A stretch of DNA of 64,000 bases from Sphingobacteriaceae bacterium (GCA_947463785.1 CANHRG010000006.1:1-64000); one strand, 5' to 3'. Numbered from the stretch's first letter, positions 1 to 64,000 are shown. A program made the numbers and translations. The notes: generated by a model not told the origin, from the letters alone.

Positions 1-13
1 CACTTTTAATTAA

Positions 14-89
14 GCGGAAGTAGCTCAGTTGGTAGAGCGATAGCCTTCCAAGCTATAGGTCGCGAGTTCGAACCTCGTCTTCCGCTCCA
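14..89 (+). tRNA. tRNA-Gly (anticodon TCC)
   Basis: A full cloverleaf can be folded: acceptor GCGGAAG (14-20) pairs with CTTCCGC (79-85), the anticodon stem ATAGC/GCTAT encloses loop CTTCCAA giving anticodon TCC (glycine GGA codons), and the T arm carries TTCGAAC. The 3' CCA is encoded (87-89), unlike the two other tRNAs in this window. It lies 11 bases before tRNA-Thr and probably shares a transcript with it and tuf; the promoter is outside the window. Confidence 0.95.
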
Positions 90-100
90 CAAAGCGATTA

Positions 101-172
<72 letters not shown>

Positions 173-227
173 CAAAAACTTTAAATACAACAAATACAAA
201 CAAAAATTAACCTTAGAATTAAACAAA

Positions 228-1415
228 ATGGCAAAAGAAAAATTTGACCGTAGTAAACCACACTTAAACATTGGTACTATCGGTCACGTTGACCACGGTA
301 AAACTACCTTAACAGCTGCTATTACTAAAGTATTAGCTGATGCAGGTTTGTCAGAAGCTCGTTCATTCGATTCAATTGACTCAGCTCCTGAAGAAAAAGA
401 AAGAGGTATTACAATCAATACCGCTCACGTAGAGTACTCTACTGCAACTCGTCACTACGCACACGTTGACTGTCCAGGTCACGCTGACTATGTAAAAAAC
501 ATGGTTACTGGTGCTGCTCAGATGGACGGTGCAATCTTAGTAGTTGCTGCTACTGACGGTCCGATGCCTCAAACTCGTGAGCACATCCTATTAGCTCGTC
601 AGGTAGGTGTACCTGCTTTGGTTGTTTTCATGAACAAAGTAGATATGGTTGACGATCCAGAATTATTAGAATTAGTAGAGATGGAAGTTCGTGAATTATT
701 ATCATTCTACGATTTCCCAGGAGATACTATCCCAGTTATTCAAGGTTCTGCCTTAGGTGGTTTGAACGGTGATGCTAAGTGGGTTGCTAAAATTATGGAG
801 TTAATGGATGCGGTTGATAACCACATTCCAATTCCTCCACGTTTGACAGATCTTCCATTCTTGATGCCAGTTGAGGACGTGTTCTCAATCACTGGTCGTG
901 GTACAGTAGCAACTGGCCGTATCGAGCGTGGTGTGATCAACTCAGGTGATGCAGTAGACATCTTAGGTATGGGTGCTGAGAACTTGAAATCAACCGTAAC
1001 CGGGGTAGAGATGTTCCGCAAAATCTTAGATTACGGTGAAGCTGGTGATAACGTAGGTTTATTGTTACGTGGTATTGAGAAAACCGATATCCGTCGTGGT
1101 ATGGTTATCTGTAAACCAGGTTCTGTAACTCCTCACACTGAATTCAAAGCTGAGGTTTACGTATTATCAAAAGCTGAAGGTGGTCGTCACACGCCATTCT
1201 TCAACAAATACCGTCCACAATTCTATTTCCGTACCACAGACGTAACTGGTGAAATTTCACTAGCTGCTGGTGTAGAAATGGTTATGCCTGGTGATAACGT
1301 AACGATCACTGTAAAATTGATCAACGCTATCGCGATGGAAAAAGGTTTACGTTTCGCTATCCGTGAAGGTGGTAGAACCGTAGGTGCCGGACAGGTAACT
1401 GAAATCTTGAAATAA
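228..1415 (+). CDS. tuf: Elongation factor Tu
   Basis: EF-Tu is the cytoplasmic GTPase that delivers aminoacyl-tRNA to the ribosomal A site. The 395-residue protein shows the G-domain motifs in order: GHVDHGKT (19-26, P-loop), DCPGH (81-85, switch II with the catalytic His) and NKVD (136-139, guanine specificity), followed by the two beta-barrel domains and a normal C-terminus. Length is that of ordinary bacterial EF-Tu. It follows tRNA-Gly and tRNA-Thr and is closed by a terminator before tRNA-Trp, so it is probably expressed as a tRNA-tuf unit. The start ATG has no clear Shine-Dalgarno sequence but an A-rich leader, usual in Bacteroidota. Nothing is missing or unusual. Confidence 0.99.
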
Positions 1416-1444
1416 TATATTTCAAATAAAAGGTTAATTGGATA

Positions 1445-1477
1445 ACATAAGTCCGCGAAAGTGGACTTATGTTTTCT
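1445..1477 (+). terminator. Intrinsic terminator after tuf
   Basis: ACATAAGTCCGC (1445-1456) pairs with GTGGACTTATGT (1461-1472) around a GAAA tetraloop, followed by TTTTCTT. The 12-bp stem with a GNRA loop and U-tract 30 bases after the tuf stop is a convincing rho-independent terminator. It separates tuf from tRNA-Trp-secE, although no TAnnTTTG promoter is evident between the hairpin and the tRNA, so some read-through is likely. Confidence 0.85.
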
Positions 1478-1490
1478 TGTTAATTGAAAT

Positions 1491-1561
1491 ACGGGAATAG
1501 TTCAATGGTAGAATAGAGGTCTCCAAAACCTTTGATCAGGGTTCGAATCCTTGTTCCCGTG
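1491..1561 (+). tRNA. tRNA-Trp (anticodon CCA)
   Basis: Acceptor ACGGGAA (1491-1497) pairs with TTCCCGT (1554-1560); discriminator G1561. The anticodon stem GAGGT/ACCTT contains loop CTCCAAA, anticodon CCA for tryptophan. The T loop is TTCGAAT. CCA is not encoded. The tRNA starts only 14 bases after the tuf terminator and is 17 bases upstream of secE, the conserved tuf-trpT-secE-nusG order. Confidence 0.95.
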
Positions 1562-1577
1562 CTAAGAAAAGAAACAA

Positions 1578-1772
1578 ATGACTAAAGTTGTTGAATTTAT
1601 AAAAGAATCGTACAACGAGATGACCCAGAAAGTAAGCTGGCCTACTTGGTTAGAATTACAAAATTCTGCCGTATTGGTTTTGGTTGCTTCCATCCTGATT
1701 GCATTGATCATTTTAGGTATGGATGAATCTGCTGGTAATGCGTTGAAACTTTTATACAAATCTCTTGCTTAA
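1578..1772 (+). CDS. secE: Preprotein translocase subunit SecE
   Basis: SecE clamps SecY in the SecYEG translocon of the inner membrane. This is the short, single-span type (64 residues): an amphipathic N-terminal segment with the conserved E-M-x-x-V-x-W-P-T-W core (EMTQKVSWPTW at about 14-24), then one hydrophobic helix (about 32-50). The C-terminal tail after the helix is short. Its position between tRNA-Trp and nusG is the standard one and supports the call. nusG begins 13 bases downstream, so the two are cotranscribed. Confidence 0.95.
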   Translation: MTKVVEFIKESYNEMTQKVSWPTWLELQNSAVLVLVASILIALIILGMDESAGNALKLLYKSLA

Positions 1773-1785
1773 ATTTTAGATAAAG

Positions 1786-2328
1786 ATGAGTAGTCAATTG
1801 AAATGGTATGTGGTTAGGGCGGTAAGCGGCAAAGAGAAAAAAGTAAAACAATACTTGGAGGCGGAAGTAAACCGTCTGGGTATAAGCCATTTAATTCCGC
1901 AAGTATTAATCCCTATGGAGAAATACTTTCAGATGAAAGATGGAAAAAAAATTGCTAAAGAACGTAACTACTATCCTGGATATGTGCTGATTGAAGCTGA
2001 TCTGGATGCCGAATTACAACACGTGATCAAAAACATCAACAGTGTAATCGGTTTCTTGGGAGATAAGGCCGGAACTCCGGTACCAATGCGTCAGGCAGAG
2101 GTAAATCGAATTCTGGGTAAGGTAGACGAAATGGCCGAGCAAAGTGAAGTAATGAACGTTACACACTATGTAGGTGAGCAGGTGAAAGTGACCGATGGTC
2201 CGTTCAATGGCTTTAGTGGTGTAATTGAAGAGGTAAATGACGAGAAGAAGAAACTGAAAGTAATGGTTAAAATCTTCGGTCGTCGTACACCACTTGAGTT
2301 AAACTACATGCAAGTAGAGAAAGAGTAG
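1786..2328 (+). CDS. nusG: Transcription termination/antitermination protein NusG
   Basis: NusG binds the RNA polymerase clamp and couples transcription to Rho or the ribosome. The 180-residue protein has the NGN domain from about residue 5 (KWYVVRAVSGKEKKVKQYL) including PGYVLIEADL near residue 64, and a C-terminal KOW domain with VTDGPFNGFSGVIEEVN (about 129-145). Length and domain order are normal. It lies between secE and rplK; the following 198-base gap contains an inverted-repeat element described separately. Confidence 0.97.
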   Translation: MSSQLKWYVVRAVSGKEKKVKQYLEAEVNRLGISHLIPQVLIPMEKYFQMKDGKKIAKERNYYPGYVLIEADLDAELQHVIKNINSVIGFLGDKAGTPVPMRQAEVNRILGKVDEMAEQSEVMNVTHYVGEQVKVTDGPFNGFSGVIEEVNDEKKKLKVMVKIFGRRTPLELNYMQVEKE

Positions 2329-2332
2329 ATTA

Positions 2333-2463
2333 TAGTATTTAGTACAGAGTATTGAGTACAGAGATATAACTAATCTATATAAAGAAATTAAAACGAGTTT
2401 GCGTAGGGCAGAACGGGTTTACAGAGCATAGCTCAATACTCAATACTAACTACTCAATACTCC
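2333..2463. repeat. Inverted-repeat element in the nusG-rplK gap
   Basis: The left arm (2333-2365) contains AGTATTTAGTA and AGTATTGAGTA; the right arm (2429-2463) contains CTCAATACT and TACTCAATACT, the reverse complement. About 63 bases separate them, so the transcript could form a long stem-loop. A further ATTGAGTATT copy lies at 2501-2510, just before rplK. A relative with the same arm motif and the same CTAACTACTCA string lies between rpoB and rpoC. The element has no reading frame. It may be a palindromic intergenic repeat family or an RNA processing/regulatory site; the function is unknown. Confidence 0.7.
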
Positions 2464-2526
2464 AAGACCTTAAATGTTACATAGCTTCCAACTTACTAAC
2501 ATTGAGTATTAACAAATTAATTTAAA

Positions 2527-2970
2527 ATGGCAAAAGAAGTCGAAGCGTTAGTAAAATTACAAATCAAGGGCGGAGCCGCAAATCCATCGCCTCCAGTAGG
2601 ACCTGCTTTAGGTGCTAAAGGGGTAAACATCATGGAGTTTTGCAAGCAATTTAATGCTCGTACCCAAGATAAGCCAGGTAAAGTATTACCGGTTGTAATT
2701 TCCGTGTATGCCGACAAGTCATTCGATTTTATCATCAAAACCCCTCCTGTAGCTATTCAATTATTGGAAGTTTCAGGACAAAAAAGTGGGTCGGCAGAGC
2801 CAAACCGTAAAAAAGTTGCCAGTGTAAGCTGGGAGCAGGTTGAAGCAATTGCTAAAGATAAAATGTCTGACTTGAATGCCTTTACCGTAGAATCGGCCAT
2901 GAAAATGGTTGCCGGTACAGCACGCAGTATGGGAATTACCGTAAATGGTAACGCACCCTGGAATAATTAA
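2527..2970 (+). CDS. rplK: 50S ribosomal protein L11
   Basis: L11 forms the GTPase-associated centre of the large subunit together with L10 and L7/L12. The 147-residue sequence shows the proline-rich N-terminal domain (about 12-35, [19 protein letters not shown]) that contacts translation factors, and the C-terminal 23S rRNA-binding domain ending in [10 protein letters not shown] (about 130-139). Length and motifs are standard. It opens the ribosomal part of the operon after an unusual repeat-bearing gap; rplA follows 22 bases later. Confidence 0.98.
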
Positions 2971-2992
2971 TTAACAAAAATCAGTTTAAGAA

Positions 2993-3691
2993 GTGGCTAG
3001 ATTAACAAAAAATCAAAAATTGGCACAATCTAAAATTGAGGCTGGTAAAGCATATACTTTACAACAGGCAGCTGCCTTAGTAAAGGATATTACTACCACT
3101 AAATTTGATGCTTCTGTTGACTTGAATGTACGTTTAGGCGTAGATCCTCGTAAAGCAAATCAAATGGTGCGTGGTATAGCAACCCTTCCTCATGGAACCG
3201 GTAAAACTGTTCGCGTTTTGGCCTTAGTAACTCCTGATAAGGAAGAAGAAGCTAAAGCTGCAGGTGCAGATTACGTAGGTTTAGATGATTATATTGCCAA
3301 AATTGAAGGCGGATGGACTGACATTGATATCATTATTACCATGCCTAGTGTGATGGCAAAAGTAGGTAAATTGGGCCGCGTATTAGGTCCACGTAACCTG
3401 ATGCCGAATCCAAAGTCGGGTACAGTAACTACTGAAGTAGGTAAAGCTGTTTCTGATGTAAAAGGCGGTAAGATCGATTTCAAAGTAGACAAAACAGGTA
3501 TCATCCATACCTCAATCGGGAAAGCATCCTTTCCTGCCGATAAAATTTACGAGAATGCGTTAGAAGTAATTCAAACCATCTCTAAATTAAAACCGTCAGC
3601 TGCAAAAGGTACTTATTTTAAGAGCATTTTTATATCCTCTACAATGAGTCCTGGAATCCAAATCGAAACTAAAACTATAGCAGGAATCTAA
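2993..3691 (+). CDS. rplA: 50S ribosomal protein L1
   Basis: L1 forms the mobile stalk that helps release deacylated tRNA and in many bacteria represses its own operon. The 232-residue protein has the hallmark [16 protein letters not shown] (about 131-146) and the conserved C-terminal rRNA-binding region. The start is GTG at 2993; the protein begins MARLTKNQK, which matches the family and no in-frame ATG lies nearby. It is 2 bases from rplJ, so translation of the two is probably coupled. Confidence 0.98.
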
Positions 3692-3693
3692 TC

Positions 3694-4212
3694 ATGAGAA
3701 AAGAAGAAAAACAAGATGTTGTTCTTGCTTTAAAAGAGCAGATGGAAAGCTTCGGTAATTTTTATATTGCCGATACTGCCAACCTGACTGTAGCAGCTGT
3801 GAATGATATTCGCCGCAAATGTTTCGACAACGGAATCAAAATGCAGGTAGCAAAAAACACCTTGATTAAAAAGGCGATGGAAGCCGCATCAGGTGATTAT
3901 GCTGAATTGTACGATGTGCTTAAAGGTTCATCAACCCTTATGTTCTCCAACACAGGTAATGCTCCGGCAAAACTGATCAAATCGTTGAGAGCAAGTGGTG
4001 ATAAACCGGTATTGAAAGCAGCGTATATCGACAGCGCTATCTACATTGGCGATAACCAGTTGAACGCTCTGGTAAACTTGAAATCAAGAGAAGAGCTTAT
4101 TGGCGAAATCATTGGCTTGTTACAATCTCCTGCCAAAAATGTGGTTTCAGGCTTACAGTCTGGAAAAGGCAAGTTAGCAGGTATTGTTAAAGCATTAGAA
4201 CAAAGAGGTTAA
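3694..4212 (+). CDS. rplJ: 50S ribosomal protein L10
   Basis: L10 anchors the L7/L12 dimers to the ribosome. The 172-residue protein carries the N-terminal rRNA-binding domain (MRKEEKQDVVLALKEQ..., with NTLIKKAM near residue 56) and the C-terminal alpha-helix (KNVVSGLQSGKGKLAGIVKA) that binds L7/L12 dimers. The gene starts 2 bases after rplA, leaving no room for the long rplJ leader that L10 binds in enterobacteria, so any feedback must act elsewhere. Confidence 0.97.
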   Translation: MRKEEKQDVVLALKEQMESFGNFYIADTANLTVAAVNDIRRKCFDNGIKMQVAKNTLIKKAMEAASGDYAELYDVLKGSSTLMFSNTGNAPAKLIKSLRASGDKPVLKAAYIDSAIYIGDNQLNALVNLKSREELIGEIIGLLQSPAKNVVSGLQSGKGKLAGIVKALEQRG

Positions 4213-4271
4213 CAGACACCTTAAGTCTGAGTAATTAGAAACAAAGTAATTAACGTTAAAAATTAAATAAA

Positions 4272-4655
4272 ATGGCAGATTTAAAATCGTTTGCTGAGCA
4301 ATTGGTAAACTTAACAGTAAAAGAAGTTAACGAGTTAGCTCAAATTTTGAAAGATGAGTACGGCATTGAGCCTGCTGCTGCAGCTGTAGCTGTTGCTGCT
4401 CCTGCTGCTGGTGGCGCTGCTGCCGGTGGTGCTGCTGAAGAAAAAACTAGCTTCAACGTATTCTTGAAAGACGCTGGTGGTCAGAAACTGGCAATTGTAA
4501 AATTAGTGAAAGACTTAACCGGTTTAGGTTTGAAAGAAGCTAAAGACTTAGTTGATGCTGCTCCAGCAGAATTAAAAGCTGGCGTATCTAAAGACGAGGC
4601 TGATGCTTTGAAAAAACAATTAGAAGAAGCCGGAGCAGTTGTTGAGATTCAATAA
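4272..4655 (+). CDS. rplL: 50S ribosomal protein L7/L12
   Basis: L7/L12 is the stalk protein that recruits and stimulates the translational GTPases. The 127-residue protein has an N-terminal dimerisation helix (about 1-32), an Ala/Gly-rich flexible hinge (about 36-57) and the C-terminal factor-binding domain with [20 protein letters not shown] (about 76-95). Everything is normal for the family. It is followed by a hairpin at 4681-4706 and then rpoB. Confidence 0.98.
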
Positions 4656-4680
4656 TCTGATACTCAATAATTAATGGCCC

Positions 4681-4706
4681 TAGACTCCGGTTTTCACCGG
4701 GGTCTA
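4681..4706 (+). promoter_or_regulatory. Hairpin in the rplL-rpoB gap (possible attenuator or processing site)
   Basis: TAGACTCCGG (4681-4690) pairs with CCGGGGTCTA (4697-4706) over ten base pairs, with one T-G pair and a TTTTCA loop. It is followed by TTGCCATTTG rather than a U-run, so it is not a full terminator. In enterobacteria the equivalent gap carries a partial attenuator and an RNase III site that set the ribosomal protein to polymerase ratio. A similar role here is inferred from position only. Confidence 0.55.
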
Positions 4707-4807
4707 TTGCCATTTGTATAAGGCTCATTTTTGTTTGACTTACAAATCCCGTGAAATTCGGGGAAAACAAGTCGCGGTTTAATTATTAAACTAAAATTCT
4801 CAATCCC

Positions 4808-7800
4808 TTGGCAAACAAAAATATTCATACCGAAAGAGTCAATTTTGCAACCAGCAAGCATGTGTTGGATTATCCTGACTTTCTGGATGTGCAATTGCAA
4901 TCATTCAGGGAATTCTTTCAGTTAGAGACCACTTCAGATAACCGTCATCAAGAAGGGTTATTCAAAGTATTCTCAGAAAACTTCCCAATTTCTGATTCCC
5001 GAAACATATTTGTTTTAGAGTTTTTGGATTATTTCGTAGATCCACCACGCTACGATATTCAGGAATGTATTGAACGTGGTTTAACTTACAGTGTTCCGTT
5101 AAAAGCCAAATTACGTTTGTCTTGTAACGATGAAGAACACGAAGATTTTGAAACGATTGTTCAAGACGTGTATTTGGGTACCATCCCGTACATGACTCCA
5201 AAAGGAACTTTCGTAATTAATGGTGCCGAGCGTGTAATCGTATCTCAATTACACCGTTCACCAGGTGTGTTCTTTGGCCAAAGCCGCCACACCAACGGTA
5301 CCAAATTATATTCAGCCCGTGTAATTCCTTTCAAAGGATCGTGGATCGAGTTTGCAACAGACGTAAACAACGTTATGTATGCCTACATCGATCGTAAGAA
5401 AAAGTTCCCTGTTACTACTTTATTGCGTGCAATTGGTTACGATTCTGATAAAGATATCCTGGAATTATTCGAATTGGCCGATGAGGTAAAAGTGAGCAAA
5501 TCAGGTCTGAAGAAATTCGTAGGCCGTAAGCTTGCTGCCAGAGTACTGAAATCATGGGTAGAAGATTTCGTGGACGAAGATACCGGTGAGGTAGTTTCTA
5601 TTCCACGTAATGAAGTGATTTTAGAGCGTGAAACCGTTCTAGATGACGATAATATCGATTTAATCATTGATGCAGGAGCTAAATCTATCATTCTTTCTAA
5701 AGAAGATAGCAGCCACACCGGTGATTATACCATCATTTACAATACCTTACAAAAAGATACTTCTAACTCAGAGAAAGAAGCGGTAGAGCACATTTACCGT
5801 CAGTTACGTAACGCTGAACCACCAGATGAGGAAACTGCTCGTGGTATCATCGACCGTTTGTTCTTCTCTGACAAACGATACGATTTGGGTGATGTGGGTC
5901 GTTACCGCATTAACCGCAAATTAGGCTTAGATACACCGGATGACACGAAAGTGTTGACCAAGGCTGATATCATTGCCATTGTGAAATATTTGATTAAGTT
6001 GATCAACTCCAAAGCCGAGGTGGATGATATTGATCACTTATCAAACCGTCGTGTACGTACCGTAGGCGAGCAATTGTATGCGCAATTCGGTGTTGGTTTA
6101 GCCCGTATGGCTCGTACCATCCGTGAGCGTATGAACATTCGTGATAACGAAGTGTTTACACCAACCGATTTGATTAATGCTCGTACCTTATCTTCTGTGA
6201 TTAACTCGTTCTTCGGAACCAACCAGTTGTCACAGTTTATGGATCAAACCAACCCATTGGCAGAAATTACGCACAAGCGTCGTTTATCAGCCTTAGGTCC
6301 AGGTGGTCTATCACGTGAGCGTGCAGGTTTCGAGGTTCGTGACGTACACTATACGCATTATGGTCGTTTATGTACCATTGAAACTCCGGAAGGACCGAAC
6401 ATTGGTTTGATTTCATCACTTTGTGTGCATGCCAAAATCAACAATTTAGGTTTTATCGAAACGCCTTACCGTAAGGTGAAAGATGGTCGTGTAGTTGTAG
6501 AAGAACCTGTAGTTTATCTTTCTGCCGAAGATGAAGACGGTAAAACTATTGCTCAGGCCAATGCACAATACGATGATAAAGGAAAATTTGCCGATCCACG
6601 TGTAAAAGCACGTTACGAAGGTGACTTCCCGGTTATCGAACCAGAGCGTTTGGATTACATGGATATTGCCCCTAACCAAATTACCTCTATTGCCGCTTCG
6701 TTGATTCCGTTCTTGGAACACGATGATGCGAACCGTGCGTTAATGGGATCAAACATGCAACGTCAGGCTGTGCCTTTGTTGCGCCCTGAAGCACCAATTG
6801 TAGGTACCGGTTTGGAAGGCCGCGTAGCCAGTGATTCTCGTACCCTGATTAATGCCGAAGGCAATGGGGTGGTAGAATACGTAGATGCCAACGAAATCCG
6901 TATTCGCTACGAGCGCAATGCTGATGATGTGTTGGTTTCTTTCGATGGTGAAGTGAAATCTTATCCATTAATCAAATTCAAGAAAACTAACCAAAGTACC
7001 TGTATCAACTTGAAGCCTATTGTTAAAAAGGGTCAGAAAGTAGAAAAAGGACAAGTACTTTGTGAAGGATATGCTACTCAGAATGGCGAATTAGCCTTGG
7101 GTCGTAACCTGAAAGTGGCCTTCATGCCATGGCAAGGGTACAACTTCGAGGATGCGATCGTGATTTCTGAGCGTGTTGTATCTCAAGATATCTTTACTTC
7201 TATCCACATTGAAGAATTCGAACTCGAAGTTCGCGATACTAAACGTGGAGAAGAAGAATTAACTCCAGATATCCCTAACGTTTCTGAAGAGGCTACAAAA
7301 GACTTGGATGAAAACGGGGTTATCCGTGTTGGTGCAGAGGTGAAAGAAGGTGACATCCTGATAGGTAAAATTACTCCAAAAGGAGAGTCTGATCCTTCAC
7401 CAGAAGAGAAATTATTGAGAGCCATTTTTGGTGATAAAGCAGGTGATGTGAAAGATGCATCTTTGAAAACGCCTCCTTCTATCAATGGTGTGGTAATCGA
7501 TACCAAACTGTTCTCAAGAGCTAAAAAGACTACTAAAGCTGAAGAAAAAGCATTAGTAGAAAAATTAGACGCTCAACACGATAAAGCAGTTAAAGATTTG
7601 CGTGATAAGTTGGTTGAAAAACTATTCACAATTGTGAACGGAAAAACTTCTCAGGGAGTGTACAATGTTTACAAAGATATGCTTGTTGCCAAAGGTGTGA
7701 AATTTACGCAGAAAGTATTGGCTGATTTAGATTTTGCCAATATCAATCCAACTAAATGGACAACCGATGAGGATAAAAACGAGCTAATTAAGCAAGCTTT

Positions 7801-8617
7801 ACACAACTACAATATTAAACTGAATGAAGAATTAGGTGCTTACAAACGTGAGAAATTCGCGATTACCGTAGGTGACGAACTTCCTTCAGGTATCGTGCAA
7901 ATGGCTAAAGTTTACATCGCTAAGAAACGTAAGTTGAAAGTGGGTGATAAAATGGCCGGTCGTCACGGTAACAAAGGTATTGTAGCCCGTATCGTTCGTG
8001 ATGAGGACATGCCGTTCTTGGAGGATGGTACACCGGTTGATATCGTATTGAACCCACTTGGGGTGCCTTCACGTATGAACTTGGGTCAGATCTACGAAAC
8101 AGTATTGGGTTGGGCTGGAAAAGAATTGGGTATGAAGTTCTCTACTCCAATTTTTGACGGTGCAACACATCATGAAGTGGAAGACTGGGTAGCTAAAGCC
8201 GGATTGCCAGCTTCAGGGAGAACTTACCTGCACAATGGTTTAACCGGTGAACGCTTCGATCAGCCAACTACAGTAGGTATCATCTACATGCTGAAATTAG
8301 GTCACATGGTTGACGATAAGATGCATGCCCGTTCAATCGGTCCATACTCATTAATTACACAGCAGCCATTGGGTGGTAAAGCCCAGTTTGGTGGTCAGCG
8401 TTTTGGTGAGATGGAGGTATGGGCCTTAGAGGCATTTGGTGCAGCAAACATCCTTCAGGAGATCTTAACCGTGAAATCTGATGATGTAATTGGCCGTGCC
8501 AAAACTTACGAAGCGATTGTAAAAGGTGAAAACTTACCAACACCGTCTGTTCCTGAATCATTCAACGTATTGGTTCACGAATTAAGAGGTTTAGGTTTAG
8601 ATATCACATTAGACTAA
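4808..8617 (+). CDS. rpoB: DNA-directed RNA polymerase subunit beta
   Basis: The beta subunit forms one half of the RNA polymerase catalytic cleft. The 1269-residue protein shows the lobe regions, the rifampicin pocket ([20 protein letters not shown], about residues 473-492, then SALGPGGL) and C-terminal motifs such as [16 protein letters not shown] and [18 protein letters not shown]. The residues usually mutated to rifampicin resistance (Asp in FMDQ, His in THKRR, Ser in RLSALG) are wild type. The start is TTG at 4808: MANKN...RVNFA matches related RpoB N-termini, and the next in-frame Met lies more than 120 residues in. It is followed by an inverted-repeat element and rpoC. Confidence 0.99.
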
Positions 8618-8700
8618 TAGTATTGAGTATGAAGTATTGAGTATTTAGACTAGGGCGTTTAGCCATCTAACTACTCACTACTTGATACCAAGTACTCAAA
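8618..8700. repeat. Inverted-repeat element in the rpoB-rpoC gap
   Basis: The left arm (8618-8650) reads AGTATTGAGTA, then a second AGTATTGAGTA; the right arm (8667-8700) holds CTAACTACTCA, ACTACTTGATAC and AGTACTCAAA, imperfectly complementary. The centre is GGC-GTTTA-GCC (8655-8664), a short loop. It uses the same arm motif as the nusG-rplK element, including the identical CTAACTACTCA. It fills almost the whole 94-base gap and must be transcribed between rpoB and rpoC. Confidence 0.7.
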
Positions 8701-8711
8701 ATAAAAGAGCT

Positions 8712-11700
8712 ATGTCTTACAAAAAGGATAATAAAATCAAAAGTAACTTTACGCAAGTTACCATCAGCTTAGCATCTCCAGAATCAATTCTAGAGCGTTC
8801 AAGCGGGGAAGTTTTAAAACCAGAAACGATCAACTACCGTACCTACAAACCGGAACGTGATGGTTTATTCTGCGAGCGTATTTTCGGTCCTGTTAAGGAT
8901 TACGAGTGCCATTGCGGTAAATACAAGCGTATCCGTTACAAAGGTATCGTCTGCGACCGTTGCGGTGTGGAGGTAACCGAGAAAAAAGTACGTCGTGAGC
9001 GTATGGGACACATCAACCTGGTTGTTCCTGTGGCACATATCTGGTACTTCCGTTCATTGCCGAACAAAATCGGTTATTTATTAGGCTTGCCTACTAAAAA
9101 ACTTGATTTAATCATTTATTATGAGCGTTATGTAGTTATCCAGTCGGGTGTTAAAGAAGCAGATGGCATCCAAGCCATGGATTTCTTAACCGAAGAAGAA
9201 TACCTGGATATCTTAGATACCTTACCAAAAGAAAATCAATATTTAGACGATAAAGATCCTCATAAATTTGTCGCTAAAATGGGTGCTGAGGCCTTAGTTG
9301 ACTTGTTAGGCCGCTTAGATTTAGATCAATTATCGTACGATTTACGTCACCAAGCAGCTAACGAAACTTCTCAGCAACGTAAAAACGAGGCCTTGAAACG
9401 CCTTCAAGTGGTAGAATCTTTCCGCAGTGCGAACGATCACATTGAAAACCGCCCAGAGTGGATGATTGTGAAAATCGTACCTGTTATTCCACCAGAATTA
9501 CGTCCATTGGTGCCATTGGAAGGTGGTCGTTTTGCCACTTCCGACTTGAACGATTTATACCGTCGAGTAATCATTCGTAATAACCGTTTAAAACGATTAA
9601 TCGAGATCAAAGCGCCAGAAGTAATCTTACGTAACGAAAAACGTATGTTACAAGAGGCGGTTGACTCTTTATTCGATAACTCACGTAAAGTGAATGCGGT
9701 TAAAACCGAAGGTAATCGTGCCCTGAAATCACTTTCAGACATTCTGAAAGGTAAACAAGGCCGTTTCCGTCAAAACTTATTAGGTAAACGTGTAGATTAT
9801 TCTGCCCGTTCGGTAATTGTGGTTGGTCCAAACCTAAAATTACACGAGTGCGGTTTGCCAAAAGATATGGCTGCTGAGTTGTACAAACCGTTCATCATCC
9901 GTAAGATGATTGAAAGAGGAGTTGTAAAAACTGTAAAATCGGCCAAAAAGATTGTAGATCGTAAAGATCCTATCGTTTGGGATATTCTGGAAAATGTGCT
10001 TAAAGGACACCCGGTATTACTAAACCGTGCACCAACATTGCACCGTTTGGGTATCCAAGCCTTCCAGCCAAAACTGGTAGAAGGTAAGGCAATCCAATTG
10101 CACCCATTGGTATGTACCGCGTTCAACGCCGACTTTGACGGTGACCAGATGGCGGTTCACTTACCATTGAGCAATGCCGCTATTTTAGAGGCTCAAATGT
10201 TAATGTTGGCTTCGCACAACATTTTGAACCCTGCTAACGGTACCCCAATTACCGTTCCTTCTCAGGACATGGTTTTGGGTCTGTATTATACCACTAAAGG
10301 CCGTAAAACCGATGCTACCCGTGTAGTTAAAGGGGAAGGTTTAACTTTCTATTCAGCCGAAGAGGTAATCATTGCTTACAATGAGAAAAAAGTAGATCTG
10401 CATGCTTTCATTAAGGTGAAAGCCAATGTGAAAGAGAAAGACGGATCTATTGTAAATAAATTAATCGAAACTACTGTGGGTCGTGTGTTGTTTAACCAGG
10501 TTGTTCCAACCGAAGTGGGTTACATCAACGAGCTATTAACCAAAAAATCATTACGTGATATTATTGGCGAGGTAGTAAAAACAACCGGTATGGCTCGTGC
10601 AGCCCAATTCTTGGATGATATCAAAGAATTAGGTTTCCAAATGGCATTCCGTGGTGGTTTATCGTTCAACTTACAGGATTTGAATATTCCTGACGAGAAA
10701 GTGAAATTGATCGATCAGGCTTCTAAAGAAGTAGAAGAAGTAATGAATAACTATAACATGGGATTCATTACCAACAACGAGCGTTACAACCAAATTATCG
10801 ATATCTGGACTCGTATCAACAACAAGTTGACGGCGAACGTTATGGATATCTTATCTAACGATAACCAAGGATTCAACTCTGTGTATATGATGTTGGATTC
10901 TGGAGCTCGTGGTTCGAAAGAGCAGATCCGTCAGCTATGCGGTATGCGTGGTTTGATGGCTAAGCCTCAAAAATCAGGTTCAGGTGGTGAAATTATCGAA
11001 AACCCGATCTTATCTAACTTTAAAGAAGGTTTATCGGTACTAGAGTACTTCATTTCTACCCACGGTGCCCGTAAAGGTTTGGCCGATACGGCCTTGAAAA
11101 CTGCGGATGCGGGTTACTTGACTCGTCGTTTACATGACGTTGCTCAGGATATGATTGTTGGTGAAACCGATTGCGGTACTTTAAGAGGTATTTACACCAC
11201 AGCCTTGAAAGATAACGAGGATATTGTCGAGCCATTATACGATCGTATTTTAGGACGTACTTCATTACACGATGTGTTTGATCCTCTAAATGGCGAATTA
11301 ATCGTGGCTTCAGGTCAGGATATTGATGAAGATATTGCTCAGAAAATCGAAAATTCAGCTTTAGAAGGTATCGAAATTCGTTCGGTATTAACATGCGAAA
11401 GCAAACGTGGTGTTTGTGCCCTTTGCTACGGACGTAACTTATCAACCGGTAAGCGTGTTCAAGCCGGTGAAGCTGTCGGTGTAATTGCCGCTCAGTCAAT
11501 CGGTGAGCCGGGTACACAGTTAACACTTCGTACCTTCCACGTGGGTGGTACGGCGTCTAACATTGCTGCCGAATCGCAAATCAATGCGAAATTTGAAGGG
11601 GTAATTGAGTTTGAAAATGTTAGAACAGTTACCCTAGATACCGAAGATGGTAAAGTGGAAGTAGTATTGGGTCGTTCAGGTGAATTCCGTATTGTAGAGC

Positions 11701-13004
11701 CAAAAACAGGTAAAGTTATTGTAACCAATAACATCCCTTACGGTGCGCACTTATTCGTTAAGGATGGTGCAAAAGTTGCTAAAGGCGATCGTATCTGTTC
11801 ATGGGATCCATACAACGCGGTAATCATTTCTGAGTTTGCCGGTAAAGTTCAATTTGAATCAATCATTGAAGGCGTTACCTTCCGTGAAGAATCGGATGAG
11901 CAAACTGGTCACCGTGAAAAAGTAATTATTGATACCCGTGATAAAACCAAAAACCCAGTTATCCAAATCACAGATAAGAAAGGTGTATTGGTAAAAGGAT
12001 ACAATATCCCGGTAGGTGCTCACATTGCTGTTGACGAAGGCGATACTGTTCAAACGGGTCAAATCATTGTGAAGATTCCTCGTTCTACTGGAAAAACACG
12101 AGATATTACCGGTGGTTTACCACGTGTAACCGAATTGTTTGAAGCACGTAACCCATCTAATCCTGCGGTTGTAACCGAGATTGATGGTGTGGTAACCTTA
12201 GGTGGTGTGAAACGTGGTAACCGTGAAATTTCGATCGAGTCTAAAGACGGACAAGTGAAGAAATACCTGGTACCATTGTCTAAACACATCTTGGTTCAAG
12301 ATAACGACTTCGTGAAAGCGGGTATGCCATTATCAGATGGGTCTATTTCTCCAGCAGATATTCTGGCCATTAAAGGTCCAGCTGCTGTTCAGGAGTACTT
12401 GGTTAATGGTATTCAAGAGGTTTACCGTTTACAAGGGGTAAAAATCAACGATAAGCACTTTGAGGTAATTGTACACCAAATGATGCAGAAAGTGTTGATT
12501 GAGGATCCAGGACATACACGTTTCTTAGAAAACGAAGCTGTAGATCGTTGGGATTTCATGGAAGAAAATGATGCTATTTTCGACAAAAAAGTAGTTACCG
12601 ATCCAGGAGATTCTACCAACTTGAAAGCTGGTCAGATTGTATCATTACGTAAACTGAGAGACGAAAATTCACAGTTGAAACGTAAGGATATGAAACTGGT
12701 TGAGGTTTGCGATGCAATTTCTGCTACGTCAAGCTCTATTTTGCAAGGTATCACCCGTGCTTCATTGGGAACTAAATCATTCTTCTCCGCAGCTTCCTTC
12801 CAGGAAACTACTAAAGTGTTGAATGAGGCAGCAATAAGTGGTAAGGTAGATAAATTGTTGGGCTTGAAAGAGAACGTAATTGTTGGCCACTTGATCCCTT
12901 CAGGTACCGGTTTGCGTGACTACGATCGTATTATCGTAGGTTCTCAGGAAGAGTACGACAAACTGATGGCTTCTAAAAATGAAGAAGTAGAGGAAGAAGC
13001 ATAA
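8712..13004 (+). CDS. rpoC: DNA-directed RNA polymerase subunit beta'
   Basis: The beta' subunit carries the catalytic Mg2+ site. The 1430-residue protein has the N-terminal zinc ribbon ([20 protein letters not shown], near residues 66-85), the active-site motif NADFDGDQM (about 472-480) with three Asp, the bridge-helix and trigger-loop region, a second Cys cluster ([16 protein letters not shown]) and C-terminal [11 protein letters not shown]. An upstream in-frame TTG at 8682 exists, but it lies inside the repeat element. ATG at 8712 gives [13 protein letters not shown], the expected Bacteroidota N-terminus, so it was chosen. The operon ends after this gene. Confidence 0.99.
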
Positions 13005-13031
13005 GCATAAGCTTTAACCCTAATCATACGG

Positions 13032-13066
13032 AAAGGTCTCTTAATTTCGATTAAGGGACCTTTTTT
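13032..13066 (+). terminator. Intrinsic terminator of the rplK-rpoC operon
   Basis: AAGGTCTCTTAAT (13033-13045 region) pairs with ATTAAGGGACCTT over 13 positions with one T-G pair, closed by a TTCG tetraloop, then TTTTTT. UUCG loops give unusually stable hairpins, so this is a textbook strong terminator. It sits 28 bases after the rpoC stop. Confidence 0.93.
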
Positions 13067-13076
13067 AGTTTGACGC

Positions 13077-13084
13077 TATTTTTG
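13077..13084 (+). promoter_or_regulatory. Bacteroidota -7 element upstream of the 13108 gene
   Basis: TATTTTTG matches the TAnnTTTG -7 consensus of the main Bacteroidota sigma factor. It lies right after the rpoC terminator and 23 bases before the next ATG, giving a leader of about 18 bases. No convincing -33 TTTG is seen at normal spacing, so the call rests on position and the -7 match. Confidence 0.5.
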
Positions 13085-13107
13085 TAACTTTATAGAAAGT
13101 TATACCA

Positions 13108-13404
13108 ATGGTTGTTACAGAAACACAACTTTTTCAGATTTTGAAAAATAAGCTGGGCGAAAAAGAAGCTCAAACTTTAGTTACTTTTGTTCAGGAAGAA
13201 GTAAAAGCAGAATTGAACAGAGAAACAGATGTTTTGGCTACCAAGCAAGATGTTTTTGGAGTCAAGGAGGATATCTACATTTTAAAAGAAGATTTGGCAA
13301 ATGTCAAATCTGATTTGTTACGAACAGTCTATATGGTTGGTTTGGTGCAGTTTTTGGCAATTGTTGCCTCTGTATTAATGATTGTTAATTTTATGCTTAA
13401 ATAA
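13108..13404 (+). CDS. Small coiled-coil protein with C-terminal membrane anchor
   Basis: Function unknown. The 98-residue protein begins with a helical LGEKEAQTLVTFVQEEVKAE segment (about 17-36), continues with LATKQDVFGVKEDIYILKED heptads predicted as coiled coil (about 43-72), and ends in one hydrophobic helix (about 77-97) with a Lys at the end. This resembles the DUF1640/CCDC90-like tail-anchored coiled-coil proteins found widely in bacteria, for which no firm role is known. The N-terminal domain is probably cytoplasmic. It has its own likely promoter and a terminator at 13425-13456, so it appears to be a single-gene unit. Confidence 0.75.
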   Translation: MVVTETQLFQILKNKLGEKEAQTLVTFVQEEVKAELNRETDVLATKQDVFGVKEDIYILKEDLANVKSDLLRTVYMVGLVQFLAIVASVLMIVNFMLK

Positions 13405-13424
13405 CCTAATTAACTAATTTTTTG

Positions 13425-13456
13425 AAAGTCCTCTCTTTATCGAGCGGACTTTTTTA
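13425..13456 (+). terminator. Intrinsic terminator after the coiled-coil gene
   Basis: AAAGTCC (13425-13431) pairs with GGACTTT (13446-13452), with an inner CTC/GAG stem and a TTTATC loop, followed by TTTTATTTT. It lies 20 bases after the stop codon and 10 bases before the next ATG. Confidence 0.8.
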
Positions 13457-13466
13457 TTTTTAAACT

Positions 13467-13778
13467 ATGGAAGAGCAAAACGAAAATCAATTAAATATCG
13501 AGTTGTCGGAAGAAACTGCTGAAGGTATTTATTCTAATCTGGCCATTATAACTCACTCAAATAGTGAATTTGTTTTAGATTTTATTCGGGTAATGCCGGG
13601 TGTTCCTAAAGCAAAAGTTAAATCTCGGGTAATTTTAACTCCGGAACATGCCAAACGTTTTTTAAGAGCTTTAGAAGACAATATCGAAAAGTTTGAATCT
13701 ATTAATGGTCGTATTAAAATTAATGAAGAGCCGCCGGGCTTTCCGATGAATTTTGGCGGACCTACTGCTCAAGCTTAG
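13467..13778 (+). CDS. DUF3467 family protein
   Basis: The 103-residue protein matches DUF3467, a small conserved family of unknown function: EGIYSNLAIITHSNSEFVLDF (with F-V-L-D-F-I-R near 36-42), then MPGVPKAKVKSRVILTPEHA (about 44-63) and a helix ending LEDNIEKFE. No signal peptide or membrane segment is seen, so it should be cytoplasmic. It is 2 bases upstream of a K+ channel gene and must be cotranscribed with it. In many Bacteroidota DUF3467 genes lie close to rpoC. No function is proposed. Confidence 0.88.
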   Translation: MEEQNENQLNIELSEETAEGIYSNLAIITHSNSEFVLDFIRVMPGVPKAKVKSRVILTPEHAKRFLRALEDNIEKFESINGRIKINEEPPGFPMNFGGPTAQA

Positions 13779-13780
13779 TT

Positions 13781-14461
13781 ATGAGAGCACAACTCAATAA
13801 ACTTATCTTAGGTAAACCCAATTCGAAATCCAGGGCTCCTGTACAAAATAGTCTTCTGGAACATCTCCAAAAGATTAAACTGGTTTGGCATGGCGAATTG
13901 TATGAGGATTTTGGCATAGAACGAGTTTTCAGGCTGTTCTTAATTTCTGCAAAATTACTGTTTCCTGGTATTTACCTTCAATGGCTCTTTGGTAAAGGAG
14001 AGTACTTAGCCACAAAACTGACAGGAGAATTTTATGTTTACTTAAAAACGTTACTTCCGCTATTTATTTTGATTTATGGTGGTAATACCATACCTGTTTT
14101 TCAAGTTTTAAACGTTTATATGCTGGCAGAAACATTGATTTATATCTTCAATAAGATTTATGTTTCTGAACACGAGGAAGAAACTGCGCATAAGCGTTCA
14201 ATTTTACTCTTATTCTTCAACTACGTGGAAGTTATTTTGGCTTTTGCTGTGATTTATTCAGGAGGGAACTATCTTAATATAACGCTTAATCATTATATCG
14301 ATGCGATTTATTTCAGTACGGTAAGTGGAGCAACAATTGGGTATGGTGATATCTATCCGGTTACTAATGCAGGTAAACTTATTGTGATTTGTCAGACGTT
14401 TACTTCGCTGTCTTTTATCGTACTCTTCTTTAATTATTTTGGCTCAAAGATTCGTCGTTAG
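13781..14461 (+). CDS. Ion channel family protein (two-helix-pore K+ channel)
   Basis: A probable potassium channel of the inner membrane. The 226-residue protein has hydrophobic segments at about 41-60, 85-125 and 143-165, then a pore loop with TIGYGD (about 186-191), the K+ selectivity filter signature, and a last helix (about 201-220). The arrangement fits the Ion_trans_2 family with extra N-terminal helices. No cytoplasmic regulatory (RCK) domain is present. It starts 2 bases after the DUF3467 gene. Its stop overlaps the stop of the convergent miaA by 4 bases, with no terminator between them. Confidence 0.85.
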   Translation: MRAQLNKLILGKPNSKSRAPVQNSLLEHLQKIKLVWHGELYEDFGIERVFRLFLISAKLLFPGIYLQWLFGKGEYLATKLTGEFYVYLKTLLPLFILIYGGNTIPVFQVLNVYMLAETLIYIFNKIYVSEHEEETAHKRSILLLFFNYVEVILAFAVIYSGGNYLNITLNHYIDAIYFSTVSGATIGYGDIYPVTNAGKLIVICQTFTSLSFIVLFFNYFGSKIRR

Positions 14462-15366
14462 TTGTTATCCGCCATTTTTTGTTCAATGGTTTCGATGATT
14501 AGTGAGGTTTGCTGAGGCTCAAACCAAGTGATCTCAGTATCTCTTCTAAACCAAGTGAGCTGGCGTTTTGCGAAGTTCCGAGTATTCTGTTTTATTTTTT
14601 CAACAGCTTGTTCTAAACTGCATTTTCCGTCCAAATAGTCGTATAATTCTTGATAACCTACCGTTCGCAGGGCGTTTTTATCCCGGTAGGGTAGCAGTGT
14701 TCTGACTTCTTCGAGGAGTCCGGCATCCATCATCAAATCCACGCGTTGGTTAATTCGGTCGTAGAGTTTCTGCCGATCCATATTCAGGCCAATTTTTACG
14801 ATATCAAATGGCCTTTGCTTGATGGATTTTGTTCTAAGTTCAGAAAAGGTTTTTCCAGTGCTTAGACACACCTCTAGTGCTCTGATAAGGCGTTGAGGGT
14901 TTTGGGTATCAACCGATGAGAAATAATCTGGATCTAGTTCGCTGAGTTGGTGTTGCAGCACCTCGAGACCCTCCGTTTCAAATCGCCGATTAAGCTGATC
15001 TCTAACTTCTTGGGATGCTTTGGGTAGTGCATCAAAGCCTTGGGTAATGGCGTTAATGTACAAGCCAGATCCGCCTACTAAAATTGCAACGTTTTTTCGC
15101 TTAAACAGCTCAATAAGCAACTCAATACCTTGTTTCTCAAAATCGCCTACAGAAAAATCTTGTGCTACGGAGTGTGAGTCGATAAAATGATGCACTGCAG
15201 CATTCAGCTCCTTTTTTGTGGGCTTGGCTGTGCCAATACTCATTTCTCGGTAGAACTGACGTGAATCGGCAGATATGATCTCGCTATCGAAATGTTGCGC
15301 CAACTGAATGGCCAATTCGGTTTTACCAACAGCCGTAGGCCCAATAATCGTGAGGAGTGTGGGCAT
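14458..15366 (-). CDS. miaA: tRNA dimethylallyltransferase
   Basis: MiaA transfers a dimethylallyl group to N6 of A37 in tRNAs reading UNN codons. The 302-residue protein has the P-loop GPTAVGKT (9-16), the DSRQFYREMSIGTAKP motif (about 35-50), GGSGLYINAI (about 98-107) and the C-terminal NTRNFAKRQLTWFRRD tRNA-binding signature. Length is normal. It lies 8 bases downstream of the acidic-tailed unknown protein and in the same direction as cca and tsaC, making a local tRNA-maturation block. Confidence 0.97.
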   Translation of the reverse strand: MPTLLTIIGPTAVGKTELAIQLAQHFDSEIISADSRQFYREMSIGTAKPTKKELNAAVHHFIDSHSVAQDFSVGDFEKQGIELLIELFKRKNVAILVGGSGLYINAITQGFDALPKASQEVRDQLNRRFETEGLEVLQHQLSELDPDYFSSVDTQNPQRLIRALEVCLSTGKTFSELRTKSIKQRPFDIVKIGLNMDRQKLYDRINQRVDLMMDAGLLEEVRTLLPYRDKNALRTVGYQELYDYLDGKCSLEQAVEKIKQNTRNFAKRQLTWFRRDTEITWFEPQQTSLIIETIEQKMADNN

Positions 15367-15374
15367 TTTGTAGA

Positions 15375-16055
15375 CTAATAATCGTCTCGTTGATAGTCGT
15401 CTGAATCGTAATTCTCATTATCAGAGAATTCATCCATAAATTCATCGTCTTCTTCGTGTTCCTCTTGCGTCTCATGATGAGTGTCGTCGCTGCTAGATTT
15501 TCCTGGATTGTCGATGCTCATTTCGTCTACATCCAAATCTTCTACATCTTCCAATTGTTCAGGATCAAACTCTAGGCCATCTAAGAAGTCAAAATCATTT
15601 ACCAATTTGCTGGTTGTAGTACCCGCCTGAGGAACAACTACACTGCCGGGTATTTTAGGAGCCGTACCTATACTTTTTACCAAAGCAGGGTAGGTGTTGC
15701 CATTTTCATCCAACAAGATTTTAATCAATTCCACATGAAAATCGAATGGACGATCAAAATTATAGGTGTAGTAGAATTTTTGATGCGGATCATCGATAAA
15801 GCCACTTAGCTTAGATTTGTCCATCAAGCTCACACCTCGTTCTAGCTTTCTTTCAGTGGGCATAAACGCAATTTCCTGTCCCTTATTCCAGAAGTCGTTA
15901 CTCACATAAAATGAGGAAGAAACTTCTACCGGGTAACCTGTGCTGGCATGAATAGCTCGGTGTAAATCTTCAAATGTTTGGTTAGATTTGATATCGATCT
16001 CCCGAATCACATCGTCGTAATCTTCAAATGAAACTTTAAATCTGTAAATGGCCAT
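15375..16055 (-). CDS. pRiA4b ORF-3-like protein with long acidic tail
   Basis: Function unknown. Residues 1 to about 130 (MAIYRFKVSFEDYDDVIREI..., FYYTYNFDRPFDFHVELIKI) resemble the plasmid pRiA4b ORF-3-like domain, sometimes labelled IS1096 TnpR passenger. No transposase or inverted repeats are near, so no mobile element is implied. The last 75 residues are extremely Asp/Glu-rich with a few Ser and Tyr, and are probably disordered. There is no signal peptide. It sits between cca (69 bases upstream) and miaA (8 bases downstream), which suggests, without proving, a link to RNA metabolism. Confidence 0.65.
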   Translation of the reverse strand: MAIYRFKVSFEDYDDVIREIDIKSNQTFEDLHRAIHASTGYPVEVSSSFYVSNDFWNKGQEIAFMPTERKLERGVSLMDKSKLSGFIDDPHQKFYYTYNFDRPFDFHVELIKILLDENGNTYPALVKSIGTAPKIPGSVVVPQAGTTTSKLVNDFDFLDGLEFDPEQLEDVEDLDVDEMSIDNPGKSSSDDTHHETQEEHEEDDEFMDEFSDNENYDSDDYQRDDY

Positions 16056-16124
16056 GTATTGATAAAAACTAGTTCACAAAATTACTAATTGCGCATCGAA
16101 TAACAGTTTCGTGCTGATAAAGTT

Positions 16125-17540
16125 TCAGACCTTGAGGTCTTTGACGGGTTTGAGACCAAGCTCAATTCCTTTGTTCAGCATAAAATTCAACGCTTCTTCT
16201 CTGGAGTTTTTGATCTCACCCTCCAGAATAGCTTCTCTAATTTGATTTTTAATTAAGCCCACTTCACGACCTTCTTTTATTCCGAAGGCACTCATAATAT
16301 CGTTACCACTCACCGGAGGTTGCCAGTTTCGAATCTGATCCCGCTCCTCCACATCTTTCAATTTTTGTTTCACCCGCTCAAAATTCTGGCGGTATTTCTT
16401 CATTTTATATTCGTTCTTCGTAGTCACGTCGGCATGACACAAGAGCATTAAGTAATCGATATCATCACCTGCTTCGAACAGCAAACGGCGTACCGCCGAA
16501 TCGGTAATTTGATCCTGAGCTAAAACGATAGGACGCAGATGTAATTGTACAAGCTTTTGCACCATTTTCATTTTTTCATTCTGAGGCAGTTTCAGCTGGG
16601 CGAAAATTTTAGGCACCATTCGGGCTCCTTTATCTTCATGTCCATGAAAAGTCCAGCCATGATTGGGATCAAAGCGTTTGGTTGGGGGTTTGGCAATATC
16701 GTGCAAAATGGCAGCCCAGCGTAGCCAAAGGTCATCACTGGTTTGTGAAATATTATCCAGCACTTCCAAGGTATGGTAGAAATTATCCTTATGCGATTTT
16801 CCGTTGATGGTTTCCACGCCATGGAGTTTGGCCATTTGCGGAAAAATAAGTGCTAATAATCCGGTATCAAATAAATACTTGAACCCAATTGAAGGTTTAT
16901 CTGCCAGGATGATTTTGTTCAACTCGTCGCTAATTCGTTCCTGAGAAACGATTTTAATGCGCTCTGTCTGCGATTTGATGGCTTGGATGGCCATTGGATC
17001 AATTTGGAAATTGAGTTGTGTAGCAAAGCGAATAGCACGCATCATCCGAAGCGGGTCGTCTGAGAAGGTTTCTGCTGGATTTTGTGGTGTACGGATCAGT
17101 TGATTTTCCAGATCGGTTAATCCCTGAAAAGGATCTAATAATTCGCCATAATTAGCCTTATTCAGACTAATGGCTAGGGCATTGATGGTAAAATCTCTCC
17201 TTAACTGATCGTCGGCCAAGGTTCCGTCTTCCACAATCGGCTTTCGCGAGTCAAACCGATACGATTCTTTTCGGGCGCCTACAAACTCTATTTCCAGATC
17301 TTGGTAACGCAGCATCGCAGTGCCAAAGTTTTTGAATACCGATACCTTGCACTTGAGGGCTTTTCCAACAGCCTCGGCAAACTCTATACCTTGTCCAATT
17401 ACCAGTATGTCTACATCTTTAGAGCTGCGCTTGAGAAAAATATCACGTACGTAACCGCCAATAATATAAATCTCAGCGCCACTTTGTGTAGCCAATGACG
17501 ATAAATGCTTAAAAATGGGATGTTGTAGGTGTTTTTTCAT
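16125..17540 (-). CDS. cca: CCA tRNA nucleotidyltransferase with HD domain
   Basis: The enzyme adds or repairs the 3' CCA of tRNA. The 471-residue protein has the class II nucleotidyltransferase head: GGYVRDIFL (about 28-36), the metal-binding KDVDILV (about 40-46), and RRDFTINALA (about 114-123), followed by RNA-binding helices and an HD domain with HDIAKP (about 286-291). The HD domain is typical of the bacterial poly(A)/CCA family. Two of the three tRNA genes here lack an encoded CCA, so the activity is needed. A 67-base gap separates it from tsaC upstream. Confidence 0.93.
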   Translation of the reverse strand: MKKHLQHPIFKHLSSLATQSGAEIYIIGGYVRDIFLKRSSKDVDILVIGQGIEFAEAVGKALKCKVSVFKNFGTAMLRYQDLEIEFVGARKESYRFDSRKPIVEDGTLADDQLRRDFTINALAISLNKANYGELLDPFQGLTDLENQLIRTPQNPAETFSDDPLRMMRAIRFATQLNFQIDPMAIQAIKSQTERIKIVSQERISDELNKIILADKPSIGFKYLFDTGLLALIFPQMAKLHGVETINGKSHKDNFYHTLEVLDNISQTSDDLWLRWAAILHDIAKPPTKRFDPNHGWTFHGHEDKGARMVPKIFAQLKLPQNEKMKMVQKLVQLHLRPIVLAQDQITDSAVRRLLFEAGDDIDYLMLLCHADVTTKNEYKMKKYRQNFERVKQKLKDVEERDQIRNWQPPVSGNDIMSAFGIKEGREVGLIKNQIREAILEGEIKNSREEALNFMLNKGIELGLKPVKDLKV

Positions 17541-17607
17541 TGCCCCCTCAGATCTTCAAAAACAATTCAAAAGAGCGTATATTCTTTTGAATTTTCAAAT
17601 ACAGTAT

Positions 17608-18177
17608 TTATTTACGGATAAAAGAGAACCTGCCGTCGGGTTCCAGTTTCATAATGGTTGAAGGTGTTTTTTCTGCCATGTCGTCTTGTTCCCAGTTCAC
17701 TACATAATCTACTCCGTTTAAAACATCTTCTTCAATATCTGCAAAATTTTTAGGAGCCGGATTTCCACTTGTATTGGCTGAAGTGGAAACAATAGGCAGG
17801 CGGAATCGTTGAATTAGCTGTTCGCAAAACGGATTTTTAACAATGCGTATCCCAATGCTGCCATCTTCATTAATGACATTCGGAGCTAAATTTTTAGCAC
17901 CGGAGTAGATAATGGTTAAGGGTTTTTCGGCATATTCAATCAAATCGTAAGCAATTTCCGGAACTTCACGAACGTAGCCGCCAAGTTTATTTTCAGTATC
18001 AAGCAGTATAATCAAACTTTTTGAAGCGATTCTCCCTTTAAGTTCTTGTACTTTTTTCACGGCCTGCTCATTGGTCGCATCGCAGCCAATACCCCAAATG
18101 GTATCTGTAGGGTATAGGATTGTTCCACCCGATTTTAATACTTCTATTGCTTTAGCAATTTCTTCTCTCAAGGCCAT
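17608..18177 (-). CDS. tsaC: L-threonylcarbamoyladenylate synthase (Sua5/YrdC type)
   Basis: The enzyme makes threonylcarbamoyl-AMP from Thr, bicarbonate and ATP for the t6A37 modification of tRNAs. The 189-residue protein has the YrdC fold with YPTDTIWGIGCDA (about 22-34), the nucleotide-binding RIASKSLIILL region (about 49-59) and STSANTSG (about 132-139). The frame is open further upstream to 18216, but that would overlap the glycosyltransferase gene. ATG at 18177 follows its TAA by 2 bases and gives the normal YrdC-only length, so it was chosen. It is the last gene of a dapD-glycosyltransferase-tsaC run. Confidence 0.93.
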   Translation of the reverse strand: MALREEIAKAIEVLKSGGTILYPTDTIWGIGCDATNEQAVKKVQELKGRIASKSLIILLDTENKLGGYVREVPEIAYDLIEYAEKPLTIIYSGAKNLAPNVINEDGSIGIRIVKNPFCEQLIQRFRLPIVSTSANTSGNPAPKNFADIEEDVLNGVDYVVNWEQDDMAEKTPSTIMKLEPDGRFSFIRK

Positions 18178-18179
18178 AG

Positions 18180-19301
18180 TTAGTGCTTCAGTACTTGTTT
18201 GTAGGTTTTCATCCACTCTTCAGCTATGAGTTGATCTTGGAATTTTTGGACATAGCTAAAGCCATCATCAGCCATTTTTTTGGCAATGTGGGGATGATTT
18301 AGCACCTGCTCGATGGCTTGTTTCAACTCCTCAACATTGTCTGGATCAATATAGGTAGAACCGGCTCCGCCAGCTTCGGGAAAACAGCTCCCGCGACTGG
18401 TAATTACCGGAGTTTTGGAGAATAAAGCTTCGATAATTGGAATACCAAATCCTTCAAAACGAGAGGGGTAAACAAAAGCTTGGGCCGATTGATAGAAAAT
18501 GGCGAGTTCTTCTTTGGTTAAACCTTTTAAGAAGCTCACCTTGTGTTCCAGCTTTTCTTGCGCCAGGTATGCCCTAATCTTTTTGGCATAAGCCGTTTCC
18601 CGGCCAACTAACACCAAATGGATATCCAGATCTTGAATCGCTTTTACAATGCTCCAGGCATTTTTGCGGGGCTCAATGGTGCCTACATTTAAAATAAACT
18701 TTTCCGGTAATTGGTATTTTTTTAATACAGCAGCTTTCTCGCTTTCGCTGAACTCTTGTTTGTAAGCAGCATGGCATCCTTGGTAAATCACCTTGATCTT
18801 TTTCGAATCAATGCCTAAAAAATCAATGATATCTTGCTTGGTTTGCTCACTTATGGCAACCACCAGATCTGCAGCATTTGCAGCATGTTTAAATTTTCGG
18901 GTATAGATGGCTCGGTCAATAAACGAATAGTATTCTGGATACCGTAAAAAAATCAAATCGTGAATAGTAACAATCGATGGAATGTCCTTTTTTTTGAGAC
19001 CCACCGGTATTTCTCCAGATAGCCCATGAAACAGGTCAACTTGGTCCTTTTTGAGATCTTGTACAATGCCCAGTCGTCGCCAGGTATTGGTCAGTAATTG
19101 ATTGAAAAAACCTTTAGGCTGTTTCTCAAACACATTTACCCGATTGGCTTTGAAAAGACCTTTTTGACTCTGTTTAGGATTGTATAAAAAATAGTGATTC
19201 TCCGGGTAAAAGGTGCTCATAATGCGAACCAGATCTCGGCTGTAATTGCCCAGTCCGGTGGTGTTATGAAACACTCTTTTTGCCTCGAATCCTATATTCA
19301 T
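18180..19301 (-). CDS. Glycosyltransferase family 4 (GT-B fold)
   Basis: A retaining glycosyltransferase of the large GT4 family; donor and acceptor cannot be read from sequence. The 373-residue protein starts MNIGFEAKRVFHNTTGLGNY with the acceptor-side glycine loop and has a Rossmann C-terminal half with GTIEPRKN (about 208-215) and the E-x7-E type segment SRFEGFGIPIIEALF (about 278-292). No membrane helix is present; it probably acts at the cytoplasmic face. It lies 15 bases after dapD and 2 bases before tsaC. There are no other glycan genes around it, which is unusual for a GT4 enzyme. Confidence 0.88.
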   Translation of the reverse strand: MNIGFEAKRVFHNTTGLGNYSRDLVRIMSTFYPENHYFLYNPKQSQKGLFKANRVNVFEKQPKGFFNQLLTNTWRRLGIVQDLKKDQVDLFHGLSGEIPVGLKKKDIPSIVTIHDLIFLRYPEYYSFIDRAIYTRKFKHAANAADLVVAISEQTKQDIIDFLGIDSKKIKVIYQGCHAAYKQEFSESEKAAVLKKYQLPEKFILNVGTIEPRKNAWSIVKAIQDLDIHLVLVGRETAYAKKIRAYLAQEKLEHKVSFLKGLTKEELAIFYQSAQAFVYPSRFEGFGIPIIEALFSKTPVITSRGSCFPEAGGAGSTYIDPDNVEELKQAIEQVLNHPHIAKKMADDGFSYVQKFQDQLIAEEWMKTYKQVLKH

Positions 19302-19316
19302 CGGTTGATTGGTAAA

Positions 19317-20135
19317 TTAAACCGCTACGTTATGATCCCTCAAGGCATCATTCAGAGAGGTTTTTTTATCTGTTGATTCTTTCCGTTGACCGATGATGAT
19401 GGCGCAAGGCACCTGGTACTCTCCGGCAGGGAATTTTTTAGTATACGAACCAGGAATAACTACTGAACGTGCAGGAACTCTTCCTTTGTATTCAATTGGT
19501 TCTGGACCGGTTACATCAATAATTTTGGTTGATGCTGTCAGTACCACATTCGCACCCAAAACAACTTCCTGCTCAACGTGAACACCTTCTACCACAATGG
19601 CTCTCGAACCAATAAAACAGTTATCTTCAATAATAACTGGTGCCGCTTGTACAGGTTCCAATACACCGCCAATACCTACACCTCCGCTTAAGTGTACATT
19701 TTTGCCAATTTGCGCACAAGAACCTACGGTTGCCCAGGTATCTACCATGGTACCCTCGTCAACATAAGCACCAATATTCACATAGGAAGGCATCATAATC
19801 ACACCTTTTGCCAAATAGGCTCCATAACGTGCCAAGCCGTGAGGAACCACGCGTACACCTTGCTCCTTGAAATTGGTTTTCAATTTCATTTTATCGTGGA
19901 AAACGAAAGGTCCAACCTTGATTTCTTCCATCTGACGGATAGGGAAATATAAGATTACGGCCTTCTTGATCCAGTCGTTTACATGCCAGGTAACACCTAT
20001 GGGCTCGGCAACACGCAGTTCGCCCAAATCCAGTTTTTGAATAACGGTATCAATAGCGTCTTGGTATTCAGGGTAACTCAGCAATTGGCGATCTGCCCAT
20101 GCAGCTTCAATCTTTTCTTGTAATTCGGCAATCAT
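19317..20135 (-). CDS. dapD: 2,3,4,5-tetrahydropyridine-2,6-dicarboxylate N-succinyltransferase
   Basis: DapD acylates tetrahydrodipicolinate in the succinylase branch of the diaminopimelate/lysine pathway and so supplies peptidoglycan precursors. The 272-residue protein has the DapD-specific N-terminal helical domain and a left-handed beta-helix of hexapeptide repeats (about 100-225; YVNIGAYVDEGTMVDTWATV, VEGVHVEQEVVLGANVVL). The C-terminal VVIPGSYTKKFPAG motif is typical. It is the first gene of the dapD-GT4-tsaC unit and lies divergent from the S4-domain gene, 59 bases apart. Confidence 0.96.
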   Translation of the reverse strand: MIAELQEKIEAAWADRQLLSYPEYQDAIDTVIQKLDLGELRVAEPIGVTWHVNDWIKKAVILYFPIRQMEEIKVGPFVFHDKMKLKTNFKEQGVRVVPHGLARYGAYLAKGVIMMPSYVNIGAYVDEGTMVDTWATVGSCAQIGKNVHLSGGVGIGGVLEPVQAAPVIIEDNCFIGSRAIVVEGVHVEQEVVLGANVVLTASTKIIDVTGPEPIEYKGRVPARSVVIPGSYTKKFPAGEYQVPCAIIIGQRKESTDKKTSLNDALRDHNVAV

Positions 20136-20194
20136 GTTTCAAATTTTTTAGCAAATTAACGCTTTTTTGAGGAGTTTTGTCTCATTACTAAGTC

Positions 20195-20584
20195 ATGGCT
20201 GAAAAATTACGCATCGATAAATACCTGTGGGCAATTAGAGCTTTTAAAACCCGTAGTTTAGCTACCGAGGCCTGTAAAGCTGGTCGGGTAAAACTAGCCG
20301 GGCATGCCATTAAGCCGGCTTATGTGGTTAAAGTTGGCGAAGTGTATTCGGTGCAGAAGGGTGCGCTCAAAAAAGTTATTCAGGTGGTAGATTTGCTCGA
20401 AAGGCGTGTAGATGCAAAAACGGCAATAAATTTCTACCTGGATTTGACTCCTCCCGAGGAAACAGCTTCATTCAAATCGGCATTTTTAGCGCCAATACTT
20501 ACTCGGGATCGGGGGGCAGGTAGGCCAACCAAGAAAGATCGCCGTGAAATTGACGAATTACGAGAGGGTTGGTTTGATGAATAG
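20195..20584 (+). CDS. RNA-binding S4 domain protein (Hsp15-like)
   Basis: The 129-residue protein has an N-terminal S4 RNA-binding domain (LRIDKYLWAIRAFKTRSLA, about 5-23, then GRVKLAGHAIKPAYVVKVGE) and a basic C-terminus with RGAGRPTKKDRREID (about 108-122). This architecture matches Hsp15 (HslR), which binds stalled 50S subunits carrying peptidyl-tRNA. It stands alone on the plus strand, divergent from dapD and convergent with a lipoprotein gene 8 bases away. The family is clear; heat-shock regulation cannot be seen. Confidence 0.88.
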   Translation: MAEKLRIDKYLWAIRAFKTRSLATEACKAGRVKLAGHAIKPAYVVKVGEVYSVQKGALKKVIQVVDLLERRVDAKTAINFYLDLTPPEETASFKSAFLAPILTRDRGAGRPTKKDRREIDELREGWFDE

Positions 20585-20592
20585 TGTAGCAA

Positions 20593-21246
20593 CTATAATT
20601 CTACGATGATATCAATACTTATAGGATTGGTTTCTAGCTGATAATTTGCAGACAGATTTACACCAAATACTCCAACTTTAATTACACCTCGTTTTCCAGA
20701 AGTAGTTTTAAAGAAAATATAAGGGTAAGTTATCGGAGAGCCATTTGCTGAAAGAAACGCTTCGTTATTCACTACCACATCTTTTGGGAAATATTGATCT
20801 AAAGCTGATTTAGTTTTCTCGCTTGCAATTTTTTCAAAGTCAACTATTCCGGTTGCTGGATATAGTTCTGTAGAATTTTTAGTGGTATAGGTGGAGTAAC
20901 CTAATTTAGGGTTTTTATCATCTCCGTAAGAGAAGAAAGTTGCCCCTGCGCATAAACAGCCGGCTCTGTTGATATCAAGAAAAATTCTTTCGTAAATAGA
21001 AGGATTGCCCCCCATCATAAAACCATATGCAATATCAATTTTGTCAGAAATAGGTTTTCCTTCATCTATGCTATATAAGAGGCCATTGCTCAAGTCTATT
21101 CCACATTTTGCATTTTGGACTTTTGCATTGGTAAGCCCATCCAAATGATAAACGGCCAGTTCTATTTTTTTATCTTTTTTACAAGAGGTTAAAGTGAGTG
21201 TAAGTATACAAACTTGGTACAATGTACTGTAGATTACTGTTTTCAT
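20593..21246 (-). CDS. Predicted lipoprotein of unknown function
   Basis: I do not recognise a family. The 217-residue protein has a short hydrophobic signal ending in LTLTSC (Cys about residue 22) followed by KKDKK, a type II signal peptide. The Lys after the Cys does not block export to the outer membrane in Bacteroidota. The mature part is mostly beta-type with two close Cys (GCLCAG, about residue 96) and no catalytic motif. The gene is a single unit between the Hsp15-like gene (convergent) and the deaminase. The lipoprotein call is firm; the function is open. Confidence 0.7.
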   Translation of the reverse strand: MKTVIYSTLYQVCILTLTLTSCKKDKKIELAVYHLDGLTNAKVQNAKCGIDLSNGLLYSIDEGKPISDKIDIAYGFMMGGNPSIYERIFLDINRAGCLCAGATFFSYGDDKNPKLGYSTYTTKNSTELYPATGIVDFEKIASEKTKSALDQYFPKDVVVNNEAFLSANGSPITYPYIFFKTTSGKRGVIKVGVFGVNLSANYQLETNPISIDIIVEL

Positions 21247-21316
21247 AGTCGAATAGTTAATCGAATATTAAAACTGCTGATAGGTGTCTTTTATTGTTTA
21301 GCTAGGTATTATTTTT

Positions 21317-21337
21317 TCTATGCTAATTAGGCATAGA
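21317..21337. repeat. Perfect inverted repeat between guaD and lipoprotein gene
   Basis: TCTATGC (21317-21323), spacer TAATTAG, GCATAGA (21331-21337). It lies 20 bases after the guaD stop and about 70 bases upstream of the lipoprotein ATG. No U-run follows on the minus strand, so it is not a clear terminator; it could be an operator for the lipoprotein gene or a weak 3' hairpin. Confidence 0.4.
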
Positions 21338-21357
21338 TAAATTCATCAAGATTTAGC

Positions 21358-21840
21358 CTAGTATTCAATTTTTAGAGGCGAATTGCCCCACTTTTTAAAT
21401 GCCACTAATGCTTCTTGGCGCATGATTTGAACGATAGGTAGTTTTCGCTCCTGCATGGTAACTTCTAATTCTTCGTAGATGAATTGGTCATCAAAACCGA
21501 TGGCAGCTGCATCGGTTTTGGTATTTGCATAGTAAATGGTATCCAGTCGGGCCCAGTAAATGGCTCCTAAACACATGGGGCAGGGTTCACAGCTCGTATA
21601 GATTACACATCCCGAAAGATCGAAGGTTTGGAGTTTTTTGCAGGCCAAACGAATTGCTGAAACCTCTGCATGGGCCGTTGGGTCATTGGTTAGCGTAACC
21701 TTGTTGGCACTTTTAGCAATTAGTTTTCCATTTTTTACAATTACGGCACCAAATGGACCTCCTTTGGCTTCTTCAACATTCTTTTCAGATAAACGGATGG
21801 CCATCCGCATGAATTTCTGGTGTTCTTTTAGTGTCGACAT
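21358..21840 (-). CDS. guaD: Guanine deaminase (CDA-fold nucleoside deaminase)
   Basis: The enzyme probably converts guanine to xanthine. The 160-residue protein has the zinc/catalytic HAE (57-59) and CEPCPMC (84-90) motifs of the cytidine deaminase superfamily. Its overall sequence, including GGPFGAVIVK, LGAIYWAR, AAIGFDDQFIYEE and a C-terminus ending in Tyr, is much closer to Bacillus GuaD than to the tRNA adenosine deaminase TadA. The frame is open to 21894, but that would translate through the ompH terminator; ATG at 21840 gives MSTLKEHQKFM and a normal length. It lies downstream of ompH on the same strand, separated by that terminator. Confidence 0.85.
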   Translation of the reverse strand: MSTLKEHQKFMRMAIRLSEKNVEEAKGGPFGAVIVKNGKLIAKSANKVTLTNDPTAHAEVSAIRLACKKLQTFDLSGCVIYTSCEPCPMCLGAIYWARLDTIYYANTKTDAAAIGFDDQFIYEELEVTMQERKLPIVQIMRQEALVAFKKWGNSPLKIEY

Positions 21841-21850
21841 AGCTAGCAAA

Positions 21851-21884
21851 AATAAAAAACCCCAGCCATAAAGCCGGGGTTTTA
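21851..21884 (-). terminator. Intrinsic terminator after the OmpH-like gene
   Basis: Read on the minus strand, AAAACCCCGGC and GCTGGGGTTTT form the stem (one mismatch) with a short TTTATG-type loop, followed by TTATTTTT. It lies 25 bases after the stop of the OmpH-like gene and just before the guaD start, so guaD needs read-through or its own weak promoter. Confidence 0.85.
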
Positions 21885-21908
21885 AACTCACCATTAAAGT
21901 GAAAAAGA

Positions 21909-22481
21909 TTATTTCTCTTGTTTATAGGCTTTGTTTAGACCATCAACTACCTCTTGGGTAACGTCTAGGCTCTCATCAGCAAATAAAACAGCTGAATTTC
22001 CTTTAGAATAGGTCAACACCATTTTGTAGCCTTTGTCTTTTGCAAACTTTTTCAAAAACTCAGAAACTTTCTCGTACAATTTCTCGTTCTCAGCAGCTTC
22101 TTCGTTAGCTAGAGCATTGCTAGCGTTTTGATTGTAAGCAGCTAATTCTTGTTGTTTACGGGCCAAGCGCTCTTCAGTTACAGCACGCTGATCTGCACTC
22201 ATGCCATTAGCTTGTTGTTGGTATTGAGCAACTTCGCGTTGGAAAGCAGTGCCTTTTGCAGTTAAATCGGCTTGTGCTTTTTTAGATTTTTCTTCAAATC
22301 GGCTACGGATGCTTTTGAAATATTCATACTTACTCAATAAAGAGTCTGAATTTACATACACAATCGTTTGAGCAGTTTTTTCGGTGCTGGCGCTCGGAGT
22401 TTGTTTACTGCAGGCAACAACCAATGCAGAAAGCGCAAGTCCGATACCCAATTTAGATAAATAGTTAAGTCCTTTTTTCAT
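21909..22481 (-). CDS. OmpH/Skp-like periplasmic chaperone, predicted lipoprotein
   Basis: Skp-family proteins hold unfolded outer-membrane proteins in the periplasm. The 190-residue protein has a signal peptide ending in LVVAC (Cys24), a lipobox, then the Skp fold: a beta strand with IVYVNSDSLLSKYEYF, two long coiled-coil arms rich in Gln/Ala/Glu (about 60-135), and a closing strand YKMVLTYSKGNSAVLF. The classical protein is soluble, so the lipid anchor is a variation. Start ATG at 22481 was preferred over TTG at 22496. It is divergent from gyrB. Confidence 0.85.
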   Translation of the reverse strand: MKKGLNYLSKLGIGLALSALVVACSKQTPSASTEKTAQTIVYVNSDSLLSKYEYFKSIRSRFEEKSKKAQADLTAKGTAFQREVAQYQQQANGMSADQRAVTEERLARKQQELAAYNQNASNALANEEAAENEKLYEKVSEFLKKFAKDKGYKMVLTYSKGNSAVLFADESLDVTQEVVDGLNKAYKQEK

Positions 22482-22504
22482 GTGATTTTTCGTCAATAAT
22501 TAAG

Positions 22505-22512
22505 CAAATATA
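22505..22512 (-). promoter_or_regulatory. -7 element of the OmpH-like gene promoter
   Basis: On the minus strand TATATTTG matches TAnnTTTG exactly. A TTG lies 22 bases upstream (22535-22537) as a possible -33 element. Transcription would start about 20 bases before the ATG at 22481. Confidence 0.55.
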
Positions 22513-22580
22513 TAATTCTGAGCCAAGTATTTTACAATTTTAACACTTGTTAATAAAAGCCGTCACCCAGCACTGTTTAT

Positions 22581-22589
22581 TTATCCACA
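22581..22589 (+). promoter_or_regulatory. Perfect DnaA-box sequence upstream of gyrB
   Basis: TTATCCACA is identical to the strongest E. coli DnaA box. It lies in the 166-base divergent gap between the OmpH-like gene and gyrB, 28 bases upstream of the gyrB -7 element. No second exact box is present in this gap, so it is more likely a regulatory site, or chance, than an origin. Confidence 0.45.
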
Positions 22590-22611
22590 TTCTGCATCGG
22601 CTATGGTTTAA

Positions 22612-24606
<1,995 letters not shown>

Positions 24607-24620
24607 ACCAGTAAGCACAA

Positions 24621-24654
24621 AAAAAAGCCTCCCGAATTTCGGGAGGTTTTTTTT
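24621..24654. terminator. Bidirectional terminator between gyrB and mdh
   Basis: CCTCCCGA and TCGGGAGG form the stem with a short ATT loop, preceded by AAAAAA and followed by TTTTTTTT, so it works on both strands. It lies 15 bases after the gyrB stop and 18 bases after the mdh stop. Confidence 0.92.
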
Positions 24655-24671
24655 ATGCATTGATTTTAGTT

Positions 24672-25610
24672 TTAGATCACTTTCATGTCGTGCAATACCG
24701 CATTCATATTACGAACGGCATCTGCACTCTTATTGAATGCTGCTTGCTCTTCATCATTCAGTTTATAATCTACGATCTTTTCCCAGCCGTTTTTGCCGAT
24801 TACTACCGGCACGCCCAGGCAGATATCTTTCTGACCGTATTCGCCATCTAAAGCTACACAGCACGGGAATACTTTCTTCTCATCGCGTACAATGCTTTCT
24901 ACCAAAGCAGCACCAGCTGCACCTGGAGCATACCAGGCCGAAGTGCCCAATAAACCTGTTAGGGTAGCTCCGCCCACCATGGTGTCGGCAGCTACTTTTT
25001 GCAAAGTGGCATCATCCAATAAGTTTGAAACAGCGAATCCATTCAATTGCGCCAAGCGGGTTAACGGAATCATGGTCGTATCGCCGTGACCGCCAATAAC
25101 CACACCATGTAAATCGTTAGCTGAGCAATTTAGAGCTTGGCTTAAGTAATATTTAAAACGAGCGCTATCCAAAATACCACCCATGCCGATGATACGGTTT
25201 TTAGGCAATCCACTCGATCTAAGCGCCAAATAAGTCATCGTATCCATAGGGTTAGAGATCACCACTATGATGGCTTTCGGAGAATATTTTAGCGTATTCT
25301 CTACTACACCTTTAACAATATTGGCATTCGTTCCAATAAGCTCTTCACGTGTCATACCCGGTTTACGGGGAATACCTGAGGTAATCACAACTACATCAGA
25401 GTTAGCCGTTTTACTGTAATCGTTGGTGCTGCCTGTAATCTTGGTATCAAATCCCAAGAGCTTAGCAGTTTGCATCATGTCCATGGCTTTACCTTCGGCA
25501 AAACCCTCTTTAATGTCTAAAAGAACCAGTTCTGTTGCCAATTCTTTTCTTGCAATGTTATCGGCACAAGTTGCACCTACGGCACCGGCACCTACAACGG
25601 TAATTTTCAT
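24672..25610 (-). CDS. mdh: Malate dehydrogenase (LDH-like type)
   Basis: MDH interconverts malate and oxaloacetate with NAD in the TCA cycle. The 312-residue protein has the Rossmann loop GAGAVGATCA (7-16), GIPRKPGMTREELI (about 79-92, with the substrate-binding Arg residues that distinguish MDH from LDH), ISNPMDTMTYLA (about 118-129) and the catalytic His in GGHGDTTMIP (about 173-182). This is the tetrameric, lactate-dehydrogenase-like MDH common in Bacteroidota. It is a single gene, convergent with gyrB and divergent from guaA. Confidence 0.96.
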   Translation of the reverse strand: MKITVVGAGAVGATCADNIARKELATELVLLDIKEGFAEGKAMDMMQTAKLLGFDTKITGSTNDYSKTANSDVVVITSGIPRKPGMTREELIGTNANIVKGVVENTLKYSPKAIIVVISNPMDTMTYLALRSSGLPKNRIIGMGGILDSARFKYYLSQALNCSANDLHGVVIGGHGDTTMIPLTRLAQLNGFAVSNLLDDATLQKVAADTMVGGATLTGLLGTSAWYAPGAAGAALVESIVRDEKKVFPCCVALDGEYGQKDICLGVPVVIGKNGWEKIVDYKLNDEEQAAFNKSADAVRNMNAVLHDMKVI

Positions 25611-25744
25611 ATGATTAAGTATAATGTTAAATTTTCTGAAATTGTGCCCGAATTTAAGAAAAAGGGCAAGAGATTTTAGGTGATCTTCGTCAAATTATTG
25701 CTAAAAACTATACATTTTAATCCTTAGGCTTCAGGATTATCTGC

Positions 25745-25752
25745 TATCTTTG
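25745..25752 (+). promoter_or_regulatory. -7 element directly abutting the guaA start
   Basis: TATCTTTG is an exact TAnnTTTG match. Only three bases (CCC) separate it from the guaA ATG at 25756. In Bacteroidota transcription usually begins a few bases after this element, so the mRNA would begin at or next to the start codon. No clear -33 is seen. Confidence 0.6.
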
Positions 25753-25755
25753 CCC

Positions 25756-27285
25756 ATGCTGGAAAAAATTCTCATTCTCGATTTCGGATCACAGTATACC
25801 CAACTCATTGCCCGCCGCGTTCGCGAACTAAATGTTTACTGTGAAATTCATCCATTCAACCACATCCCTGAGCTAGATCAAAGTTGGAAAGGTATTATCC
25901 TTTCAGGAAGTCCGTACTCGGTGCGTCAGACGGATGCTCCACAAGTAGATTTTAGGGCCTGGGATGGCCAGTATCCGATTTTGGGCGTGTGTTATGGAGC
26001 TCAATATATGGCTCACCACAGCGGTGGCGAAGTACAAGCGTCATCTACTAGAGAGTATGGCCGTGTGCACCTCGATTTCGTGAATGAAAGCAATCCGCTA
26101 CTTAAAAATATACCTAAACAATCGCAGGTATGGATGTCGCATAGCGATACCATTGCCACCATTCCTGCCGATTTCGATATTATTGCCAGTACCGATACGG
26201 TAAAGGCTGCTGCCTACCAAATCAAAAACAAGGCTATCTGGGGCATACAGTTTCATCCTGAGGTAACTCACAGTACCGATGGTAAACAATTGCTTGAAAA
26301 CTTTTTGGTCGATATCTGCGGCTGTTCGCAAAACTGGACTCCGGATTCATTTATTGAAACCACCATTGCTTCGCTAAAAGATAAACTAGGAAACGATAAA
26401 GTGGTTTTAGGCCTATCCGGAGGAGTAGATTCTACCGTAGCTGCTGTATTACTGCACCAGGCTATCGGCAAAAACTTGCATTGCATTTTTGTTGATAATG
26501 GCCTTTTGCGTAAGAATGAATTCCAACAAGTGTTGGATTCTTACCAGCATATGGGCTTAAATATTAAAGGTATTGATGCCAAGCAACGTTTTTACGGTGC
26601 CCTAGCGGGAATCAAAGATCCCGAACAAAAACGTAAGGCCATCGGCCGGGTGTTCATCGAAGTTTTTGACGATGCCGCTCACGAAGTGCAGGATGTAAAA
26701 TGGTTGGGGCAGGGTACCATTTATCCTGATGTGATTGAATCCGTTTCGGTAAAAGGGCCATCAGCCACCATCAAATCGCACCATAATGTTGGCGGGTTGC
26801 CTGATTTTATGAAACTGAAAGTTGTCGAGCCCCTCAACACTTTATTCAAAGATGAAGTTCGTCGTGTGGGCAAAGCTTTGGGTATTGATGCCAATTTATT
26901 GGGACGTCACCCATTTCCTGGTCCGGGTTTGGCCATTCGTATTTTGGAAGACATTACCCCCGAAAAAGTACGCATCTTACAAGAAGCCGATGCCATTTAT
27001 ATCGATCAGCTCAAAGCATCGGGCTGGTACGATAAAGTTTGGCAAGCTGGGGCTATTTTCCTGCCTGTACAATCGGTTGGGGTAATGGGCGATGAGCGTA
27101 CCTACGAACACGTGATTTGCCTGAGAGCAGTTGGTTCAGTAGACGGTATGACCGCCGACTGGAGTCACCTGCCTTACGAATTACTGGCTAAAATTTCTAA
27201 CGAAATCATCAATAACGTAAAAGGGATTAACCGGGTGGTGTACGATATTAGCTCCAAACCACCGGCTACCATTGAGTGGGAATAA
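25756..27285 (+). CDS. guaA: GMP synthase (glutamine-hydrolysing)
   Basis: GuaA aminates XMP to GMP with glutamine and ATP, the last step of guanine nucleotide synthesis. The 509-residue protein has a class I glutaminase domain with the triad Cys79 (GVCYGAQ), His167 and Glu169 (FHPEV), an ATP pyrophosphatase domain with the PP-loop SGGVDS (221-226), and the C-terminal dimerisation domain ending PPATIEWE. An in-frame TTG two codons upstream lies within the -7 element, so ATG at 25756 was chosen. The stop overlaps the next start (TAATG). No purine riboswitch can fit upstream because the promoter abuts the start. Confidence 0.97.
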
Positions 27286-28442
27286 TGCGTGCCGAAGCCT
27301 ATCTGCGTAATTTTCTGAAGGCACTGGCAGCCTATCCAGCCGACAGGCCATTGAGTAAATTTTTGCCCGACTACTTTAAAAAGCACAAGGAAATGGGCTC
27401 CGGCGACCGCCGTACTACTTCTCGTTTGCTCTACACGTATTTTCGCTTAGGTAAGGCCTGTTTACAATTACCGCCCGAAGAACGCTTGTTCTTGGCTGAG
27501 TTTTTATGCACTACTGGTCCGAACGAATTTTTAGCCCACTTTAAACCAGAACTAGTCCAAAATATAGCTTGGCCTTTGGCCGATAAAATAACCTGGCTCG
27601 AAAAGGAATTTGCATTCGCTTTGGAGGATGTTTTTCCGTTCAGCAAACACCTGAGTAAAGACATAGATCAGGAAGACTTTCTGCAATCGTTCTTTATTCA
27701 ACCCGATCTCTTTATCCGTATTCATCCTGGTAAGGAAGATTTGGTGAAAGCCAAATTGAATGCTGAGTCTGTTGCATATCGGGAACTTAGCGCACAAACC
27801 CTGTCTTTTGCCAATGGCACCAAGCTAAATCAGCTATTGGATGAGGGCCTATACGAAGTACAGGACTATTCTTCACAGCAAACGGCCGCCTGGTTTCAGC
27901 CTGCCAAGTGGGAATATTGGTGGGATGCTTGTGCCGCATCTGGCGGAAAATCTATTCTGCTGCATCAGCTGGAACCTAGTGTGAAACTTTTAGTTTCTGA
28001 TATCCGCGAAAGCGTTTTGAATAATTTAGAAGAGCGCTTTAAATCCAATCAAATTCGCAGTTACCAAAGCAAGGTGATCGATCTACTTCAAAATCCAGAC
28101 CCTATTCTGCATCATTTCGAATTTGATGGCATCATCCTCGATGCGCCTTGTACCGGTTCGGGCACCTGGGGCCGTACACCGGAAATGATTTCTCAGTTCA
28201 GCGAAATGCGTATTGCCGAGTTTCGAACTTTACAACAAAATATTGCCAAGAACGTAGTTAAATACCTCAAACCCGGTAAGCCGCTCATTTATATCACCTG
28301 TTCGGTTTTTAAGGAGGAGAATGAGGAGATGGTCCACTACCTAACTCATGAACTTAAACTTCAATTAGAGCAGATAGAAGTGTTAAAAGGCTTTACCCAC
28401 AAAGCCGACAGTATGTTTGTAGCCAGGTTACTTAAAAAATAG
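27285..28442 (+). CDS. RsmB/NOP-family RNA (cytosine-5) methyltransferase
   Basis: A SAM-dependent m5C RNA methyltransferase, probably acting on 16S rRNA or tRNA. The 385-residue protein has an N-terminal helical part (about 1-150) distantly like the NusB-type region of RsmB, then the catalytic domain: WWDACAASGGKSILL (motif I, about 210-224), ILDAPCTGSG (motif IV with Cys, about 280-289) and ITCSVFKEENEEMV (motif VI with the catalytic Cys, about 330-343). The start ATG overlaps the guaA stop by one base, so translation is coupled. The exact target base cannot be told from sequence. Confidence 0.88.
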   Translation: MRAEAYLRNFLKALAAYPADRPLSKFLPDYFKKHKEMGSGDRRTTSRLLYTYFRLGKACLQLPPEERLFLAEFLCTTGPNEFLAHFKPELVQNIAWPLADKITWLEKEFAFALEDVFPFSKHLSKDIDQEDFLQSFFIQPDLFIRIHPGKEDLVKAKLNAESVAYRELSAQTLSFANGTKLNQLLDEGLYEVQDYSSQQTAAWFQPAKWEYWWDACAASGGKSILLHQLEPSVKLLVSDIRESVLNNLEERFKSNQIRSYQSKVIDLLQNPDPILHHFEFDGIILDAPCTGSGTWGRTPEMISQFSEMRIAEFRTLQQNIAKNVVKYLKPGKPLIYITCSVFKEENEEMVHYLTHELKLQLEQIEVLKGFTHKADSMFVARLLKK

Positions 28443-28451
28443 TTTTTTAAG
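28431..28451. terminator. AT-only palindrome around the RsmB-family stop codon
   Basis: CTTAAAAAA (28431-28439) and TTTTTTAAG (28443-28451) are exact complements flanking the TAG stop. The sequence also covers the end of the convergent VOC gene (stop at 28447). It may act as a weak bidirectional terminator, but the stem is nearly all A-T. Confidence 0.35.
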
Positions 28452-28875
28452 CAGTAGCTTCGAGTAGTTTCGCAATATCAAACTTTTTCATCTGCATATA
28501 CGCATACATGGCCTGAGGGGCTTTGTTCGGATTGCTCATTAATTTACCCAGTATACTGGGCACTACTTGCCACCAAACGCCAAATTTGTCTTTTACCCAG
28601 CCACATTTACTCTCTAAACCACCCTCTGCAAAGCTATTCCAATAATGGTCAATTTCTTCTTGTGTATCGCAATTAATCACAAAGGAAACGCCTTCATTGA
28701 TTTGGTATTCCGGCCCGCCATTCAAAGCCATGTAACGAGTACCGTTAAGTTCGAAAACTGCAACCATTGGCGTAATATTTAAAATTTTAGAGTTTGGAAA
28801 TACACTGCAGTAAAACTCGGCAGCAGCTTTGGCTTGGTCGTCAAACCATAAGCAGGGGTATGGAGCTGAATTCAT
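28447..28875 (-). CDS. VOC superfamily protein (PhnB-like)
   Basis: The 142-residue protein belongs to the PhnB-like branch of the glyoxalase/VOC fold, often named 3-demethylubiquinone methyltransferase-like. It contains CLWFDDQAKAAAEFYCSVF (about 8-26), the strand pair around ALNGGPEYQINEGVSF and the WWQVVPSIL motif (about 100-108). Its activity is not known; related proteins show no proven enzyme function. It is the last gene of a marC-gre-VOC run, starting 2 bases after the Gre-like gene. Confidence 0.85.
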   Translation of the reverse strand: MNSAPYPCLWFDDQAKAAAEFYCSVFPNSKILNITPMVAVFELNGTRYMALNGGPEYQINEGVSFVINCDTQEEIDHYWNSFAEGGLESKCGWVKDKFGVWWQVVPSILGKLMSNPNKAPQAMYAYMQMKKFDIAKLLEATA

Positions 28876-28877
28876 AA

Positions 28878-29330
28878 TTAAAATACATTATTAATTTTTA
28901 TTGAGTTTCCGTTTATGGATATGGTTTCACCTTTTTGAGCACCTTTTAATGCTTTACCAAGTGGTGATGCCAGTGAAACGACATAGACCGTTTCATTACC
29001 AACCACAATTTTGCCTAGGCCAATTGCTATAAAATAGGTACCGTTAGTACTACTTATCAAACTGCCAAAACCAACTTTTTCTGTTGTCAATTCAGGGTTT
29101 ACTCTTAAAACTTCTGTTTTCAATTCAACCTGATTTTGGAGCTGTTGCTCTAAATTATTGAGTTCAATTTGTACCATTGCTCTGCCAGTTTCGTACTTAT
29201 CGCCGGCACTGCTTTTACTTTCGGTATCTCTAGCTTCTTTAGCCGAGGCGAGAGCCGTTTTAATCTCGGCAATCCGTGAGTCCAACACCTGGAGCAAGTG
29301 ATTAATGATATCTAATTTTGTTAATTCCAA
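28878..29330 (-). CDS. GreA/GreB-like transcript cleavage factor family protein
   Basis: The 150-residue protein has an N-terminal helical hairpin (about 12-74) whose tip holds a GDKYETGRA segment resembling the GreA coiled-coil end, and a C-terminal FKBP-like domain with VVSLASPLGKALKGAQKGET (about 119-138), the GreA/B signature SPLGxALLGxxxGD. Gre factors rescue backtracked RNA polymerase. Whether the acidic tip residues needed for cleavage are preserved is uncertain, so it may be a Gre-related factor with another action. It follows marC with no gap. Confidence 0.75.
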   Translation of the reverse strand: MELTKLDIINHLLQVLDSRIAEIKTALASAKEARDTESKSSAGDKYETGRAMVQIELNNLEQQLQNQVELKTEVLRVNPELTTEKVGFGSLISSTNGTYFIAIGLGKIVVGNETVYVVSLASPLGKALKGAQKGETISINGNSIKINNVF

Positions 29331-29909
29331 TTATAAACCGGTATTGTTTCTGAATAATTTAATAGCTATAGCCAACAAAATAATACCGAATGCCTTACGC
29401 AACACATTGAGTCCGGCTTTGCCAAAAAGTTTTTCCAAACGGGCGGTATTCTTCAGTACAATGTATACAAAAATCATGTTGACTATGATTCCAACGATAA
29501 TATTTTGAGTAGCATACTCAGATTTCAGGGAGAGGAGGGTAGTCATGGTGCCTGCACCGGCAATTAAGGGAAACGCTAAGGGTACTATTGACACGCTCTC
29601 GGGCACTTCTTCTTTGAAAAAATTAATACCCAATACCATTTCCATGGCGATAAAAAAGATGACCAATGAACCTGCAATGGCAAAGGATTGAATATCGATA
29701 CCAATGATGCCCAGCAATCCTTCACCTAAAAATAAAAACAAGATCATGAGTGTCAGCGAAACAATGCTGGCCTTTTCAGATTGGATATGACCTGCTTTTT
29801 GACGCAACTGGATTACCACCGGGATGGATCCCAGGATATCGATGATTGCAAACAGGATCATCGAAACAGAGAGGATCTCCTTCAGATTGAAATTAAGGTA
29901 TTGGCTCAT
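29331..29909 (-). CDS. MarC family integral membrane protein
   Basis: The 192-residue protein is an inner-membrane protein with six hydrophobic segments. Family signatures include FAIIDILGSIPVV (about 20-32), the glycine-rich GSLVIFFIAMEMVLG and PLAFPLIAGAGTM (about 112-124). MarC proteins were once linked to multiple antibiotic resistance, but this was not upheld, and the transported substrate is unknown. An upstream start at 29945 lies in the APC terminator; ATG at 29909 gives MSQYLNFN and the normal length. The Gre-like gene starts immediately after its stop. Confidence 0.9.
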   Translation of the reverse strand: MSQYLNFNLKEILSVSMILFAIIDILGSIPVVIQLRQKAGHIQSEKASIVSLTLMILFLFLGEGLLGIIGIDIQSFAIAGSLVIFFIAMEMVLGINFFKEEVPESVSIVPLAFPLIAGAGTMTTLLSLKSEYATQNIIVGIIVNMIFVYIVLKNTARLEKLFGKAGLNVLRKAFGIILLAIAIKLFRNNTGL

Positions 29910-29942
29910 GCGGACTGTTTTTGTTAAAGGTACAAATAGAAA

Positions 29943-29975
29943 CAAAAAAGGTTCCGGAATTTCCGGAACCTTTTT
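29943..29975 (-). terminator. Intrinsic terminator after the YfnA-like permease
   Basis: GGTTCCGG and CCGGAACC form the stem, with AAAAA before and TTTTTT after when read on the minus strand. It lies 19 bases after the permease stop. Confidence 0.9.
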
Positions 29976-29993
29976 ACATTGATTAAGATCAAT

Positions 29994-31454
29994 TTATTTT
30001 TTAGCAGCAGCTTCTTTACGAACTACGCTATGGTTTTTGCTGTATAAGAAATACACTACTAAGCCTAATGCCATCCAAAGGGCGGCTACTTTTAGGGTGT
30101 TGATATCTAAAGCTACAATCATACCACCGCACACTAAAATTCCCATAATCGGAACCAATGGAACTAATGGCGTTTTAAACGGACGTTCCAATTCTGGATT
30201 CTGAACTCTTAAGATCCAAATACCAGCACTTACTAGAACGAAGGCCAAAAGGGTGCCAAATGAGGTTAAATCTCCTGCAACACTTCCAGGTACAAATGCA
30301 GCAAATCCACCTACCAAAAAGAACAAGATGATGTTACTCTTATAAGGAGTGCTGAATTTAGGGTGTAGTTCAGAAAATATTTTTGGTAATAAACCATCTT
30401 TAGACATGGTATAGAATACTCTTGACTGACCCAATAACATAACCAAGATTACAGAAGAGAATCCCGCAAGGATAGCTACGGTAATGCCGGTAGCCAACCA
30501 ATCGAATCCATGCATATAGGTTGAAATGGCATAAGCTACCGATGCTTCTTTTCCTTTTTCAGGATCAGCAAATTCTTGCCAGTTGGTTACACCGGTTAAT
30601 ACGTGTGAGAACAGGATATACAAAATAGTACAAACCACCAACGATCCTAGAATACCGATTGGCATATCTTTTTTCGGGTTCTTAGCTTCTTGTGCTGCAG
30701 TAGAAACAGCATCAAAACCGATGAAAGCGAAAAACACAATGGCTGCACCACCTAACACACCGCCCCAGCCCCATTTAAACATGCCTTCATGTCCGGGTGT
30801 TCCTTCTGGAATTAAATATGGAGTATGGTTTTCGGGCTTGATGAAATGCCAGCCAACTACAATAAAGATCAATACAATGGCAACCTTAATGAATACAATT
30901 ACCGCATTTAATTTTGCAGATTCTTGTGTTCCTTTAATCAATACTAAGGTTAACAATAATAAGATAACCAAAGCAGGTAAGTTGATGATACCTGAAACGC
31001 CGTTTAAAGATTCGAAAGGCGAATGCGACCACTCGTAAGGTATTGCCCCTCCGAGTAGTTTGTTGAGGTATTCACTCCAGGCAATAGAAACGGTTGCTGC
31101 CCCTAAGGCATATTCCATAATCAATGCCCATCCAATGATCCAGGCTACTACTTCACCCATGGTGGTATAGGCGTAGGTGTATGCACTACCTGCGATTGGA
31201 ATCATGGCAGCAAATTCTGCGTAACATAGTCCGGCAAATGCACAACCTATTGCTGCAATAATAAACGATAAGGTTACTGCTGCACCGGCTGCTTCTCCGG
31301 CAGCGGCGGCAGTACGAACAAATAGACCCGCACCAATAATGGCACCTATTCCTAATGCAATAAGGTTCCAACTACCCAAGGTACGTTTCAGTGAGCCTTC
31401 GCCAGTTGAGTTGGCTTCGGCTAACAACTGTGTTAATGACTTTGTAAACTTCAT
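29994..31454 (-). CDS. APC superfamily amino acid permease (CAT/YfnA-like)
   Basis: A 486-residue inner-membrane transporter with about 12-13 hydrophobic segments. The first helix has the substrate-binding glycine motif GIGAIIGAGLFV (about 36-47), followed by CYAEFAAMIPIAGSAYTYAY (about 77-96), typical of the cationic amino acid transporter branch (YfnA/CAT-like). Substrates cannot be fixed from the sequence; broad amino acid uptake is likely. It is a single transcription unit closed by a terminator. A second, unrelated-branch APC permease lies at 33999-35465. Confidence 0.88.
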   Translation of the reverse strand: MKFTKSLTQLLAEANSTGEGSLKRTLGSWNLIALGIGAIIGAGLFVRTAAAAGEAAGAAVTLSFIIAAIGCAFAGLCYAEFAAMIPIAGSAYTYAYTTMGEVVAWIIGWALIMEYALGAATVSIAWSEYLNKLLGGAIPYEWSHSPFESLNGVSGIINLPALVILLLLTLVLIKGTQESAKLNAVIVFIKVAIVLIFIVVGWHFIKPENHTPYLIPEGTPGHEGMFKWGWGGVLGGAAIVFFAFIGFDAVSTAAQEAKNPKKDMPIGILGSLVVCTILYILFSHVLTGVTNWQEFADPEKGKEASVAYAISTYMHGFDWLATGITVAILAGFSSVILVMLLGQSRVFYTMSKDGLLPKIFSELHPKFSTPYKSNIILFFLVGGFAAFVPGSVAGDLTSFGTLLAFVLVSAGIWILRVQNPELERPFKTPLVPLVPIMGILVCGGMIVALDINTLKVAALWMALGLVVYFLYSKNHSVVRKEAAAKK

Positions 31455-31510
31455 AGTTTGTTTTGGTTTTTATACTTAAGTACCAAACCTAATTAATTTA
31501 TTCGGAAAAT

Positions 31511-31544
31511 GAAAAAGGGATTTCTGATTAGAAATCCCTTTTTA
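31511..31544 (-). terminator. Intrinsic terminator after hppA
   Basis: AAAAAGGGATTTCT and AGAAATCCCTTTTT pair over 13-14 bases around a four-base GATT loop, with the U-run on the minus strand. It lies 20 bases after the hppA stop. Confidence 0.92.
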
Positions 31545-31563
31545 AACAATTCATTTTAGAAGG

Positions 31564-33795
31564 TTATTTTTTCAAGGTGTCGGTGGTATTCACCAGGGTG
31601 TCTACCGTTTGATTTCCTAACGAATCAACTTTAACCATTACTTTGATTTCTTTACGCACTTCTTGGTTTTCACCGTGATTTCCAGCAGAGATGTGCGGAG
31701 CAATCACTAAAGACACGATAGACATCAATTTGATCAAGATATTCATTGATGGACCTGAAGTATCTTTGAACGGATCACCCACGGTATCTCCGGTAACTGA
31801 AGCTTTATGCGGCTCTGATTTTTTATAATACATTTCACCATTGATCTCCACACCTTTTTCAAACGATTTTTTTGCATTATCCCATGCACCACCTGCGTTT
31901 GATTGGAACATGCCCATCAATACACCCGATACGGTTACACCCGCTAATAAGCCACCCAATACTTCCGGACCGAAGGCAAAACCTACAACGATTGGAACGA
32001 TTAAGGCGATTGCGCCTGGCAACATCATTTCTCGAATAGATGCTTTAGTAGAAATAGCTACGCATTTTTCGTACTCAGGTTTCGCTTTGTATTCCATAAT
32101 TCCAGGAATTTCGCGGAACTGACGACGTACTTCTTGTACCATATCCATAGCAGCACGGCCTACGGCAGAGATCGCTAAGGCTGAGAAAATGAATGGAATC
32201 ATACCACCCACAAATAAACCGGCTAATACGTCGGCTTTGTAAATATCAATACGATCGATACCTGCAATACCTACGAATGCGGCAAATAAAGCTAGTGAAG
32301 TTAATGCTGCAGAAGCGATGGCAAAACCTTTACCGGTAGCAGCAGTAGTATTACCTACGGCATCCAGGTTGTCGGTACGTCCACGAACTTCTTCTGGTAA
32401 CTGGCTCATTTCGGCAATACCACCAGCGTTATCGGCAATAGGTCCGAAAGCATCGATAGCCAATTGCATAGCAGTAGTAGCCATCATACCGGCAGCGGCG
32501 ATAGCCACACCGTATAAACCGGCAAAGTGGTAAGAACCGTAAATACCGGCAGCCAAAACTAAAATTGGCAATACGGTTGATTCCATACCAACAGCTAAAC
32601 CACCAATAATGTTGGTTGCATGGCCGGTTGCTGATTGCTTAATGATCGAGTTTACCGGACGTTTGCCCATAGCCGTGTAGTATTCGGTAATGATACTCAT
32701 TAAAGCACCTACCACTAAACCTACCACGATAGCCATGAAAACGTCTGTTTTAGTGAATTCAAACCCACGGATAACCATGGTTTCAGGTAATAACCAACGC
32801 ACAGCAAAGAATGCAGCAATGGCGGTCATAATAATTGATGACCAGTTACCAATATTCAAGGCGTTTTGAACGCTGTCAGTTTCTTTTGAAATACGCACTA
32901 GGTAAGTAGAAATGATCGAGAAGATCAAACCCAAACCAGCGATCAGCATTGGCAATAGGATTGGAGCGATACCACCGAAATTATCGGCAGATACGATTTC
33001 ACGACCTAAAACCATGGTTGCCAAGATGGTTGCAACATAAGAACCGAATAAATCGGCACCCATACCTGCTACGTCACCTACGTTATCACCTACGTTGTCG
33101 GCAATAGTAGCCGGATTACGCACGTCATCTTCCGGAATTCCGGCTTCTACTTTACCAACTAAATCGGCACCTACGTCGGCGGCTTTGGTATAAATACCTC
33201 CACCCACGCGGGCAAAAAGTGCGATAGACTCAGCACCTAAGGAGAATCCGGCAAGCACTTCTAATGCTTTTTCCATCTCTTTGCCATTTACGCTACCACC
33301 CACTTTTACTACATAGATATGGTAGAACAAGATGAATAAAGAACCTAAACCTAAAACAGCTAATCCGGCAACACCGATACCCATAACACTACCGCCAGTG
33401 AAAGAAACTTTCAAAGCTTTAGCTAAACTGGTACGGGCAGCTTGTGTAGTACGAACGTTCGCTTTTGTAGCGATGTTCATACCAATATATCCTGCGAAAG
33501 CAGATGTAAATGCACCAATTAAAAATGAAATGGCAATTACCGGACTTGAGGTTTCAACCAAAGTGCCAGAATAGGCCAACAGAACAGCTGCAATTACAGC
33601 AAAATAGGTCAAAATTTTCCACTCAGCTCTCAAAAAAGCCATGGCACCGTCGGCAATATAGCCAGCTAAGGTACGCATGTTTTCATCGCCTGCATCTTGC
33701 TTATTTACCCAAGCAGATTTGATCAGCATGATTAAAATGCCGAATAATCCCATCGCCGGGATCGCATAGATTAAATTGTTTTGTAAAAATTCCAT
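31564..33795 (-). CDS. hppA: K+-dependent membrane-bound pyrophosphatase (H+ and/or Na+ pump)
   Basis: The protein hydrolyses cytoplasmic PPi and pumps H+ and/or Na+ across the inner membrane. The 743-residue sequence has about 16 hydrophobic segments, the hydrolytic motif [18 protein letters not shown] (about 207-224), [18 protein letters not shown], and a second DNAGGIAEM motif. At the K+ switch it reads [10 protein letters not shown]: Ala and Gly where K+-independent enzymes have Lys and Thr, so it should need K+. After the last helix there is a hydrophilic tail of about 40 residues ([20 protein letters not shown]), longer than I expect. Na+ versus H+ specificity is not resolved. Confidence 0.95.
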
Positions 33796-33848
33796 GAATA
33801 TGTTTCGTATTTAGTCAGATAAATAATGGTTTTATAGTAAACGACCGG

Positions 33849-33880
33849 CAAAAATAGCAGGCTTAAGCCATTAATGCAAT
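33849..33880 (-). promoter_or_regulatory. Predicted hppA promoter
   Basis: On the minus strand, ATTG (33877-33880), 20 bases, then TATTTTTG (33849-33856), an exact -7 match at normal spacing from a TTG -33 core. The leader would be about 50 bases. A further TATATTTG on the plus strand (33882-33889) could serve the divergent permease with a leader of about 105 bases. Confidence 0.5.
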
Positions 33881-33998
33881 TTATATTTGGCTAATTATTC
33901 ATTTTTTTGAAGTTTACGATTAATTAATTATCCATTAGGCTAATTTAAATTCGAGGCTATCTATTTTTTAATATCTTAGACTGAACTAAATCCTTTTT

Positions 33999-35465
33999 AT
34001 GCAAGAAAAATTAGAACAAACCGGAATGAAACGTGAGTTGGGTCTGCTGGATTCGACCATGATTGTGGCCGGATCAATGATTGGCTCAGGTATTTTTATT
34101 GTAACGGCTGATATTGCCCGTTCTGTTGGATCTCCCGGTTATATTTTGTTGATCTGGTTATTGACCGGTGCAATCACCCTGATTGCTGCTTTAAGTTACG
34201 GAGAATTGGCAGGAATGATGCCGAAGGCCGGTGGCCAGTACGTGTATCTAAAAGAGGCGTATAATCCCTTAATTGGGTTTTTATTCGGCTGGACGGTTTT
34301 TATGGTGATCCAAACCGGAGTAATTGCAGCTGTGGCCATTGCTTTTGCCAAGTTTACCGGTATTCTCTTGCCACAATACATTTCTGATCAGCTTGTGCTA
34401 GCCGATTTAGGATTTTTGAAGTTTAATACACAACAGGCCTTGGCCATTGCCATGATTGCCTTTTTAACTTATGTGAACCTGCAGGGCGTTAAAAATGCCA
34501 AAATTGTGCAAACCACGTTTACGCTGGCCAAAATCATTTCCCTTTTGGGGCTGATTGTATTGGGTGTTTATTTTGGGTTAAACAGCGAAACCTTCCTAAA
34601 CAATATTCAGGATTTCTGGAAACCGTTTAAGACCATTCCAAATCCGGATGGCAGTGTAAGTACCGAGGCACTAAGCGGGATTGTTTTGTTTGGAGCTTTG
34701 GGTGCAGCTATGGTAGGATCTTTGTTCAGCAGCGATGCCTGGAATAACATTACCTATACTGCCGGTGAGGTAAAAGAGCCACAAAAGAACATCCCATTGA
34801 GTTTATTTTTCGGTACCCTGATCGTAACTGTATTGTATGTATTGGCAAATGTTGCTTATTTGATGCTGTTGCCGCTTCAGGGCACTCCCGGTGGCGAGGA
34901 TGTTTTGGCTCGTGGTATTATGTTTGCAACCGATGATCGGGTAGGTACAGCCGCTATTGCAACGGTTTTTGGCAGTGCAGCTGTGGTGATTATGGCGGTA
35001 CTGATTATGATTTCAACCTTTGGTTGTAATAATGGATTGATCCTTTCTGGCGCTCGTTTGTATTATGCAATGGCTAAGGATGGAGTATTCTTTCAAAAGG
35101 CAGGAACGCTGAATAAGAACAATGTTCCTGGTTTTGCATTGATTATTCAGGGAATATGGGCTTCGCTTTTGTGCTTGTCTGGTACCTATGGCGATTTATT
35201 GGATTACTGTACCTTTTCGTCGCTACTGTTTTACATGGTTACCATTATTGGTCTTTTTGTTTTACGCTACAAATGGCCTCATGTAGACCGACCTTATAAA
35301 GCATTTGGCTATCCGGTATTACCAGCCTTCTATATCTTGATTGCAGGAGCTATTTGTATAGATTTGTTGATTTATAAGCCCGAAACCTGTGGCAGGGGAT
35401 TGGTAATTGTAATTATTGGCTTACCAGTATATTATTTGTGGAAGTGGGCGAATAAGAAAAACTAG
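33999..35465 (+). CDS. APC superfamily amino acid permease (LAT-like)
   Basis: A 488-residue inner-membrane transporter with about 12 hydrophobic segments. It starts with a short charged tail and helix 1 containing GSMIGSGIFIV (about 27-37). ALSYGELAGMMPKAGGQYVY (about 65-84) is the conserved APC loop; the overall sequence is closest to the L-type amino acid transporter/exchanger branch. No light-chain partner is encoded nearby, as usual for bacterial LATs. The substrate is not known. Its TAG stop overlaps the folC stop by four bases (CTAG), with no terminator. Confidence 0.87.
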   Translation: MQEKLEQTGMKRELGLLDSTMIVAGSMIGSGIFIVTADIARSVGSPGYILLIWLLTGAITLIAALSYGELAGMMPKAGGQYVYLKEAYNPLIGFLFGWTVFMVIQTGVIAAVAIAFAKFTGILLPQYISDQLVLADLGFLKFNTQQALAIAMIAFLTYVNLQGVKNAKIVQTTFTLAKIISLLGLIVLGVYFGLNSETFLNNIQDFWKPFKTIPNPDGSVSTEALSGIVLFGALGAAMVGSLFSSDAWNNITYTAGEVKEPQKNIPLSLFFGTLIVTVLYVLANVAYLMLLPLQGTPGGEDVLARGIMFATDDRVGTAAIATVFGSAAVVIMAVLIMISTFGCNNGLILSGARLYYAMAKDGVFFQKAGTLNKNNVPGFALIIQGIWASLLCLSGTYGDLLDYCTFSSLLFYMVTIIGLFVLRYKWPHVDRPYKAFGYPVLPAFYILIAGAICIDLLIYKPETCGRGLVIVIIGLPVYYLWKWANKKN

Positions 35466-36754
35466 ACTACTTCTGAAACTACAAAAGTACTGCCCCCGAT
35501 GAAAATCAGATCATTGGGGGCAGCTTGTTTTAAAGCTGCCTTAAAGGCTTCTTGTACCGTATTAAAAGTTTTGCCAATTAATCCGGCCGAGTTTGCTTCT
35601 TGGGCTAATGCTGAAGCTGCTTTGGCTCTCGGGATATTGGGCTGGCAGAAATAGTAATTGGCGGTTTTGGGTAGCATACTCAATACTTTGAGGGTGTCTT
35701 TATCACTTACCATGCCCCAAACCAGGTGCAGTTCATGATGCGGTGTGGCCACTATATTTTCCAGCACTTCCCGAATGCCGTCCTCGTTGTGTCCGGTATC
35801 GCAAATTACTAAAGGTCCAGTTTGTAGTGTTTGCCAACGTCCCTGTAAACCGGTCAAAACCTTAACCTGCTTAAGTGCAGTTTGAATGTGTTCGTCTGTA
35901 ATTTTGAAACCTATTTTTTTGAGTTCTTCTACTGCAGATAGTACCGTCGCAAGATTCTTCAACTGATAACTTCCTGTCAGATCCAACTCGATTTTTAAAC
36001 TCTTGTGGGATTTGATGTGCTCTGCATTTACACTGAAGTGTTCTTGTTTCTCAATCGGATTAATCTGCCATTCGTGCTGAGCAAAATGAATTTCAGATTG
36101 GCATTCATAGGCTTTTTTCTCAAATACAGATTTTGTTTCGGGATGGATTTCACCAATAATGACGGGTGTATGATTTTTAATTATCCCGGCTTTTTCAAAT
36201 GCAATTTCAGGTAATGTATTGCCCAAGATATTCATGTGATCAAACCCGATATTGGTGATTACTGATATAAGCGGTTGGATGATGTTGGTGGAGTCTAATC
36301 GTCCACCTAAACCCACCTCAATTACTGCTACATCAACTTCAGCTTTGGCAAAAGCGTCAAAAGCCATGGCTACCGTGGCTTCAAAAAATGAAGGTTCAAT
36401 CTTTTGAAATAAGTCGGCATGCTGGTTTACAAAATCAATTACCGATTGCTCAGTCACCAATTCTCCATTAATGCGAATACGCTCCCGAAAATCTTTTAGG
36501 TGTGGGGAAGTATGCAGCCCGGTTTTATAGCCTGCAGTTTGTAAAATAGCGGCAAGCATGTGCGAAGTTGAGCCTTTGCCATTGGTTCCTCCCACATGTA
36601 TGGATTTGAATTTTCTTTCGGGATTTCCTAAGGCATTACACAAAGCCTGAATGTTGTGCAGATCTTTTTTATAGGCCGCCGAGCCGATTCGAGTAAACAT
36701 CGGCAGTTGGGCATACAGAAAATCCAGAGTTTCGGAGTAGCTGCTAAAAGGCAT
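35462..36754 (-). CDS. folC: Folylpolyglutamate synthase / dihydrofolate synthase
   Basis: FolC adds glutamate to dihydropteroate and folates, using ATP. The 430-residue protein has the Mur-ligase-type P-loop GGTNGKGSTSHML (about 55-67), HTSPHLKDFRERI (about 80-92), the VIEVGLGGRLDSTN motif (about 139-152) and C-terminal VICDTGHNEDGI (about 310-321). Length is normal. It is the last gene of the envelope operon, 10 bases after the TonB-like gene; no functional link to that operon is obvious. Confidence 0.95.
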   Translation of the reverse strand: MPFSSYSETLDFLYAQLPMFTRIGSAAYKKDLHNIQALCNALGNPERKFKSIHVGGTNGKGSTSHMLAAILQTAGYKTGLHTSPHLKDFRERIRINGELVTEQSVIDFVNQHADLFQKIEPSFFEATVAMAFDAFAKAEVDVAVIEVGLGGRLDSTNIIQPLISVITNIGFDHMNILGNTLPEIAFEKAGIIKNHTPVIIGEIHPETKSVFEKKAYECQSEIHFAQHEWQINPIEKQEHFSVNAEHIKSHKSLKIELDLTGSYQLKNLATVLSAVEELKKIGFKITDEHIQTALKQVKVLTGLQGRWQTLQTGPLVICDTGHNEDGIREVLENIVATPHHELHLVWGMVSDKDTLKVLSMLPKTANYYFCQPNIPRAKAASALAQEANSAGLIGKTFNTVQEAFKAALKQAAPNDLIFIGGSTFVVSEVV

Positions 36755-36764
36755 GGAGGATAGC

Positions 36765-37571
36765 TTACCTTACCTTGAAATTAAAAATTACCACCCCAAT
36801 CTGAACATCTGGGGCAGATTCCAATTGATTTAAACGTGATCCGACAACAGCTCGTTCACATTTTCGCCATAAACTTAAATCGGATAGGGTAGTGCCTTTG
36901 GCACCTGCACGGGCATACACCACCAATCCGGTTTTATCTACCCTGATTTCTACCGCAATACGTCCGGCAGCCTGGCCATCGTCCTCAATTTTCGGAATAC
37001 TTACAAAACGTCTGTTGGCTAAGGATAAACTTACACCTCCGAAGCCAGAACCTCCTTCGCCGTAATTTGGAGAAAGCGGATCTCCGTTTACGCTTCCCTG
37101 GTTTCCTGGAGTACTTCCCGTTCCGTCGCCTTTACCCTGACCAGTATTTTGTTTGCCCTTGTACAAAGCATTCTGATTAACCGCAGAACTGGCATTCTTA
37201 ACATCGCTCACAGTTGCTGGGTTGCTGTTGGGTTTATTTTTAGTGCTAATTGCTGGTGCATCTTCTGCATCTTGTGTTAATACAGATTTATTTGAGCTCT
37301 CTGCTGAAGGATTATTACTAGTGGTTGTTTGTGTATTATCTGGTAATGCCCCATTAGCATTAGGATCAACGGATGGTTCATCAATACTCATGAAATCGTC
37401 TCCCATACCCGACTCGGAGGTGCCATAATTCACAATAATGCCACCTGTGCCTACTTCTTGATTCAAGGGCATACCAATAATCACAAAATAACTAATGAGC
37501 AATAAAATGCCCATGGCCAATGCGGATAAAGCAAAGGCTTTTGGATAGTTATTTTCTTCCCGATAGGCCAT
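36765..37571 (-). CDS. TonB/TolA-like energy transducer
   Basis: The 268-residue protein has a short cytoplasmic N-terminus, one membrane helix (about 12-34), a long low-complexity Ser/Asn/Asp/Gly-rich periplasmic linker (about 60-175) and a C-terminal domain (about 185-268) with GRIAVEIRVDKTGLVVYARA, which resembles the TonB/TolA C-terminal fold. It should transmit force from ExbBD to outer-membrane partners. The linker lacks the Pro-Lys/Pro-Glu repeats of classical TonB. It starts 3 bases after exbD. Whether it acts as TonB or TolA is not decidable from sequence. Confidence 0.8.
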   Translation of the reverse strand: MAYREENNYPKAFALSALAMGILLLISYFVIIGMPLNQEVGTGGIIVNYGTSESGMGDDFMSIDEPSVDPNANGALPDNTQTTTSNNPSAESSNKSVLTQDAEDAPAISTKNKPNSNPATVSDVKNASSAVNQNALYKGKQNTGQGKGDGTGSTPGNQGSVNGDPLSPNYGEGGSGFGGVSLSLANRRFVSIPKIEDDGQAAGRIAVEIRVDKTGLVVYARAGAKGTTLSDLSLWRKCERAVVGSRLNQLESAPDVQIGVVIFNFKVR

Positions 37572-37574
37572 GAA

Positions 37575-37973
37575 TTACTTCGGTTCTGTAGCTAAAACGA
37601 GTTTTATTTTTAGTTTGTTGGCGATATCCATCACGTTTACCACATTTTCTATGGCAACGCTGCGGTCAACGTACAATACAATGGTTAATTCCTGAGCTGT
37701 GCCCTGATAACTTTGAAGTTTGGGCATCAATTGCTCAGGTGTTACCTGCTGTTTATCTACAAAATATTCTAAATCTTTGGTTACCGATACCGTGATGGTT
37801 TTTTTAGATACCGACTGTCCGGAATCAGATCGCGGTAGCAAGAGTTTTACCACATTGGGATTGGTAATGGTTGATGCAATGAGGAAAAACAACAACAGGA
37901 AAAACATGATGTCGTTCATTGCAGAAGCGTGTACTTCTGCACCTGGCCGATTTTTTCTTCCTCTTAAATTCAT
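37575..37973 (-). CDS. exbD: Biopolymer transport protein ExbD/TolR
   Basis: The 132-residue protein has one membrane helix with the essential proton-path Asp at residue 21 (NDIMFFLLLFFLIAS, 20-34), followed by a periplasmic domain with VTPEQLMPKLQSY and IVLYVDRSVAIENVVNVMD. Length and layout match ExbD/TolR. The start overlaps the end of exbB by 4 bases (ATGA type), so translation is coupled. It forms the proton channel with ExbB. Confidence 0.95.
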   Translation of the reverse strand: MNLRGRKNRPGAEVHASAMNDIMFFLLLFFLIASTITNPNVVKLLLPRSDSGQSVSKKTITVSVTKDLEYFVDKQQVTPEQLMPKLQSYQGTAQELTIVLYVDRSVAIENVVNVMDIANKLKIKLVLATEPK

Positions 37974-38671
37974 TGTCCGGGCTCCTCTAAGAGATCAATA
38001 AATTCTACGGCATCAGTTTCCATTTTCAAGATTACACGGTCAACCATGATATTGAGGATGTGGTAGCCCACATAAGCCAAAATACCGATCATCAGGCCCG
38101 TTGCAGAGGTAATCATTTTCTCGTACAAGCCTCCTGCAATTACACCCATACTGATGTTATCAGTTAAAGAGATGTTGTAGAAAATCCGGATAACCCCAGA
38201 AATGGTCCCCACGAAACCTAGCATTGGCGCAATTCCGGCAACAATTCCTAAAATGCTGATGTTTTTTTCCAGTTTTGAAACCTCCAGCTTACCTACATTC
38301 TCTATGGCTCCTTCAATTTCTTTGATCGGGCGTCCAATTCTCAATAATCCTTTTTGCAACATGCGTCCAAGGGCGCTATTGCTACCACGACAAATGGCAA
38401 TGGCTGAATCAAGCTTGCCGGATGTAATGCTTTGCTTAACCTGCTGCATTAAATTGGTTTCGTCTTTTGAAGCTTTTCGAATAGTTAAGTAGCGCTCGAT
38501 AAAAATGACCAAAGCCAGGAAGAAAAGTAAAATGAGCGGCAACATTACCCATCCACCTTTGAAAAGAAGGTCAATGAAACGGAGTTCTTGCCCGGCGGCA
38601 CTTGCTTGTACGGCTTTTGCTGTACTGTCGGCTAAGCTTTGACTCATACTATCGATCTGTAATAAAAACAT
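37970..38671 (-). CDS. exbB: MotA/TolQ/ExbB proton channel protein
   Basis: ExbB/TolQ forms the pentameric proton channel that drives TonB or TolA. The 233-residue protein has three hydrophobic segments (about 37-60, 140-165, 180-205), the MLQKGLLRIGRPIKEIEGAI stretch and LGIVAGIAPMLGFVGTISGV (about 141-160), the family signature with the conserved Thr/Gly. Longer frames begin at 38716, overlapping the upstream gene; ATG at 38671 follows its TAA by one base and was chosen. There is a short N-terminal periplasmic tail rich in Ser/Ala. Confidence 0.94.
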   Translation of the reverse strand: MFLLQIDSMSQSLADSTAKAVQASAAGQELRFIDLLFKGGWVMLPLILLFFLALVIFIERYLTIRKASKDETNLMQQVKQSITSGKLDSAIAICRGSNSALGRMLQKGLLRIGRPIKEIEGAIENVGKLEVSKLEKNISILGIVAGIAPMLGFVGTISGVIRIFYNISLTDNISMGVIAGGLYEKMITSATGLMIGILAYVGYHILNIMVDRVILKMETDAVEFIDLLEEPGQ

Positions 38672-38672
38672 A

Positions 38673-39659
38673 TTAGGTTTTTGATTTTTTAGGTTTAACA
38701 TGATAAATCCAGGCACCTCTGCTCAATTCAGACTGGATTTTTTTCAACTCGGTTTGTGCCGACTCTTGATCTGCAAAGGAGCCTACACTTATTTTAATAA
38801 ATTTACCCGGACGCGTTTCTAATGCTTTTGCCCTAATATTCCGTTGAGCTAGCTCTTGAATAAACTTATCGGCCTCAGAACGTTTTCCAAAAGCAGCAAT
38901 CACAATTTCGTAGCTCGATTCCTGATTTACTTCTTGAACGGCAATTTTCGACGAATCTTGTGTTGGTGAATTAGAAACGGAGTCGGTAATCGCTACCGTG
39001 TCAACAGCTACTGTGTCTTTCTGGATAATTGGGGCTTTAACCTCAATAGGTTCCTGCTTCGGATTTAGTAAAGAACTAATCAGATTTGGATAAAGTACCT
39101 GAACAATAGCTGTGCATGCTAGTAGCAGGGCTAGCACAAAAATCCAGGTTTTTGATGAGCTCGACTCTTCAACAGCATCCAATTCCTCCTCAAATTCCTC
39201 AACAGATTGTTGTTCAACTAGTTCATCTGCTATTTTCTCATCAATTTCCTGAGTTTCTCCGGTTTCTTTTTGGGCTTTTAAGCCAAAAAAAGCGTTTGGA
39301 ATCAGATCCGGGTCGGCTTCAAATACAAGTCCCTTAGGTCCGTTTTCAAACGTGCCTAAGAAATCGATTTTGATGAGTTCGGTAGTCGAGAGTAAATCAT
39401 TCAGGTTATTTACATATTCCCTGATGAAATTTTCGGCATTTTCTCTAGAAATATTTTCATTCAGGCTAATGTAATCCAAGAGTGTGTCGTCTTCAACGTA
39501 TTTAGTGTTGAATACCACTTTTTCACTTGGAGGTAGAAAGCTCTGGGTAGTTTGATCAAAATAAGCCGGTAATTCTTCACGACGGAAGCTGCCCAGTCCG
39601 GGCACAATCAGTTCATTTCGCTTGCGAATCAGTTCTACTAAGTAACGGCTAATATCCAT
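38673..39659 (-). CDS. HU-domain (CCDC81-type) / transmembrane / SPOR protein
   Basis: A 328-residue three-part protein. Residues 1-125 form two HU/CCDC81-like domains (MDISRYLVELIRKRNELIVP, then IVPGLGSF-type turn and IKIDFLGTFENG), which would lie in the cytoplasm and may bind DNA. An acidic linker (about 130-168) precedes one membrane helix (about 171-190). The periplasmic part ends in a SPOR domain (about 250-328; YEIVIAAFGKRSEADKF, PGKFIKISVGSFADQESAQ), which in other proteins binds denuded septal peptidoglycan. The protein could thus tether chromosome and cell wall. It lies 42 bases after the barrel gene and 1 base before exbB. Confidence 0.85.
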   Translation of the reverse strand: MDISRYLVELIRKRNELIVPGLGSFRREELPAYFDQTTQSFLPPSEKVVFNTKYVEDDTLLDYISLNENISRENAENFIREYVNNLNDLLSTTELIKIDFLGTFENGPKGLVFEADPDLIPNAFFGLKAQKETGETQEIDEKIADELVEQQSVEEFEEELDAVEESSSSKTWIFVLALLLACTAIVQVLYPNLISSLLNPKQEPIEVKAPIIQKDTVAVDTVAITDSVSNSPTQDSSKIAVQEVNQESSYEIVIAAFGKRSEADKFIQELAQRNIRAKALETRPGKFIKISVGSFADQESAQTELKKIQSELSRGAWIYHVKPKKSKT

Positions 39660-39701
39660 CGCAGTAAATTTAACCCTTAATTGTAAAAAGGCAAAATCTC
39701 A

Positions 39702-41381
39702 TTAGAAGGAATACTGTAAACCACCAAAAAAGTTTAGCCCTAATCTAGGGTAGTATAGGTATTGTTGATAGGCCTTGTTCAAGAGATTGTTGGCTTGCGC
39801 AAAGGCCGACCATTTTTTTGTTACTTGGTATTCTGCACCCACACTGATATCCAAAAAGCTATCTAAGCTGATTGCTTCGGCGTTTAAACCTTTGCCAAAG
39901 GTTTCACCCTGGTAAACTAAGCTGCTACTCAAATTGATTTTTTGTGACACTTGTGCACGAAGCTGACTTTCTAAACGCAAACTTGGCTTGAACCAAGCTT
40001 TAGTCTCGTTCTCCAATTTGTAGTTAATGGCTTGTAATTTACTTGAGATATTCAATTTATCCGTAGCCTTGATATCAACCTGAGCATCAAATCCACTCAA
40101 CTGACTGATACCTTGCGCATAGCTAATCTCGAAGCGGTTAAGCCTGCTGGAGGAATTGACTAGTAAGGGTAGGTCCTGAATTCGTTTCATCCATACGCTT
40201 GCTTTGTAACCCAATACTTCACCTGCATTTCCTTTTACTCCAGCAAAAAAATGATTTTTTACAACAGAGTTCTGTATGCTAATTGATCTTCCCAAATACG
40301 GGTTCTCAAAAGAGAATTCATTTAAAGAAGTTTTTTGTACATCACCGTTTAAGCCGGCAAAAAATACGGCATAATCGGGTGCAATAGTAAATTCGGCATG
40401 AACAACAGGGAATAGATTTGTTCTTTTAAGGATCCCAGATTCCTGAACTAAATTAAGTCCAATGTTCACTTGGAGGCCGTTGGCCTGATAATTTGCAAAT
40501 GGATTTAACCTGGTTAGGTTGTTTTTTACCGTATTGCTTTCCAAGTTGACGGTTGTCAAATCTAGTGAACTACGTAATCCAAAATTGAACGCTCTCCACT
40601 TTTTGGTAGCCATACCACTCACTACGATAGAGTTTTCTTTAGCTGATGTAGAATTTTTGAAGAGGTTGGCATCCAGTTTTAAGCCGTAATTAATGCCTTC
40701 TGGATTACTGTCGTACGTACTACCAAGGTCAGCAATTAATTGAATTACACTCAATCGTTGTTTTTCCGGATCGCTGAGTACAGAAGGCAAGGCTAGTGGA
40801 TCTGCCCCGTAAAAATACGTGCCGAAGCCTTTGTAATTGGCCTGAGTACTAAAGCTTGTGTTTTTGCCTACTGATTTTAGGAAAGCACCGAGGTGTTGCT
40901 CACTAAATTCTTGCCTTTTTATAGCTCCAGATTGTGCAAAGTGTTTGGCAAAAAAGCCAGTCTGCATTGCCTGGTCTCTACCATTGTTAAGATAGAATTC
41001 ACCAATACCGGTTTTGAAGCTTCCTAATCCTGCCTTGATCAAACTGTTGTTTAACTCCGAGATTTTTGGAGTTTCAAGTTGTTGGTACTGTAGTTGACGG
41101 ATATCGGTATTCAACTCTAGTTTTTTGTTCAGAATACTGTAAGTGAGCGTTGGTTTGTAAGTTGGGCTTTCGTTTAAATCCGGGTTTCTGCGGATTTTGG
41201 AAGCATTTGCCAATACGGGTTTGTAGGGCCGAACTACCTCTATTTCTTCAGCTAAAACACTTTTTGGAGCTTCCGGTTTAGGTTCTTCCTTTTTATCTTG
41301 GGCGTAAGTCTTTCCGCATAGCACAGCAGAAATAAGTGCGATATGAAGAAAAATCAGTTTTGTTTTCCGGATTTGGTTCAT
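39702..41381 (-). CDS. Outer-membrane beta-barrel protein (TonB-dependent receptor-like, no plug)
   Basis: The 559-residue protein has a signal peptide (MNQIRKTKLIFLHIALISAV..., cleaved after TYA) and a charged Lys/Glu/Pro region followed by EIEVVRPYKPVLANASKIRR (about 48-67). The remaining sequence is alternating amphipathic strands ending in LGLNFFGGLQYSF, a C-terminal Phe as required for BAM recognition. The end of the barrel resembles TonB-dependent receptors, but no plug domain is seen. The frame extends to 41405; ATG at 41381 follows the TPR gene stop by one base and was chosen. Function unknown; position suggests it is a partner of the ExbBD-TonB set. Confidence 0.75.
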   Translation of the reverse strand: MNQIRKTKLIFLHIALISAVLCGKTYAQDKKEEPKPEAPKSVLAEEIEVVRPYKPVLANASKIRRNPDLNESPTYKPTLTYSILNKKLELNTDIRQLQYQQLETPKISELNNSLIKAGLGSFKTGIGEFYLNNGRDQAMQTGFFAKHFAQSGAIKRQEFSEQHLGAFLKSVGKNTSFSTQANYKGFGTYFYGADPLALPSVLSDPEKQRLSVIQLIADLGSTYDSNPEGINYGLKLDANLFKNSTSAKENSIVVSGMATKKWRAFNFGLRSSLDLTTVNLESNTVKNNLTRLNPFANYQANGLQVNIGLNLVQESGILKRTNLFPVVHAEFTIAPDYAVFFAGLNGDVQKTSLNEFSFENPYLGRSISIQNSVVKNHFFAGVKGNAGEVLGYKASVWMKRIQDLPLLVNSSSRLNRFEISYAQGISQLSGFDAQVDIKATDKLNISSKLQAINYKLENETKAWFKPSLRLESQLRAQVSQKINLSSSLVYQGETFGKGLNAEAISLDSFLDISVGAEYQVTKKWSAFAQANNLLNKAYQQYLYYPRLGLNFFGGLQYSF

Positions 41382-41382
41382 C

Positions 41383-44300
41383 TTATTTCTTTTTGTTAAG
41401 TGCATCTAATTTCTCTTTAGCGGTTGGAAGGATGTCATCATCTCCAGTATAATTATCTAAAACACTTTGTAAAGTACTTTTTGCCTGGAATTCATCTTTT
41501 AAAGCCAGGTAGTTATCAGCCAAGAGGATAAAGCTTTTTGCAACCCAGTAATCGAAGGAGGGGAGGTTATTGATCAATTCGAAAGCCGTTTTTTGAGAAT
41601 TCGCAAAATCGCCTTGTTGATGTTGAATGAGCGCAATTTGGTATAGCGCTTCGGCTGCTGCCACCGTTTTTGTTTGTTTGCTAACTGCTTTAAAGTTTTC
41701 TAATGCAGCAGATTGGTTATTTTTCAATAGGTAGGCTTTGCCCATAAATAGTCCAGCCCTCGTTTTGTCTTCTTCTGAGGATTTTTCGAAAGCTTTCACC
41801 AAGTCGACATATCTAAGAGTTTCGTCTGGCATCTTCAAATTGGCGTAAGATTCCATTAGGTTGTTTACGGCGAAACCGTAATTGGTCTTATATTCTGACG
41901 TAAGCTCCAGTTTTTTCAAATGCACAATGGCTTCGTTGTATTTCTTCTGTGTCAGGTAAATTTTAGAAATGCTGATCAAGGCTTTTTCTGTAAAATCGCT
42001 GGTCCAATCATTCAAAATGAATTCGTAATCGCGGATAGCATCATCGGGTTTTCCGGTCTTTACTAAACTTTCTGCCCGAATATATGAGGCTTGTTTTGCA
42101 TGAATAGCCTTAGGAAATTTATCAAAATAGGCATAAACAGCATCAATAGCCCCACTGTAATCGCCGTTTAAGAAACGCTTATTAGCAGCTTCAAAAGTTA
42201 AATTGTCTTGCTCCGCCTGACTTAAATTGCCAATGTTGGTAGAATTGGCATAATTCAAAAATCCCTCTGCATCGGTACGATCCATGTAAATGTTTTTGAT
42301 CGATTCTAAGGCTTGTTGTGCCTCATCGGTTACCGCATATTCCGAAACCACTTTCTTAAAGGTTTCTAAAGCTAAATCGTCGTTGTTTTGATTGTATTGA
42401 ACAAGTCCGATGGTTACAAGTGCTCTGGGTACATAGCTGCTTCTTGGGTATTTTTGAATGAGTAAGCTTAAATCGGCCTTGGAGCGTTCAAATTCTCCTT
42501 TTACGAAATAAGTATAAGCAATTTCAAATCCGGCATCGTCTGCGTAATTGGAGTTAGGGAATTGTGCTAATAGCGTTTGATGAGTTGCGATTTTGGCATC
42601 ATTCTGTCCTTGTAGACCTTGAATCATCCCTCGTTGAAATAATGCATAATCTTGGCTAGATGAGCCTTCAATTTGTACACGGGTATAGTTAGCCATTGCT
42701 CCCTCGTAGTTTTTAGACACAAAATAAGCGTCGGCTAAACGTAGAGTGGCATCCGTATGGGTATTGTTGTCGATATCTTTACCTTTCAAAAATTGTTCAA
42801 AATGTAAAGAAGCTTTGTAATAGTTCTCATCTTCAAAATAGGCATAGCCCAAACCGTAGTTGGCGTAATTAAACAGGTTTGTTTTTCGTGCAATAGGCAT
42901 GGCCAAGAAGCTTTGGAACTTCTCAATCGCTTCACCGTATTTACGCACTTCATACATGGCCTCGGCCATCCAATACGTCGATAGCGCAGCAATTTCTTCG
43001 TCGATAGCAGATTTATTGGATCGCATAAATGCCGAAATTGCATTTTGGAAGGCTCTTTCGTTGTAAAATTCTAAGGCCCGGTAATACGTTACTTTTTGGT
43101 AGACTTCTAGTGCTTCTTTGGATTTATTTGGAATGCTTTCCAAAATATCGATCGCATCTTTATAGTTCTTGGTGGTTAGCAAAATTTCACCTAAAAGCAC
43201 TTTTGCTTCATCCAAGCGTTTGGAATAGCTGTAATTACTTATAAACTCTTGTGTGGCATCTAAGGCAACTTGATGAAATGCCAGCTCGTAAGAAAGCTTG
43301 GCATAATTAAAAGAAGCTTCTTCTTGAATATCCTTATCGTAATTTAATTTAGAAGCTCTGAAAAAAGCATTTCTAGCACTTTGTTTATTGTCAATTTGTA
43401 GAAAAGCTTGGCCGAGGGCCATCATGCCACTTTGGTAAAACTCATCGGTGGTATTCAGTGTTTCTAGCTCTTCAATGGCTTTTTCGTAATTTTTTAGTTG
43501 TAAGGATGCGTAACCAATTTGGTAGCTATCCTGATTGTTCTGCGTTTTTCGCTGATCTTTTTCCTGAAACTTTTGGTAGTAATTGATTGCGTGAGCATAA
43601 TTGGAAATGGCAAAATAAGAGGCACCTATTATGCGAAGCATTTCTGTTTCATACTTTGCTTCTATACCCTGCAAGCTCGGTATAGCATATGTAATCACAT
43701 CTTCGTATCGCTTATCTAAAAAATACAGCGCAGAAATGTAATATGGATAACTGGAAGCATAGGTTTTAGAGCCTTTTAACCGCTCGAATTCTTTTAAAGC
43801 CGTTTGATAATCTGCATTTAGATAGCTGATGTAGGCGTAAAAATAGATGGCGGCTTCCTGATAGTCAGATGGTTCGTCTTTCAAAGTGCCAAATAACGGC
43901 TCAGCAGAGGTATAATCTTTAGTTTCAAAAAGAGCATAAGCCAGTTTAAACCGGTAATCTTTGCTGGTTTTGGGGTCTAAAAACTGGGCATCTGTTTTCT
44001 TAAACCATTCGATAGCCTTTGGGTAGTTAGAAAGACTAAACTCATAACGTCCCAAATGGTAATAGGCCATTCTAGTATTGTTATTTACCGGGTAGAGCTC
44101 TACAAATTTGTGAAAAAGGTTTCGCGTATCTTCATTTCCCAGCTCTAAGGCACATAGGGCCTGGTAATACAAAGCATTTTGTTTAAGTACACTTGCGTCC
44201 CGTTGTTGATTTGCATCAGCATCGAGATTTAGACGACTTTTCTCCACTCTGTCGAAATGTTCAGCAGCAGCTACATACCTCTGCTTTTGGAGTAAATCCA

Positions 44301-44409
44301 GTCCCTTTTGGTAGTCTTGATTTAGTTGATACCAGGTATTTTCTTGTGCAAATGCGTGATAAGAACTAAGGAAAAGTAAACTAAGGATTATCCGTTGCAA
44401 GCTGAACAT
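41383..44409 (-). CDS. Large secreted TPR-repeat protein
   Basis: The 1008-residue protein has a signal peptide (MFSLQRIILSLLFLSSYHAF, cleaved after FAQ) and then tetratricopeptide-like repeats along its whole length, e.g. YYHLGRYEFSLSNYPKAIEW, FNYANYGLGYAYFEDENYYK, DDAGFEIAYTYFVKGEFERS. Repeats of this kind occur in periplasmic CpoB/YbgF and BamD proteins. It should be a periplasmic or outer-membrane-associated scaffold. The frame is open to 44493, but ATG at 44409 starts a proper signal peptide. It is the first gene of the operon running to folC and has two palindromes upstream. Confidence 0.85.
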   Translation of the reverse strand: MFSLQRIILSLLFLSSYHAFAQENTWYQLNQDYQKGLDLLQKQRYVAAAEHFDRVEKSRLNLDADANQQRDASVLKQNALYYQALCALELGNEDTRNLFHKFVELYPVNNNTRMAYYHLGRYEFSLSNYPKAIEWFKKTDAQFLDPKTSKDYRFKLAYALFETKDYTSAEPLFGTLKDEPSDYQEAAIYFYAYISYLNADYQTALKEFERLKGSKTYASSYPYYISALYFLDKRYEDVITYAIPSLQGIEAKYETEMLRIIGASYFAISNYAHAINYYQKFQEKDQRKTQNNQDSYQIGYASLQLKNYEKAIEELETLNTTDEFYQSGMMALGQAFLQIDNKQSARNAFFRASKLNYDKDIQEEASFNYAKLSYELAFHQVALDATQEFISNYSYSKRLDEAKVLLGEILLTTKNYKDAIDILESIPNKSKEALEVYQKVTYYRALEFYNERAFQNAISAFMRSNKSAIDEEIAALSTYWMAEAMYEVRKYGEAIEKFQSFLAMPIARKTNLFNYANYGLGYAYFEDENYYKASLHFEQFLKGKDIDNNTHTDATLRLADAYFVSKNYEGAMANYTRVQIEGSSSQDYALFQRGMIQGLQGQNDAKIATHQTLLAQFPNSNYADDAGFEIAYTYFVKGEFERSKADLSLLIQKYPRSSYVPRALVTIGLVQYNQNNDDLALETFKKVVSEYAVTDEAQQALESIKNIYMDRTDAEGFLNYANSTNIGNLSQAEQDNLTFEAANKRFLNGDYSGAIDAVYAYFDKFPKAIHAKQASYIRAESLVKTGKPDDAIRDYEFILNDWTSDFTEKALISISKIYLTQKKYNEAIVHLKKLELTSEYKTNYGFAVNNLMESYANLKMPDETLRYVDLVKAFEKSSEEDKTRAGLFMGKAYLLKNNQSAALENFKAVSKQTKTVAAAEALYQIALIQHQQGDFANSQKTAFELINNLPSFDYWVAKSFILLADNYLALKDEFQAKSTLQSVLDNYTGDDDILPTAKEKLDALNKKK

Positions 44410-44447
44410 AGAATGAACATTGGGTGTGAGTACTAATTTAGTCCAAT

Positions 44448-44490
44448 TTGATAGCTCTTCAGCTATCAATAAATCCACATCTGTGGATAA
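44448..44490. repeat. Two adjacent palindromes upstream of the large TPR gene
   Basis: The first is TTGATAGCT (44448-44456), CTTC, AGCTATCAA (44461-44469), a perfect 9-bp stem. The second is AAATCCACA (44471-44479), TC, TGTGGATAA (44482-44490); the latter reads TTATCCACA on the minus strand, an exact DnaA-box sequence. They lie in the 148-base gap between pyrB and the TPR gene. Neither is followed by a U-run on the minus strand, so they are not evident terminators; operators or 5'-leader hairpins are possible. Confidence 0.55.
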
Positions 44491-44557
44491 CACAATTTTA
44501 AGGAAAAGATGCGTTGGGAAGAATCTTCAGCAGAAATAATTACTAACAATTTTGTAC

Positions 44558-45496
44558 CTAAGCCCGATGCCCGGCAAGTAAGTAAAGTACAGCCATACGG
44601 ATGGCTACGCCGTTTTCAACCTGATCGAGTATGATGGATTGTTTGCTATCGGCAACATCGCTGGTAATTTCTACCCCTCGATTAATTGGTCCGGGGTGCA
44701 TCACTGTTATTTCTTTATTCAGACTATCTAGAATTTCTTTATTTAAGCCATAGAGCATGGTGTATTCTCGGAGAGAAGGGAAGTAGCGGATGTCTTGTCG
44801 TTCGAGTTGGATACGTAGCATGTTAGCCACATCGCACCAGTTTAAGGCTTTGAGCAAGTCGTGCTCTACCTTCACCCCCAAAGTGCCAATGTATTTCGGA
44901 ATGAGTGTAGTTGGTCCGCAAACCATCACTTCGGCGCCTAGTTTTTGCAAGCACAGAATATTGGATAGCGCCACTCTGGAATGCAGAATATCGCCAATGA
45001 TGGCTACTTTTTTGCCACTAACATCTCCATATTTTTCACGAATGGAAAAAGCATCTAGTAAAGCTTGGGTAGGATGTTCATGAGCGCCGTCGCCGGCATT
45101 TACGATTTGGGCATCAACGTGTTTACTCAAAAAAAGACCTGCTCCGGCATGTGGATGGCGCATAACAACCATGTCAACCTTCATCGCCAAAATATTATTG
45201 ACCGTATCGATGAGGGTTTCTCCTTTACTAACCGATGATGACGAGGCTGCAAAGCTAATGGTATCTGCGGAAAGGCGTTTTTCAGCCAATTCGAATGAAA
45301 GCTTTGTGCGGGTGGAGTTCTCAAAGAAGATATTGGCAATGGTTATGTCGCGTAAGGATGGTACTTTTTTAATTGGACGGTTTAGTACGTCTTTAAAATT
45401 ATCAGCAGTTTCAAAAATCAGTTGAATATCTTCTGTGGTCAGGTCTTTGATGCCGAGGAGATGTTTAGTGCTGAGCTTTGGATGCTGATCTGCCAT
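44558..45496 (-). CDS. pyrB: Aspartate carbamoyltransferase catalytic subunit
   Basis: PyrB condenses carbamoyl phosphate with aspartate in pyrimidine synthesis. The 312-residue protein has the carbamoyl-phosphate motif STRT (61-64, within FFENSTRTKLSFEL), HPTQ (141-144), the aspartate-domain VMHPGPINRGVEI near 262-274 and a normal C-terminus. No pyrI regulatory subunit is encoded next to it. It starts one base after pyrR, so the pair is translationally coupled. Confidence 0.97.
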   Translation of the reverse strand: MADQHPKLSTKHLLGIKDLTTEDIQLIFETADNFKDVLNRPIKKVPSLRDITIANIFFENSTRTKLSFELAEKRLSADTISFAASSSSVSKGETLIDTVNNILAMKVDMVVMRHPHAGAGLFLSKHVDAQIVNAGDGAHEHPTQALLDAFSIREKYGDVSGKKVAIIGDILHSRVALSNILCLQKLGAEVMVCGPTTLIPKYIGTLGVKVEHDLLKALNWCDVANMLRIQLERQDIRYFPSLREYTMLYGLNKEILDSLNKEITVMHPGPINRGVEITSDVADSKQSIILDQVENGVAIRMAVLYLLAGHRA

Positions 45497-45497
45497 G

Positions 45498-46040
45498 TTA
45501 TTTTTCGGATAAAAGGATGATTTGATCTTTTTTATCGGTTTCTTCCCAACTCACCAGTACTTTTTGTGAGTCAACGGAATCAACTTGTATGCCAATATAA
45601 TCGGGTTCAATGGGTAGCTGTCGAGAGAAACGACGATCTACTAGCACCAATAATTCTACTTTTCGAGGCCGGCCGAAGGCCAAAAGGGCATCTAAAGCGG
45701 CTCTGATGGTTCTTCCGGTCCAGAGTACGTCATCTACAAGCACCACATTCTTATTCTCGACGATAAAGTCGATCTCTGTTGCACTGGCTTGTGGCAGGTC
45801 TTTATTGGTTCGAATATCGTCTCTAAAAAAAGTAATATCCAGATTACCTTGCAAAATGTTCGCTTTCGGTTGCAGACGTCTCAGTTCGTCGCCAATGCGT
45901 TTGGCTAAATAAGCTCCGCGGGGTTGAATACCGACGATAGCAGATTCTGAAAAATCGTTATGATTCTCAATTAATTGATGGCAAAGACGCTGAATGGTTA
46001 TTTGAAATTTCTGACCGTCGAGCAACGTGAGTTTTTGCAT
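45498..46040 (-). CDS. pyrR: PyrR: pyr regulator / uracil phosphoribosyltransferase
   Basis: PyrR binds pyr mRNA in a UMP-dependent way in Gram-positives and has uracil phosphoribosyltransferase activity. The 180-residue protein has the PRPP-binding motif VVLVDDVLWTGRT (99-111), VGIQPRGAYLAKRI (36-49) and a C-terminal tail of the right length. It directly precedes pyrB, as in many pyr operons. No PyrR-binding anti-antiterminator is visible in the 64-base upstream gap, so an RNA-binding role here is unproven. Confidence 0.95.
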   Translation of the reverse strand: MQKLTLLDGQKFQITIQRLCHQLIENHNDFSESAIVGIQPRGAYLAKRIGDELRRLQPKANILQGNLDITFFRDDIRTNKDLPQASATEIDFIVENKNVVLVDDVLWTGRTIRAALDALLAFGRPRKVELLVLVDRRFSRQLPIEPDYIGIQVDSVDSQKVLVSWEETDKKDQIILLSEK

Positions 46041-46104
46041 CTTGCTTTAAATTGGGATAAAAATAGTTATTTTTTTTAACTCCTTAAATCTGATCTATCC
46101 AATC

Positions 46105-47106
46105 CTATTTTAAAAAGCCATCTAAAGCTACTGTTGGTTTGCCTGAATTATCAAATGCGCCAAGAGTATAACCTTTCCAATTATTATGGCATTGTGGTTC
46201 CCAATAAAATACCCCCAGTCCTTTATTGCCTGGAAGGCTTTTGGTTTTGTTTACAAGATCTTCGATGAATGCTCTACAGTTTTCAGCTTCGTTAACAGCC
46301 ATGCCTATTTCAGATATCATGATTTCTTTATTGTATCGCTGAATCATATCAAGCATGTTGTTATAGCATTCGATATTCTTACTTTTCCAATTTGTAGCAT
46401 TAGGATATAATGACATGCCAATCACATCGAATTCAACCTGTTGTTCCTTTAAGTTATCAAACATCCATCTATAGAGCTGATTATCATATCCATTAGAGAG
46501 GTGTACGATAACTTTTGAAGTTGGACTAATTTCTTTTACTGCCCGATAACCGGCTTTGAGAAGGTTGCTGAAGTTTTGCATATTGGTTGATGCTCTGCCT
46601 TCTTGCCAGAGCATGCCATCGTTCGTTTCGTTTCCAATTTGTACCCATTCGGGCTTTATATCATTCGCCTTTAACTGTTGCATTACATCTTTGGTGTAAT
46701 TGTAGAGCGAGTTTTGTAGTTCTGCAAAACTTAGGTTACGCCAAGCAAAAGGTTTATTTTGTTGCCCTGGATCTGCCCAACTGTCACTGAAATGGAAATT
46801 AATCATCAGGCGCATTCCTGCATTTTTTGCTCTTAAGGCTTGTTTTATTACATCTTCAGTGCCACACCATTTGCTGGTTGGATTTACCCATATTCTTAAG
46901 CGTATGGAGTTGATTCCTTTGCTTTTTAAAATACTGATCAGATCTTCTGAATTGCCATTGTTAGCGTAAAAGCGTACTCCGCTGTTTTCCATTTCACTTA
47001 GCCAACCGATATCGGCCCCTTTAGCAAAATTGTCTTGTTCGGTAGTGCGCTTCTTGCAAGAACATAAAATTGTAAGTGCCAGAATAATCCAAATTAGCTT
47101 CTTCAT
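46105..47106 (-). CDS. GH53 endo-beta-1,4-galactanase, predicted lipoprotein
   Basis: The enzyme cleaves beta-1,4-galactan side chains of pectin (arabinogalactan type I). The 333-residue protein has a lipobox ILCSC (Cys about 17) followed by KKRT, then a TIM-barrel catalytic domain starting GADIGWLSEMENSG (about 30-43). The acid/base Glu lies in IGNETNDG (about 157-164) and the nucleophile in ISEIGMAVNE (about 268-277). It is expected on the cell surface or in the periplasm. It stands among nucleotide and translation genes with no SusC/SusD pair, transporter or other glycosidase, so it is not part of a polysaccharide utilisation locus here. Confidence 0.92.
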   Translation of the reverse strand: MKKLIWIILALTILCSCKKRTTEQDNFAKGADIGWLSEMENSGVRFYANNGNSEDLISILKSKGINSIRLRIWVNPTSKWCGTEDVIKQALRAKNAGMRLMINFHFSDSWADPGQQNKPFAWRNLSFAELQNSLYNYTKDVMQQLKANDIKPEWVQIGNETNDGMLWQEGRASTNMQNFSNLLKAGYRAVKEISPTSKVIVHLSNGYDNQLYRWMFDNLKEQQVEFDVIGMSLYPNATNWKSKNIECYNNMLDMIQRYNKEIMISEIGMAVNEAENCRAFIEDLVNKTKSLPGNKGLGVFYWEPQCHNNWKGYTLGAFDNSGKPTVALDGFLK

Positions 47107-47146
47107 TTTTTAATCGTAATAAGCAATGTATGAAATGATGATGAAT

Positions 47147-47181
47147 AAAAAAAGCCTCCCTGAAAACGGGGAGGCTTTTTT
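47147..47181 (-). terminator. Intrinsic terminator after rpsA
   Basis: GCCTCCC and GGGAGGC form the stem with an eight-base loop, flanked by A-run and TTTTTT on the minus strand, 18 bases after the rpsA stop. Confidence 0.92.
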
Positions 47182-47198
47182 ATCAGCTGAATGCTAAT

Positions 47199-49166
47199 TT
47201 ATTCCGCATCTTCAGATTTTGAAGCTTTTTTGGTTTTTGCAGCTTTTGTTTCTGCTCCTTCCATGCTGGCTTTCAATTGTGATAAAACATCCAAATCGCC
47301 TAAAGTAGATTTCTCAACAGAGTCTTTTACTTTTTTAACGGCGCTTTGAGCAGCTTTAGCATCTTTTTTCTTCTGATTTAACTCTTCTTTACGCTCTTCT
47401 GCTTTTTCTTCTTCCCAGATACGGGCATGAGAAACTACAATGCGTTTAGAATCTTTGTTAAACTCGATGATTTTGAAATCTGCAGTTTCGTCAGCTTTAA
47501 CCGAACCGCCTTCTTGTTTGGCCATATGTTTGGTAGGGCAGAAGCCTTCTACTCCATAAGGTAAAGCAACAATGGCGCCTTTGTCAGTTACTTTCAACAC
47601 TGTTCCTTGATGAACTGAATCTAAAGTAAATACGGTCTCGAAAGTTTCCCAAGGGTTTTCTTCCAATTGTTTGTGACCTAAGCTTAATTTGCGGTTTTCT
47701 TCGTCTAATTCTAAAACAACAACCTCTAAAGTTTCGCCAACTTTGGTGAATTCGTTAGGGTGGTTAACTTTTTTAGACCAAGATAAGTCTGATATGTGGA
47801 TCAAGCCATCGATACCTTCTTCAAGCTCTACAAACACACCGAAGTTAGTCATGTTTTTAACTACTGCGGTTTGTTTGCTGCCTACAGGGTAGCGTTTAGC
47901 TAAATCTTTCCAAGGATCTGGCGTTAATTGCTTAATACCTAAGCTCATTTTACGCTCGTCACGATCTAAGGTCAATACTTGTGCCTCGATTACATCGCCC
48001 ACTTTCAAGAATTCTTGAGGGTTACGTAAGTTTTGAGACCAAGACATTTCTGATACGTGGATCAATCCTTCTACCCCTGGTACAATTTCTAAGAACGCAC
48101 CGTAGTCAGCTACGGTAACAATCTTACCTTTTACTTTAGAACCTACAGCTAAGTCGGTGTCTAAGGCTTCCCAAGGATGAGAAGTTAATTGTTTTAAACC
48201 TAAAGCGATACGTTTTTTGTCGTCATCGAAATCTAAAACAACCACATTTATTTTTTGGTCTAAGGCCAATACTTCACGTGGATGCTCGATACGGCCCCAA
48301 GAGATATCGGTAATGTGTAATAAACCGTCAACACCACCTAAATCGATGAATACACCGAAATCAGTAATGTTTTTAACAGTTCCTTCCAATACCTGACCTT
48401 TCTCAAGTTTAGAAACAATCTCTACTTTTTGGCTTTCTAAATCGTCTTCGATCAACACTTTGTGCGAAACGACTACGTTTTTGAATTCGTGGTTGATTTT
48501 AACCACTTTGAATTCCATGGTCTTGCCAACATAAATGTCGTAGTCACGGATTGGCTTAATGTCAATCTGAGAACCAGGCAAGAAGGCTTCAACGCCCATA
48601 ATATCAACGATCAAACCACCTTTGGTACGGCTTTTCACGTAACCATTGATGATTTCGTCTTTTTCTAAGGCTTCATTAATTAATTCCCAAGATTTTTGGG
48701 TTTTAGCACGTTTGCGAGATAAAACTAACTGTCCGTTAGCATCTTCTTGCGACTCTACAAACACCTCCACGGTATCACCGATTTTCAAATCAGGTAAATC
48801 GCGGAATTCAGAAAGTGATACCAATCCATCCGATTTAAAACCGATGTTCAATACCACATCTTTGTTGTTGATAGAAACCACTATACCGGAGATAATTTCT
48901 CCTTTAGTGATTGAATTGAATGTTCCGGCATACATTGCTTCCAGCTTTTCGCGTTCAGCTTGGCTGTAATTGCCAAAACCTTTGTCGTCCGCATCCCAGT
49001 CAAAATCGCCGGAAGGGGTAACCATCGTGGTAGATTTGATCTCCTCGATAGACAAAGAATCTGCTTCAGATTCAATGATTTCTGTTTCTTTCACCTCAAC
49101 GGTGTCTGTTCCGAGTTCAGCTTCTTTAGCTTTTAACTCTTTTTCTGCTTGTTGTTTTTTAGCCAT
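47199..49166 (-). CDS. rpsA: 30S ribosomal protein S1
   Basis: S1 binds mRNA on the small subunit and helps unfold it for initiation. The 655-residue protein has an acidic N-terminal extension (about 1-75), then six S1/OB-fold repeats, e.g. KGEIISGIVVSINNKDVVLN, GTVKNITDFGVFIDLGGVDG and VEGLIHVSEMSW, and a Lys/Ala/Glu-rich tail (about 600-655). Both extensions are longer than in E. coli S1 (557 residues) and typical of Bacteroidota. An AAGGAG lies 12 bases before the ATG, a rare Shine-Dalgarno-like sequence in this window. It has a very good promoter and lies downstream of cmk, a widely conserved pairing. Confidence 0.97.
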   Translation of the reverse strand: MAKKQQAEKELKAKEAELGTDTVEVKETEIIESEADSLSIEEIKSTTMVTPSGDFDWDADDKGFGNYSQAEREKLEAMYAGTFNSITKGEIISGIVVSINNKDVVLNIGFKSDGLVSLSEFRDLPDLKIGDTVEVFVESQEDANGQLVLSRKRAKTQKSWELINEALEKDEIINGYVKSRTKGGLIVDIMGVEAFLPGSQIDIKPIRDYDIYVGKTMEFKVVKINHEFKNVVVSHKVLIEDDLESQKVEIVSKLEKGQVLEGTVKNITDFGVFIDLGGVDGLLHITDISWGRIEHPREVLALDQKINVVVLDFDDDKKRIALGLKQLTSHPWEALDTDLAVGSKVKGKIVTVADYGAFLEIVPGVEGLIHVSEMSWSQNLRNPQEFLKVGDVIEAQVLTLDRDERKMSLGIKQLTPDPWKDLAKRYPVGSKQTAVVKNMTNFGVFVELEEGIDGLIHISDLSWSKKVNHPNEFTKVGETLEVVVLELDEENRKLSLGHKQLEENPWETFETVFTLDSVHQGTVLKVTDKGAIVALPYGVEGFCPTKHMAKQEGGSVKADETADFKIIEFNKDSKRIVVSHARIWEEEKAEERKEELNQKKKDAKAAQSAVKKVKDSVEKSTLGDLDVLSQLKASMEGAETKAAKTKKASKSEDAE

Positions 49167-49207
49167 TAAATAATTTTTCTCCTTTTCCCGATTTTCAATC
49201 AGGACTG

Positions 49208-49237
49208 CAAAGGTAGGTAATTATCCGTCCAAACAAA
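49208..49237 (-). promoter_or_regulatory. rpsA promoter (-33 and -7)
   Basis: On the minus strand TTTG (49234-49237), 18 bases, TACCTTTG (49208-49215). Both elements match the Bacteroidota consensus at near-normal spacing. Transcription would start near 49204, a 38-base leader. It is the clearest promoter in the window. Confidence 0.78.
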
Positions 49238-49305
49238 AATAAAATTTGAGCTATTGTTGCTGATAATCAATAGCCTAGGAAATAGGCTTCGGAAAGTAAA
49301 TCGTG

Positions 49306-49983
49306 TTAGTTGCTTAAGAAAGGCTTTACCTTGTCTAAGGCAAATTGCAATTGCTCTTCTGGGGTTAACTCGGTGTTATCCAGAACGATGGCATCTTCGG
49401 CACGTGTAAGTGGACTTTCTTTGCGTGTAGTATCCGAATAATCGCGGTGAGCCAAATTTTCGAAAACTTCTTCCAAGGTAATTTTTGCAGCATTGGCAAT
49501 CATTTCCTTGTAGCGTCGTTCGGCACGTACCTTCGGATCGGCGGTCATGAAGAACTTGAGTGTTGCATCCGGAAAAACGGTGGTTCCAATATCTCGTCCA
49601 TCCATCACAATATTTTTCGATGAACCCATGCGTTGTTGCTGTTTCACCATTTCTTCCCGAACCACTTTTAAGGCACTTACTGCACTTACTTGCTCCGAAA
49701 CTTTCATTTCACGAATCTCATCCGATACTTCTTCATCATTAAGTGTAATGTGTGTTTGGTAATCTCTCGAATGAAAATTTAGATGAATTTGGGCCAAGGC
49801 TTTTTTTACTTCTTCCGGATTTTGGATGTCGACCTGATTTCGAATAAAGTAAAGCGTTACAGCTCGATACATGGCCCCGCTATCTACATAAACGAAATGA
49901 AGCTTTTTAGCTAATGCTTTGGCTAAGGTGCTTTTTCCGCATGAAGAATAGCCATCTATGGCGATTACAATATTCGAATTCAT
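49306..49983 (-). CDS. cmk: (d)CMP kinase
   Basis: Cmk phosphorylates CMP and dCMP with ATP. The 225-residue protein has the P-loop GYSSCGKST (11-19), YVDSGAMYRAVTLYF (about 32-46) for the NMP site, MDGRDIGTTVFPDATLKFF (about 126-144) and a lid region with RAERRYKEM. Length is standard. The -7 element lies seven bases before the ATG. A small AGCCTA/TAGGCT hairpin (49272-49288) lies between cmk and rpsA, without a U-run. Confidence 0.95.
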   Translation of the reverse strand: MNSNIVIAIDGYSSCGKSTLAKALAKKLHFVYVDSGAMYRAVTLYFIRNQVDIQNPEEVKKALAQIHLNFHSRDYQTHITLNDEEVSDEIREMKVSEQVSAVSALKVVREEMVKQQQRMGSSKNIVMDGRDIGTTVFPDATLKFFMTADPKVRAERRYKEMIANAAKITLEEVFENLAHRDYSDTTRKESPLTRAEDAIVLDNTELTPEEQLQFALDKVKPFLSN

Positions 49984-49990
49984 TGGGGTA

Positions 49991-49998
49991 CAAAGTTA
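49991..49998 (-). promoter_or_regulatory. -7 element close to the cmk start
   Basis: On the minus strand TAACTTTG matches TAnnTTTG, and only seven bases separate it from the ATG at 49983. The leader would be about four bases. No -33 TTTG is found at normal spacing. Confidence 0.5.
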
Positions 49999-50040
49999 AC
50001 TTTTGATAGCAATAAGCCCAGCTAAATTTTAAATTAAACC

Positions 50041-51000
50041 TTAATTAAACCGATAGAAGGTGCTAACGGAGCCGTATTGATGCGCTTTTGCCGAACTTTG
50101 TATCTCTGCGGTTTTGAAAACATAAGATAATTGCAGACTTAATCGGTTTTTGGCGTGTACCAAGCCAAATTCTTGACTCAATACCCAAGGTTTGGCTTTA
50201 AAACTCACGGGTCCTTTATCCTCTCTGAATAGCCCGCCAGAGACAGTTGCATCGTGTAAAACAAGGTCTAATTGAGGTTTAGCGAAAAAGAATAACTCAC
50301 TTTTGACCAAATTATTGGTGCTGCTTTTAGTACCAATTACACTGTGGTATGAGGCGGATTGGAACAGTTGATTTACGCGTCCGCTACGAAGCATAAAACC
50401 GACCCCAAGTCCGGAAAAGGTAGTACCCAGGTTGGCATAACCATGCCATGCCAAATCTAATTTTCGGGAAGTTGATCGTTGGATCATTTTGACATAAGAT
50501 GCCCCTAAATTGATTCCAATTTCGTTGTTTAGTTGATATTCCCAGCCTTTGGGTGCGTAGAGTCCAGTAAGTTGGTGTACAAACTCTTGAGCTTGTTTGC
50601 CAAATGCCGCTGGTCCAATGGTTCCGATTTGAAAACTTGCTTTTAACATACGCTCATTTTCGGTAAACCAGTTTAGGCTGCCTCCGCCATACAAATAGGC
50701 GGTAATTGGCCGATCTACATAATTAATGGCAGGGATATAACCGGATTGGGCATTGTACATTTTTTGGCCAATCTCCAGCTCAATGATTTTTTTAGCTAAA
50801 CCGGGTTTAATTTGTTTTGGCTCCGCTACCTTTCGGTAAGTAATAAATAATCCGTTGGTATAATACCGATCTTGACCATTTGCCAAGTACGAATCGTTAT
50901 CACTTTTAAATCCAATTTCTTTGTTAAACTCTTGTGCATAGAGTTTGTTGAAAATAAGGATTATGGCCAAAATGGCGAATTTGAGCTGTTTCAATTGCAT
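50041..51000 (-). CDS. LpxR-like lipid A 3'-O-deacylase family outer-membrane protein
   Basis: LpxR removes 3'-linked acyl chains from lipid A at the outer membrane. The 319-residue protein has a signal peptide (MQLKQLKFAILAIILIF..., cleaved after LYA) and the family pattern: SDNDSYLANGQDRYYTNG (about 33-50, with the Asn-Asp active-site pair), and VHQLTGLYAPKGW with the likely catalytic His. The rest is beta-barrel-like and ends YRFN. An upstream in-frame start at 51054 gives a poorer signal peptide. It follows lon but is separated by a terminator. Confidence 0.85.
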   Translation of the reverse strand: MQLKQLKFAILAIILIFNKLYAQEFNKEIGFKSDNDSYLANGQDRYYTNGLFITYRKVAEPKQIKPGLAKKIIELEIGQKMYNAQSGYIPAINYVDRPITAYLYGGGSLNWFTENERMLKASFQIGTIGPAAFGKQAQEFVHQLTGLYAPKGWEYQLNNEIGINLGASYVKMIQRSTSRKLDLAWHGYANLGTTFSGLGVGFMLRSGRVNQLFQSASYHSVIGTKSSTNNLVKSELFFFAKPQLDLVLHDATVSGGLFREDKGPVSFKAKPWVLSQEFGLVHAKNRLSLQLSYVFKTAEIQSSAKAHQYGSVSTFYRFN

Positions 51001-51059
51001 GATTTGGTGTAATAACCGACAGTTATTTAGTGTTAAAACACTTAAATATAGCAATTAAA

Positions 51060-51091
51060 ACAAAAAGGCCACCGGTTTCTACCGATGGCCT
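51060..51091 (-). terminator. Intrinsic terminator after lon
   Basis: AGGCCATCGGT and ACCGGTGGCCT pair with one mismatch around an AGAA loop (minus strand), followed by TTTTTG. It lies 13 bases after the lon stop. Confidence 0.85.
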
Positions 51092-51103
51092 AGTCTTTGT
51101 GAA

Positions 51104-53584
51104 TTAGTTAACCAAGTTTGGTTTCACTGTTTCCTTGATAACTAAATCGAGCGGATTTTTGACTTTATCCTTTATCAACGCTAAATCAATAACTTCTTTC
51201 ATTTCTTTCACATAATGGAATTTCAGGTCTTTGATATAATCTTCCTTAATTTCCAGAATGTCTTTCTCATTCGATTTGCACAAAATGATCTCTTTGATAT
51301 TGGCCCTTTTGGCGGCTAATATTTTTTCTTTGATACCACCAACTGGCAATACTTTTCCTCTCAAGGTAATTTCACCCGTCATGGCTAAATGCGGTTTCAC
51401 CTTACGTTGTGTAAATGCTGAAGTAAGTGCTGTGAGCATGGTAATACCTGCGGATGGTCCATCTTTTGGCGTAGCACCTGCGGGTACGTGGATATGCACA
51501 TCCCAATGATCGAATAAGCGATAATCGATATTGAATTTTGACGCATTGCTACGTAAATAGGCCATGGCGATGGCCGCAGATTCTTTCATTACCTCACCCA
51601 GGTTTCCGGTTAAGGTCAATTTGCCTTTGCCTGGGCTCAAGCTCGCTTCGATGAATAAAATATCGCCACCAACAGAAGTCCAGGCCAAACCTGTAACTAC
51701 GCCAGCTACTTCATTGCCTTCGTAAAGGTCTTTATCAAAAATAGGAGCACCCAAAATGGTTTCCACATCGGTTTTGCTAATGCTTGGATCGTATTGTTCT
51801 TCCATGGCAATTTTGGTAGCTGCACCTCTAACCAAAGAACCGATCTTTTTCTCCAAACCTCTAACTCCAGATTCACGGGTATATTCATCAATTACTTTTT
51901 CAATTACCGAAGCACGCAGATTGATATCTTTTGCTTGGATACCATGCTGCTCTCTCTGCTTAGGCAGTAAATGTCGCTTGGTGATTTCAATCTTTTCTTC
52001 AATGGTATAACCATTAACCTCGATAATTTCCATACGGTCTAGCAAAGCTGGATGTATAGAGCTAAGTGAATTCGCTGTGGCGATGAACATGACGTTTGAC
52101 AAATCGTAATCTACTTCTACGTAATGATCGTAGAACGAATTGTTCTGCTCGGGGTCTAATACTTCAAGTAGGGCAGAGGCAGGGTCGCCTCTAAAATCAT
52201 TACCAACTTTGTCGATCTCGTCTAAAATAAAAACCGGATTCGAAGCACCTGCCTTTTTCAAGGATTGAATAATACGGCCCGGCATGGCACCGATATAGGT
52301 TTTACGGTGTCCACGAATTTCGGCTTCATCACGAATGCCTCCCAAAGCCATGCGCACATATTTTCTTCCCAAAGATTTTGCAATAGATTTACCCAGAGAG
52401 GTTTTACCCACTCCCGGAGGCCCAACCAGGCAAAGAATAGGTGCTTTCATGTTGTGCTTCAATTTGAGCACGGCTAGGTACTCGATAATTCTTTTTTTAA
52501 CCTTATCGAGTCCGTAATGATCTTTATCTAAGATTTTTTGAGCTCGTTTTAAATCGAAATTGTCTTTGGTGAATTCATTCCAAGGTAAATCAAGTAGCAA
52601 TTCCAGGTAATTGATTTGAACCGAATAATCGGCAGCAGCCGGATTCATTCGACCCATTTTGTCCAATTCTTTCTGAAAATGATCGGCTACTTCTTTGCCC
52701 CATTTTTTCTTTTTGGCACGCTCTCTCAAATTTTCCATTTCCAAATCGGGCGTATTTCCACCCAGTTCTTCCTGAATGGTTTTAAGCTGCTGATTGAGGA
52801 AATATTCTCGCTGTTGCTTATCCAAGTCGATGCGCACCTTAGATTGAATCTGATTGCGCAATTCGAGCATTTGTAACTCCTGGGTGAGGTGTTCCATCAC
52901 CAGTTTAGCTCGGTCTCTCAAATTGGCCACTTCCAACATTTGTTGTTTTATGGCCACATCTGCATTCATATTAGAAGATATGAAATTGATCAGAAAAGAC
53001 GGACTTTCGATATTTTTTATCGCGATAGCTGCTTCGCTCGGAATATTGGGTGCCAATTGAATGATCTGCAAGGCCATATCTTTGATATTGGCCATAATAG
53101 CTTTAAATTCAGCATCAACCCGTGGTTTTATTTCCTCAAACTTTTCGATGGAAGCTTTGATGTAGGGTTCGTTCTGAACTTCTTCTTTGAGTTTAAATCG
53201 TTGTTTACCCTGAATAATCACGGTCGTGTTACCATCGGGCATTTGAAGCATTTTGATAATTAGTGCAACGGTTCCAATGATGTTCAATTGCTCGAAACTC
53301 GGATCTTCAATAGCCACATCTCGTTGTGAGACTACACCAATCACTCGATCTCCTTTATAGGCATCCTTAACTAATTTGATGGATTTGTCTCTCCCAATGG
53401 TGATTGGAATAACTACACCTGGAAACAATACGGTATTTCGTAAGGGCAGAATTGACAAGACCTCAGGAGTTTCCTCATTGTTCATTTCCTCTTCATCTTC
53501 CTGAGACATCAGCGGGAAGAATTCCGTGTCCTCGTTGATTAGCGGTAAAACCTGATTAAAATCGTATGGATTGTTGTTGCTCAT
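51104..53584 (-). CDS. lon: ATP-dependent endopeptidase La (Lon)
   Basis: Lon is the cytoplasmic AAA+ protease that degrades misfolded and regulatory proteins. The 826-residue protein has the N-terminal LON domain (about 42-245; LPLRNTVLFPGVVIPI), a coiled-coil segment, the AAA+ module with Walker A GPPGVGKTS (about 384-392) and Walker B VFILDEID, and the C-terminal protease domain with catalytic Ser711 (PKDGPSAGITM) and Lys754 (PVGGIKEK), whose spacing matches E. coli Lon. A 45-residue acidic N-terminal extension precedes the LON domain. It is divergent from a TPR gene across a 318-base gap. Confidence 0.97.
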   Translation of the reverse strand: MSNNNPYDFNQVLPLINEDTEFFPLMSQEDEEEMNNEETPEVLSILPLRNTVLFPGVVIPITIGRDKSIKLVKDAYKGDRVIGVVSQRDVAIEDPSFEQLNIIGTVALIIKMLQMPDGNTTVIIQGKQRFKLKEEVQNEPYIKASIEKFEEIKPRVDAEFKAIMANIKDMALQIIQLAPNIPSEAAIAIKNIESPSFLINFISSNMNADVAIKQQMLEVANLRDRAKLVMEHLTQELQMLELRNQIQSKVRIDLDKQQREYFLNQQLKTIQEELGGNTPDLEMENLRERAKKKKWGKEVADHFQKELDKMGRMNPAAADYSVQINYLELLLDLPWNEFTKDNFDLKRAQKILDKDHYGLDKVKKRIIEYLAVLKLKHNMKAPILCLVGPPGVGKTSLGKSIAKSLGRKYVRMALGGIRDEAEIRGHRKTYIGAMPGRIIQSLKKAGASNPVFILDEIDKVGNDFRGDPASALLEVLDPEQNNSFYDHYVEVDYDLSNVMFIATANSLSSIHPALLDRMEIIEVNGYTIEEKIEITKRHLLPKQREQHGIQAKDINLRASVIEKVIDEYTRESGVRGLEKKIGSLVRGAATKIAMEEQYDPSISKTDVETILGAPIFDKDLYEGNEVAGVVTGLAWTSVGGDILFIEASLSPGKGKLTLTGNLGEVMKESAAIAMAYLRSNASKFNIDYRLFDHWDVHIHVPAGATPKDGPSAGITMLTALTSAFTQRKVKPHLAMTGEITLRGKVLPVGGIKEKILAAKRANIKEIILCKSNEKDILEIKEDYIKDLKFHYVKEMKEVIDLALIKDKVKNPLDLVIKETVKPNLVN

Positions 53585-53902
53585 TTTTTTTGTAGTAGCG
53601 TCAATATGACAGTAAAATTTGACTTTCGGAAATTATCCGAAGGAATTAATAGGTTTGCAAGCCTTGTGCCAATTTTTAAAACCCGTTGTAAAGGGATATA
53701 GATACTTTGTATTTTGTCGTTTTGTCTGTAAAAAAGGCAGCAAATTTTAATTGCTTAAAACAAAATGTGTCTAAATCTAATTTATTCCACATCTGCCACC
53801 AGTTAATTGCATCAAATTGATATTAAAACTATATTAGAGGCCAACAAATACTTATTTTTATAAAAACTTTCTGGAGAGGCTTGTTTTTCACTCTCTGTCG
53901 TT
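53585..53902. other. 318-base divergent gap between lon and TPR gene
   Basis: No gene is seen here. It must hold the promoters of lon and of the TPR gene, but no exact TAnnTTTG lies at a useful distance from either start. A perfect inverted repeat, TTCGGA (53625-53630), AATTA, TCCGAA (53636-53641), is 41 bases upstream of lon and may be an operator. The rest is AT-rich with no other structure that I can find. Confidence 0.5.
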
Positions 53903-54535
53903 ATGAAATTGTTCAAAAGCTTTTTAGTTGTTTTTTTATTTGCTGGCACTGCTGCAATGGCACAGTCGTCATCCAACTCTTATCAGGCTTTAGGACAGAA
54001 AGCACTTTTAGACGGCGATTTTAAATTGGCAGTTGTGCAATTGGAAAAAGCCCTGGCCGAAGACTCGACCAACGTGAATGCCTTGTACATGTTGGGGTAT
54101 TCGTATTACCATGCCGAAAATTACAAAAGTTCGGTGGCTGCGTTTACCAAAGTAATTAGCCTCAGACCCTCAGAAACCAGCGCTTATTACTACCGTGCCA
54201 AAGCGAGAGCATATATGGCAAATTACACAACCAACATTGCCAATTCAGAGCGTGAAAAGTTATTGCTGGCTTGTATTCGTGATTTTACCAAAGCAATAGC
54301 ACTTAATAGTGAAGATGTTAAGTTTTATCAAAATCGAGCAGTTGCCTATCATGATTATGGTGTATTGAAAGCGCAAAAAATACCAAGGCTTTACGACAAA
54401 ACCAGAGCTTTGGAATCCCTAAAAGCTTCTATAGCCGATTACCAAAAGGTGTTAGAATTGAGTCCCGGAAGAAAAGATATTCAAACTCAGCTCGAAGAAG
54501 CAAAATCACATTTACTGAATGTGAACAATCAATAG
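53903..54535 (+). CDS. Secreted TPR-repeat protein
   Basis: The 210-residue protein has a signal peptide (MKLFKSFLVVFLFAGTAAMA, cleaved before Q) and about three to four TPR motifs, e.g. YQALGQKALLDGDFKLAVVQ, NALYMLGYSYYHAENYKSSV and KFYQNRAVAYHDYGVLKAQK. It is probably a periplasmic adaptor. No enzymatic motif is seen and its partner is unknown. It ends exactly where the convergent lipoprotein gene ends (54535/54536), without a terminator. Confidence 0.85.
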   Translation: MKLFKSFLVVFLFAGTAAMAQSSSNSYQALGQKALLDGDFKLAVVQLEKALAEDSTNVNALYMLGYSYYHAENYKSSVAAFTKVISLRPSETSAYYYRAKARAYMANYTTNIANSEREKLLLACIRDFTKAIALNSEDVKFYQNRAVAYHDYGVLKAQKIPRLYDKTRALESLKASIADYQKVLELSPGRKDIQTQLEEAKSHLLNVNNQ

Positions 54536-55063
54536 TTACTTTTTGAATTTCCCCAATATCCAATAGTTATTGGTTCCAATAACCTTAACTTCTTGCCGTT
54601 TTACAATTTGATAGATTGAATCAGGACAATATTCCAAGTAGTCATCAGTGGTATATAGCAGGTTTTCAGAATGATTAGTAATTGTTATTCTCTTGATTTT
54701 TCCCGTATTGTCTTTCAAAATTTTCAGTTCACGGGTTTTAAGTTTTGAATCGGTCGCTGAAAAGACGAGTTCCCCATCCTCAACATGTTTTTTGTAAAGC
54801 CCTCTAAAGGAAGGTTTGTTAATGTCTGAAGCTAAGAAAGTGCTCAGTTCTTCGTCCCAATTGATCTGATTGCTTAGTTTGGTTTCTTGATTCTTATTGA
54901 GATGTACTTCTTTACTAATGGTAGGTTTTTCTTCGCTTAATCGTTTGATTTCTGTCTTAAAGAAGCCGGCTATATCCGGATAGGCCAATTCTTTTTTAAC
55001 CGATTTGTCTGGCGTTTGACAGCCAAAAAGAAAGATCGAAAGGATGAGCAAGATTTTATTCAT
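54536..55063 (-). CDS. Predicted lipoprotein of unknown function
   Basis: The 175-residue protein has a short signal with lipobox LFGC (Cys about 15). The mature part is hydrophilic with an N-terminal helical region and C-terminal beta segments (TRELKILKDNTGKIKRITIT, TTDDYLEYCPDSIYQIVKRQ) suggestive of a small beta-sheet domain. I do not recognise the family. It starts one base after the gpmI stop (TGA-G-ATG), so it is translated from the gpmI message, although a glycolytic link is not evident. Confidence 0.7.
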   Translation of the reverse strand: MNKILLILSIFLFGCQTPDKSVKKELAYPDIAGFFKTEIKRLSEEKPTISKEVHLNKNQETKLSNQINWDEELSTFLASDINKPSFRGLYKKHVEDGELVFSATDSKLKTRELKILKDNTGKIKRITITNHSENLLYTTDDYLEYCPDSIYQIVKRQEVKVIGTNNYWILGKFKK

Positions 55064-55064
55064 C

Positions 55065-56588
55065 TCAGGAAATTAGAACGCTACCAGTCATGGCTTCAGG
55101 GATAGCTAAATGCATCATTTTTAAAATCGTTGGTGCAATATCTCCCAGCTTGCCATCTTGAATGTGGTTAAATTCCGAGTCGATTAGGATGCAGGGTACC
55201 ATATTGGTGGTGTGGGCCGTATTGGGGCTACCATCTGGGTTGATCATAAAGTCGGCATTACCGTGATCAGCAAGAATAATGAAAGAATAACCATGTTTCA
55301 GGCCACATTCTACAACTTTTTGAGTGCATGCATCTACGGTTTCTACGGCTTTAACAACTGCGTCGAATACGCCGGTATGTCCAACCATATCCGGATTGGC
55401 AAAATTCAGGCAAACAAAATCGGGCCATTCTGAGCTAAGTGCTTCACAAGCGGCTTCGGCAATGCCTTGAGCACTCATTTCGGGCTGTAAATCGTACGTA
55501 GCTACTTTTGGGGAAGAAATTAATGCTCTACGCTCATTTTTGAATTCTTGTTCTCTTCCGCCAGAGAAAAAGAAAGTTACGTGGGGGTATTTTTCTGTTT
55601 CTGCAATGCGTAACTGATTTTTACCTTGTTCGGCAAGAGCTTCTCCCAGCGTTTGGCTCAAATCCTCTTTTTCAAAAACCACTTCCACGTTTTTAAACGT
55701 TTCATCATAGCTTGTAAAAGTAATGTAGTGCAAATCTAGGGGCTCCATTTCGTACTCGGGAAAAGCCTTTTGGGTAAGCACTTGTGTGATTTCTCTGCCT
55801 CGGTCTGTACGGTAATTGAAGCAAATCACCACATCTCCGTTTTCAATCCTTGTTATGGCTTGCCCTCGCTCATTAACTTTAACAATAGGTTTTATAAATT
55901 CATCGGTAATTCCTTCTTCGTACGATTCTTGAATAGCAGCAGCTATATCTGTGCATTTTTTGCCTTCGGCATGTACAAGTAAATCGTAGGCTAATTTCAC
56001 GCGTTCCCAACGGTTGTCTCTATCCATGGCATAATAACGTCCAATTGCAGTTGCCAATTGCCCGCAGCTTTGTTTTAAATGAGCAGAAAGTTCTTCAACA
56101 AAGCCCAAACCCGATTTTGGATCGGTATCGCGACCATCTAGAAAAGCGTGAATAAAAACCTGATCTATTTGATTGGCTTTTGCGGCATCGCACAATCCCA
56201 TCAAATGCTTGATGTGGGCATGTACGCCACCATCGGATACTAATCCGATTAAATGAATTTTTTTATTAGCCGATTTGGCATACGAAAATGCTTTTTGCAG
56301 TACAGGATGATGATCGAGTTCTTTGTTTTGTAAAGCCAGATTTATTCGCCCCAATTCTTGATAAACCACTCTGCCGGCTCCCAAATTCATGTGTCCAACT
56401 TCAGAATTACCCATTTGCCCTGCAGGTAGACCCACGGCTTCGCCGGATGCCTCCAGTTTGGAATTGGGATATTGAGTTATTAATTGATCGTAAAATGGAG
56501 TTTTTGCTTGGTATATGGCATTGGTTTCATCAGATTTCCCCAAACCCCAACCATCCATAATGAGAAGTACTGTTTTCTTATTTTTCAC
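55065..56588 (-). CDS. gpmI: 2,3-bisphosphoglycerate-independent phosphoglycerate mutase
   Basis: GpmI interconverts 3- and 2-phosphoglycerate with two Mn2+ and a phosphoserine intermediate. The 507-residue protein has the first metal Asp in LLIMDGWGLGKSD (Asp12), the catalytic Ser62 in GNSEVGH, FIHAFLDGRDTDPKSG (about 145-160) and C-terminal ILADHGNAD and NTAHTTNMVP metal-binding motifs. The frame is open to 56666, but that stretch overlaps the divergent nadC start; GTG at 56588, three bases after a -7 element, gives VKNKKTVLLIMDG and normal length with Ser at 62. It has a lipoprotein gene coupled downstream. Confidence 0.95.
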   Translation of the reverse strand: MKNKKTVLLIMDGWGLGKSDETNAIYQAKTPFYDQLITQYPNSKLEASGEAVGLPAGQMGNSEVGHMNLGAGRVVYQELGRINLALQNKELDHHPVLQKAFSYAKSANKKIHLIGLVSDGGVHAHIKHLMGLCDAAKANQIDQVFIHAFLDGRDTDPKSGLGFVEELSAHLKQSCGQLATAIGRYYAMDRDNRWERVKLAYDLLVHAEGKKCTDIAAAIQESYEEGITDEFIKPIVKVNERGQAITRIENGDVVICFNYRTDRGREITQVLTQKAFPEYEMEPLDLHYITFTSYDETFKNVEVVFEKEDLSQTLGEALAEQGKNQLRIAETEKYPHVTFFFSGGREQEFKNERRALISSPKVATYDLQPEMSAQGIAEAACEALSSEWPDFVCLNFANPDMVGHTGVFDAVVKAVETVDACTQKVVECGLKHGYSFIILADHGNADFMINPDGSPNTAHTTNMVPCILIDSEFNHIQDGKLGDIAPTILKMMHLAIPEAMTGSVLIS

Positions 56589-56591
56589 ATA

Positions 56592-56599
56592 CAAATATA
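56592..56599 (-). promoter_or_regulatory. -7 element directly abutting the gpmI start
   Basis: On the minus strand TATATTTG is an exact TAnnTTTG match and is followed by TAT then the GTG start, the same three-base spacing as at guaA. The mRNA would start at or beside the start codon. Confidence 0.58.
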
Positions 56600-56639
56600 C
56601 ATCAGAATATGCAAAAGCCTTAGTGGGGGGATTATTTTG

Positions 56640-56647
56640 TACTTTTG
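56640..56647 (+). promoter_or_regulatory. -7 element of nadC
   Basis: TACTTTTG matches TAnnTTTG and lies 11 bases before the nadC ATG, implying a leader of about eight bases. It is divergent from the gpmI element 40 bases away, so the two promoters share a 47-base core. Confidence 0.55.
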
Positions 56648-56658
56648 AAGCATTAATT

Positions 56659-57501
56659 ATGGACAAGGAATTAGCATTATTTATCTCCGGAGCATTACGG
56701 GAGGATATTGGAAATGGTGATCATACCTCATTAGCTACCATTCCGGAAAATCAACAGGGAAAGGCACAATTGCTCATCAAAGAGGATGGTGTTTTGGCAG
56801 GCATTGAAGTAGCTCAGGCTATTTTTCATCAGGTTGATGCCTCCTTAAAAGTGGAAGTTTTATTCGCAGATGGATCAATGGTAAAACTTGGTGATTGTGC
56901 GTTGAAGGTGAGTGGATCAGCAAGAAGTATTTTGATGGCCGAGCGATTGGTGCTGAACGTGATGCAACGTATGAGTGGCATCGCTACACAAACGCACCGA
57001 ATTGTACAAATGCTTGAAGGAACAGGTACAAAAGTATTAGATACCCGGAAAACAACTCCTGGAATACGTTTTTTAGAAAAATTAGCTGTGAAAATTGGGG
57101 GTGGTGTAAATCATCGTTTCGGTTTGTACGACATGATTTTGATTAAAGATAATCATGTGGATTATGCCGGCGGCATTGCGAAAGCCATACTTGCAGCAAG
57201 AGCGTATTTGACGAAAAAGCAGCTTACTATTCCTGTTGAAATAGAAGTGCGAAACTTATCGGAGTTAAAGCAGGTTATAGAAACTGGTCAGGTAGATCGC
57301 ATTTTGCTCGATAATTTTGATTTTGACACGTTGAAAAAGGCAGTTGATTTAGTTGGAGGTATGTACATTACAGAAGCATCGGGTGGTATTACTGAAAGTA
57401 ATGTCAGAAAATATGCCGAATGTGGGGTTGATTACGTTTCTATGGGTGCATTAACCCATTCTGTTAAAAGCTTAGACATGAGTTTAAAGGCTTGTGAATG
57501 A
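56659..57501 (+). CDS. nadC: Nicotinate-nucleotide pyrophosphorylase (carboxylating)
   Basis: NadC converts quinolinate and PRPP to nicotinate mononucleotide in de novo NAD synthesis. The 280-residue protein has EDIGNGDHTS (about 12-21), the quinolinate-binding DTRKTTPGIRFLEKLAV (about 129-145), GGGVNHRFGLYDMILIKDNH (about 147-166) and a C-terminal TIM-like barrel with EASGGI. A longer frame begins at 56515 but overlaps gpmI and lacks similarity; ATG at 56659 gives MDKELALFI. nadA and nadB are not in the window. plsY follows 57 bases later. Confidence 0.95.
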   Translation: MDKELALFISGALREDIGNGDHTSLATIPENQQGKAQLLIKEDGVLAGIEVAQAIFHQVDASLKVEVLFADGSMVKLGDCALKVSGSARSILMAERLVLNVMQRMSGIATQTHRIVQMLEGTGTKVLDTRKTTPGIRFLEKLAVKIGGGVNHRFGLYDMILIKDNHVDYAGGIAKAILAARAYLTKKQLTIPVEIEVRNLSELKQVIETGQVDRILLDNFDFDTLKKAVDLVGGMYITEASGGITESNVRKYAECGVDYVSMGALTHSVKSLDMSLKACE

Positions 57502-57558
57502 TTGAATTGAGATTTACTTCGTTCGTTACTAACTGATTTTTTTTATTATTGCAAGCGC

Positions 57559-58209
57559 ATGATTTCGATTTATTCCATATCGGCTTTAATTCTCGCTTAT
57601 CTTTTCGGCTCTATCCCAACGGCTGTTTGGCTGGGCCAAGGCTTTTATGGTATTGATGTTCGTGAATACGGAAGCGGAAACGCCGGTGCAACCAACACCT
57701 TCAGGGTTTTGGGAAAGAAAGCGGGTGTCATCGTCATGATAATCGATATTTTTAAAGGCTGGACTGCTACCAATTTGGCTGCTTTCATCGGTCTTTCCGT
57801 TACTGGGCCTCAGTATTCAACACAATATGTAAATTACCAACTGGCCTTGGGTATTACTGCCGTTTTGGGGCACTTATTTCCAATTTTTGCCGGTTTTAGA
57901 GGAGGAAAAGGGATTGCTACTTTGTTCGGGATGATACTTGCCGTGCATTTTGAAGCCGCAATGATTTGCGTGCTCGTTTTTTTGGTGGTTTTACTCATTT
58001 CAAACTACGTTTCGTTGAGCTCTATCTCTGCTGGTTTTGCTTTTCCATTAAGTATTGTTTTCGTTTTTCAATCGCCTATTCGTTCTATTTTACTGTATGG
58101 GATGTGTATTTGTATCCTGATCTTGGTAACTCACCAAAAAAATATCGAGCGCTTGCTTCGCGGCAGCGAATCAAAGGTAAATTTGTTCAAGAAGAAAACT
58201 CTTCAATAA
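57559..58209 (+). CDS. plsY: Glycerol-3-phosphate acyltransferase PlsY
   Basis: PlsY transfers an acyl group from acyl phosphate to glycerol-3-phosphate, the first step of phospholipid synthesis. The 216-residue inner-membrane protein has about seven hydrophobic segments and the three family motifs: FGSIPTAVWLGQ (about 15-26), the glycine-rich GSGNAGATNTFRVLGKKAG (about 38-56) and GHLFPIFAGFRGGKGIAT (about 111-128). TATTATTG (57544-57551), one mismatch from the -7 consensus, lies just upstream. The gene is followed by an M48 protease. Confidence 0.95.
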   Translation: MISIYSISALILAYLFGSIPTAVWLGQGFYGIDVREYGSGNAGATNTFRVLGKKAGVIVMIIDIFKGWTATNLAAFIGLSVTGPQYSTQYVNYQLALGITAVLGHLFPIFAGFRGGKGIATLFGMILAVHFEAAMICVLVFLVVLLISNYVSLSSISAGFAFPLSIVFVFQSPIRSILLYGMCICILILVTHQKNIERLLRGSESKVNLFKKKTLQ

Positions 58210-58242
58210 ACTCATACGTTTATCTAGTCTAATCTTGTTCAC

Positions 58243-59046
58243 ATGAAAATCAATATCCTTGTTTTTGTATTGTTTGTCGGTTTGATCTCGTCTTGCGCTA
58301 AAGTGCCCATTACTGGCCGTCGGCAGTTGAGTTTGGTTAGCGATGAAACCTTGAATAAAGAATCGGTTCTTGCTTACCAAGACTTTCTAAAATCACCTAA
58401 AACGAAGGTTCTTGCTGGTACTGCGGAAGCAGATCGGGTAAAGGAAGTAGGACAACGGGTTGCCGCCGCGATTGATCAATACCTAAAAACTAATGGCTAT
58501 GGTAATCAATACAATTACCTATGGGAATTCAATTTAGTGGATAGTAAAGAGATTAACGCCTGGTGCATGCCTGGGGGGAAAGTGGCGGTTTATACCGGTA
58601 TTTTACCTGTAACAAAAACCGATGAGGGTTTAGCAACTGTGATGGGTCACGAAATTTCACACGCCATTGCCCGTCATTCGGCTGAACGTTATTCTCAAAC
58701 TTTGGCTGCCCAAGCAGGGGGAGGCTTGCTAGGTGCGGTTACAGGAAATGCATCTCAAAACACGCAAGCTGTACTTGGTAAGCTATATGGTATTGGCGGA
58801 CAGTTGGCTCTGCTGAAGTATTCACGTAATCAGGAGTCGGAAGCAGATCGTTTGGGCTTAATTTTTATGGCAATGGCAGGCTATAATCCTGAAAAAGCAG
58901 TTGATTTTTGGCAGCGCATGTCGGCTTCTAAAAATGGGGAGGGAGCTCCACCAGAGTTCTTGAGTACACACCCTAGTGACGCTACGCGGATTGAGGAGAT
59001 CAAAAAATCACTTCCCGAAGCACTGAAATTCTACAAGCCTAGGTAG
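58243..59046 (+). CDS. M48 family metalloprotease, predicted lipoprotein
   Basis: A zinc protease of the BepA/LoiP-like branch. The 267-residue protein has a lipobox ISSC (Cys18), then the M48 domain: catalytic HEISH (136-140) and the downstream ESEAD (198-202) metal-binding segment. It lacks the TPR tail of BepA and has no membrane helices besides the signal, so it resembles LoiP-type periplasmic proteases of the envelope stress response. The N-terminal region contains VPITGRRQL, typical of the family. Its stop overlaps the convergent pabB by eight bases. No partner gene is evident. Confidence 0.93.
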   Translation: MKINILVFVLFVGLISSCAKVPITGRRQLSLVSDETLNKESVLAYQDFLKSPKTKVLAGTAEADRVKEVGQRVAAAIDQYLKTNGYGNQYNYLWEFNLVDSKEINAWCMPGGKVAVYTGILPVTKTDEGLATVMGHEISHAIARHSAERYSQTLAAQAGGGLLGAVTGNASQNTQAVLGKLYGIGGQLALLKYSRNQESEADRLGLIFMAMAGYNPEKAVDFWQRMSASKNGEGAPPEFLSTHPSDATRIEEIKKSLPEALKFYKPR

Positions 59047-60322
59047 TTTTATGCTGTAGCAATTGCTCAATAGCCTTAGCTTTTAGCAAGCACTCTTCGT
59101 ATTCTTGTTCAGCATTAGCCTGGTAGGTGATGGCGCTTCCCACTTGATAGGAAAGGTATTTTCGTGCTGCATTGTAGAGGATGGTCCGTATTACTACATT
59201 GAAATCAAAATCCCCATTCGCATTGATATAGCCCACAGAGCCCGAATAAACGCCTCGTTTGCTTCGTTCGTAATCCTCAATAAGCTGCATGGCGCTAATT
59301 TTAGGTGCTCCGGTCATGGAGCCCATCGGGAAGGTACTTTTTAAGATTTCTGAGAGTTTCTTTTTTGAATCAATTTCACAACTCACCGTTGAGATCATCT
59401 GGTGCACTTGCTGGAAACTGTATACCCCGAATAGTTCGTTTACCTGTACGGTACCGGGCAGGGCACAGCGGCTTAAATCATTGCGCACCAAATCAACAAT
59501 CATTACATTCTCCGAGCGTTCTTTCTTATTTTCTTTTAGATTGAGCTTAATTTGTTCATCCTCTTCTTGATCAGCGCTTCTGCGGGCCGTTCCTTTTATG
59601 GGTTGAGAAATCAACCTTGTTCCGCGGCGGCAAAGGAAGCGTTCTGGTGTAGCTGAAATGATATAATGCTGATCAATTTTAAAGAAATTGGCAAAAGGAG
59701 TGGGGGATATTCGATTTAATTCGAGAAATGCACCTAAAGGGTTTAATTCTGCTTGTTCTGCATAAAATTCCTGGCAGAAATTTACTTCGTAGATATCACC
59801 TCGTTTAATATGCTCCTGTAATCCTTTTACACTTTGCAGGTATTCATCCTTGTTGAATTTTGCCTTTATGATTCCTTCAAATCCAGTCTGTTGTTCGCGG
59901 ACTTGTGTTGCGTTTATTGCGTTCCAGATAAGTTCAGGATCTGTTGCTTGGATCTCTACAAAACTGTCATTGAAAAAGAGCAGGTATTTCGGTTTGAAAA
60001 AGTAGAGTATCGGAAAAGCTAAACCATCGTCATTGTTGGAGTGAAGTGATTCAATTTCGTTCTTCAGGTCGTAGGAAATGAAGCCGGGAATCAAGGTCTG
60101 TTGATCTTCAGTGAAGTCGTCTAAAGCAGACAATGCATCGCCTTGGCTAATGTTCAAACTCTGAATGGAATCAACTGCCAGCAGGGCGTCGAAAGCGTGG
60201 TATTGGTCCGGATACGTATTGGAATCTAGGTAGCAGAATGTATTGAAGCTTTCAGCCCATTGGAGCGCCTTTAGCTTGAATTCGATAGGATTTTCTAGTT
60301 CAAATTTTTGTTTATTTAGCAT
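59039..60322 (-). CDS. pabB: Aminodeoxychorismate synthase component I
   Basis: PabB aminates chorismate to aminodeoxychorismate, the precursor of p-aminobenzoate for folate. The 427-residue protein has the chorismate-binding domain with PIKGT (Lys243), the residue that marks PabB rather than TrpE, followed by ENVMIVDLVRNDLSRCA (about 263-279), FPMGSMTGAPKISAMQLIED (about 330-349) and SGSVGYINANGDFDFNVVIR (about 358-377). No glutamine amidotransferase (pabA) or lyase (pabC) is adjacent. It may use ammonia or a distant PabA. It lies 32 bases downstream of purA on the same strand. Confidence 0.92.
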   Translation of the reverse strand: MLNKQKFELENPIEFKLKALQWAESFNTFCYLDSNTYPDQYHAFDALLAVDSIQSLNISQGDALSALDDFTEDQQTLIPGFISYDLKNEIESLHSNNDDGLAFPILYFFKPKYLLFFNDSFVEIQATDPELIWNAINATQVREQQTGFEGIIKAKFNKDEYLQSVKGLQEHIKRGDIYEVNFCQEFYAEQAELNPLGAFLELNRISPTPFANFFKIDQHYIISATPERFLCRRGTRLISQPIKGTARRSADQEEDEQIKLNLKENKKERSENVMIVDLVRNDLSRCALPGTVQVNELFGVYSFQQVHQMISTVSCEIDSKKKLSEILKSTFPMGSMTGAPKISAMQLIEDYERSKRGVYSGSVGYINANGDFDFNVVIRTILYNAARKYLSYQVGSAITYQANAEQEYEECLLKAKAIEQLLQHKTT

Positions 60323-60354
60323 GTTATAAGATATTGTATATCAAAATCTTATTA

Positions 60355-61626
60355 TTACATAACTAAAGTTTGTTCTCTATCCGGACCTACTGATAAATAC
60401 CTAACGGGAACACCCAAATGTTTCTCTAAATAGTTGATGTAATCTTGCAGTTTAGCAGGTACTTCTTCCGGTTTACGGATGCCGGTTAAATCTTCGTTCC
60501 AGCCGGGAATAGATTCGTATACAGGTTCGGGTCTGATGGCATTAATATCGTAAGGCATGTAGTCAATTTGCTCTCCGTTGTACATGTAATGTGTACAGGC
60601 GTAGATCGTTTCGAAACCACTCAATACATCGGCTTTGGTCATTACCATTTCGGTTACGCCGTTTAGCATGATGGCATATTTGAGTGCCGGTAGGTCAATC
60701 CATCCGCAACGACGTGGACGCCCTGTGGTTGCACCAAATTCATGCCCTAAGGCTCTTAAATTTTCTCCAACCTCATTATCCAATTCGGTAGGGAATGGTC
60801 CGCCGCCAACCCGGGTACAGTATGCTTTAAAAATACCGATGACTTTGCCGATATTTTTCGGAGCAATACCTAAGCCGGTACAAGCCCCGGCCGTGGTGGT
60901 GTTTGATGAGGTTACAAACGGATAGGATCCGAAGTCAACATCGAGCATGGTGCCTTGAGCGCCTTCGGCCAACACTTTTTTGCCCTTTGCCAAGTACTGG
61001 TTTACATAATGCTCACCATCTACTAGCGGTACATTTCTCAAATAGTCAATAGCCTCAAAAAATGCAGATTCTTTCTCGGTAAAATCAGGTATTTCACCGT
61101 AATGAGCCAATATGGAAAGGTGTTTGTTAACCAGTTTCTCATAGCGCTCTTTAAAATCTTTTAATTGAATATCACCAATTCTTAGACCATTGCGACCGGT
61201 TTTATCCATGTAGGTTGGGCCAATACCTTTCAGCGTAGAGCCAATCTTACCAACTCCCATTTTACTCTCAGACGCTGCATCAAGTAATTGATGGGTAGGT
61301 AGAATGAGGTGTGCCCTGCGGGCGATAACTAATTTTTGATCTGCAACAGGATCAAAACCTCTGGCTTTAAGTCCTTCCAGTTCTCTTTTTAAGATAATTG
61401 GATCAATTACCACTCCATTTCCGATTAAATTCATGGTTTTCGGATTGAATATCCCGGAAGGGATGGTATTCAAAACAAACTTTTGATTGTTGAATTCGAG
61501 TGTGTGACCGGCATTGGGTCCACCCTGAAATCGGGCTATGAGATCGTAATCCGGACTTAATACATCTACAATTTTACCTTTTCCTTCATCGCCCCATTGG
61601 AGGCCTAATAATACGTCTACAGCCAT
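60355..61626 (-). CDS. purA: Adenylosuccinate synthetase
   Basis: PurA makes adenylosuccinate from IMP, aspartate and GTP, the first committed step to AMP. The 423-residue protein has the catalytic GDEGKGK (12-18, Asp13), GGPNAGHTLE (about 35-44 with the catalytic His), IGPTYMDKTGR (about 135-145) and the GTP-binding GCIDL-type region, here CGWIDLPALK (about 305-314). It follows fur by 21 bases on the same strand, with rel/spoT upstream. PurA is a known ppGpp target in E. coli, which makes the neighbourhood notable. Confidence 0.97.
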   Translation of the reverse strand: MAVDVLLGLQWGDEGKGKIVDVLSPDYDLIARFQGGPNAGHTLEFNNQKFVLNTIPSGIFNPKTMNLIGNGVVIDPIILKRELEGLKARGFDPVADQKLVIARRAHLILPTHQLLDAASESKMGVGKIGSTLKGIGPTYMDKTGRNGLRIGDIQLKDFKERYEKLVNKHLSILAHYGEIPDFTEKESAFFEAIDYLRNVPLVDGEHYVNQYLAKGKKVLAEGAQGTMLDVDFGSYPFVTSSNTTTAGACTGLGIAPKNIGKVIGIFKAYCTRVGGGPFPTELDNEVGENLRALGHEFGATTGRPRRCGWIDLPALKYAIMLNGVTEMVMTKADVLSGFETIYACTHYMYNGEQIDYMPYDINAIRPEPVYESIPGWNEDLTGIRKPEEVPAKLQDYINYLEKHLGVPVRYLSVGPDREQTLVM

Positions 61627-61647
61627 TAAGAGTTTAGTGTTTGTGCT

Positions 61648-62121
61648 TTAATTTTTTGTGTAAGAATCGCAATGACCGGCTTTTAAGCGACTGCAATTGC
61701 CATATAGGTTTAACGAATGGTGTTTAATATCAAATTTGAGCAAATCGCCCATCATGCTCTGAATTTGCTGGATCCTAGGATCGCAAAATTCAACCACTTT
61801 GCCGCAATCGATGCAGATAATGTGATCGTGTTGCTTGTAACCGTATGATTTTTCGAACTGCGCCATATTCTTGCCAAACTGGTGTTTGGTTACTAAATCA
61901 CAAGAAACCAGTAATTCGAGTGTATTGTAAACGGTTGCCCGACTAACGCGGTATTTTTTGTTTTTCATGTGGATATAGAGTGATTCCACATCAAAATGAT
62001 CGTTTCTGGAATAAATTTCTTCTAAAATGGCGAAGCGTTCGGGGGTTTTCCGTAGACTTTTATTTTCGAGGTAGGCCTCAAAAATTTTCTTTACCATTTC
62101 GTGCGTGTCGGCTGTAGACAT
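61648..62121 (-). CDS. Fur family transcriptional regulator
   Basis: The 157-residue protein has a winged-helix DNA-binding domain (about 10-88; [20 protein letters not shown] and the recognition helix [15 protein letters not shown]) and a metal-binding dimerisation domain with [15 protein letters not shown] (98-112). The first CxxC (C103, C106) is intact. The second is not: after LYGNC (Cys143) the next Cys is C151, so CxxC is replaced by C-x7-C. The sequence could be Fur, PerR or Zur. It has its own promoter and precedes purA. Confidence 0.9.
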
Positions 62122-62138
62122 AGTGTTTCAGATCTGCT

Positions 62139-62169
62139 CAAATTTATCTAAAAATTACAGACGCTCCAA
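62139..62169 (-). promoter_or_regulatory. Predicted promoter of the fur-purA unit
   Basis: On the minus strand TTG (62167-62169), 20 bases, TAAATTTG (62139-62146), matching -33 and -7 at normal spacing. The leader is about 14 bases. It lies in the 54-base gap after rel/spoT, so fur-purA can be expressed apart from it. Confidence 0.65.
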
Positions 62170-62175
62170 TTAAAT

Positions 62176-64000
62176 TCAGGAGGCTTTTTCCACCGGGGTA
62201 TCGGTATCAAAACGGCGTACATCTGTAATGCCTTTCACTTGTTTAATTTTATTAATCAGGTTGTCTAAATGCATCGTATCGTTTACATAAACCATAATTG
62301 TGCCTTCAAAAATCCCATCGTGACTATCTACGGTAATGGAACGCATGTTCACCTTAAAATCGGTAGAAATTACACCGGTTAAATTATTGATCAATCCAAC
62401 CTGGTCAATACCAATAATTTTAAGCCCCGTTAAGAAAGCCAATTGTTTTTGTGAGTTCCACTTGGCCTTAACAATTCGGTACCCAAAATTTGACATGAGT
62501 TTGGTTGCATTCGGGCAATTGGTTCGGTGTATTTTGATGCCATCGCCAACGGTAACAAAGCCGAATACATCGTCTCCAGGAATGGGATTACAACAGTTGG
62601 ACAATTTGTAATCTATTTTCTGTAAGTCTTCTCCAATGAGCAAGGTATCTATCTCATCTGCTTTCAGTTTTTTGATGAAATCTGTAGGCTCGGTTCGCTC
62701 ATACACTTTATTTTCAGGCGTCTTTTCGGCATTGAGGTATTCTTTCAAATCGCCGATATCAATTATTCCTTTTGCTACCTGATACAGAAAATCTTGAGAG
62801 GCATGCAGCCTGAAATAGGTAGTTAATTTATTCAGGTTCTCAATCGTGAACGGTATTTTGAGCGATTTAAGCTTTCTTTCCAGTATTTCTTTACCCTCTT
62901 CTGCAATTTTTTTCTTTTCCTCTTTGAGTGAAGATTTGATTTTCGATTTCGCCTTTGCGGTAATTACAAAACTGAGCCAATCTTCTTTGGGCGCCTGCTT
63001 ACTGGAAGTAATGATCTCTACCTGATCGCCATTTTGAAGTTTGTAAGAAAGAGGGACTAATTTATGATTTACCTTGGCTCCAATACAGCTAGCACCTAAA
63101 TCGGAGTGAATATCAAAGGCAAAATCTAGAGCGGTAGCACCCAGTGGTAATTGTCGAAGTGCTCCTTTGGGTGTAAAAATGAAAATCTCGTCAGAAAACA
63201 AGTTCATTTTGAAATCGTCAATAAAATCCAGGGCATTTGATTCTGGATTTTTGAGCATCTCCCTAACTTTTTGCAACCATGATTCTAAACCACTGTTGGT
63301 GTTATCTGTGGGTTGCCCTTCTTTGTATTTCCAATGTGCCGCAAATCCTTTTTCGGCAATTTCATTCATTCTTTCGGTTCTAATCTGCACTTCCACCCAT
63401 TGCCCTTTGGGGCCCATCACGGTAGTGTGAAGCGATTCATAACCATTAAATTTGGGCATCGAAATCCAGTCACGCAAACGATCCGGATTTGGTTTGTAAA
63501 AATCTGTAACAATGGAATAGGCTTTCCAGCAATCTGCTTTCTCATTGTCCATTGTACTGTCTAGAATTACCCGGATAGCGAAAAGATCATAAACCTCTTC
63601 AAAAGGAATATTCTTTTTCCGCATTTTATTCCAAATAGAATGAATAGACTTGGATCGGCCATAAACTTCGGCTTTTAAACCCTGTTCATTCAATATTTTC
63701 TTTATCGGATCAATGAATTTTTTGATGTAGAGCTCCCGTTCAGCCTTTTTCTCGTTGAGTTTTTTGGCGATATACTTGTAGGTGGCCGGTTCGGTATACT
63801 TCATCGCAAGGTCTTCCAGCTCTGATTTCATGGCGTATAGGCCAAGTCGATGTGCCAGAGGAGCGTAGAGGTAAATGGTTTCTGACGAAATTTTGAGCTG
63901 CTTTTCCCGTGGCATGTGGTCCATGGTTCGCATATTGTGCAAACGGTCAGCCAGCTTAATCAAAATTACTCGGACATCATCGGCCAGGGTGAGCAGCATT
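62176..64000 (-). CDS. Bifunctional (p)ppGpp synthetase/hydrolase Rel/SpoT (5' part outside window)
   Basis: The gene runs off the window edge; at least 607 residues are present, from the end of the HD hydrolase domain (LIKLADRLHNMRTM) through the synthetase domain (EVYGRSKSIHSIWNKM; DRLRDWISMPKFNGYESLHT), the TGS domain (IFIFTPKGALRQLPLGATAL), a helical/zinc-finger region with NCCNPIPGDDVFG, and a C-terminal ACT domain (LTGVISTDFKVNMRSI). The synthetase motif is RLRD, of the basic R-x-K/R-D class of bifunctional Rel/SpoT enzymes rather than the acidic type of RelA. It precedes fur-purA. Confidence 0.93.
   Translation of the reverse strand, partial: MLLTLADDVRVILIKLADRLHNMRTMDHMPREKQLKISSETIYLYAPLAHRLGLYAMKSELEDLAMKYTEPATYKYIAKKLNEKKAERELYIKKFIDPIKKILNEQGLKAEVYGRSKSIHSIWNKMRKKNIPFEEVYDLFAIRVILDSTMDNEKADCWKAYSIVTDFYKPNPDRLRDWISMPKFNGYESLHTTVMGPKGQWVEVQIRTERMNEIAEKGFAAHWKYKEGQPTDNTNSGLESWLQKVREMLKNPESNALDFIDDFKMNLFSDEIFIFTPKGALRQLPLGATALDFAFDIHSDLGASCIGAKVNHKLVPLSYKLQNGDQVEIITSSKQAPKEDWLSFVITAKAKSKIKSSLKEEKKKIAEEGKEILERKLKSLKIPFTIENLNKLTTYFRLHASQDFLYQVAKGIIDIGDLKEYLNAEKTPENKVYERTEPTDFIKKLKADEIDTLLIGEDLQKIDYKLSNCCNPIPGDDVFGFVTVGDGIKIHRTNCPNATKLMSNFGYRIVKAKWNSQKQLAFLTGLKIIGIDQVGLINNLTGVISTDFKVNMRSITVDSHDGIFEGTIMVYVNDTMHLDNLINKIKQVKGITDVRRFDTDTPVEKAS

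Follow-up and report, generated by a model that had tools for sequence, protein, structure and literature searches.

Without Tol-Pal, how do Bacteroidota manage to constrict their outer membrane and keep it in place? A six-gene operon in the window, by which we mean the whole stretch of 64,000 nucleotides of Sphingobacteriaceae DNA that was analyzed, provides a concrete alternative to PorE (PMC12204202): in the class Bacteroidia, nearly every genome encodes its TPR protein, the operon also occurs in other classes, and it was never seen together with full-length TolB in a 198-genome sample of the phylum. We propose that it encodes a dedicated trans-envelope force machine, a functional Bacteroidota counterpart of Tol-Pal that would pull a plug-less barrel at a SPOR-marked site on the wall, a reading on which belief and doubt are, for us, evenly balanced. 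We found no published description of the operon in a literature search that covered few subscription journals and no preprints.

Six envelope genes are packed into one operon

The window comes from contig 6 of a genome of 1.8 Mb, which is 99.5% complete. The closest named relatives are Sphingobacteriaceae metagenome-assembled genomes, identifying the organism as a small-genome member of this family. An ORF check placed six genes on one strand, in the order TPR, barrel, HU-TM-SPOR, ExbB, ExbD, and TonB-like. The features of the locus, in the direction of transcription, are as follows.

44410-44557, no strand: pyrB-TPR intergenic region of 148 bp, containing TTATCCACA
41383-44409, minus strand: periplasmic TPR protein (1008 aa) with CpoB/YbgF-type repeats and a signal peptide without lipobox
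39702-41381, minus strand: plug-less 22-strand outer-membrane barrel of the TonB-dependent-transporter type (AlphaFold2 model, PDB matches) with a conserved N-terminal tail
41190-41258 (approximate position), minus strand: TonB-box-like and adjoining conserved motif of the barrel tail, VLAEEIEVVRPYKPVLANASKI, the most conserved stretch of the barrel
38673-39659, minus strand: HU-CCDC81 (two tandem HU folds)-acidic linker-TM-SPOR protein (328 aa)
37970-38671, minus strand: ExbB/TolQ-type motor protein (233 aa; Pfam PF01618, MotA_ExbB, 1e-21; best NCBIfam model tolQ)
37575-37973, minus strand: ExbD/TolR-type motor protein (132 aa; Pfam PF02472, ExbD, 6e-27)
36765-37571, minus strand: TonB/TolA-like force transducer (268 aa) with a TM helix (residues 9-33), a Gly/Asn-rich linker, and a C-terminal domain (residues 180-268)
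35462-36754, minus strand: FolC, which neighbors ExbB-ExbD-TonB throughout the class

Successive genes of the operon are 1, 42, 1, -4, and 3 bases apart. The TPR gene runs from 44409 to 41383 and is followed by the barrel ATG at 41381; the barrel gene ends at 39702 and the HU-SPOR gene starts at 39659, ending at 38673, next to the ExbB ATG at 38671; ExbB, which ends at 37970, overlaps ExbD, which starts at 37973 and ends at 37575; and the TonB-like gene extends from 37571 to 36765. FolC starts at 36754, 10 bases further downstream, and is probably a co-transcribed bystander. The ORF check thus confirmed the genes, the shared strand, and the spacing reported in a first-pass annotation of this DNA, and profile matches and structure models recovered the motor, the TonB/TolA-type transducer, the CpoB-like TPR protein, and the SPOR domain. 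Its assignment of all six genes to one operon is borne out by the tight same-strand packing, together with a gene order kept well outside close relatives.

PyrB lies 148 bases upstream of the TPR gene, and it is possible that the operon has its own promoter in this intergenic region. No convincing promoter or terminator was found inside the operon, where promoter and terminator scans stayed at chance level. The pyrB-TPR intergenic region also carries a perfect DnaA-box-like TTATCCACA at 44482-44490, overlapping a short hairpin; one further copy is present in the window, at 22581.

The operon pairs an ExbBD motor with a CpoB-like TPR protein

The tolQ model, though the best NCBIfam match to ExbB, scores below its equivalog cut-off. 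At least 95% of homologues retain the membrane Asp of ExbD. The Pfam barrel and TonB_C models miss the window proteins, and neither the barrel nor the TonB-like protein has a Pfam match of its own; we therefore used structure models to identify both, whereas transducers from the outer classes exceed the TonB_C cut-off. The transducer has a single TM helix and a disordered yet unusually conserved linker. Its C-terminal domain is modeled with a pLDDT of about 90 and resembles, in the PDB (Foldseek, VIA-align), the C-terminal domain of TonB (Z 8.6) and TolA (Z 7.0). A second, canonical ExbB-ExbD-ExbD-TonB system is encoded separately in the same genome.

The TPR protein scores 192 bits against the NCBIfam tol_pal_ybgF model (TIGR02795; cut-off 90), and all 16 of 16 diverse TPR members match this CpoB/YbgF model at an E value of ≤1e-10. 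At 1008 aa it is much longer than the usual CpoB/YbgF (about 260 aa). A homologue of ∼1000 aa is present, mostly as a single copy, in 141 of 149 Bacteroidia genomes, and in this class the barrel gene nearly always follows directly. One Sphingobacteriaceae genome has a second, N-terminally shortened TPR copy (G020:C1:1170328-1172613). Assignment of the protein to the T9SS was rejected: the PorW/SprE model scores far below its own cut-off, as expected of a generic TPR protein.

The barrel lacks a plug and has a TonB-box-like tail

The first-pass annotation had noted a plugless barrel but had missed that it is, as modeled, of the TonB-dependent-transporter type and that its tail resembles a TonB box. 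In the AlphaFold2 model (mean pLDDT 78.6; mostly >90 in the barrel part), about 22 strands are preceded by a disordered tail at residues 23-110. Among the PDB matches listed, all are TonB-dependent transporters, including BtuB (Z 21.9 over 408 residues, rmsd 3.7) and FhuA (Z 21.7). No Plug domain was found in the 52 barrel members searched.

The tail carries the most conserved stretch of the barrel, with the pattern [DE]-[IV]-x-V-[IV]-x-x-Y-x-P-x-[LIV]-x-[DE]-A-x-K-[IL]-x-x-x-P. At the same position, barrels from the outer classes have LPDFVITG, LPEFVITG, LPDIVISG, or LPEFIVTG, which differ little from textbook TonB boxes, for example DTLVVTA. A TonB-box-like pattern was found by regular expression in 9 of 12 outer-class tails, compared with 0.1 of 12 in shuffled sequences, and by eye in 11 of 12; the strict expression missed two barrels in which the signal-peptide cut had been misplaced. 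The Bacteroidia motif is conserved class-wide but has drifted from the textbook box, which counts against a motor-pulled barrel.

A barrel of this kind could instead serve dedicated TonB-driven transport or export, with the unplugged pore acting as a large conduit for polysaccharide, lipid, or protein that the tail and the TPR protein gate, much as in TPR-barrel exopolysaccharide exporters, with the motor driving this gating. The transporter-type fold, the nearly constant pairing with a TPR protein, and the TonB-box-like tail all fit such a role. However, the loci inspected show no conserved synthase, substrate-binding lipoprotein, or enzyme next to the barrel, near-universal presence in the class suits a housekeeping function better than a single substrate, and a SPOR partner would be odd for transport. 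We consider transport or export unlikely, though a serious competitor to the force machine.

The gene order is old and shared across the phylum

The operon is real, old, and phylum-wide, and within Sphingobacteriaceae its order hardly varies. About two dozen genomes from many genera of this family have TPR-barrel-HUSPOR-ExbB-ExbD-TonB-FolC, in most cases preceded by PyrB, and the same order is found in about 45 named loci from Pedobacter, Sphingobacterium, Mucilaginibacter, Daejeonella, Olivibacter, Parapedobacter, and Solitalea. Since the six-gene order is kept in dozens of genomes, it is not due to chance. Median gaps in the Sphingobacteriaceae loci are 6, 42, 11, -1, and 9 bases. In some Pedobacter genomes (L134-L137, L139, L172, and L185), unrelated genes directly after the barrel gene split or displace the HU-SPOR/motor half.

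Beyond close relatives, where the first-pass annotation had proposed that the order be checked, its halves recur across Bacteroidia and much or all of it is present in other classes. A TonB-like protein was detected in 125 of 149 Bacteroidia genomes at an E value of ≤1e-4, a count in which some weak matches may be generic TonB; where inspected, its gene usually comes after ExbB-ExbD, and FolC is often next. Among 15 loci around TPR homologues in other classes, the barrel gene is next in 12, and in most of these a SPOR protein follows; the order runs on into ExbB and ExbD in at least 6 of the 15, with TonB-like genes next in several. The joined order in other classes suggests that this arrangement is probably ancestral and that the split in many Bacteroidia is derived.

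This split counts against the force machine: in many Bacteroidia families, TPR-barrel-SPOR and ExbB-ExbD-TonB lie far apart. They could be two housekeeping modules that act separately and are mere neighbors in some lineages, and the unrelated pyr and fol genes on either side of the operon are consistent with this. However, joined modules occur on several separate branches of the TPR tree (at least 6 changes) and in other classes, far above a chance level that we estimate at roughly 1% per genome within a 19-kb stretch. We consider such independence improbable.

The HU-TM-SPOR protein probably does not tether DNA

Pfam matches in the HU-SPOR protein are HU-CCDC81_bac_1 (1e-11), HU-CCDC81_bac_2 (1e-7), and SPOR (1e-9; 39.1 bits, above the cut-off of 21). 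The HU fold is recognized above cut-off by PF18174 in the window and by PF18175 and PF00216 in relatives. With one TM and no signal peptide, the protein is predicted to have its HU part on the cytoplasmic side. Over 111 homologues, the net charge of the HU module has a median of -3 (-8 in the window, where the linker has -14), and a single column is mostly basic (K/R-rich); in true HU proteins encoded by the same and related genomes, the median charge is +10 and 15 columns are basic. At the sequence level, the basic DNA-binding surface and arm of true HU are not present in the module. DNA binding is thus unlikely, and we infer that the HU part serves for dimerization or protein binding and does not act as a general DNA tether.

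SPOR is kept in nearly all operons inspected; one genome of family f15 retains SPOR with no recognizable HU, and some outer-class operons have SPOR without HU. Solitalea-type genomes (L183, L046, and L063) keep the whole operon and the HU-TM part but have lost SPOR, a natural domain deletion. In several outer classes (L250, L253, L256, and L260), the first HU unit is a separate gene of 70 to 90 aa just upstream of HU-TM-SPOR, and the tandem HU of Bacteroidia therefore looks like a gene fusion. In other Bacteroidia families (L033, L035, L036, L040, L042, and L044), HU-SPOR adjoins a gene whose N-terminal sequence looks like kdsB (LPS Kdo activation). A plasmid search with HU-SPOR gave no match.

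The first-pass annotation had HU-SPOR tether the nucleoid to the septal wall and couple segregation to constriction, in line with two HU folds predicted to be cytoplasmic, a SPOR domain outside, and the chromosome-partition role that comparative genomics of the HU superfamily reportedly predicted for such proteins, but the acidic HU module, with its one basic column, and the loss of recognizable HU from some operons and of SPOR from others while the operon persists make a fixed chromosome-wall bridge highly improbable as the core function.

TolB is found where the TPR protein is not

Full-length TolB was scored by TIGR02800 above cut-off because TolB_N (PF04052), which also matched in the Bacteroides ihuae control, is insensitive and finds only some members of the TolB-bearing family. 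In the 198-genome sample, the TPR protein and TolB proved complementary: 142 genomes have the TPR protein, none of them with full-length TolB, and 41 have full-length TolB, with two more just below cut-off, all in one family (f71) and all without the TPR protein. About 13 genomes have neither. In one f71 genome inspected, gene order, size, and sequence features indicate a canonical Tol-Pal operon, TolQ-TolR-TolA-(one gene)-TolB-two OmpA-type lipoproteins-YbgF. Family f71 is probably Chlorobiaceae, an assignment drawn partly from PMC12204202, where Chlorobiota are named as having documented tol-pal. Because f71 is one clade, the complementarity amounts to about one evolutionary event, which weakens it as support for a Tol-Pal counterpart.

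The window genome has no TolB_N match and one TIGR02800 match, under cut-off (E value, 8e-25). No OmpA-domain protein (Pal) is encoded in the operon. Pal-like OmpA lipoproteins are encoded elsewhere in the genome, and these count against the proposed machine, as does the proposal of PorE as a Pal surrogate (PMC12204202).

A proposed force machine acting on the outer membrane

Support for a functional counterpart of Tol-Pal comes from the conservation of the operon, its complementarity with TolB, the plug-less barrel with its tail, the TonB/TolA fold, the SPOR domain kept in nearly all operons inspected, the separate canonical Ton system of the genome, and the reported lack of identifiable tol-pal loci in Bacteroidetes (PMC12204202). 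The data here show gene content, conservation, folds, absence of a plug, and TolB complementarity, and from them we infer the contact between TonB and the tail, the septal site, and the role in constriction. The counterpart proposed in the first-pass annotation is in this way strengthened and now rests on the plug-less barrel; its chromosomal link found no support.

In the machine that we envisage, ExbB-ExbD would use the proton-motive force, as its family does, to drive the TonB-like transducer, whose C-terminal domain may grasp the TonB-box-like N-terminal tail of the barrel. With no plug to unfold, force would pass to the barrel or to its TPR partner, so that the outer membrane or a tail-bound partner is moved. 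The 1008-aa TPR solenoid would serve as a periplasmic scaffold on the barrel. SPOR of the inner-membrane partner could place the machine on denuded septal glycan, and force would then act at the site of envelope constriction; the HU part would be a cytoplasmic dimerization or protein-binding module. Some means of sealing the plug-less barrel would be required, a further point against the scheme. More tentatively, and with rather more doubt than confidence, we suggest that this is the outer-membrane-constriction machine that takes the place of Tol-Pal in most of the phylum Bacteroidota, in which the barrel replaces Pal-TolB, is pulled through its TonB-box tail by ExbBD-TonB, and is targeted to the septum by SPOR.

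Comparison with known systems

Tol-Pal (TolQ-TolR-TolA-TolB-Pal-CpoB) and the present operon have in common a proton-driven motor pair, a transducer of the TonB/TolA fold, a CpoB/YbgF-type TPR protein, a wall-binding partner, and a conserved operon. The present operon differs in having a plug-less 22-strand barrel as its outer-membrane partner, a SPOR domain on an inner-membrane protein as the predicted wall-binding element, and an HU module. Membership in Tol-Pal itself was rejected, as TolB and Pal, its two defining parts, are both missing from the operon.

No identifiable tol-pal loci were seen in Bacteroidetes in a 2025 survey, which put forward PorE as the tether between outer membrane and wall, or Pal surrogate (PMC12204202); we did not find the present operon described there. 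Both are offered as stand-ins for Tol-Pal in the same phylum and both have a CpoB-like TPR, but PorE is a single CpoB-TolB-CP-Pal fusion lipoprotein without a motor of its own (PMC12204202), whereas the present system is a separate operon. The HU-SPOR protein belongs to the same family as CCDC81-type HU-SPOR proteins and is set apart by its place in a phylum-wide force-motor operon and by its residue composition, which makes DNA binding unlikely.

With the Ton system, the operon shares ExbB, ExbD, the TonB fold, and a 22-strand barrel with a TonB-box-like tail. Unlike Ton transporters, its barrel has no plug, the part normally moved by TonB, and its motor has a fixed single barrel partner together with TPR and SPOR proteins, while the canonical Ton system is encoded separately in the genome. 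A TonB-type motor has apparently been re-used on a plug-less barrel, and its output could be tested directly as force exerted on the outer membrane itself instead of as transport.
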